Source: a virus
Length of the DNA: 33,560 nucleotides
Direction: 5' to 3' (one strand)
IMG/VR virus record: IMGVR_UViG_3300042905_002620
Coordinates: 1 to 33,560 of that record
The position numbers and the translations under genes are program-made. This document shows, in pieces, positions 1 through 33,560 of this stretch. The notes under the pieces are model-generated. The model ran no database searches and had not been told where the DNA came from. It worked only from the letters and a program-made list of their open reading frames with translations. Every line of letters begins with the position of its first letter. The stretch's first letter is position 1.

Positions 1-604
1 ATTGTTGTTTAAACAACTCAGTTGCATACTTCTTTAACCAAGTGTCATCAAAAACTTTGCTATAAACTTCTGGGTCTACTATGCGATTTGCTTGAAAACA
101 CATATAGTTCCCAGGAATAAACTTACCACTCCAGCCAGTTTGCACATGCACTCTATTTGTTTTTTTATTATAGGTATATGGCATTTCTCCAGTAACGATC
201 ATGTCTAACATTGACAGATGTTCACGAGCAATAACATAGTAAGTATATGAGGAAGCTGTTAAATTATAGAAATCGTTGAGGCGAAGTTGATAATTGATAT
301 CAAAGATGTTAAATCCAGCAGATGAAGTTGATGATTGAGTAGAGCCAGTAAATGGAAATACTCTCGAAACTCCAACGATTGAATCGGCGAGCTGCACATA
401 CTTGTTTAAGATATCTGCATTCGTGAGTTTGTGAGCGAGATATGTGGTCTCAGTGCCATCGTAATGAAAGTCGCGATACTTCTGCAGCGCGTCATCGATA
501 CGATCTTCTAATTGATCTTCGTCGACATTAATATCGATTACTGGAAACCCAAGTTTGCGGAGGCAGTAATCCTTGAGTTCTTGTCGAGTGCTTGGTTTTG
601 CCAT
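1..604 (-). CDS. 13: gp13-like neck (head completion) protein, 3' end cut by window
   Basis: I translated this frame by hand. It opens with ATG at 604-602 and stays open for 201 codons to the left edge, so the C-terminus is missing. The first residues read MAKPSTRQELKDYCLRKLGF, followed by a stretch with INVDEDQLEDRIDDALQKY. This is the typical start of gp13 in T4-like phages, which forms the neck together with gp14 and connects the filled head to the tail. T4 gp13 is about 309 residues, so roughly two thirds is present. An AGAGG ribosome-binding site lies 10 bases before the start. A CTAAATA late-promoter motif lies just upstream, inside the end of the preceding glycosyltransferase gene. Its position after the fibre genes matches T4 order (fibres, then 13, 14, 15). 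Confidence 0.88.
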   Translation of the reverse strand, partial: MAKPSTRQELKDYCLRKLGFPVIDINVDEDQLEDRIDDALQKYRDFHYDGTETTYLAHKLTNADILNKYVQLADSIVGVSRVFPFTGSTQSSTSSAGFNIFDINYQLRLNDFYNLTASSYTYYVIAREHLSMLDMIVTGEMPYTYNKKTNRVHVQTGWSGKFIPGNYMCFQANRIVDPEVYSKVFDDTWLKKYATELFKQQ

Positions 605-631
605 TGAGATAGAACCTCTCTAATTATTGTA

Positions 632-638
632 TATTTAG
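632..638 (-). promoter_or_regulatory. Late promoter motif CTAAATA before gp13
   Basis: The minus strand reads CTAAATA 28 bases before the gp13 start, overlapping the stop codon of the preceding gene. CTAAATA and NATAAATA are the late-promoter forms reported for marine T4-like phages. It implies that gp13 and the neck genes beyond the left edge start a new late transcript. Confidence 0.55.
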
Positions 639-1384
639 TTCTCTATCAACTTCCCGTCTCGAGAGGAATACACCAAGTCTGGATCCATATGAGCAAACTT
701 TTCCCAGTTCGGTTCACCCTGCAAAATTCTCTTTCCGATAGATTCTTCGCCAATGTGTTCGATTAAATTTTCCCCGTTTGTTCCCTTGAGTTGAGCAGAA
801 TACATCTGATGGAAGTGATCAAGATATACCATAATCATTCCTTCGTTAATATTAAACCCCCAATACTCTCTGAATGGATAATCTACGATTGATTTTCTAT
901 ACAAACTAAAGATGATAGGAAATGTTTTAGTGTTTTTACTATAATAAAACTTCTCAATTTTCGTATCAGTCTCCTCAATCTTCGGTGGCTCTTCGTGGAA
1001 ATACCATTGCTGTCTTTGCAAAACAACTGATGCCATCTTCTCGTCAGAGTTGAGAACTGTTAATAATTCATCGATATGAATCGGTGATGTGATCAAAACA
1101 TCATCCTCTTGATGAATGATATAGTCATAATCTTGCGTTTTGAGCCATTCAAAAAAGTTACTCCAAGTTACTGATAAACCTTTATTTTCGGTGTTCAACC
1201 ATAAAAGTGTTTTATGAGTTTTCGCGAGCAACTGAAAGATTGAGTCATTTCGAGTTCTTGGGTAATCGTCGACGATAAGGCGAGTAACCTCATGATTTCC
1301 ATAATCTAGATTCTTAAGAGAATCTAGAGTCTTCGTTAGGTATTGCAAACGATTGCAAGAAAATATCACATGTAAAATTTTCAT
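635..1384 (-). CDS. GT2-type (GT-A fold) glycosyltransferase
   Basis: A 249-residue protein likely to transfer a sugar from a nucleotide-sugar donor in the cytoplasm. The N-terminus (MKILHVIFSCNRLQYLTKTLDSL) is the first Rossmann-like strand and helix of GT-A enzymes. LIVDDYPRTRND at about 36-47 fits the nucleotide-binding region. HQEDDV at 91-96 supplies the acidic metal-binding DxD-type motif (E93, D94, D95). A conserved acceptor-side region follows (YWGFNINEGMIM). No membrane segment or signal peptide is visible. It is the last gene of a four-gene cluster; its ATG overlaps the TAA of the upstream oxygenase by one base, which suggests translational coupling. The acceptor is unknown. Fibre proteins are the inferred target from context, but a host-glycan or nucleotide target cannot be excluded. 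Confidence 0.75.
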   Translation of the reverse strand: MKILHVIFSCNRLQYLTKTLDSLKNLDYGNHEVTRLIVDDYPRTRNDSIFQLLAKTHKTLLWLNTENKGLSVTWSNFFEWLKTQDYDYIIHQEDDVLITSPIHIDELLTVLNSDEKMASVVLQRQQWYFHEEPPKIEETDTKIEKFYYSKNTKTFPIIFSLYRKSIVDYPFREYWGFNINEGMIMVYLDHFHQMYSAQLKGTNGENLIEHIGEESIGKRILQGEPNWEKFAHMDPDLVYSSRDGKLIEN

Positions 1385-1941
1385 TAGTATTCTGTGTTGA
1401 AAAAGAAGGTTTGAAATAATCTTCCGTTTTCGAGATTGTTTCCGAAATAGTCCAATGAGGCATGATAAAGGTTTCCGCGATACATCACGATTCGATTATA
1501 TTTGTTTGCAACATAATCGACCATATCCCACTTTGTATAGTCATAGCCATCAAAATGAGGAGCAGTGTTATCTGCTCTGAAATAGTCGCCCGTTTCCTTA
1601 TATCGATACAGAGCAGTTCCAGCAGAGAGAGGCGCATTCGGTGTTAGATAGCACACAGCAGCCCAAGAATTATAACTATCAGCATGAATCCAAGTGCGAT
1701 CTTTCGCAGTGCAAATTTGAAATGCTCCAGTATAGCCAGAATATTCCATCCAATCGGTGATCTGCCCTCCAACATTAAAGATGATTTTTTGAATTGCATC
1801 TTTTAGATCGTCTGGAAGATATGGTTTTGTTCTTACTCCAGGATAATTTCCCGACACCTCAAATGGTTGAGACAATGCATAACTTCGCACACCATCTGGG
1901 TTTTGATAAAAATCGTCAGTAACAATTAAATTTGTTTTCAT
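1384..1941 (-). CDS. DUF6445-like 2OG-Fe(II) oxygenase family protein
   Basis: A 185-residue protein beginning with IVTDDFYQNPDGVRSYAL, the opening typical of DUF6445-like proteins, which share the double-stranded beta-helix fold of 2OG-dependent oxygenases. The expected iron ligands are present: H86-x-D88 in WIHADS, and a distal H160 in LYHAS. R174 in GRLFQTFFF is the likely 2-oxoglutarate binder. YPGVRTKPYLP near 33-43 and CYLTPNAPLSAGTALYRY near 97-114 match the same family pattern. Such enzymes hydroxylate protein side chains or small molecules; the substrate here is not known. It sits between a glycosyltransferase-like gene and a GT2 gene and probably works in the same pathway. No truncation is visible. 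Confidence 0.75.
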   Translation of the reverse strand: MKTNLIVTDDFYQNPDGVRSYALSQPFEVSGNYPGVRTKPYLPDDLKDAIQKIIFNVGGQITDWMEYSGYTGAFQICTAKDRTWIHADSYNSWAAVCYLTPNAPLSAGTALYRYKETGDYFRADNTAPHFDGYDYTKWDMVDYVANKYNRIVMYRGNLYHASLDYFGNNLENGRLFQTFFFNTEY

Positions 1942-1948
1942 AACTCAC

Positions 1949-2701
1949 CTAGTAATACATAAATCGACCAGAAGTCCCATCCCATCCGCAAACTATCCAG
2001 TCTGTTTCAATAACATCTTTTTCATATGGACGAGTAAAGTAATATGACAAAGTTTCAATATCATAATGTTTCATTGGGGCTTGATTTAGCAAATGAATTG
2101 TTGCTTCATTTATATCAATCATTTTATCTAATTGAGTGCCGCCGAATGCATATAACACCGTGCAATATTGATGTATGCGATTGTTATTTTGTTCTGTTCG
2201 ACGATCAATAAATGAATAGTTCCAAGAATCATCCCAGTTGAAATTAAGCGGTCGTTTGAAAAATAATTTGTTTAAATTTTCAACATTAAACAGCGCATCA
2301 TTTAAATGAAAGTAAAAGTATCTTCCGCAAGTTTTAATCACATAATCATATTGTTTTATTTCTTTTCTAAACTTCTTATAGAAGGTATTTAATAACAAAG
2401 ATTCGCATAAACTTTTATTCGGATGCGTATTAACAATTTCAAATGCTTCTTGATCTAATTCTTTTAGTGGTATAAACTCAGTGTTCTTAAAGAAGCGAAA
2501 TGTGTCTTGATATTCTTTATAGATGTCTGATGAATCAACAACAACTATTTTTGCCTCTGGAAATGCAGCTTGTATTGAATTGACAGTAAAGATTGTTTGA
2601 CGAAATCTTTCTTCGCTAGAAAAGATTGTGCGAACAGGGCTATATGTCAATGGCGCATTGCGTGTTTGAATCGATGACCCGACAATAAAAAGATTATTCA
2701 T
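1949..2701 (-). CDS. Glycosyltransferase-like protein, unassigned family
   Basis: A 250-residue protein that I do not recognise with certainty. The N-terminus (NNLFIVGSS, then a helix region and KIVVVDSSD at about 51-59) looks like the start of a GT-A type nucleotide-sugar fold. YDYVIKTCGRYF at 118-129 resembles the 'YDYVIKxRxD' segment of some LPS-type glycosyltransferases, with Lys and Arg conserved but no clear DxD. The C-terminus ends in a distinctive segment, DWIVCGWDGTSGRFMYY. It lies in an operon of glycosyltransferases and an oxygenase, and its start overlaps the end of the GT4 gene by 8 bases. A sugar-transfer role is inferred mainly from context. Confidence 0.5.
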   Translation of the reverse strand: MNNLFIVGSSIQTRNAPLTYSPVRTIFSSEERFRQTIFTVNSIQAAFPEAKIVVVDSSDIYKEYQDTFRFFKNTEFIPLKELDQEAFEIVNTHPNKSLCESLLLNTFYKKFRKEIKQYDYVIKTCGRYFYFHLNDALFNVENLNKLFFKRPLNFNWDDSWNYSFIDRRTEQNNNRIHQYCTVLYAFGGTQLDKMIDINEATIHLLNQAPMKHYDIETLSYYFTRPYEKDVIETDWIVCGWDGTSGRFMYY

Positions 2702-3689
2702 AGAATTTATTCTTTATAACTTTTTCTAGATATCGACGATGTTGATCGTGGATCTCCTCATCAGAGAAATTTAATCCCCATTCTCTACAATCAAATGAAG
2801 CAATCTTATCAATACTCTCAATTGCAGTTAATAGGGATTTAAAATCTCGCACACGATATCCTGTTTGTCCCTCAAGAACAATCTCTGGAAATGCACCCCA
2901 ATCAGTTGTAATTACAGGAGTGCCTGATAGATTAGCCTCAATGATCATATTGCCGAATGGCTCAACATAATGCGTCAAACCAATCAATGCCTTTGCATTT
3001 TTTAATAGATGTTTTCGTTGTTCTGCATCAGCAACACCAAAGACCTCAACATGATCTGGAACTTTCTCATATCCCAATGCTTTGAGCGATCCAGGACCAG
3101 CAATGATAAGTTTTTTACCCATCTTTTCTGTTGCTTGAATTGCAAGATGAATACCTTTCTCTTCGCATACTCGACCCAAAAATAAAAAGTAATCGTCTTT
3201 CTTTTCATTGTACTCAAATTCACTGATTGTAAATGGATTACCAATTACATCATCGAACCAAGAAGGGCTCATGAGCATTCCGCGCTCGCCATAAAACATA
3301 TGCATATTTGCATATGAAGTAAACACACGATATGGCGCAAAGATGCCATTGGCTCTATATCCAATAGAAGGTTCAACTGGTTTGCAGTTTGGATTCATCT
3401 CACATGCGAGTTGATTGTCAACGCCAAAGAAACAAACAATCAAATCACCATCGCTTGCTCTCTTGCGAATTTCTTCGCCAGCAAGTTCATTGAATCGCTT
3501 TATTTCTTTTGGTAATGTTGGAATATCAATATGCTCGCAATCAACTTGCGCGCCTGGAACTCCATAATGAATCATATGGAAATGCGGCGATAAATGTTTG
3601 ATATATTTGTATGCGTGGACAGCAAATGGGTCCACACGATTCATCAACCCTGTTGGATTGCGAGGATTTACCAGTACATGGATTTTCAT
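2694..3689 (-). CDS. GT4-family (GT-B fold) glycosyltransferase
   Basis: A 331-residue protein with the C-terminal half of a GT4 retaining glycosyltransferase. FLFLGRVCEEKGIHLAIQA at about 168-186 holds the Arg and Lys that contact the donor phosphate (R173, K178). KKLIIAGPG follows at 192-200. The EX7E motif is complete (E243 to E251 in EPFGNMIIE), followed by GTPVITTDWGAFPEIV. The N-terminal half is a shorter acceptor-binding Rossmann domain beginning MKIHVLVNPRNP. It is the first gene of the 3689-635 cluster and lies directly behind an ATAAATA late-promoter motif. A weak GAG ribosome-binding site is 8 bases before the ATG. The sugar and acceptor are not visible; modification of the adjacent fibre is an inference. 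Confidence 0.85.
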   Translation of the reverse strand: MKIHVLVNPRNPTGLMNRVDPFAVHAYKYIKHLSPHFHMIHYGVPGAQVDCEHIDIPTLPKEIKRFNELAGEEIRKRASDGDLIVCFFGVDNQLACEMNPNCKPVEPSIGYRANGIFAPYRVFTSYANMHMFYGERGMLMSPSWFDDVIGNPFTISEFEYNEKKDDYFLFLGRVCEEKGIHLAIQATEKMGKKLIIAGPGSLKALGYEKVPDHVEVFGVADAEQRKHLLKNAKALIGLTHYVEPFGNMIIEANLSGTPVITTDWGAFPEIVLEGQTGYRVRDFKSLLTAIESIDKIASFDCREWGLNFSDEEIHDQHRRYLEKVIKNKFYE

Positions 3690-3716
3690 AACAAACTCAC
3701 AAAAGATAATTTAATC

Positions 3717-3723
3717 TATTTAT
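3717..3723 (-). promoter_or_regulatory. Late promoter motif ATAAATA before the GT4 cluster
   Basis: The minus strand reads gATAAATAg about 28 bases upstream of the GT4 start, overlapping the stop codon of the giant fibre gene. It matches the NATAAATA late consensus. It would give the glycosyltransferase/oxygenase cluster its own late transcript, in phase with fibre synthesis. Confidence 0.6.
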
Positions 3724-6700
3724 CGCGCATCCTTCATCGTCAATGTACCCCAATATGTTGAACCACCATCATAAGTGATGAAGGTCCACAAGTCACGAGA
3801 ATTTGCTGCAGTCGTTGCTGGAGGAATTGATCCACCCGCCCAGTACACTGTATTCGCAAATGTTGGAGAATATCCACCAGTACCATCTTGCATAATCAAC
3901 AATGAGAATTGCTGAGCAGTACCAGAAGATGGAGCATTGATAAAGGTAAATTGAGCACTGGCTGTCATCACAGCGCGGAAGTAATTTGATACTGATAAGT
4001 CGCAAGTATTTGCAGCGTTAACATTCGTATTGGCTTGCAAGAAATCTTTATATGCTTTCAATGTAATAGAAGTTGCGCCACTAATAATATTGTTAGCAGC
4101 ACCATAAGCATTATTTGCCTGAGCATACGCAGAATTTGCTTGGGCATATGCTGCATTTGCTTGACCATAAGCAGTATTTGCTTGGGTTCGTGCAGTGTTT
4201 GCCTGACCATAAGCGTCATTCGCTTGTCCATAAGCAGTATTTGCTTGACCATATGCATTTTGTGCTGTTGTTTGGGCAGTGTTAGCAGCACCATAAGCAT
4301 CATTAGCAGTTGTGCGGGCAGTGTTTGCCTGATTTCTCGCTGTATTGGCTTGAGCATATGCGATTGTTCCATTTGGTTCAAGTACAATGTTACCAACCAT
4401 TCCACTATGAACAGTGCACTGATAAACATAAGTGTTTCCACCAAGTTCATAAGGAACTTTCCAGTATAATGAGCCAGAAACTTTGCCTTGAGCAGAAGAA
4501 CCAGTGCTTACTGTTCCATCAGTTGCAACATGAGTCAGTCCAGTGTCATAGTTTGAACCACCAGATGAAACACGAATCGCGAATGGGTGTCCAGCATTGT
4601 TTAAATTAAATGCAATCGTCTCGCCAGCACGAACATAAAGTGATGGGTTATCAACAGCAGCACCATACTGATCAAACCGATATGCACTTGCGCCGTTGTT
4701 CGTAACATCAAGGCGAGTTACAGCAGGTTGATAATTTGAATTTGCTTGAGCATATGCCAGATTTGCCGTTGTGTTGGCTGTATTCGCAGTGCTATATGCT
4801 GCATTCGCTTGACCGTAAGCAGCGTTGGCTTGTCCATAAGCCGCATTCGCTTGAGCATAACCAGTATTTGCCTGAGTGTAACCAGCATTTGCTTGCGCAT
4901 ACGCATCATTTGCTGTACCACGTGCTGTATTAGCCTGTCCATATGCATCATTGGCTTGTCCGTAAGCAACATTTGCTTGTCCATAAGCACCGTTGGCTTG
5001 AGCATAAGCACCATTTGCTTGAGCATATGCACCGTTTGCGGTATCACGTGCTGTATTGGCTTGATTGCGAGCATTGTTTGCTTGATTATATGAATCAGTC
5101 AAATCAGCAACAACATTTCCCCCACCAAGAATTTCAACACCAGAAACAACTAACACAGGACCATTTGCGCTTAGAACTGCATCACCCAAGAAGATTGATG
5201 AGTTGCTCAAATATAGATCATTGAATCGTTTATCAGCAGTACCAATGTCATATGTAACATTTAGATTTGGTACAATATTTTGAGTGATCAATGATGCAGC
5301 AACATTTAAGTTGCCAGTCATTGTATCACCAGCCTTCAATACACGATTATTAGCAGCATCATAAGCACTATTTGCTTGAGCATATGAACTGTTAGCAGTG
5401 TCTCTAGCAGTGTTTGCTTGTCCATATGCGTCATTTGCTGTGCCGCGAGCGGTATTTGCTTGAGCGTAAGCATTTAATGCATTTGTACCAGAAGTATTAG
5501 CAGCATCATAAGCACTATTTGCTTGACCATATGCTGCATTGGCTTGACCATATGATGCATTGGCTTGTCCATAAGCAGTATTTGCTTGATCTCTTGCAGT
5601 GTTCGCTTGATCTCTTGCAGTGTTCGCTTGGCTATATGCATTTAACGCATTTGTATTTGCAGTATTTGCTGCGCCATACGCATCGTTAGCAGTTCCGCGA
5701 GCAGTGTTAGCCTGATCACGAGCAGAGTTGGCTTGTCCATACGCTGCATTGGCTTGATCATATACAATTGTGCCAGGTGGTTCGATTACAATGTTGCCAA
5801 CCATTCCTGAGTGAATTTGACATTGATAAACATAAGTGTTTCCAAGTAGTTCATATGGAACTTTCCAATATAATGTTCCAGTCACTTTTGCTTGCGCACT
5901 ACCACCAGTAGTTACAGTTCCATCTGTTGCAACGTGAGTGAGTCCAGTGTTGTATAATGCTCCACCATTTGAAACGCGAATCAAGAATGGGTGTCCAGTT
6001 ACATTTAGATTAAATGCAAGTGTTTCACCAGCACGGACATAAAGTGTTGGATCACCACCAGTGTATTGATCAAACAAATAATCAGATGCTCCACTATTCG
6101 TTACATTAAGTCTTGTAACAGCTGGTTGATAATTTGAATTTGCTTGGGCATACGCATCATTGGCAGTACCACGTGCAGTGTTGGCTTGACCATATGCGGC
6201 GTTGGCTTGACCATAAGCAAATGCTGCTCGAGCCATCGCTGTGTTTGCTTCATTATATGCATCATTTGCTGTTGTGCGAGCAGTATTTGCTTGGTTGCGA
6301 GCAGAATTGGCTTGTCCATACGCATCATTGGCTTGACCATATGCTGCATTGGCTTGATCATAAGCAGCACCACCAACTGCAGTGAATGCAATATTTGCAT
6401 TTGAACCATCAGCTGAAACTGCTACAGTAATTGTTGCTGTATTAACAAAGTTCAGAACATTTGCAGTTACAGTTCCAGCACTATTTGCTGTTACAAAAGT
6501 TGAGTTTCCTTGTGGTCCTTGTGGACCAGCAACACCTTGTGGACCCTGTGGTCCTTGAGGTCCTTGTGGACCCTGTGGACCTGTATCACCAGGAGAACCT
6601 GTTGCACCAGCAAGATTCACTGCCCAAGAAGAGTATGTGCCACTTCCAGTTGACGCAGTTGAAGTGAAGACTAATGTTCCGTTACCAGAATAATAAGCAT

Positions 6701-8909
6701 CTACAGTGCCTTCCATAAAGTTGCTGGCATTATTTGCAACTTTAATATTTTGAGCAACAGTGTATGCTAGACCAGTTTCAACTGTCATGTTGAATGATCC
6801 TGAACTTGCGATAGTTTCAGAATCACTACTTGTTGTGGCGTATCTGTCACCAACTGCACCCTGTGGACCCTGCGGACCTTGCGGACCAGTGGCACCATTC
6901 GATCCCGCAGGACCTTGAGGACCTTGTGGACCCGCAACATTTGATGCAGCACCCTGTGGACCTTGTGGTCCCTGTGGTCCTTGTGTTCCCTGTGGACCCT
7001 GTGGACCTTGAGGACCAATATCACCAGTCGCACCAGTAATACCTTGAGCACCTTGCGGTCCTTGTGGACCTTGTGGACCTGATGGACCAGTTACTGATGC
7101 ACCGCTTGGTCCTTGTGGTCCTTGAGGACCAGTGTCGCCTGTAACGCCAGGTGTGCCTTGTGTTCCCTGTGGACCCTGTGGACCTTGAGGACCCTGTGGT
7201 CCTTGCGGACCAGTGTCACCAGTTGCACCTTGAGTTCCTTGTAAACCTTGAGCACCTTGCGGTCCTTGTGGACCTTGAGGACCTTGTGGACCCGCAACGC
7301 CTTGTGGACCCTGTGGTCCTTGTGGACCTTCAACACCTTGTGGTCCTTGTGGACCAATAACACCCTGTGGTCCTTGTGGACCAGTATTGCCAGTCGCACC
7401 TTGTGGACCTTGAGGACCAGTTGAACCTTGAGGACCTTGTGGACCTTGAGGACCAGTCGCGCCTTGTGGACCTTGTGGACCAGTTTCACCAGTTGAGCCT
7501 TGAGGACCTTGTGGTCCTTGTGGACCTTGTGGACCAACTCCACCTTGTGGTCCTTGTGGTCCTTGTGGACCAACTCCACCTTGTGGTCCTTGTGGTCCTT
7601 GTGGACCAACTCCACCTTGTGGTCCTTGTGGACCTTGTGGACCTTGTGGACCTTGTGGACCAAGTTCTCCAGGTGTGCCACCAAGATTGATAGACCAAGA
7701 TGTGTATGTACCAGAACCAGTGATTGATGTCACATTAGCAACCATCTGGCCATTTGCGCTATTGTAGGAAGTAACTGTACCTTCCATGAAGTTAGAGACA
7801 GTATTTGCGATTTTAATATCTTGACTTACTGAATATGCTAATCCTGTAGCAACTACAAACGTTTGTGCGCCAGTGGCAATGGTTAGTGATGTTGAACTGG
7901 TTGTTGAATAAATGTCACCTGCAGTTCCTTGTGGACCCTGAGGACCCTGCGGTCCTTGCGGACCAAGAACACCTTGCGGTCCTTGTGGACCTTGTGGACC
8001 AACAACACCCTGCGGTCCTTGTGGACCAGCATTTCCTTGTGCGCCTTGAGGACCTTGTGGACCTTGTGGACCAATTGCGCCAGTTGAACCTTGAGCACCC
8101 TGTGGTCCTTGTGGTCCTATCACACCCTGTGGACCCTGTGGACCAATAACACCCTGTGGACCCTGCGGACCAGTGTTACCCTGTGCGCCTTGAGGACCTT
8201 GTGGTCCTGTCACACCTTGTGGACCTTGAGGACCAGTTGAACCTTGCGCGCCTTGTGGACCTTGTGGTCCCTGTGGACCTTGAGGACCGACAACACCCTG
8301 TGGACCTTGAGGTCCTTGTGGACCTGCTGCACCCTGTGGACCTTGCGGACCAGTTGTACCAACTACACCAGCAACACCCTGATCACCTTGTGGACCAGAT
8401 GGTCCTTGTGGACCTTGTGGACCAGTATTACCAGCAGAACCCTGTGGACCTTGAGGACCTGTTACGCTTGCGCCTGATGGACCTTGAGGTCCTTGTGGAC
8501 CTTGCGGACCAGTATTGCCAGCAGCACCTTGAGGACCTTGAGGACCAGTTGATCCAGCAGAACCCTGTGGACCTTGTGGACCAGTATTACCAGCAGAACC
8601 CTGTGGACCTTGAGGACCAGTCGCGCCTTGTGGACCTTGTGGACCTTGCGGACCAGTATTGCCAGCAGCACCTTGAGGACCTTGAGGACCAGTTGATCCA
8701 GCAGAACCCTGTGGACCTTGTGGACCTGTTACGCTTGCGCCTGATGGACCTTGAGGTCCTTGAGGACCAGTCGCGCCTTGTGGACCTTGTGGACCTTGTG
8801 GACCACCTGCAGGACCAGCCGCACCAGAGGGACCAGATGGTCCTTGTGGACCTTGTGGACCTGTTAAACCTTGTGAACCACGACCAGTGGAGACGCGAAG
8901 TATAGTCAT
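3720..8909 (-). CDS. Giant collagen-like, cupredoxin-bearing tail fibre protein
   Basis: A 1729-residue modular fibre. Approximate order: collagen-like Gly-X-Y tract 13-329, mostly GPQ; beta domain 331-412; collagen 413-686; a second copy of that beta domain 687-768; short collagen to about 800; a beta segment; alanine-rich coiled coil of AYxQANxA heptads 848-925; cupredoxin-like domain 930-1048; coiled coil to 1188; [10 protein letters not shown] beta module 1189-1270; coiled coil to 1390; second cupredoxin-like domain 1396-1514; coiled coil to 1607; and a C-terminal tip with [14 protein letters not shown] and [13 protein letters not shown], typical of marine phage fibre tips. The cupredoxin ligands are H973, C1030, H1033, M1036 and H1441, C1498, H1501, M1504. 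It is expected to be a trimeric fibre outside the virion. Its ATG overlaps the TGA of the upstream adaptor (ATGA). It has no S74-type chaperone at its own end. Confidence 0.85.
4368..4724 (-). other. Encoded cupredoxin-like domain 2
   Basis: This encodes residues about 1396-1514 of the giant fibre. [13 protein letters not shown] is a typical cupredoxin strand. GHPF supplies H1441. YQCTVHSGM supplies C1498, H1501 and M1504 with the C-x2-H-x2-M spacing of amicyanin. The His-to-Cys distance (57 residues) equals that in domain 1. Confidence 0.65.
5766..6122 (-). other. Encoded cupredoxin-like domain 1
   Basis: This encodes residues about 930-1048 of the giant fibre. [13 protein letters not shown] is followed by GHPF (H973), and [17 protein letters not shown] gives C1030, H1033 and M1036. 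All four type-1 copper ligands are present. The domain is flanked on both sides by coiled-coil repeats and is highly similar to domain 2, so the pair arose by internal duplication. Confidence 0.65.
6509..8873 (-). repeat. Collagen-like Gly-Pro-Gln tracts of the giant fibre gene
   Basis: Three tracts (about 7923-8873, 6852-7673 and 6509-6600) encode uninterrupted Gly-X-Y triplets, chiefly GPQ. Occasional GAT, GAA, GVI, GNT and GAS triplets, and ASVT interruptions, break them up. Synonymous codons vary between triplets, so DNA identity is lower than protein identity. A cleaner 36-base tandem unit, encoding 12 residues ([12 protein letters not shown]), occurs about three times at 7535-7630. The tracts are separated by two copies of an 82-residue beta domain at 7674-7919 and 6606-6851. 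Confidence 0.9.
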
Positions 8910-9241
8910 TTCGTAACCTGCGGATTAACTGTGATAATGCCTTCAACAAGGCGAGTCGTAACATTTACATTATCAAGTTGCTTCACATCAAACAAATAGC
9001 GACCTGCCTTAATATTAGAGGTTGTCGCAGCGTTTAAACTAAAACTTACGTTTCCATTTGCTGCATTAATAATGGTAACGCTTAAATTTGCGGTTGAACT
9101 TATAGAATAATATGATTTTCGTATTGAAGACGAAAAGGTGAAATTTGTAACGTTGATTGCAACACCATCATCATTGCTCAAGTCTAGATCGTAATTGAAA
9201 TCAGTTCCCTGATCTAGTTCCAGTTCTACAAACTGAGCCAT
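8906..9241 (-). CDS. Beta-rich fibre adaptor-like structural protein
   Basis: A 111-residue beta-rich protein. The N-terminus ([32 protein letters not shown]) and the C-terminus ([12 protein letters not shown]...[17 protein letters not shown]) match the pattern of small proteins found before fibre genes in T4-like marine phages. It resembles the BppU N-terminal (Ig-like) type of baseplate attachment domain. It probably links the giant collagen fibre to the baseplate; this is inferred from position and pattern. It is the first gene of a two-gene unit behind an ATAAATA late motif. It has an AGGA ribosome-binding site and overlaps the fibre start by ATGA. There are no cysteines, signal peptide or membrane segments. 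Confidence 0.65.
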
Positions 9242-9274
9242 TTATAAATTCCTAAACCGTATGATTATAATTTG

Positions 9275-9281
9275 TATTTAT
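9275..9281 (-). promoter_or_regulatory. Late promoter motif ATAAATA before the giant fibre operon
   Basis: The minus strand reads aATAAATAc 34 bases before the adaptor gene, in the short AT-rich gap after the enzyme operon. It matches the NATAAATA late consensus. It separates the two-gene fibre unit (adaptor plus giant fibre) from the upstream enzyme genes. Confidence 0.6.
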
Positions 9282-9293
9282 TAATTTCTGTGT

Positions 9294-9824
9294 TTATGTT
9301 ATTGGTTCAACATAAACAACAGCAAGTTTTCCTGTTGTGGAAATGATAACATCTTTTTCTTCGTTAAAGGAAACGCAGAACACTTTTTTATCAGTATAGA
9401 GTCTTCCATCTACAGTATAACTCGAACCGTAAAAAACAAGGTGAGAGTTAGATTTCACCGTTTTTGTTATTGTATCGTTAGTGAATTTATGGACTGTAGT
9501 GGTGAATGGAATCGGTTCTTCGGTGTGAAAGTCGTGTAGATCGACTCTTAAAAATCGAGTCGATGGAGTAACAGTGAATTCTACAGGAACACCATATTTC
9601 CAAGAATCAATATAATTTGTTATTTCAGATTCTGGATAAGGAGATTCGATTAATTGCGCGATTTCTCCTTGATATTGAATTGTAACCGACCCTTCGATAA
9701 GAAAATAATGATATTTGGGAAATAGTTGTTGATTTAACACCCCATCGTCGAACATAATGTTGCAGCCGCCGATATAACGACACTCGCTACCGTCGAACAG
9801 CCTAGCATTAATTCTTGGTTCCAT
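9294..9824 (-). CDS. Beta-rich protein of unknown function, last gene of enzyme operon
   Basis: A 176-residue protein that I do not recognise. It is predicted to be mostly beta strand. It begins MEPRINARLFDGSECRYIGG. A central segment YHYFLIEGSVTIQYQGE resembles a cupin-like strand pair, but no clear His metal cluster is visible; HDFH occurs near residue 117. There is no signal peptide or membrane helix. Its start overlaps the end of the GlcNAc-transferase-like gene by one base (TAATG), so the two are probably translated together. It could be a small cupin-type accessory protein of the modification pathway or a structural protein; the sequence does not decide. Confidence 0.6.
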   Translation of the reverse strand: MEPRINARLFDGSECRYIGGCNIMFDDGVLNQQLFPKYHYFLIEGSVTIQYQGEIAQLIESPYPESEITNYIDSWKYGVPVEFTVTPSTRFLRVDLHDFHTEEPIPFTTTVHKFTNDTITKTVKSNSHLVFYGSSYTVDGRLYTDKKVFCVSFNEEKDVIISTTGKLAVVYVEPIT

Positions 9825-10786
9825 TAATCACTCCTATCAGGTATCTCCCAGTCGTTAACGACGCCAGGATATGAGGAAATGCTTCTCGAGATTGCTCTTT
9901 CCTCTAATTTTCTATTTATATAATCAACTCCAGTAATTTTTCGATATTCTTCCAGTTTATCTTCAGGAATGGAGTAAATATAATCAACTAATTCTTTTTG
10001 AGAACGAGAAATCTTTCTTTGAAGTTCTTCTTGTGTCGAAACAGCATTAATTGTTTGTTTTGTTTCATGCTGATTAGATCGCAGATAATGATAAACTTTA
10101 ATTTTTCTATGATGGAAGATTCTATACCCACCTAGAAAGGTATCGAGAGACATAATCTGTTCTTCGCCCTCGAAGAAAATTTTAGTGTTATATCCAACAT
10201 CTTTAATCCATTTAACAGGAGCAAAGAAGTTTCCTGCGCATATATGAATAGATGGAGTTACAACATTTGTAGCGGGAATCCAAGGACCATGAGCGTGAAG
10301 ACGAAGATTTTTATCAAATTGAAAATATCCTAGTTTAACTGTAATATCATTTGTCATTTTGTGAAGAGTGATTCTATCGCCGTCTAAATCGTAATTTTTG
10401 GTTCCAGCAGTCAAAACAACTTTATCAAAATTTGCAACTTGACATGCTTGATTATAATCTAAAACTAACTGATGATCCCAATCTTTATCAAAAATCATAT
10501 GAGAATCAATTTGATATTGAAATTCTTCATCGTATATTTGACATGAATTGATGTAGCGAGCCCACACAACTCCATCAGAATATTGCGGATCGATTCTTTT
10601 ATATCGAATTTTTCTATTTTGTAACAGTTCTGGTTTTTTAGTTAATAAACTATCCTCAAGCCTAGTTTGCTCGAAAATGCCGTAGGTTATTTCATTTCTA
10701 CCAGACTCTGTTTCAAGTAGACTTTCAATTGTTGGCAATAAAAGTCTATCTCTATATGAGCATAAATTTACAAATATCTTTTTCAT
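9824..10786 (-). CDS. GT60/PF11397-like GlcNAc transferase
   Basis: A 320-residue protein with the layout of the GlcNAc-transferase family PF11397 (CAZy GT60): FVNLCSYRDRLLLPTIESLL at 5-24 (SYRD at 10-13), YGIFEQ at 35-40, DGVVWARY at 71-78, and YQIDSHMIFDKDWD at 91-104. D94-S-H96 stands in for the DxD metal site, as in this family. ICAGNFFAP, FFEGEEQIMSLDTFLGGY and HYLRS come later, again in family order. The founding member, Dictyostelium Skp1 GnT1, attaches GlcNAc to hydroxyproline; other members act on other acceptors. Here it is encoded in one operon with a 2OG oxygenase and beside collagen-like fibres, which suggests a protein acceptor. That is inference. It starts inside the previous gene (ATGA overlap). 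Confidence 0.8.
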   Translation of the reverse strand: MKKIFVNLCSYRDRLLLPTIESLLETESGRNEITYGIFEQTRLEDSLLTKKPELLQNRKIRYKRIDPQYSDGVVWARYINSCQIYDEEFQYQIDSHMIFDKDWDHQLVLDYNQACQVANFDKVVLTAGTKNYDLDGDRITLHKMTNDITVKLGYFQFDKNLRLHAHGPWIPATNVVTPSIHICAGNFFAPVKWIKDVGYNTKIFFEGEEQIMSLDTFLGGYRIFHHRKIKVYHYLRSNQHETKQTINAVSTQEELQRKISRSQKELVDYIYSIPEDKLEEYRKITGVDYINRKLEERAISRSISSYPGVVNDWEIPDRSD

Positions 10787-11532
10787 TCTTTATAATTTTT
10801 TCTTATAGAAAACTTTTTACGAATCATATAATATTTTCTATAGAAATTTAATTCATTAAACCATTTGACGCAGTGATCGTAATCATTCTTCACATCAGTT
10901 ATTGGTCCATAACTTGCCTTGATATTTTTGCTCGTTATGAAAGGAATAAAATGAATTAGAGGATCACCAGCATTAATAGTTATCTCACACTTTCTTCTTG
11001 GGCTGCAAATAAAGTTAATCGTCGTGAATCCATTGTAATCTACAATTCCAGGATACATGTACAAATCTTCGAAGAAATTATTATGATAGATTGCTGGCAG
11101 TAAGAGACCTGAGATGTTTCCCTTTCCATGAACTTTCCACGGTCCACCAAAATTGAAAACGACTAGAGGAATATCGTCATATACTTTAAACGCACCATCA
11201 ATTATGGTAGGATCCATAGGTTTTGGTTGCATAAATGGAGTGTGTCTTCGTTTTTGCTGATCCTCTCCTTTAGACCCAGTAAAAGCAACAACACCTGCTT
11301 TATTTGCTTTGATGTGAAAGTTGCTCCATGCTGGAATGATATAACCATGTCGAGCATAATCATACATTCCAGGGCATTGAGGGAAATTATATTTTTCGTA
11401 CTTCGCTTCTTGATATGTTTTAAGTGGCTTCAATTCTTTTGCAAGAATTGGTGGATAATGGTTATACGCAGCCTTTGTAGAGTCAAGAAATTGAATATCA
11501 TCTTGTTCTTTTTTAAAGAAATCGAAAATCAT
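10783..11532 (-). CDS. Unknown protein, related to its upstream neighbour
   Basis: A 249-residue soluble protein of unknown function. Two segments align by eye with the preceding gene product: CPGMYDYARHGYIIPAWSNF at 53-72, then HIKAN, against CLPLLDAMSYGFTIPLCGDV, then HIRTN; and ITINAGDPLIHFIPF against HIPAGTPLVTVIPI. Between them lies a beta-rich region with GNISGLLLPAIYHNN. The two look like diverged paralogues with a cupin- or jelly-roll-like core. The C-terminus is basic (YMIRKKFSIRKNYKE). It overlaps its neighbours by 4 bases on each side, so it is translationally coupled to the GT60-like transferase downstream. A role in making or delivering the modification is possible but not shown. 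Confidence 0.65.
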   Translation of the reverse strand: MIFDFFKKEQDDIQFLDSTKAAYNHYPPILAKELKPLKTYQEAKYEKYNFPQCPGMYDYARHGYIIPAWSNFHIKANKAGVVAFTGSKGEDQQKRRHTPFMQPKPMDPTIIDGAFKVYDDIPLVVFNFGGPWKVHGKGNISGLLLPAIYHNNFFEDLYMYPGIVDYNGFTTINFICSPRRKCEITINAGDPLIHFIPFITSKNIKASYGPITDVKNDYDHCVKWFNELNFYRKYYMIRKKFSIRKNYKE

Positions 11533-12269
11533 TTTTTCTCCCTCAATTCATAAGTATAATGATGAGTTCTAATATTTTGTATTCGCTGCGTTTTATTGAT
11601 TTGATTAAATTCTTTTTTTGTAATTTTTCTAACGTTTGGTTTTTTATCAAAGGCATGACGTTTAATTGGAATGACAGTTACCAAAGGCGTGCCTGCTGGA
11701 ATATGCTCATCTGCATCAAACACATTCCAAAGAGCAGGAAAATTGACTTCTTTAGGATAATGATCAGTATCTACCATAGCACTTAAACAAGTGAATGGTG
11801 TGTTATGGTGATTTAACGGATTTAGGAACAACGCTGACCAACCTGGTGCTGTTTTTACGACCCAATAGTTTATAAACTTTAAAGGGTTTCCATGATTCGG
11901 TTTTATCGCGCTTGGTCCACCAACCTGATCTGCTACATGATATTCGCAAACGTTTAATCCAAGAGGATTTGTAATTTCAAATTGACTATTATTGTGATTA
12001 GTTCTAATATGAACATCACCACAAAGTGGAATTGTAAATCCGTATGACATTGCGTCCAATAGTGGTAAACATCGTTTTGCGGTCATTGTACGATTGCCAA
12101 ATGTATCTCTGTTATCTTCTTCGCCATAAATTGGTGGAAGATCTTTGAACCACTCAGGTAAATGTTTAACTGCTGGTTTTGGTTCTGGTATTACACCTAC
12201 TAAATCTGGATGACAATAAAATTCAATAATATCATTTTTCCAGAATTTAAGTTTCTTCAAATTTACCAT
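11529..12269 (-). CDS. Unknown protein, DUF6065-like, paired with downstream paralogue
   Basis: A protein of about 246 residues from the chosen start. It opens with IIEFYCHPDLVGVIPEPKPA and KHLPEWFKDLPP, a pattern I associate loosely with DUF6065-like phage proteins; I am not sure of that family name. It then has CLPLLDAMSYGFTIP with DVHIRTN, a beta-rich centre (APGWSALFLNPLNHHNTPF), and IPAGTPLVTVIPIKRH. I chose the ATG at 12269 because it overlaps the oxygenase stop by 7 bases and has GGGA upstream. An ATG at 12293 would add 8 residues but has no visible ribosome-binding site. Scattered His and Cys residues could bind metal, but no defined catalytic motif is visible. It is coupled to a 2OG oxygenase and a GT60-like transferase. 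Confidence 0.65.
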   Translation of the reverse strand: MVNLKKLKFWKNDIIEFYCHPDLVGVIPEPKPAVKHLPEWFKDLPPIYGEEDNRDTFGNRTMTAKRCLPLLDAMSYGFTIPLCGDVHIRTNHNNSQFEITNPLGLNVCEYHVADQVGGPSAIKPNHGNPLKFINYWVVKTAPGWSALFLNPLNHHNTPFTCLSAMVDTDHYPKEVNFPALWNVFDADEHIPAGTPLVTVIPIKRHAFDKKPNVRKITKKEFNQINKTQRIQNIRTHHYTYELREKK

Positions 12270-12865
12270 GAATTTTTTCCCATCACCCAACATACTAATG
12301 ATTTTCGAATACCGCTGGTGACAGGTCTGACACGATGGGGCATATAAGAAGCAAAAAATACAATATCACCAGCGTTTGGTTTTAAAACCACAGGATCATC
12401 AACACGACCATTCATAACACACTCGAACTCACCACCCTCATACTTCGAAGGATCCGTCAACAGGATAGTTGCGCTAATTTTTCTTTCATATGGAGTGCTG
12501 AGATTACTTGCATCAACATGCCAATCATAATGCTGTTTATCTTTTGCATTATATTTGGTATATTGGAAATTGTCGAATGAGTCGACATCAAACATGAAGT
12601 GATCATAGTTAATGGATGAAACAACGTTAGAGAATTTGGAATATAACCAATCCGAGTTCTGATCATGATACAACCACATGATCTCGCTATTTCTAACGTT
12701 TTTATCGACTTTCCCAGATTTATGTTCGCTGCCAACAGCACCCCTTTGAAATTTTTGCAAATCTTCAAAGTCAAGAATTCGTTCTACTTCATCTGGCGTG
12801 AAAACTTGGCTTGCAACACAAAAACGATTAAGGATTCTAGAATATTGTTGCACAGGATATGGCAT
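12263..12865 (-). CDS. 2OG-Fe(II) oxygenase, PKHD/prolyl-hydroxylase type
   Basis: A 200-residue oxygenase that should couple 2-oxoglutarate decarboxylation to hydroxylation of a substrate. The iron triad is complete: H116-x-D118 in DWHVDAS and distal H177 in MPHRVRPV. R187 in GIRKSLVCW is the 2-oxoglutarate binder. RKISATILLTDPSKYEGGEF at 128-147, the GDIVFF strand and HRVRPVT are characteristic of the PKHD/PiuC-type Fe2OG family, common in marine T4-like phages. The substrate is unknown; proline in fibre proteins is the inferred candidate. It is the first gene of a five-gene overlapping operon. A strong GAGG site lies 6 bases before the ATG. A sigma70-like promoter, rather than the late motif, lies upstream. 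Confidence 0.88.
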   Translation of the reverse strand: MPYPVQQYSRILNRFCVASQVFTPDEVERILDFEDLQKFQRGAVGSEHKSGKVDKNVRNSEIMWLYHDQNSDWLYSKFSNVVSSINYDHFMFDVDSFDNFQYTKYNAKDKQHYDWHVDASNLSTPYERKISATILLTDPSKYEGGEFECVMNGRVDDPVVLKPNAGDIVFFASYMPHRVRPVTSGIRKSLVCWVMGKNSW

Positions 12866-12888
12866 AAAAACCTCAATAATAAAAAATA

Positions 12889-12917
12889 ATTATATTATAC
12901 TTTTCTTACAAAATCAA
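12889..12917 (-). promoter_or_regulatory. Candidate sigma70-like promoter before the 2OG oxygenase
   Basis: On the minus strand TTGATT (12917-12912) is followed after 17 bases by a perfect TATAAT (12894-12889), 24 bases before the oxygenase start. No TATAAATA or CTAAATA late motif is present in this 60-base gap. The gap is very AT-rich, so a chance match is possible. Confidence 0.4.
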
Positions 12918-12925
12918 TATTTCAA

Positions 12926-14098
12926 TTATTCAATATCTACTATAATTTGTCCACCTGGAGGGACCGCCACTGGATAGTTAGCGTTGTCTGGGAAAGACCA
13001 ATAAACAACTTCTGTTGCACCAATTGTTGGTGCAACCTGACCAACACCATCAACAACATTTCCTCCAGGGAAGTAAACGCCAAGAACAGTGGCTGGTGTT
13101 CCTGGGTTTCCTGGAACGTAAACGTTTGCTGGTCTGTTTGCTTCTGGTTGATTTGCAATTGGGTACACCACATTATAATTGGTTGCCCATGCAGTTGCAG
13201 GGCGAGAAGCCTCTGGTCTATTTGCAATTGGATAAACTACGTTATAGTTAGTTGTCCAAGCAGTTATAGGTCTAGATGCTTCTGGTTGATTTGCAATTGG
13301 ATATGCAATGTTATAGTTTGTGTTGTAATTAATATTCCAAGCAGAAACTGGTTGATTGGCGATAGGATAATCAACATAAACGTTATAGTTTGTGGTGTAG
13401 TTAATATTCCATGCAGACGGATTTCCTGGTGTCGTAGTACATTGATATTCAACATAATACACAAATTGCTTATATTCAACACCTTGAGTAAATCCAACAT
13501 ACACGGTAGATGGTGATGGACATCCACTACCACCACCTACACCAAAGTTTTGGTATAAGAAGTTGGCTTGATTTTGTTTTGTTTGATTGTTGAACAGATC
13601 GTACAAATAAACAGAAACAGAATTAAAGTTGCTTGATGGTGGATTATTTGCGTTTACAGGGCGACCAGTTTCAGGCTGATTTGCAACTGGATAATCAACG
13701 TAAACATTATAATTCGTATTCCATGCACTGGCTGGTCGACCAGATTCTGGTTGATTAGCAATTGGGTACGCGATGTTATAATTGGTATTATACAAAATAG
13801 TATATGCAGTCGCTGGTTGGTTTGCGATTGGATACGCTACGTTATAGTTTGTATTATACAGAATCGTGAACGTTGTTCCTGGCTGATTTGCGATTGGATA
13901 AACAACGTTGTAATTGGTGTTATAATTGATGCTATAGACTGTTGCGACAGCATCATTTCCTGAACCTGCACGTCCTCGAACTGTGGCTCTATAACGACCA
14001 TAAGGAATTGTGGTGCTTGATGGGCTATTAAACGTCTGAGATCTTGGTCTAGACGATAACGGGATCCATGTTTTATTTAAATCTGGAGTCTTTGCCAT
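12926..14098 (-). CDS. YNTNYN/YPIANQP repeat protein, probable virion structural protein
   Basis: A 390-residue protein of no family I recognise. The N-terminal 50 residues (WIPLSSRPRSQTF, then IPYGRYRATVRGRAG) look like a small beta domain of phage fibre proteins. Eight repeats of about 20-24 residues follow in two groups (about 57-148 and 229-324), each built as TNYN(V/I)-xYP(I/V)AN(Q/R)P, some extended by E-x-x-RP-x-x-A-W. Between the groups, at about 157-222, lies a different segment with two cysteines (C193, C220). The C-terminus (TEVVYWSFPDNANYPVAVPPGG) is beta-rich. It has its own perfect TATAAATA and lies among fibre genes, so a secreted or virion-surface role is likely. Asn/Tyr richness suggests a beta-solenoid or fibrous fold. 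Confidence 0.65.
   Translation of the reverse strand: MAKTPDLNKTWIPLSSRPRSQTFNSPSSTTIPYGRYRATVRGRAGSGNDAVATVYSINYNTNYNVVYPIANQPGTTFTILYNTNYNVAYPIANQPATAYTILYNTNYNIAYPIANQPESGRPASAWNTNYNVYVDYPVANQPETGRPVNANNPPSSNFNSVSVYLYDLFNNQTKQNQANFLYQNFGVGGGSGCPSPSTVYVGFTQGVEYKQFVYYVEYQCTTTPGNPSAWNINYTTNYNVYVDYPIANQPVSAWNINYNTNYNIAYPIANQPEASRPITAWTTNYNVVYPIANRPEASRPATAWATNYNVVYPIANQPEANRPANVYVPGNPGTPATVLGVYFPGGNVVDGVGQVAPTIGATEVVYWSFPDNANYPVAVPPGGQIIVDIE
13100..13930 (-). repeat. Tandem repeats encoding TNYNVxYPIANQP units
   Basis: Eight in-frame copies of a 60-72 base unit lie in two blocks (about 13655-13930 and 13125-13412). The core GTTTATCCAATCGCAAATCA and its variants recur with synonymous changes. 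They all lie within the 390-aa gene and keep its frame, so they are protein repeats, not a CRISPR or a site array. Confidence 0.75.
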
Positions 14099-14126
14099 TG
14101 GCTACTCACACACGAAAGAGTAATAG

Positions 14127-14134
14127 TATTTATA
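14127..14134 (-). promoter_or_regulatory. Perfect late promoter TATAAATA before the YNTNYN-repeat gene
   Basis: The minus strand reads TATAAATA, the exact T4 late consensus, 29 bases before the ATG of the 390-aa gene in a 49-base gap. It gives that gene its own late transcript. Confidence 0.7.
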
Positions 14135-14147
14135 AATGCTCTAAAAG

Positions 14148-17100
14148 TCAATTATTTGCATTATTTTCTAATTGCTGAACTCTGAGAGTCAATTCTTGAA
14201 CTGCCTTCACAAGAGGAGCCACAATTTGAGCATAATTGATCGCTTGAGGTTGTAAACCTCTCGAGTGATCATCGACGTCAATGTAAGCCTGAGAAACAAA
14301 TCTTTGATCTGGGAAATCTTCAGCAATAAATCCGACTTCGTCTTTTTCGTCTGCCTTTAATTTGTATTTTACAGGTTGTAAAGAATTGACCCAATCTAAT
14401 CCAATATCGATCGGCTCAACATCTTTCTTAAATCGCAACGAGGACGATTTTTGCTTAATGTATCCACCTGATGTAACTACCAAATCAGTTCCAGTTCCTG
14501 TTCCAAGTGCTGGAGCATATATTTGACGATCATTTTCGAATGCTGCGATTGGTAGTCCATTACTATCATAGAAATAAGCAGCGTATGCACCCGAACTCTG
14601 ATTATTACCAGAAACTGCTAGTCTTTGACCCGCTTGTGGTGCAATGCCAATACCCGTAAATGATCCGTCATCTCTGACAACACTGTCACCGACTGTAGAT
14701 GATGCGGTGAATCTAGCAAGATAATTTGTAGTTCCAGATCCACCAACTTTAGTATTTGCTGCAGCGTATGCATTTAATGCAGCAGCAGAAACATTAATAC
14801 CAGTACTTGTCAATACAGTTGCTGCATTAATGGTTGTTGCATTCAACGTTGCAGTATTGATTGAAACTGAAATATTTGCATTACCAACAACATGAAGATT
14901 TGCAGTTGGGAGTTTAATTCCGATTCCAAGTTCATAATTGTTATTCGCAGACATGTAAATGCCGCGAGTAGAATCGGTGATATAATGCTGACCACTACTA
15001 TGAAAATCGCCCATGGTAATGAAGTTTTGAACATTCGATGTATTAGCATACATCGTGTCTAAACCAGATCCACCTGCGCCTGTTCTATCTAAGAAAAAGT
15101 TTCCGATAGAGGAGACTTGTTTTGTGACATTAGCAGAATTACCAAATTTAGCAAATGGTCCACCAAGATTGGTGTAGATCCAGTTTCCTTTAAAGGTGAT
15201 GCTATTACTTGGTCTTGATCCAGAAACTCCAACACCAGAGAAATCAAAAATTGGAACGGTGTCGTTTTCAAAGTAGTTTCCGTCAACAACAAGTCCAGAA
15301 CATGCATGTAGTTGGAATGCAGAATTAGTTGTTAATCCTTCAATATCACAATTAACGATTCTTAGATTATTAACATCATAAGCACCATCCAAGACTCTCA
15401 TGAACGTATCTGTATTATTGATCATGCAAGAATCAATAATCATATCAAAAATACCCTTTGATCTAATTACTGGGTATGTTGAATTTTTATACGGTGCAGA
15501 GAATCTACACTGGAAGAAGTGTATTGATTGGATATATGATGAGTGATCGATTAAACGAACACCATCGAACCAGCAACGATTAAATTTAACTCGGAGGTAT
15601 TTCGAATCAAGAATTGCCGCAGGTGTTCCTACAGCATCTCCAGGATTATCTGCTTCGAAGTGCACATTTTCAAAAATAATTGTACCAGTTACATTTGTTC
15701 CAGCAATTGAAGATGTGAATAGCGGTCCTGTGCGAGTTGCTTCACCATCATCATCAAGAACGAATCCTGCACAATCACCCAATCCCATGATTGTAAAGTA
15801 ATTGATGTAACGGCTGCTGCCTGCATCAAGTGGAGCGTCAATTGGTCTATCAATAAACAATTGTCTTTGATCGACTCTATGCTTTCCAGTCAAAACAAGT
15901 GTTGGCCACTGATATGTTTTTGGTACTGCAACACCAGAATTTGGATTGTAATTATAAGCAGCAACTTGTCGGCAGAAGTTAAGTGCCTTTTGAATTGCTG
16001 CTGTATCGTCGGTTACACCATCACCAACAGCACCAAAGTCACCAACACTTACATATTCTCTTAATCTGCTTTCAAATGTTCTGTTAGTTGAAGTTGCGCT
16101 ATTGGAAATAGCACCAGCAATTCCTGGGCTCCAATCAGAGTAACTATTCTGACTATAGATGATTGTTGCGCCGAGATTCGTAGTATTTGCATTAAATGCA
16201 ATATTTGAACGCTTATTCGTTGTATTTGCTGTTACACTAATATTAATTGTAGCAGTATTATTAAAGTTTACGTTTGAATTGGCATATACTAGTGAGTTAT
16301 TTGCATACACAGCAACAAGATTTGCCGCTTCTGCGCCACTTGCACTATTTGCTGCGGCATATGCAGCATTAGCGGTGTCGCGAGCGGTGTTGGCTTGACC
16401 ATATGCATTATTGCCAGTAGTGCGTGCTGTATTGGCTTGGTCGCGCGCAGAATTTGCTTGATCGTAAGCCGCAGCACCACCACCAGTCGCCGTAAATGCA
16501 ATGTTTGCATTACCATTTCCAGAATCAGTGACCGAAACTGTAACTGTTGAGGTGTTGACGAAATTTAATTGCTTTTCAGATAAAATTCCTTGATTATTTT
16601 GCGAAACGCGAACAGTATCTTTTCCAGTATTTGCGGATTCATATGCATTGTTTGCTTGATTTCTTGCATTATTTGCTTGAGTGTATGCAGTATTCGCTTG
16701 ATCTCGAGCACTGTTTGCTTGATTGTATGCATTAGCAACACCAGCACCCCCAGCAGCATTTGCAGCTGCATATGCGTTATTGGCTTGAGTATATGCATCA
16801 GCTGCCTGAGCGGAAACATTGATTCCACTTGCAGTAAGTAGATTTGCTACATTCAGTTTACTAATTCTAACTTCATCGGCATTCGATGAGATGCTTGCGC
16901 CACCAATATAAATGGTGCTATTGCTCAACCATAGATCATTAAATCTGAAATCATTGGCACCAATGTTGTAAGTTACATTCAAATTTGGAACGATGTTTTG
17001 AGTAATGAGTGTTGCTGCAATGTTCAAATTGCCAGTCATAGTGTCGCCAGCTTTCAACACTCTATTATTCGCTGCTCCATATGCATCGTTGGCTGTTGTT

Positions 17101-17687
17101 CTAGCAGTATTTGCCTGATCGCGTGCAGAATTAGCCTGATTTCGAGCAGTGTTCGCTTGATCATATGCTCCACTACCACCACCAGCAGCATTTGCGGCAG
17201 CGTATGCATTGTTTGCAGTATCTCGAGCAGTATTTGCCTGATCAAATGCAGTGTTTACCGCAGCGTAAGATGCATTTGCTGTATTTCGAGCAGTATTTGC
17301 TTGTGTTCTAGCGGTATTGGCTTGATCACGCGCAGCGTTTGCTTGTCCATAAGAGTCATTTGCAGTTCCGCGCGCAGTGTTTGCTTGATTGTATGCATCA
17401 CCCACACCACCGAGTGTAGTAAATGCAACGTTTGTGTATCCTGTTCCATTGGCAGTAACGCTGACCGCAATACTTGCCGTATTGATAAAGTTTAAAAAAC
17501 TCGTATTTGTAGAAGTTCCATTCGCAGCGACGTTGGTATTACCAGTGTCAGAAACAACAAGACCACCTGCTGTGTTACCATCACCAATAAAGACTTTTTT
17601 GGTGTCTGTAGTAAAGATTAACTCACCCTCTTCAGGAGTGATTGTCAATCGTTCAGCATTAGTTCCTCTGCGAATTTTAAGAGTCAT
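14148..17687 (-). CDS. Tail fibre/tailspike with pectate-lyase-like helix and S74 chaperone
   Basis: A 1179-residue fibre. Residues 1-45 (LKIRRGTNAERLTITPEEGE, TDTKKVFIGDG) form the small N-terminal domain common in phage fibres. Alanine-rich [13 protein letters not shown] heptads alternate with beta modules, including [14 protein letters not shown] at about 205. YVSVGDFGAVGDGVTDDTAAIQKAL near 545-565 is the start of a pectate-lyase-3-type right-handed beta-helix, running to about 900. The C-terminal 99 residues are a Peptidase_S74 intramolecular chaperone: KSSSLRFKKDVEPI with the Ser/Lys pair about five apart near 1082-1087, then KYKLKADEKDEVGFIAEDF and a closing coiled coil. The chaperone should trimerise the fibre and then cleave itself off. 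The helix may bind or cut a host glycan. A GGGG site precedes the ATG. Confidence 0.88.
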   Translation of the reverse strand: MTLKIRRGTNAERLTITPEEGELIFTTDTKKVFIGDGNTAGGLVVSDTGNTNVAANGTSTNTSFLNFINTASIAVSVTANGTGYTNVAFTTLGGVGDAYNQANTARGTANDSYGQANAARDQANTARTQANTARNTANASYAAVNTAFDQANTARDTANNAYAAANAAGGGSGAYDQANTARNQANSARDQANTARTTANDAYGAANNRVLKAGDTMTGNLNIAATLITQNIVPNLNVTYNIGANDFRFNDLWLSNSTIYIGGASISSNADEVRISKLNVANLLTASGINVSAQAADAYTQANNAYAAANAAGGAGVANAYNQANSARDQANTAYTQANNARNQANNAYESANTGKDTVRVSQNNQGILSEKQLNFVNTSTVTVSVTDSGNGNANIAFTATGGGAAAYDQANSARDQANTARTTGNNAYGQANTARDTANAAYAAANSASGAEAANLVAVYANNSLVYANSNVNFNNTATINISVTANTTNKRSNIAFNANTTNLGATIIYSQNSYSDWSPGIAGAISNSATSTNRTFESRLREYVSVGDFGAVGDGVTDDTAAIQKALNFCRQVAAYNYNPNSGVAVPKTYQWPTLVLTGKHRVDQRQLFIDRPIDAPLDAGSSRYINYFTIMGLGDCAGFVLDDDGEATRTGPLFTSSIAGTNVTGTIIFENVHFEADNPGDAVGTPAAILDSKYLRVKFNRCWFDGVRLIDHSSYIQSIHFFQCRFSAPYKNSTYPVIRSKGIFDMIIDSCMINNTDTFMRVLDGAYDVNNLRIVNCDIEGLTTNSAFQLHACSGLVVDGNYFENDTVPIFDFSGVGVSGSRPSNSITFKGNWIYTNLGGPFAKFGNSANVTKQVSSIGNFFLDRTGAGGSGLDTMYANTSNVQNFITMGDFHSSGQHYITDSTRGIYMSANNNYELGIGIKLPTANLHVVGNANISVSINTATLNATTINAATVLTSTGINVSAAALNAYAAANTKVGGSGTTNYLARFTASSTVGDSVVRDDGSFTGIGIAPQAGQRLAVSGNNQSSGAYAAYFYDSNGLPIAAFENDRQIYAPALGTGTGTDLVVTSGGYIKQKSSSLRFKKDVEPIDIGLDWVNSLQPVKYKLKADEKDEVGFIAEDFPDQRFVSQAYIDVDDHSRGLQPQAINYAQIVAPLVKAVQELTLRVQQLENNANN

Positions 17688-17699
17688 TTATTGCCCCAA

Positions 17700-17936
17700 T
17701 TACGTCAATTCTGCATATGTATTAATTTTCGCCAAATCTACGTTTATATTTAGAGGCGCAGATATAGTTCCAAAATCAAAGTCAACTGATGTCATTATAA
17801 AGTATTGAAGTGGATTTGTTATTGTTGTGGTTGTCACGCCGCCAAAATCAAAATCCTCAGAAATACCCTTTTTCAACTGATATGATCCATCAGTAAATAG
17901 TATCCCAGCTGTATTTAATTGTAACGGATTTCCCAT
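17700..17936 (-). CDS. Small fibre-associated protein with DFDFG repeats
   Basis: A 78-residue protein. It begins MGNPLQLNTAGILFTDGSYQ, which resembles the start of fibre-associated phage proteins. It contains two related segments, EDFDFGGVT near 27-35 and VDFDFGTISAP near 51-61. It has no membrane segment and no catalytic motif. It is first in a two-gene unit with the 1179-aa fibre, 12 bases upstream, behind an ATAAATA motif. It probably helps attach or fold that fibre, but nothing in the sequence proves this. A GAGCGAAAAG sequence before the ATG is the likely ribosome-binding site. Confidence 0.6.
   Translation of the reverse strand: MGNPLQLNTAGILFTDGSYQLKKGISEDFDFGGVTTTTITNPLQYFIMTSVDFDFGTISAPLNINVDLAKINTYAELT
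17747..17753 (-). promoter_or_regulatory. Possible internal late motif CTAAATA before the 1179-aa fibre
   Basis: CTAAATA on the minus strand lies 60 bases before the 1179-aa fibre start, inside the 78-aa gene. It could raise fibre transcription separately. Being within coding sequence, it may be chance. Confidence 0.3.
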
Positions 17937-17959
17937 CTTTTCGCTCTAATTAATTTTTA

Positions 17960-17966
17960 TATTTAT
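17960..17966 (-). promoter_or_regulatory. Late promoter motif ATAAATA before the 78-aa gene
   Basis: The minus strand reads aATAAATAt 23 bases before the 78-aa gene, overlapping the stop codon of the WDGS-repeat gene. It matches the NATAAATA consensus and would start the fibre transcript from 17936 to 14148. Confidence 0.6.
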
Positions 17967-18532
17967 TATAATGACCCAACATCAACATATAATGATATTG
18001 ATGCTTTTTGTATCGCAGTATTTGTAGAAACTTGATTGTTAGCGCAAATTGTAATATCAAAAGAACTGCTACCAGTTCCATTCGAATCTAGATATAATGA
18101 ATATTGAACGTCTGAACTTAATTGTGTTCTTGTGCCGTTAGTTGGACCACTTCCAACTTGTAGGCTAGATCCACTAAAATTAGTAACGTATACATCATAC
18201 TCTGAATTTGCTCCTGTTAATAACCAGTCTGCACTCGATGTTCTTACAGTACCTGATACTGATGTAGATTCAAACGTTTGAATTTTCCCATTTGCAAAAA
18301 TATTAATTCTTGCTTGAGCATTTCCACCACTTCCTGCGTTTGTAGGATCAGTTGCGCTGACAGAATATCCTAAATTTTGTTCTAATTGGACAGGTGGGTG
18401 TATTTTTTGCCATGCTGTGCCAGTCCAGATATGAACATTGGCATTTGAGGTTTCTTTCCAAGCACTGCCATCCCAAGTTTTAATTTGGGAAGCAATCGCC
18501 CACTTTGATCCATCCCATACTTTAATGCCCAT
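17966..18532 (-). CDS. WDGS-repeat fibre/baseplate-associated protein
   Basis: A 188-residue protein. The first 42 residues hold three short repeats of the form (V/T/I)W-(D/T)-G-(S/T)-x-W: VWDGSKW, TWDGSAW and IWTGTAW. This resembles N-terminal tags in phage tail proteins that attach to a partner. The rest is a beta-rich domain (LGYSVSATDPTNAGSGGNAQARINIF through ASISLYVDVGSL) likely to be exposed on the virion. A strong AGGTGA ribosome-binding site overlaps the stop of the collagen-like fibre gene 8 bases upstream, so the two are made together. No family name is certain. Confidence 0.65.
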   Translation of the reverse strand: MGIKVWDGSKWAIASQIKTWDGSAWKETSNANVHIWTGTAWQKIHPPVQLEQNLGYSVSATDPTNAGSGGNAQARINIFANGKIQTFESTSVSGTVRTSSADWLLTGANSEYDVYVTNFSGSSLQVGSGPTNGTRTQLSSDVQYSLYLDSNGTGSSSFDITICANNQVSTNTAIQKASISLYVDVGSL

Positions 18533-18540
18533 GGATCACC

Positions 18541-19269
18541 TCAAAACTGAATCCAGATGTCACCTTTGAGGTTGCCACTGGAAGGTGCTGTGGCGGAAAC
18601 GTACACATTTGCGCTATCATAAGTTGATGTTCTATGGATAAACACATTGGCGAGTAATGGACCTGCTGCGCCTTGTGGACCCTGCGGTCCTTGTGGACCC
18701 TGAGGACCAGTAGCACCTTGTGGTCCTTGAGGACCTTGTGGACCTTGTGGACCAGCAACTCCTTGAGGACCCTGTGGTCCTTGTGGACCAGCAGCTCCAT
18801 TTGATCCTGCTGGACCCTGTGGACCCTGTGGTCCTTGTGGACCAGCAGCTCCATTTGATCCTGCTGGACCTTGTGGACCTTGCGGACCAGTGTTGCCGAT
18901 TAATCCAGAAGATGGACCAATCCAAGAACCATTGGCTGCAATTACTTTACCATATGCAACAATGTCTAAACTTGCAACATTTGCAACTGATGATGCATTC
19001 AATGTTGCAACATTTGCACCAGTTGTCACAGTAAGACGATTGGTTGTAGTGTTTCCGCTTATCGTTGCATCATTAGCAACTGTCAATACAGTGCCACCAC
19101 CATCTTTTTGAATGGTTAGAGATCCATTGGCAACTGAAAAATCGCCACCATCTTTCACATAATTTGTATTACGGAGCGTGTTTCGGTCTGTGATTAAATT
19201 ATTTGTGACAACTCGCCACTCATTGAATGTGTTAGTTAAAACAACCGACGAAATATTTGCATTAGCCAT
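18541..19269 (-). CDS. Small collagen-like tail fibre protein
   Basis: A 242-residue fibre. The N-terminus ([18 protein letters not shown]) matches the NTFxxWRxxTNxLI segment that begins many T4-like marine phage fibres and probably binds the baseplate. A beta segment follows ([17 protein letters not shown]). Residues about 125-203 form a collagen-like tract, GPQ and GPAGSNGAA triplets. The last 40 residues form a short beta tip. The ATG overlaps the stop of the upstream 74-aa gene (TAATG). Like the giant fibre, it is proline- and glutamine-rich, so any fibre-modifying enzymes could also act on it. Confidence 0.8.
18657..18895 (-). repeat. Collagen-like tract in the 242-aa fibre gene
   Basis: About 26 Gly-X-Y triplets, mostly GPQ, with two copies of [17 protein letters not shown]. 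The triplets match those in the giant fibre, 10 kb away, so recombination between the genes is plausible. Confidence 0.85.
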
Positions 19270-19493
19270 TACGGACCTCTAGACTCCAATAATTGAAGTA
19301 TTTTATCAAGACTTCCTTTAATTTGATGAACATCGTTTTCTAATTTATTTATCGCATTATCTATCTGCTTATCGCGATTCATTCTTTGTTTATATTGAGC
19401 ATCTTTTCCTAAAATGTTTTTATCAACATTTAAAATAGCCATTGTGCGCATATCACGCACTAAATCTTCTCTATCTTTCACCTTTACTTTCAT
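19269..19493 (-). CDS. Small coiled-coil protein
   Basis: A 74-residue charged protein. Residues 35-70 ([20 protein letters not shown], then [18 protein letters not shown]) have heptad spacing of Ile and Leu, consistent with a coiled coil. It begins [20 protein letters not shown]. An AGGA site lies 7 bases upstream, at the end of the previous gene, and its TAA overlaps the next ATG. Its place between a large structural protein and a fibre suggests an assembly or attachment role; the function is not known. Confidence 0.65.
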
Positions 19494-19495
19494 AA

Positions 19496-22204
19496 TTATC
19501 CTGATGGTGTGGCAATTGCTCTGAAGTTTCGAACAGTTGGAACAACTGTTGGATCCGCAGCACTCATCACAATTTTAATTGCATAATACTTAAACGTTCC
19601 ACCGAGTGGATACACAACGCCATTTTCAACATAAGAAAGAATATTCTTTTCTAAATCTGGTCTAAATTCAAGTTCGATAATTTGATTCTGGTCTGCAGAG
19701 AAATTATCTTGAACTTTATTCATTAATTTCCACTTCTTATTTTCAAAATTTTCTTGGTCAGAAGCAGATTTTACTTTATAGTAAACATGGATATTTGTTC
19801 CGCGTGGACGATTTGCATCGAGATAAACACGAAGATCACCAGCATCAAATCCATCAGCAAGAGTAATCTGCTTCGTAATATAACGAACCTTCATGTTACC
19901 ACCAGATGCATTCGTTTCGCCAGCAATAACTGCTGTAGCATTTGACGGTGCGCTTGGTTCTGAAAGAGTGATTGTTGGTGTTGTAATGTATCCTGATCCT
20001 GCAGTATCAACAATAATTGTCGCTACACCATTTGATGATAGAGATGAAACATATGCATTTGCAGTTACACCATCTGATAAATCTGGTGCAGAAATTGTTA
20101 CTATAATATTTGCAGCATTTATATGATTACCGACACTAGTAATACTAATATCTGTATTTGAAATGCTACCATCGTTAATATCGTTTTCGTAACCAACCAA
20201 ACTAACTCTTTCAATATTAATTAATGGTGACATATCAGAATCAGTGGTGTTCATATCAACACCAGCAATAAATGAGTTCGCATCACCTCTTACAATTCTT
20301 CTGCGGCGATTTGAAGTTGCAGTAGAGGTGAGAAGATCAGCACCGAAACTATATTTTGTATTGACTGGAACATAAGTGAATTGAACATCCTGAGTTCCAG
20401 AAACGTTATTTGATTTAAATTTAAAATTAGATGATGTTGGTTTATGATTCAAGAGTGTTGTATGCAATAGTAATGAGTCAACGTTAACATTTGCAAACTG
20501 ATTTCTTGGTTTAAATAAAACGGTTCCACCGCCACTTGTATTAAACACACATTTCTTAATTCGGAACATCAAGTCTTGATTTTGAATTGGTGTCCAGGTT
20601 GATGAATTTTGTGATTTAAACAATGATCCAACATATGGTTGAATTGACACACGACGAGGTGGTGTTGACCCTAAAATCGTACCACCAAGTTCAGAAATAA
20701 ACAAATAGTAATCTGGTGAATCAGAAACAACAACTAATGCGTATTCTGTTTCTGGTTCTAAGTAAACAGGATCATCAAACTTAAAGTTTGTAATGGTGCT
20801 TGAATTTGCAGCATCTGGAACTGTTGAAACTTTAACGTCTTTACATTCAACTGTTTTTGCAGCAACCACATTTTGTGTTGGGATACCATTTGAAACAGTT
20901 ACGATTTGACAGGTTACTGGCAATTGTAGATCTGCTAGAATTGGCTTTCCAGCAAAGAATAAATCAACAGATGATACATAAATTCCATAGTTTGTTTTTG
21001 GTGCGCCGTCAATTTGCACAGTCACATTTGGAGTGAAAAATGTTTGTGCAAGTGGATCTCTGCGTGGTTGCGGAACAGGTGGAGGTACAAATACTGGTGG
21101 CTGAATAACAGGAGGTGCGCCTGTGGCGTTATATGTTGCCGTCGCGCGCATTGAGAAGAAGTTATTTTGTGCTCCTTCTGTGTCTGTAATTGTGAACACT
21201 CGTTCACCAGCTGGGAAACGATTACTTTCTGTTTCTGGAATATTGAAAATACCAGTGATGCGACCAAATTCGTCAATAACATGAGGACCAAATGTGTATT
21301 TGGAGTTGGACGTTAGTGATGAGATCGTAGCATTCAGTACAAGTTCATTGTTATTTGTTACAGCAACAATTGTTCTAATTGTGTTTTCACCAGTTCCAGA
21401 AGTAATTGTTAGTGTATTACCAACGGCTCCTGCAGAGTTTGCGTGCACAACAATCGATAGTGTGTTCGTTCCATTTGCTGCAGTGTATGCACCTGAAGCA
21501 TGGGTAAATGAAACAATTTGTGCAGTATTTGAAACATTAGTAGAACTACGAACGTTTCCATTTGCTGGGAAAATATTTCCGCGAATAAATGATACAGCGT
21601 TTGATAGAACAGTACTGTTAAGTTTGGAGATAACACTATTAGCAACAGCACCATGTGCATTCATAGTTCCGCTTGATGGAGAAACAGAAAGAATTCCGTT
21701 TGCACTATCAAAATATTGAACACGACCCTGGAATGTTGTTACACCACTCACACTTTGCGTAACAATATCATCAACTGCATAATCTGTTGCTGCAAGTGTA
21801 TTCGCACCAAACGCAACAATGTTAACAGTTAAGAAGTTTTGATTCAGATAAAGAATATTATTAGAACTTGATAGAACTCTTGCAAAAACGTTTGTTGTTA
21901 TGTCAACAATGCCTTCACCTTGAACAAAAATTCCAGCATTATTTGCATTTGCTAGTTGAAGGCGATTTGATTTTTGAACAAAATTATTTACATTTGTTGA
22001 GTCTAGAAAATAGTTTGGGACTTTATCAGGAGTTAATGAGGTTCCAACAAAAACAACCTCATTTGCTCTGATAAATCTTGTCACTAGACTTGGATCATTT
22101 GATTGTCTTGTAGGTGTGAACGCATTTGGATCAAACCCCAAATTAAATCCATTTAATCCAAAAATATTTTGGTTAAAAAGTGCTAAATTAAATTCTTCAA
22201 ACAT
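19496..22204 (-). CDS. Large virion structural protein with DPLAQTFF motif
   Basis: A 902-residue protein, typical of the late region of marine T4-like phages. DPLAQTFF follows a proline-rich linker (near 370-390). VSIQPYVGSLFKSQNSSTWT precedes a long beta region. YITKQITLADGFDAGDLRVYL, then ANRPRGTNIHVYYKV, lies near 780-815. These segments recur in large cyanophage structural proteins, where they accompany DUF4815 proteins. A GSGYITTPTITL-type beta module is inserted near 700-750. It is probably a baseplate or fibre-network component; the exact T4 counterpart (gp9 or gp10 position) cannot be assigned. It follows the DUF4815 gene by 19 bases, with a GGA site. Confidence 0.75.
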   Translation of the reverse strand: MFEEFNLALFNQNIFGLNGFNLGFDPNAFTPTRQSNDPSLVTRFIRANEVVFVGTSLTPDKVPNYFLDSTNVNNFVQKSNRLQLANANNAGIFVQGEGIVDITTNVFARVLSSSNNILYLNQNFLTVNIVAFGANTLAATDYAVDDIVTQSVSGVTTFQGRVQYFDSANGILSVSPSSGTMNAHGAVANSVISKLNSTVLSNAVSFIRGNIFPANGNVRSSTNVSNTAQIVSFTHASGAYTAANGTNTLSIVVHANSAGAVGNTLTITSGTGENTIRTIVAVTNNNELVLNATISSLTSNSKYTFGPHVIDEFGRITGIFNIPETESNRFPAGERVFTITDTEGAQNNFFSMRATATYNATGAPPVIQPPVFVPPPVPQPRRDPLAQTFFTPNVTVQIDGAPKTNYGIYVSSVDLFFAGKPILADLQLPVTCQIVTVSNGIPTQNVVAAKTVECKDVKVSTVPDAANSSTITNFKFDDPVYLEPETEYALVVVSDSPDYYLFISELGGTILGSTPPRRVSIQPYVGSLFKSQNSSTWTPIQNQDLMFRIKKCVFNTSGGGTVLFKPRNQFANVNVDSLLLHTTLLNHKPTSSNFKFKSNNVSGTQDVQFTYVPVNTKYSFGADLLTSTATSNRRRRIVRGDANSFIAGVDMNTTDSDMSPLINIERVSLVGYENDINDGSISNTDISITSVGNHINAANIIVTISAPDLSDGVTANAYVSSLSSNGVATIIVDTAGSGYITTPTITLSEPSAPSNATAVIAGETNASGGNMKVRYITKQITLADGFDAGDLRVYLDANRPRGTNIHVYYKVKSASDQENFENKKWKLMNKVQDNFSADQNQIIELEFRPDLEKNILSYVENGVVYPLGGTFKYYAIKIVMSAADPTVVPTVRNFRAIATPSG

Positions 22205-22223
22205 TCTATTTTCCGTTTAATTG

Positions 22224-25200
22224 TTAAAGTCTCAATAATCTGCCTTCATTTAATGGAGTTGAAATATCAAAAGAGGTATTAAACCAACTATCGATAGTTG
22301 TGAAATTTGGAGCAAATCCAAATGAAGTTGGAACATTCACAAAATTGATTGGATTCAATTGACCCAAAATCGGCACAGTCGGAGATAGTATCGGAACAAC
22401 TGGAACTGGGCTAATTGGAATTGGTGCTTGTGTTGTTGAGAACCAACTGTCGCTTTGCGGAGTAAGAGTCAATTGACCATCAAATACACCGTACAAGTAT
22501 GGTTGGACTGAGACATTGGCAGTCGCAGTTGTTTGATCAACAACAACTTCTTCAGTGAAACCAAGAGATATTGTTTTAGAATTTCTCTTTGTGTTCGCAC
22601 CAATCGTATTCACATCAAGAGGAATTTGCGTTAGATTATTGTATGATGAAAGTGTTCCTTTCTCTAGTGAACACTTGAAGTCTGGATTTAGTGTATCCGC
22701 AACGTTGAAGCCAGTGAAATTATCTGCAACAATACCATATTTTTCTTTTTCAGTTGCGTTATCTTCGTAAAGAATTGTTGTGTCTGTTGCTTTCTTTTCT
22801 GCAATGTTTAATGCTGTGTAATACTCAATATTTCGAATTCTATTCTCAAGCGATCCAATGTCTCTCATCGTATAACGCTTGTTTTCGACCTTTGTAACAA
22901 CAATGCTATTAACATTCGCAGTAAACGCAGGAATATCGAGTTTAAACAACGTCATTGCATCTTCAGTGTCAACTGGTGCAAGTGGGAATTTACCAGCAAC
23001 GCCAGTCAATGTTTTAAATTCACCCTCTGTCGTCAACACCAACTTATCAATTCTTGGAACATAATAAGAATAAGTCATTTCTAATGGTGTATCTGGCATT
23101 GAATTGATCATGCCAACAAATGTATATGAATTTACGCTGGCAGCAGTACCAATTTCACGAGTTGGTCTAAAGTCAATTGCATCGCGTAAGTTATACGATG
23201 TTCCATCAGAGTTTACAAATGTTGGAATAGATCCATTTGCATACTGAGCCGCAGGATATGAGTCAACGTCAAAATATCCACGAATTGCAGAGGAGTGCTC
23301 ATAATATTGCAACATCACCACTGTCTGACCGCGTGGAGCATTTGATCCTGGTTTCAAGACAATCTTAGAGTGATCATAGATGCCAAGAGTTTGTCCAGAG
23401 TCTAGATAGAATCTATTTGTAACGTCAATTGCATTCGCAACGTTTGGCTGGAATGATGTATTTCCAGAATCATAAATTTTTACGATCTTGAATACGTCAG
23501 AGACATAAAGTGAGTTATTTCCACCTGGAGTTTTATTGATTTGACTTGCGTCTGAGAACCAAACAAACCCATTTGAAGAATCGATGTAAACAGTTGCAGC
23601 GTCAGTCACTGCAGTACCATTTGTATAAGAATCTGTTGATCTTAATGCAGTAATTGCGGCATTGCCACGAATTGTTTTACTTCTGCGATTATTTGTAGCA
23701 GATTCAGAATCATTTACTTTAACTTTTGCATACACATCAGCAGTAAATGTTCCTTTCTCGCCTGTAAACAAAGTAAGTTGCGTTGAGGAATCTCTTCTTA
23801 CACCTGCTGCGCCAGAACCAGATGGTCCAGTTGCAGCTGTTAAATTAATAATATCTCCGACTGCAACGTTAGTTGCGGTTCCAAGAGACTTAACCATTAT
23901 AATCAAATTACTATTTGCTGCAGTTGCTGTTAAGAAATTGCCATCAGAACCGTAATCATATGTTTCATTGCCAGAAAGTGTTAAGGCTAATTGACCATTT
24001 GAGGTAAATGAACGATCCTCAAACACCTTCATTGCATTGAAATCTGCGTTTACAATTGTGCCATTTGCAACATATGTTTCTGGCAGCATGAACAACAATG
24101 TATCGCGATTTGTATCGGATATGATTGTCGCATTTGTAATATCTTTACTGCTATTTGAAACATCCATCGCAACATTCAAACCCTGCTTGTTGCTAGTTGC
24201 TTCTACAAGAGCATCGATATCTTTGGTGCTATAAACAAGAGAAACTGTATTGCCGCTTCCAATAGCATTTGTGAAGTTTAGATCTGTGAATGCTGTTCTG
24301 CTTGCGCCGTCATAACGTACAATTTTTCTAACATCACCAGCAGATGAATTGCTTGCTCCACCGCTAATTACTCGAACAGTAACATTTGCATATGCATCGT
24401 TTAAAACAGAATATGTTGTTGGGAATACAATTGAATTTGCATTCGATGCTGTTGACGCCGCAGTTACTGTATTTGACTCTAGACGAATATCGGTCAAATA
24501 AACAAGATACTCAGTTGCGCTATCTCTGCGGAAATTCTTTACACGAGCAGTTCCCATATAAGATGTGTTGTAACCAACTGTTCCAACTGTATTCACGTTG
24601 GCTCTTGGAACGCAGTGTAATTCTAATACATCTAGTTTTGCAATATTGAATAGACCATTTGCGGAACCAGAAATGTTGTTTGCATACAAATAATTACCAT
24701 ATTCGATTGATAGATCGTAATCGGTAGATGTATTTGTCGTGAGTGCCTTTGTAACGTTGATTTTTTGAGTTCCTGCGAACTCATACTCAAATCCACGAAC
24801 GTATGCCTTTCCTGGTTCAATATTGATAATGAAGTTATTACTGCAAGCGGTATTTGCTTCGAGAGAGATACCAAATGGTTTTACTGTGTAGTTACCAGAT
24901 TCGTCGAACGTTCTTCTTGCGAGAGTTTCTTCTAGTTGTGAATAGATCGGATAACGAACTTGTTTTGTAATTAGTCCGTTTTCAACTCTAAGAAGTTCGA
25001 AGAATTTATTATCGTCTACTGAAGTCAAAGAACGTTTTGCAAGATTTAATCTAAACTGATAACGCCATGCACCTGGAGCCTGATAATTAAATGATGTTTG
25101 AGCAGGATCTAGAAGATTCGAATCTTCACTCTCATCAACAACACTATCATCGATTTCAAGACCGACTCGATAAGTTGGAGTGTTTCCATATGGATCAAGA

Positions 25201-25760
25201 ACGATCGTTTGTGGACTTACTTTTACGAAATATCCATCGACATAAAATACGCCTTCTTCAATAGAGGCAACGGAACCAGTTCCAACTGCATCAGCAGCAG
25301 TCAATTGAGCAAATGTGGTTCCAGAAGATGTCGTTGCTTGAATAACGTTTCCATTAGGGAATTGGTTTCCACGAAGATAACGAACCATAAGAGTTGGTTG
25401 CGTTTGCGTTTCATCGACAGCAACAACTCTTGCGCGAATTTTTTCAGTTCCATTTGTATTTGAAACTACTGTATTCGCAAAGTCTGTAGCCTCAACGTCG
25501 ACGCCATTATAAGTCGTTTGAAGTTTAAGATATTTTGTTTTGGTGTCAAGAGTAATTTGACCGCCGAAAACTGGAGAACCATCTTGGAAGATATGATCAC
25601 CGAAATTCTTCAATTGATTTTGAAGAATCGATTGAATCTGCGTTAATTCGCGAGCCTGAACCGCATATCCAGGGCGAAACAAAATACGCATGTAATTTTG
25701 ATCTTTCGCGCCGTTTGTGGCTTCAAAATCGTCATAGTATGGCTCTACATTAAAATCCAT
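22224..25760 (-). CDS. DUF4815-type virion structural protein
   Basis: A 1178-residue protein. Its N-terminus (MDFNVEPYYDDFEATNGAKD, then YMRILFRPGYAVQARELTQI and LQNQLKNFGDHIFQDGSPV) is the signature of DUF4815, found in large structural proteins of marine T4-like phages. The remainder is beta-rich with repeated Ig-like segments. The C-terminus has a proline-rich segment (APIPISPVPVVPILSPTVPI near 1115-1140). It probably belongs to the baseplate periphery or proximal fibre; no catalytic motif is seen. It lies directly after gp8 (9-base gap) with an AAGGTG site, so it takes the gp9/gp10 place. Confidence 0.8.
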   Translation of the reverse strand: MDFNVEPYYDDFEATNGAKDQNYMRILFRPGYAVQARELTQIQSILQNQLKNFGDHIFQDGSPVFGGQITLDTKTKYLKLQTTYNGVDVEATDFANTVVSNTNGTEKIRARVVAVDETQTQPTLMVRYLRGNQFPNGNVIQATTSSGTTFAQLTAADAVGTGSVASIEEGVFYVDGYFVKVSPQTIVLDPYGNTPTYRVGLEIDDSVVDESEDSNLLDPAQTSFNYQAPGAWRYQFRLNLAKRSLTSVDDNKFFELLRVENGLITKQVRYPIYSQLEETLARRTFDESGNYTVKPFGISLEANTACSNNFIINIEPGKAYVRGFEYEFAGTQKINVTKALTTNTSTDYDLSIEYGNYLYANNISGSANGLFNIAKLDVLELHCVPRANVNTVGTVGYNTSYMGTARVKNFRRDSATEYLVYLTDIRLESNTVTAASTASNANSIVFPTTYSVLNDAYANVTVRVISGGASNSSAGDVRKIVRYDGASRTAFTDLNFTNAIGSGNTVSLVYSTKDIDALVEATSNKQGLNVAMDVSNSSKDITNATIISDTNRDTLLFMLPETYVANGTIVNADFNAMKVFEDRSFTSNGQLALTLSGNETYDYGSDGNFLTATAANSNLIIMVKSLGTATNVAVGDIINLTAATGPSGSGAAGVRRDSSTQLTLFTGEKGTFTADVYAKVKVNDSESATNNRRSKTIRGNAAITALRSTDSYTNGTAVTDAATVYIDSSNGFVWFSDASQINKTPGGNNSLYVSDVFKIVKIYDSGNTSFQPNVANAIDVTNRFYLDSGQTLGIYDHSKIVLKPGSNAPRGQTVVMLQYYEHSSAIRGYFDVDSYPAAQYANGSIPTFVNSDGTSYNLRDAIDFRPTREIGTAASVNSYTFVGMINSMPDTPLEMTYSYYVPRIDKLVLTTEGEFKTLTGVAGKFPLAPVDTEDAMTLFKLDIPAFTANVNSIVVTKVENKRYTMRDIGSLENRIRNIEYYTALNIAEKKATDTTILYEDNATEKEKYGIVADNFTGFNVADTLNPDFKCSLEKGTLSSYNNLTQIPLDVNTIGANTKRNSKTISLGFTEEVVVDQTTATANVSVQPYLYGVFDGQLTLTPQSDSWFSTTQAPIPISPVPVVPILSPTVPILGQLNPINFVNVPTSFGFAPNFTTIDSWFNTSFDISTPLNEGRLLRL

Positions 25761-25769
25761 CTTTACACC

Positions 25770-27149
25770 TTAAAATCTGAGCGTAAGTTTAATTTGTTGA
25801 GTTTCCGCAGTGGATCTAGAAATATTTGAACTATTTTCAATATATAGTAGTCGCCCTGAGAACTTCTTAACTTCGGGTGCTGTTTCGGTCAAAACCGTTG
25901 TAATCGCACCTGATGTATTTCCTATAATCGTTGCTGGAAGCGATAATGATCCAACAACGTTATTAACATAAAGTGTTGAATTTGCACTATCATAATCCTC
26001 TACAACCGCAGTATAAGAGGCACCAGATAATGAAGTTCCAACGTAAATCGTTTCTTTTACACTAAATCCTGGTGAAGGAGATGCAGCCAAGAATAGTGCT
26101 GTTGTAGTTCTGTAAACTGTATTTTGCGCATAACTTGAATTGGCGAGTAATGGATCTTTTAAAATGCCAATTTGACGATAAGTATTTAATCCATTAATCG
26201 GAAGTTTACCGTCTTCATCTCCCTCGATTTCAACGCAAAGCATCAAATTAGATGCACCTAATTCTTGAGCAACATTTGCACCGTGACCACCTGGAGGTCC
26301 GATGACTGCAGTTAATGCTCCATTCGCAGTGTTTGCGATTTTATTTGGATCCACTAACGTAAGAGTTGCGCGTGTATAATTATTACCGCCAGAGATAACA
26401 TTATAGCCAGTAATGTTTCCACCATTTGCAGCGGTTGATGTAATCTTTACAGTAATGTTTGCGTTCGAACCATCACCAGTAATTGTTACGATGTTATAAC
26501 TATTCGAATTCGCATTCGCATTAAATCCTGCGCCATTAGCAGTAATCTTAATGATATCAAGTCTACCATCAACTGCATTGTTTGTGACGATGTTTTCAGA
26601 AACAATCGGCATAAATTGATTGGTAAAGAATTTCTCTTTAAGACCCGCAGGAATCGTATACATATACTTCCAGCGATAACCGTCAGAAGTTTCAATAAAT
26701 GCATTCTCAGGAAGTTGTCCGTCGATCGCAATCTCAGGCATAATTGTAGAGTTTGCAGAGGAGTTATTAAACAAACACTTAAAGATTTGATCGTTGGAAT
26801 TTCTTACATAAAACTTATTATCATATGCAACATTTGCAGTATTTCCTTTTGCAAATATTTGAGTATCTTGAGTATATTCAATGTAAACTGTATTTGCTGT
26901 CCAATCGACACGAGGAATCACAAGATTCATATCAGCCGCAGTAATTTTCTTCAATCCAATCAGATTGTTCCAATACTGATAGAATGTATTTGCAGTATCA
27001 ACTGGAGCAGAGGCAGTATCGCTATTTGCCCACTCTGCTTGACGACCAATTCCGATGTAACAATTTGCAAATGTGCCTGAAATGAAACGCTCAAAATTTA
27101 AAGCGTTTTGTACACCGAAATTTTTAGTAAAAGTTGCATAACTTGCCAT
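25770..27149 (-). CDS. 8: Baseplate wedge protein gp8
   Basis: A 459-residue gp8. The conserved N-terminal region is clear: NCYIGIGRQAEWANSD, then YYxxWNNLIGLKK-type sequence, VIPRVDW, NKFYVRNSNDQIFKCLFNN near 105-125, and TSDGYRWKYMYTIPAGLKEKFF near 148-170. gp8 is a dimer in the T4 baseplate wedge and contacts gp7 and gp10. At 459 residues it is much longer than T4 gp8 (about 334). The extra length includes a glycine-rich beta insert near 205-310 (GNITGYNVISGGNNYTRATL) related to modules in its neighbours. It is in the expected 25-6-7-8 order, with GGGG before the ATG. Confidence 0.88.
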   Translation of the reverse strand: MASYATFTKNFGVQNALNFERFISGTFANCYIGIGRQAEWANSDTASAPVDTANTFYQYWNNLIGLKKITAADMNLVIPRVDWTANTVYIEYTQDTQIFAKGNTANVAYDNKFYVRNSNDQIFKCLFNNSSANSTIMPEIAIDGQLPENAFIETSDGYRWKYMYTIPAGLKEKFFTNQFMPIVSENIVTNNAVDGRLDIIKITANGAGFNANANSNSYNIVTITGDGSNANITVKITSTAANGGNITGYNVISGGNNYTRATLTLVDPNKIANTANGALTAVIGPPGGHGANVAQELGASNLMLCVEIEGDEDGKLPINGLNTYRQIGILKDPLLANSSYAQNTVYRTTTALFLAASPSPGFSVKETIYVGTSLSGASYTAVVEDYDSANSTLYVNNVVGSLSLPATIIGNTSGAITTVLTETAPEVKKFSGRLLYIENSSNISRSTAETQQIKLTLRF

Positions 27150-27166
27150 TTTATATCATTTCCCCA

Positions 27167-30007
27167 TTAAGAGAATTTGTCTGTGGTGCTTACAATCTTG
27201 TAAACAACATTTTCGAGTTTTGGATAAATCAAGTAAATCAAATTAGCATTTGTTGTTGTAATGCCAACGTTGCTGTTAAGAGTGATTACATTACCTGATA
27301 TGCTATTGATCGTTTTAACTAAAATGCTATTATTAACATTAATTCTTAACTGATCATCTACGGTTAAAAACGTTGCAATAGCATTCGTATTTCCGCTAAT
27401 AGTAAGAGTCGCAGCACCAGTTGTTACGTTACCGCGACCTTCTCCAATTATCATACAAGAACTCTCAATATTTAGTGAATTATTACTAGCGATTGAAGTG
27501 ATAACTTTAGAGAATGAACGATAAACATTACCTGAGTTTATGACGATTATATCACTAACGTTAGCAAAAAGATCGAATGATTGACCTGATCCTGTAACAT
27601 TATTCGATGCAAATGCAACATTACAATTGGTAATTGAAGCATTCGAATTGCTAAACACTGTCGTGACGTTTAGATTTGAGAGTTGATTTACAATCAAATC
27701 AGTTTTCACAGTATGAGCGGCTAAGAGAGAAGCACCTGCTGGATGAAGAGTCTCAAGAACAGTTTTACTGTAATCAGTATAAGATGCTTCAGAAATCAAC
27801 TCATAAGAGAAATTATGGAATTTTCTAGAATCCTGAAGTTTCTTATCAGAACTTAATTGTCCATCTGTATTTAAATAGTACCCATTATAACGAATTAGAC
27901 CATTCAAGAACTCTGCAGTTGCTCTTGCTCTTCCATCACCATATTTGTATGGGTAAACTTTTCCACTGATATTAGCCGACAGAACAGAGGCATTTACATT
28001 TGCTGTTGTAGTTTTATAAACTACAAGATTTTGACCAACGTTTAGTGAACCAGAATAATCGAAAACTCTAATAATATTATTGCCTGGATAATATTCGTCA
28101 ACAGTTGCTAAAAATGTTGTGCTATTGATATTCGAACCTTGATATACTCTATCATTTTCTATAATTGTTTCACCAACATTTAAGGAAGGAATGAGAATAT
28201 CATAAATCTTGAGAGAAACGTTAGGTGTATTGATATAATCTGAACCACGATTCAATAGAACAATATCTCGTATCAATCCAATATCACCAGTGACTGGATC
28301 TAGTTCTTCACCATCACTTAATAATATTGCTCTCAGAACTGCTCCGCTTCCACCAGAAGATGTGACTGTAATCGTTGGCGGAGATACATATCCTTCACCT
28401 CGATTATTAATCGTGACGCCAGTAATCACACCACTTGAAACTGTAAGAGATAGACTTGCACCATACCCAGTTCCGATTACATTGACAGTGTCACCGCTGT
28501 TATATCCAGTACCACCATTTAAAACCTCAACATAAGCAATATAGCCCATGGAAGAAATGAGTGGTCTAGAATCTAATAATAATGTTTTTGAAAGAATATT
28601 CGATGCAGTAACATCGTTTTCAAATACACGATTTAAAAATACTGTTTTTGTAGCACCATCATAATCGATTACTGTTCTATAATGTTTATCGATAAGAATT
28701 CTCCAACCATTATACCAATCATTGGTGCTTGAGAAAGAGGCACCGATTAATTTTATAGAAGCATTTGAAATATTATAAGTGCTAAATGATCCTGGAGCAA
28801 CTGTAACATAACCATTTAATGTATGAAAATCACCATCATATAATGAAATTACATCAAGAGAAGGATCTTCTTCGAAAAACGATCCACCATTTGGAACAGT
28901 GACAGTTAAAATTGGATAAACATTTAATGTTTCAAATGATAATGCGTCTTGCAGCGTAGTATTTGCATTTGCAGAAGCAATATTATCAAATGCATAATTT
29001 GCAGAATTTAACAAGGTGTTTGCTTTTAGAACAATATTATCAACTGCATATGATAACTGAATATTATTTGCTGTATCAACTGATGCAACAATTACATTTG
29101 CCCCAACTCCATTTGCTGAAACAATATCAATTAAAGAATTTGGGAATGTTCTAAATCCATAACCACGTTTAATTACAGTGACAGAATCAATACCGCCAAC
29201 AGTAACATTACCAACTTGTGCAACTGCTTTTGTTTTCGTTGGAGAAGTTGTATCTAATCCACCATTAATTACAACAGGATCGCCTGTAAGATATCTTGTT
29301 CCTCGGCGATTAGAATTAATTCGAATATTCGAAAGTGCGCCTATAATCTTCTCAGAAAACGTTTGCGTTACACCATTTCCATCAACATATTCAATTTCTA
29401 AAAATTCGCCGTTTTGAAACAAGCGATTTACATTTGAAACATAAATTTCAATGATCTCATTGCCTGTAGTTTTATCGATAGTTCTGAATGCACTCTCAAC
29501 AATACAGCTGGCGCGTGAAATGCTACCGTAACCCTTTCGTTTTTCAATCAAATTTAAGTTTAAAGATAGATTTGCGCTGCTAAGACTCAATCTAAATGCT
29601 TGCGGTAACACCCATTTACCATCGGAAACCTTTAAAATTTGTAATTTTGGGAAAAATACTTGTAAATCTGTATTATAGAGGACTTTGAACAAGAATTCAA
29701 ATGATTCAGGTGTGCCTTTTTTCGCATAAAAGTCGCGAGCAGCCTTTATAATTCTTTCTGTTGATAGTTCAGTACTATCAGGAAACGAAGGAATGATCTT
29801 ATTCTTAAAATATTGTAAAAAAGACTCTCTTGCAGCATCAACATCATAATTATCTGAAAATCTTTTTAGTTCATACACTGGTTGATTTGGTGTTTCAAGA
29901 AATTCGTAGTATTTTTGTAAAAATTCAACAAAAATAGGGTGATCCTGACGAATAAACTCAGGCAACTGCCATTTAACGAGTGTTGATAATCTTTCTTGTG
30001 ATGACAT
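27167..30007 (-). CDS. 7: gp7-position baseplate wedge protein
   Basis: A 946-residue protein between gp6 and gp8, where T4 carries gp7 (about 1032 residues). The N-terminus (PEFIRQDHPIFVEFLQKYYE, then RESFLQYFKNKIIPSFPDST and FYAKKGTPESFEFLFKVLYN) is an alpha-helical domain typical of the gp7-position protein of marine T4-like phages. The rest is beta-rich, with glycine-rich GGTGYNSGDTVNVIGTG and GEGYVSPPTITVTSSG modules near 495-570 and a related one near 265-320. The gp7 assignment rests on position, size and this N-terminus rather than on clear identity to T4 gp7. gp6 ends 1 base before it starts. Confidence 0.72.
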   Translation of the reverse strand: MSSQERLSTLVKWQLPEFIRQDHPIFVEFLQKYYEFLETPNQPVYELKRFSDNYDVDAARESFLQYFKNKIIPSFPDSTELSTERIIKAARDFYAKKGTPESFEFLFKVLYNTDLQVFFPKLQILKVSDGKWVLPQAFRLSLSSANLSLNLNLIEKRKGYGSISRASCIVESAFRTIDKTTGNEIIEIYVSNVNRLFQNGEFLEIEYVDGNGVTQTFSEKIIGALSNIRINSNRRGTRYLTGDPVVINGGLDTTSPTKTKAVAQVGNVTVGGIDSVTVIKRGYGFRTFPNSLIDIVSANGVGANVIVASVDTANNIQLSYAVDNIVLKANTLLNSANYAFDNIASANANTTLQDALSFETLNVYPILTVTVPNGGSFFEEDPSLDVISLYDGDFHTLNGYVTVAPGSFSTYNISNASIKLIGASFSSTNDWYNGWRILIDKHYRTVIDYDGATKTVFLNRVFENDVTASNILSKTLLLDSRPLISSMGYIAYVEVLNGGTGYNSGDTVNVIGTGYGASLSLTVSSGVITGVTINNRGEGYVSPPTITVTSSGGSGAVLRAILLSDGEELDPVTGDIGLIRDIVLLNRGSDYINTPNVSLKIYDILIPSLNVGETIIENDRVYQGSNINSTTFLATVDEYYPGNNIIRVFDYSGSLNVGQNLVVYKTTTANVNASVLSANISGKVYPYKYGDGRARATAEFLNGLIRYNGYYLNTDGQLSSDKKLQDSRKFHNFSYELISEASYTDYSKTVLETLHPAGASLLAAHTVKTDLIVNQLSNLNVTTVFSNSNASITNCNVAFASNNVTGSGQSFDLFANVSDIIVINSGNVYRSFSKVITSIASNNSLNIESSCMIIGEGRGNVTTGAATLTISGNTNAIATFLTVDDQLRINVNNSILVKTINSISGNVITLNSNVGITTTNANLIYLIYPKLENVVYKIVSTTDKFS

Positions 30008-30008
30008 A

Positions 30009-32093
30009 TTAGGTCGTTACTGGTATAACTTCAACGGTGATTGCTGCCGAGTCGTCTTGATCAACTGTAATAATTGAACTTCTTGTTGAACTGAACAAAT
30101 TATTCTCTGGCATTGCGTAAAATTTGATAACTTTCAGTGAATTTTTAATATCCAATGGAGCAAAATTCTGCAAAGTGATAGTTCCAGTTGAATAATCAAC
30201 TGTTGCAGCATCTTCAGACAAAATTACTTTAATTTGATTGTCGTCAAAATAGTAGGTACGCAATTTACCAACTGAATTTTGAATTACTGCTTGTAAAATA
30301 ACACTTGTTAACTCTGCGCCGTCAGTGTCATATGCCTTAACCGCAGCTGTTGAGTATTCGCTACCAGCATTAGTCACATTTACAGAAGTGATTTTACCAT
30401 TTGTGATGACTGCAGTAGCGTTTGCACCGAATCCGTCACCTGTAATTCTAATTGTTGGCGCAACTGTAAACCCAGATCCACCTGATTTGATCAATACTGA
30501 TGAGATTCCAGTTGAAGATTGCGGCACTTCTTCAAAAAACACTTCTCTAATATTATCTTCATTATCATAAGCAGTAAATGCTGGCGTTGATTTGATACGA
30601 TTCACATTAGTTGACTTCTTTAATGGTGTGTAGAAGTTTAAAACATAGTTTTTTGGTGATGCAGACAATGTTGGCTCTAATCTTTTTTCAATTGTAACGT
30701 CAATTTCATTACTCAAGATTGCAGTTTCGATATTATCAACTTCTCGCGTTAATCGTGAGACTTTAAAATAAGAGTTGAAGTTGTCTAAATTTGTATTTGC
30801 AAAGTTATAAACTGCAGTTTTCACTGAACTTGCAATCTGTCCAGGTGTTTTCGTCGTTGCAGTTGGATCATATGTGACTTTGACTGCCAAATTTAAGAAA
30901 TTATAATCAGGATCAACAAATTCTGGAGTTACAGTTACAATACTCAGAGGCGCAACAACACTGTTTAAAATGAATTGCTTTTCTGTTGTGGTAATTTCAT
31001 AACCAGAAGCAGGTTTTGCAGAAACAAAAACCTTTCCATAAACAGGTGGATCATTTTCTTCACCGCCCCAAACGTTCACGGCTTCAAGTGATGGATAATC
31101 TCTTTGAATCAGCGAGATATAATCTGTTTTTGTGACTGCGCGATTTCTAGTTGCAAATACTTTTGGTGCTGTAAACTTGATGCTGTTCAAAGATTCAGCA
31201 GCTGTTCCACCTTGCGCAACATCATTTACAACAACTGTTCCGCTAGTAAGAGTGCCAACAGCATCAACAAGAGTAAATTGATTTGTTTTGTTTGATGCTG
31301 CGCCTTTACTTCTAACATAACTCATGATAACTAAATTGCTATCTGATAGTTTTCTACCTAAAATATTATCACCAAAATAAATTTGATACTTTCCACCTTG
31401 TGTTTCATCGAGGTAATATACTGCAGAGTTTGCAGAAACTTCAGTTGCATCTGTTGCAAGCGTATAAGTCGTTTGTGTTAGATCAACAGATGAATTTTGA
31501 ACAATAACCTCAAGCGTTGATGTATCAATATCTTCATCTGGAATTTCAAATAATTGTTGAGGGTTGTTTTGCTCGTTATAAGTTAAAACAATATTGACTG
31601 GACGACCCTCAGTAATTTCTAGATTTGAGAAAGTAAACGCAGTGTTTGATTTTGTGATAGTTTGCTCATTTAGAGTCACATATGTGAAGTTCACTCCATT
31701 AATCGCAACACCAGAAAATCTTGTGAATCTAGGAATTGTTAATGAAGTCAAGTTTGCAACAGCAGCGTTGTTCGCTTGAGTGAATATAAGATTTACGTTT
31801 GCCTTTGAACTTGTAACTGATCTTGGTGTATAACCGAGCATCTTGGCGTGTGAAACGACTGCGTCGCGAAGTGATGCCGTGTCTAAGAATGCTTCATTGG
31901 CAATCATGTTGGCATAGAAAGCCATATAATGCGTATTATAGGCTAATAGATCGATAAGATTCGAAAGACCAGAACCTTCAAAATCATAGTCTGAAAAGGT
32001 TGTTTGAGATCTTAGAAAATCCTTTAGATTGGCTTTAATTGTATTAAAGTCAGGATTTGAAACAATTAATTTATTTTCTAAATTTGCAGCCAT
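30009..32093 (-). CDS. 6: Baseplate wedge protein gp6 (baseplate J-like)
   Basis: A 694-residue gp6, slightly longer than in T4 (about 660). The N-terminus (FKxFLRSQTTFSDYDFEGSG type, then LIDLLAYNTHYMAFYANMIA and EAFLDTASLRDAVVSHAKML with GYTPRS) is the conserved core of gp6/J proteins. TKTDYISLIQRDYPSLEAVN, then VWGGEENDPPVYGKVFVSAKP, is the conserved middle. gp6 dimers form the iris ring of the inner baseplate. A glycine-rich beta module (GGSGFTVAPTIRITGDGFGA) is inserted near 531-588. Its ATG shares one base with the gp25 TAA, and AGG lies upstream, so translation is coupled. Confidence 0.92.
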   Translation of the reverse strand: MAANLENKLIVSNPDFNTIKANLKDFLRSQTTFSDYDFEGSGLSNLIDLLAYNTHYMAFYANMIANEAFLDTASLRDAVVSHAKMLGYTPRSVTSSKANVNLIFTQANNAAVANLTSLTIPRFTRFSGVAINGVNFTYVTLNEQTITKSNTAFTFSNLEITEGRPVNIVLTYNEQNNPQQLFEIPDEDIDTSTLEVIVQNSSVDLTQTTYTLATDATEVSANSAVYYLDETQGGKYQIYFGDNILGRKLSDSNLVIMSYVRSKGAASNKTNQFTLVDAVGTLTSGTVVVNDVAQGGTAAESLNSIKFTAPKVFATRNRAVTKTDYISLIQRDYPSLEAVNVWGGEENDPPVYGKVFVSAKPASGYEITTTEKQFILNSVVAPLSIVTVTPEFVDPDYNFLNLAVKVTYDPTATTKTPGQIASSVKTAVYNFANTNLDNFNSYFKVSRLTREVDNIETAILSNEIDVTIEKRLEPTLSASPKNYVLNFYTPLKKSTNVNRIKSTPAFTAYDNEDNIREVFFEEVPQSSTGISSVLIKSGGSGFTVAPTIRITGDGFGANATAVITNGKITSVNVTNAGSEYSTAAVKAYDTDGAELTSVILQAVIQNSVGKLRTYYFDDNQIKVILSEDAATVDYSTGTITLQNFAPLDIKNSLKVIKFYAMPENNLFSSTRSSIITVDQDDSAAITVEVIPVTT

Positions 32094-32485
32094 TATCTCA
32101 ACCTATTAAGAAACAGTGTAGTTCTGAGTGGTGCGGTAGAGTTTGTTGTAAAGAATGTAAGCGTGACTTCGTAACTATTTCTATCATAGTCAGCAACCAC
32201 CTGAATATCTCTAACAGTCACTCTTGGTTCGTAATTTTTTATTAATACCATCAATTCTTTTTGAAGAATCGATCCTGTAATCGGGTCTAATGGTTCGAAA
32301 AGCATGGCGCGAATATTGCTACCAAGTTTCGGATTAAATGGTCTTTCGTAAAAGTTCGTATAAACTAAATTTTTAAGAGAGGCAATAATCGCATTAGTTC
32401 CTGTTTTACGAGCAACATCTTTCGTTACGGGATGTTTCGTAAAATTTAGATCTAGATCTGAAAATGCTCTTTCTTCAGCCGACAT
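32093..32485 (-). CDS. 25: Baseplate wedge protein gp25
   Basis: A 130-residue gp25, the same length as in T4 (about 132). DLDLNFTKHPVTKDVARKTG, then AIIASLKNLVYTNFYERPFN and PKLGSNIRAMLFEPLDPIT, contains the GPW/gp25 family core, including the EPL segment. gp25 binds the gp6 N-terminal region and nucleates sheath polymerisation. It is the first gene of a long late operon (32485 to 17966) behind a perfect TATAAATA. The ribosome-binding site is AAGAGAAAC before the ATG. No oddities are seen. Confidence 0.95.
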   Translation of the reverse strand: MSAEERAFSDLDLNFTKHPVTKDVARKTGTNAIIASLKNLVYTNFYERPFNPKLGSNIRAMLFEPLDPITGSILQKELMVLIKNYEPRVTVRDIQVVADYDRNSYEVTLTFFTTNSTAPLRTTLFLNRLR

Positions 32486-32508
32486 TTGTTTCTCTTTTTA
32501 TGATTCTA

Positions 32509-32516
32509 TATTTATA
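32509..32516 (-). promoter_or_regulatory. Perfect late promoter TATAAATA before gp25
   Basis: The minus strand reads TATAAATA, the exact T4 late consensus, 24 bases before gp25, next to the stop codon of the hub gene. No other clear late motif with its own intergenic gap appears until 17966, so it probably drives the whole wedge operon. Confidence 0.75.
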
Positions 32517-33560
32517 TTAAACTTTTGACGGTCTAAAAATACCAATCAATGTGCCGTCTCCAGGAGAAACGTATCCATTTTGCCAAGATATACTGACGTC
32601 GCCTTGAGATGGATTGATTTTCGGAGTGCCGAAGGAACTTCTCTTTTTCTGATTTCCACCAACAAACGAGAGTGCTCCATTGTTATTCGAATACACGAAA
32701 CTGACGTGACTATATCTCCAGAGTGCGATGTCTCCTGGCTGAGCCTGTCTCGGATCAAGAATTTGTGTAACTCTATAATCACTTAATCGATCTCGAACGT
32801 CGAAGGCTCGAGCAGTTTGCACATATCGATATCCATTTTGTTTCAATCCATAGTTCACGAAACCCATACACCATGAAGTTTGGTCTGTATTCCATGGCGA
32901 TTTTGTTCCAAATCCAAGATCTTTCCAAATTCCTAAGATGTTTGGATTCGAATCGGCTCCAGCCATTCCTGTTTCTAACCAGTATCCATCTGAATTGGTT
33001 TTAGAGAGTTGCTCATCGAGCCAAGACTTGAGGTCTGATCCATCTGTGAGTGTAGGATTTAGTGGATTTAATAAACTTTCACCGACTCCACTTGTATCTG
33101 GAGTTCCAATATAATTTGGTTTTACATCACCGCGATCTGCATCTTCGTTATAGAATGCATTTGGATTCTTGATATATTCGATGACTTGATTATTAATTTC
33201 CTCTGCACGATCAACAGGAATTCGAACGCTCGGACTCTTTTCGAAGAATACTGGAGGGTCATTATATTCCAATACTTCGAGCGGATCACCAAGTCCAGTT
33301 GGAGATGCAGGTATCGCAGGACCTGCAGGGATTCCAGGAATTGGAACCCCTGTAATCGGTGATGGTGGGAATGGAGACATAGTTTGCAACGGAGCAACGA
33401 GTTTAGCACCAATACCCACAACAGTTCCCTGTAAATTGAGTAGTCCAGCGGATGTAAGTGAAACAACTGCTCCGTTCAATCCTACGGTCGCTGCTGTCAT
33501 TGCAGCGGTTCCAGCAGCCAGAACATTAAATTGAGCACCTGCTTGAATACTTACTGCACC
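32517..33560 (-). CDS. 5: gp5-like hub with C-terminal CHAP/NlpC-type peptidase, 5' end cut by window
   Basis: The frame is open to the right edge, so the ATG at 33500 is probably not the true start. The codons before it read VSIQAGAQFNVLAAGTAA and continue smoothly into VGLNGAVVSLTSAGLLNLQG, a regular beta pattern like the gp5 triple-beta-helix needle. A proline-rich linker (about 41-74 from M33500) follows. The C-terminal domain is a cysteine peptidase of the TIGR02594/CHAP-like type: C211 in TSWCMGFVNYGLKQNGY, H265 in YSHVSFVY, and GDIALW before it. It would cut peptidoglycan during infection. gp25 follows, as expected for gp5 in this group. The gp5 name is inferred from position and the beta-helix. 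Confidence 0.7.
   Translation of the reverse strand, partial: GAVSIQAGAQFNVLAAGTAAMTAATVGLNGAVVSLTSAGLLNLQGTVVGIGAKLVAPLQTMSPFPPSPITGVPIPGIPAGPAIPASPTGLGDPLEVLEYNDPPVFFEKSPSVRIPVDRAEEINNQVIEYIKNPNAFYNEDADRGDVKPNYIGTPDTSGVGESLLNPLNPTLTDGSDLKSWLDEQLSKTNSDGYWLETGMAGADSNPNILGIWKDLGFGTKSPWNTDQTSWCMGFVNYGLKQNGYRYVQTARAFDVRDRLSDYRVTQILDPRQAQPGDIALWRYSHVSFVYSNNNGALSFVGGNQKKRSSFGTPKINPSQGDVSISWQNGYVSPGDGTLIGIFRPSKV

Follow-up and report, generated by a model that had tools for sequence, protein, structure and literature searches.

A conserved phage cassette of a 2OG oxygenase (OX), a pair of DUF6065 proteins (Da and Db), and a GT60-like glycosyltransferase fairly likely serves to post-translationally modify REP, the Tyr/Asn/Pro-rich repeat protein encoded directly upstream. 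OX would hydroxylate REP, and the GT60-like enzyme would glycosylate it. The proposal draws on the observed linkage of these genes, the intact motifs of OX and the transferase, and the dUTPase-like fold predicted for Da. Linkage alone is not proof of a substrate; REP is, by this evidence, a far better substrate candidate than the collagen-like fiber that had been suggested for this locus.

Gene layout and the constant upstream neighbor

The stretch of DNA analyzed here (the window) is a complete IMG/VR record of 33,560 bases and reads as the baseplate and fiber region of a T4-like phage. Its minus strand carries five coupled open reading frames encoding OX (12865–12263), Da (12293–11529, with 12269 as the likelier start, which overlaps the OX stop), Db (11532–10783), the GT60-like transferase (10786–9824), and a β-rich protein of 176 amino acids with no assigned function (9824–9294). 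Stop and start codons overlap in ATGA-type junctions at Da/Db and Db/transferase and in a TAATG junction between the transferase and the 176-residue protein. The five overlapping frames stand as originally predicted. In the viral gene maps, the 176-residue protein is restricted to a subset of the GT60-bearing cassettes. The conserved next gene in the lineage of the window encodes a fiber-associated protein of 111 amino acids (9241–8906, minus strand; phrog_3304, L-shaped tail fiber assembly). It is followed on the same strand by the gene for a collagen-like Gly-Pro-Gln fiber of 1729 amino acids (8909–3720) and by a further gene group, cassette B (3689–635).

The original prediction had placed the five genes as an operon between fiber genes and had overlooked the repeat gene directly upstream of OX (14098–12926, minus strand), which is the most constant neighbor of the cassette. 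Its product, REP (390 amino acids), possesses a conserved start (TIPYGR..V.GRAGSG) and a conserved end (VLGVYFPGG...VPPGGQI), with TNYNVVYPIANQP-type repeats in between.

With the transferase and DUF6065 as queries, 140 loci in 72 non-redundant groups were obtained from viral contigs, and the order REP–OX–Da–Db–(GT60) recurs in their gene maps. In 35 of the 43 non-redundant viral OX–DUF6065 cassettes, the gene immediately upstream of OX encodes REP; this count, like the others given here, comes from related loci and not from independent trials. Among the remaining cassettes, REP is found two to three genes upstream in three, another three start at a contig end, and two are without REP. An enzyme-blind search of DNA for the motif at the REP N terminus retrieved Tyr/Asn/Pro REPs that are followed 13–102 nucleotides on by an oxygenase and then by DUF6065, and it added two lineages that the enzyme scans had not seen at that place (L154 and L148/L189).

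The repeats of REP differ widely among loci; Tyr, Asn, and Pro are always there, and the Tyr-Asn dipeptide is enriched in 39 of 44 REPs. No significant match to Pfam or PHROGs was found for REP. The structure model is confident only at the two ends, which together form one β domain, and assigns low confidence to the repeats. When this model was used for a fold search, the PDB matches were not significant: the termini aligned with a mycobacteriophage tail tip and a cyanophage fiber at Z scores of 4.4 (9d93) and 4.2 (7ypx), below a trustworthy level, and matches in BFVD were weak (E 0.2–0.9). Considering its location and this weak resemblance to tail tip and fiber proteins, REP is a probable virion protein (fiber or tip).

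The oxygenase and the transferase

Both enzyme assignments of the original prediction, a PKHD-type 2OG oxygenase and a PF11397/GT60-like transferase, were confirmed. OX matches PF13640 (2OG-FeII_Oxy_3; E 1.2e-16) with 61.9 bits at a curated cut-off of 27 and belongs to phrog_61. The Fe(II)-binding triad HxD..H (H116, D118, and H177) and the 2OG-binding Arg (R187) are present, aligned, and conserved. The equivalog cut-off of NCBIfam for YbiX is not reached by OX (44.9 versus 399 bits), and the best sibling scores 65.2 versus 143.

The metal ligands are intact in 50 of 55 OX sequences, and every OX that is followed by DUF6065 keeps all of them. The exceptions are second oxygenases paired with GT60 in five loci, in which Ala or Ser replaces the distal iron His. 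In these loci, the GT60 gene lies behind its own second oxygenase, the pair directly follows another REP-type protein, and an intact OX is also encoded nearby. The second oxygenase might function with two ligands, but more likely it serves as a binding partner and depends on the intact OX encoded a few genes away. Because it is the GT60-paired oxygenase that carries the replacement, a strict coupling of oxygenase and GT60 is doubtful in these five loci. The oxygenase paired with GT60 is intact in the window and in locus L004.

The transferase matches PF11397 (E 1.2e-29) with 104.3 bits at a cut-off of 21 and contains the motifs SYRD, DSH, and GVVWARY. Across 23 diverse homologues, down to 23% identity, D94 and H96 of the D94-S-H96 motif (DxH) are invariant, and E208 and E209 are nearly so. 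No relative was detected when solved structures were searched by sequence, and no GT60-like gene was found at E 1e-5 among 50,697 isolate phage records. One isolate, Cyanophage P-TIM40, does encode DUF6065 together with 2OG oxygenases next to its tail fiber genes. For 10 of the 43 OX–DUF6065 cassettes, no GT60 is present within the sequence stretch covered.

The DUF6065 pair in phages and bacteria

Da and Db are distant paralogues that both belong to phrog_7084 (E 4.6e-51 and 2.5e-15, respectively). Whereas Da passes the curated cut-off of DUF6065 (PF19541; 34.7 versus 26.6 bits), Db has no Pfam match. The best matches to the structure model of Da (pLDDT 89.9) are dUTPases (Foldseek E 2e-4; Z 10.5, rmsd 3.3–4.8 over 121–128 residues), and a β-clip dUTPase fold is predicted for this protein. 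As judged by eye from alignments, the stretch VDTDxY (VDxDxY) resembles dUTPase motif 3, and IPAGTPLV (IPAGTP) resembles motif 4. The full set of five dUTPase motifs, including RSS and the P-loop-like motif 5, is incomplete in Da: motif 2 (RSS) is not retained, with PxNH found instead, and there is no recognizable motif 5. Because motif 2 is not retained, Da is probably not a dUTPase enzyme.

Across bacterial and archaeal genomes, 168 DUF6065 relatives were found, and the best 80 of these 168 are mostly from Rhizobiales. In 71 of the best 80, a secreted-looking (NSSS)n or (NTSS)n protein is encoded at most 1 kb from DUF6065. The (NSSS)n DNA pattern was traced in 12 whole genomes: in all 12 it occurs at a single locus, within about 1.6 kb of DUF6065. 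OX-type and GT60-type genes were not found near bacterial DUF6065, and PF11397 occurs in one of the 12 DUF6065-bearing genomes, unlinked to DUF6065. One of the 12 also encodes a second, more canonical DUF6065 that has no (NSSS)n partner.

Because DUF6065 is linked to REP in phages and to (NSSS)n proteins, without OX and GT60, in bacteria, its common denominator is an Asn-rich, low-complexity partner in which Pro is not required. Indeed, the (NSSS)n proteins contain no Pro, and a Pro target therefore does not explain DUF6065. The original prediction had listed Da and Db as two unknown accessory parts; they are a related pair and not incidental, tied as their family is to Asn-repeat proteins without oxygenase or transferase in bacteria. 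A tentative extension is that DUF6065 represents a dUTPase-fold family turned dedicated modifier (e.g. a deamidase or another Asn-directed activity) of Asn-periodic low-complexity proteins, which would act alone on the secreted (NSSS)n proteins of Proteobacteria and together with the oxygenase and GT60-like transferase on phage repeat fibers.

It is rather unlikely that Da and Db, perhaps with OX, are instead folding or assembly chaperones of REP, i.e. trimeric dUTPase-like proteins that bind its sticky repeats until these are assembled; GT60 would then be an addition of some lineages. A dUTPase-like fold without the RSS motif, the bacterial pairing of DUF6065 and repeat protein in the absence of other enzymes, and the lost iron His of the GT60-paired oxygenases would all suit such a role. 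However, the DUF6065-adjacent OX retains its metal ligands in every case, and the conserved Asp and Tyr of Da resemble dUTPase motif 3.

The collagen-like fiber and other candidate substrates

According to the original prediction, OX hydroxylates the prolines of the Gly-Pro-Gln collagen-like fiber, and the GT60-like enzyme adds GlcNAc. The collagen gene indeed lies two or three genes downstream of the cassette in the window and its close relatives, and the hydroxyproline-linked GlcNAc of Skp1 (PMC3515798) provides a precedent for the chemistry. Nevertheless, we consider this substrate improbable. When co-occurrence was surveyed, a collagen containing 12 or more Pro triplets was found in 18 of 33 GT60-bearing cassettes, i.e. 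about half have a Pro-rich collagen nearby. The collagen repeat is absent from three records of 125, 165, and 108 kb that carry the cassette and GT60, although these are metagenomic and may be incomplete. The collagens of loci L036 and L087 are built from Gly-Ala-Gln (GAQ) and are nearly Pro-free. Classical collagen hydroxylation takes place at the Y position, the site of a collagen-type P4H; in the window fiber, Pro occupies X in 123 and Y in 3 of 200 Gly-X-Y triplets. Moreover, a phage collagen is reported to be stable without hydroxyproline (PMC3368898).

Pro-rich collagen rather tracks cassette B, which was found in 14 of 15 loci with such collagen versus 2 of 20 without it (Fisher p 7e-7, uncorrected for relatedness). 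Downstream of the fiber gene in the window, cassette B comprises a GT4 (3689–2694), a 250-amino acid protein (2701–1949), a DUF6445 protein with an HxD..H..R pattern (1941–1384), and a GT2 (1384–635), all on the minus strand. Comparison of the DUF6445 protein with solved structures gave short matches to angiotensin-converting enzyme (best E 0.0025 over 40 residues), which we took as chance.

The Gly-Pro-Gln collagen was rejected as an obligatory substrate because of its patchy co-occurrence, the GAQ collagens, and the scarcity of Y-position Pro; the constant partner is REP, and Pro-rich collagen is missing from many cassette loci. Equally improbable is a role of the enzymes in the chemistry of small molecules, host glycans, or nucleic acid, with their position beside fiber genes due to chance or to co-expression. 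In favor of it, a DNA-repair function has been suggested for cyanophage 2OG oxygenases (PMC9146016), and GT60-like genes also occur in phage neighborhoods without DUF6065; against it, the order REP–OX–Da–Db persists among divergent phages in which Da identity drops to about 40%.

Proposed modification of REP and related systems

If REP is the substrate, as we propose, the genes from 12865 to 9824 would constitute a modification cassette for its Tyr/Asn/Pro-rich domain, and the 176-residue protein (9824–9294) would be a lineage extra. OX would hydroxylate side chains in the REP repeats, Pro, by family precedent, or possibly Asn. The GT60-like enzyme, where present, would put a HexNAc-type sugar on the resulting or on a native hydroxyl. 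The Da/Db pair may bind, or itself modify, the Asn-containing repeats, given that bacterial DUF6065 has an Asn-repeat protein as its neighbor without the other enzymes. For an exposed adhesin, the modification would bring protection, stiffness, or diversity. Thus, the idea of hydroxylation followed by glycosylation of a virion protein remains reasonable, because the conserved oxygenase and GT60 cassette is linked to a fiber-type protein in many phages, whereas the collagen-like substrate is not supported.

In Dictyostelium, PhyA hydroxylates Skp1, and Gnt1 then acts on the hydroxylated protein (PMC3515798); Gnt1 belongs to GT60. By analogy, the phage combines a 2OG oxygenase with a PF11397-type transferase, and a hydroxyl introduced by OX could be capped. 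In contrast to the Skp1 pathway, the phage partner is a repetitive phage protein, two proteins of the predicted dUTPase fold intervene, and OX is PKHD/YbiX-like by sequence.

T4-like cyanophages encode Gly-rich fiber or tip proteins that resemble REP in their N terminus (TFNAPGN) and C terminus (YPV.VAPGG) and that are likewise flanked by 2OG oxygenases. However, their repeats are of the Gly/Asn-Pro-Gly and not the Tyr-Asn type, and neither DUF6065 nor GT60 was found beside them in the sequence stretches covered. Marine phages encode thousands of 2OG oxygenases (PMC12774648). Those of phrog_61, to which OX belongs, include many that are EGLN3-like by fold (PMC12774648). Annotations generally treat these genes as auxiliary metabolic or as DNA-repair genes, whereas the gene context of OX points to a virion protein substrate.

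Da resembles the dUTPase superfamily in its model matches and its motif 3- and 4-like stretches and passes as DUF6065, but it differs from dUTPases in that its genetic partner is an Asn-repeat protein and dUTPase activity is unlikely. To our knowledge, neither an oxygenase nor a DUF6065 protein has a part in the current picture of phage virion glycosylation. Phage glycosyltransferases are proposed to decorate virion proteins such as the capsid and tail of mycobacteriophages (PMC11256854); the likeness to the cassette lies in the phage-encoded glycosyltransferases, and the substrates differ. Our literature search found no paper naming DUF6065 and none combining cyanophage, oxygenase, tail fiber, glycosyltransferase, and collagen.

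The link of a 2OG oxygenase to a repetitive fiber-type protein suggests a testable job for at least this group of the enzymes, the post-translational modification of the virion surface. For DUF6065, a family with a dUTPase-like predicted fold and no assigned function, the Asn-repeat neighbors found in phages as well as in rhizobia provide a concrete candidate substrate.

Additional genes of the window

The DUF6445 gene (positions 1384–1941 of the window), labeled as a minor coat protein in PHROGs, encodes residues H86-x-D88, H160, and R174, which are invariant across this protein and its relatives. This invariance suggests that DUF6445, including the copy in the window, is a 2OG oxygenase. Judged by eye, the collagen-like fibre (3720–8909) contains two cupredoxin-like stretches (HPF..IRVS...) that carry a type-1 copper-like Cys-x2-His-x2-Met motif. 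The product of positions 32517–33500, located in the baseplate cluster, is likely a CHAP-type cysteine peptidase, as judged by eye from the motif SWCMGFVNY.

Relatives of the repeat protein and variants of its cassette

A paralogue of REP, the Tyr/Asn/Pro low-complexity repeat protein, carries a terminal Hint/intein-like domain (CCFVAGTLVTM...) at three loci (L006, 5793–8006; L016, 1380–3653; L018, 1153–3480). The C-terminal end of REP is absent from this paralogue and is supplied by the next gene, and the pair is possibly a split or self-processing fibre. REP-like termini are also found on Gly-rich fibre-tip-like proteins of T4-like phages (L157, L159, L167, L172, L186, and L187), which are flanked by at least two 2OG oxygenases.

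A second copy of the oxygenase (L006, 9429–10001; L016, 5204–5776; L018, 5127–5699; L019, 3393–3965; L089, 9429–10001) has the distal iron-binding histidine replaced by alanine or serine, and is directly followed by the GT60 transferase in every case. At L102, a GT60-like domain lies within a longer, 556-amino acid ORF (2022–3689) that precedes the oxygenase, instead of following the DUF6065 paralogue Db. L040 places a sulfotransferase-family gene (PF03567; 7644–8333) between REP and the oxygenase, and a gene of L033 (8688–9392) appears similar, pointing to a possible further decoration.

DUF6065 outside the REP cassette

Rhizobial and burkholderial DUF6065 genes adjoin a secreted-looking (NSSS)n repeat protein (L192, L208, L239, L228, and others; ∼5000–7300), and genes for ECF sigma and anti-sigma factors are often found nearby. 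The haloarchaeal tailed viruses HF1 and HSTV-2 (L141 and L142) encode DUF6065 homologues (35–38% identity) that adjoin baseplate-region genes, with no oxygenase among the neighboring annotated genes. Within the chromosome of a Dehalococcoidia MAG (L190, 5965–7306), DUF6065 and a PKHD oxygenase are accompanied by a phage-like structural gene, and this region is probably a provirus or a mis-binned phage. In Cyanophage P-TIM40 (L144, 83–11410), a DUF6065-like gene lies in a series of tail-fibre assembly genes that also includes one cupin-like gene and two genes each for tryptophan halogenases and 2OG oxygenases; this region is a candidate for another fibre-modification island.
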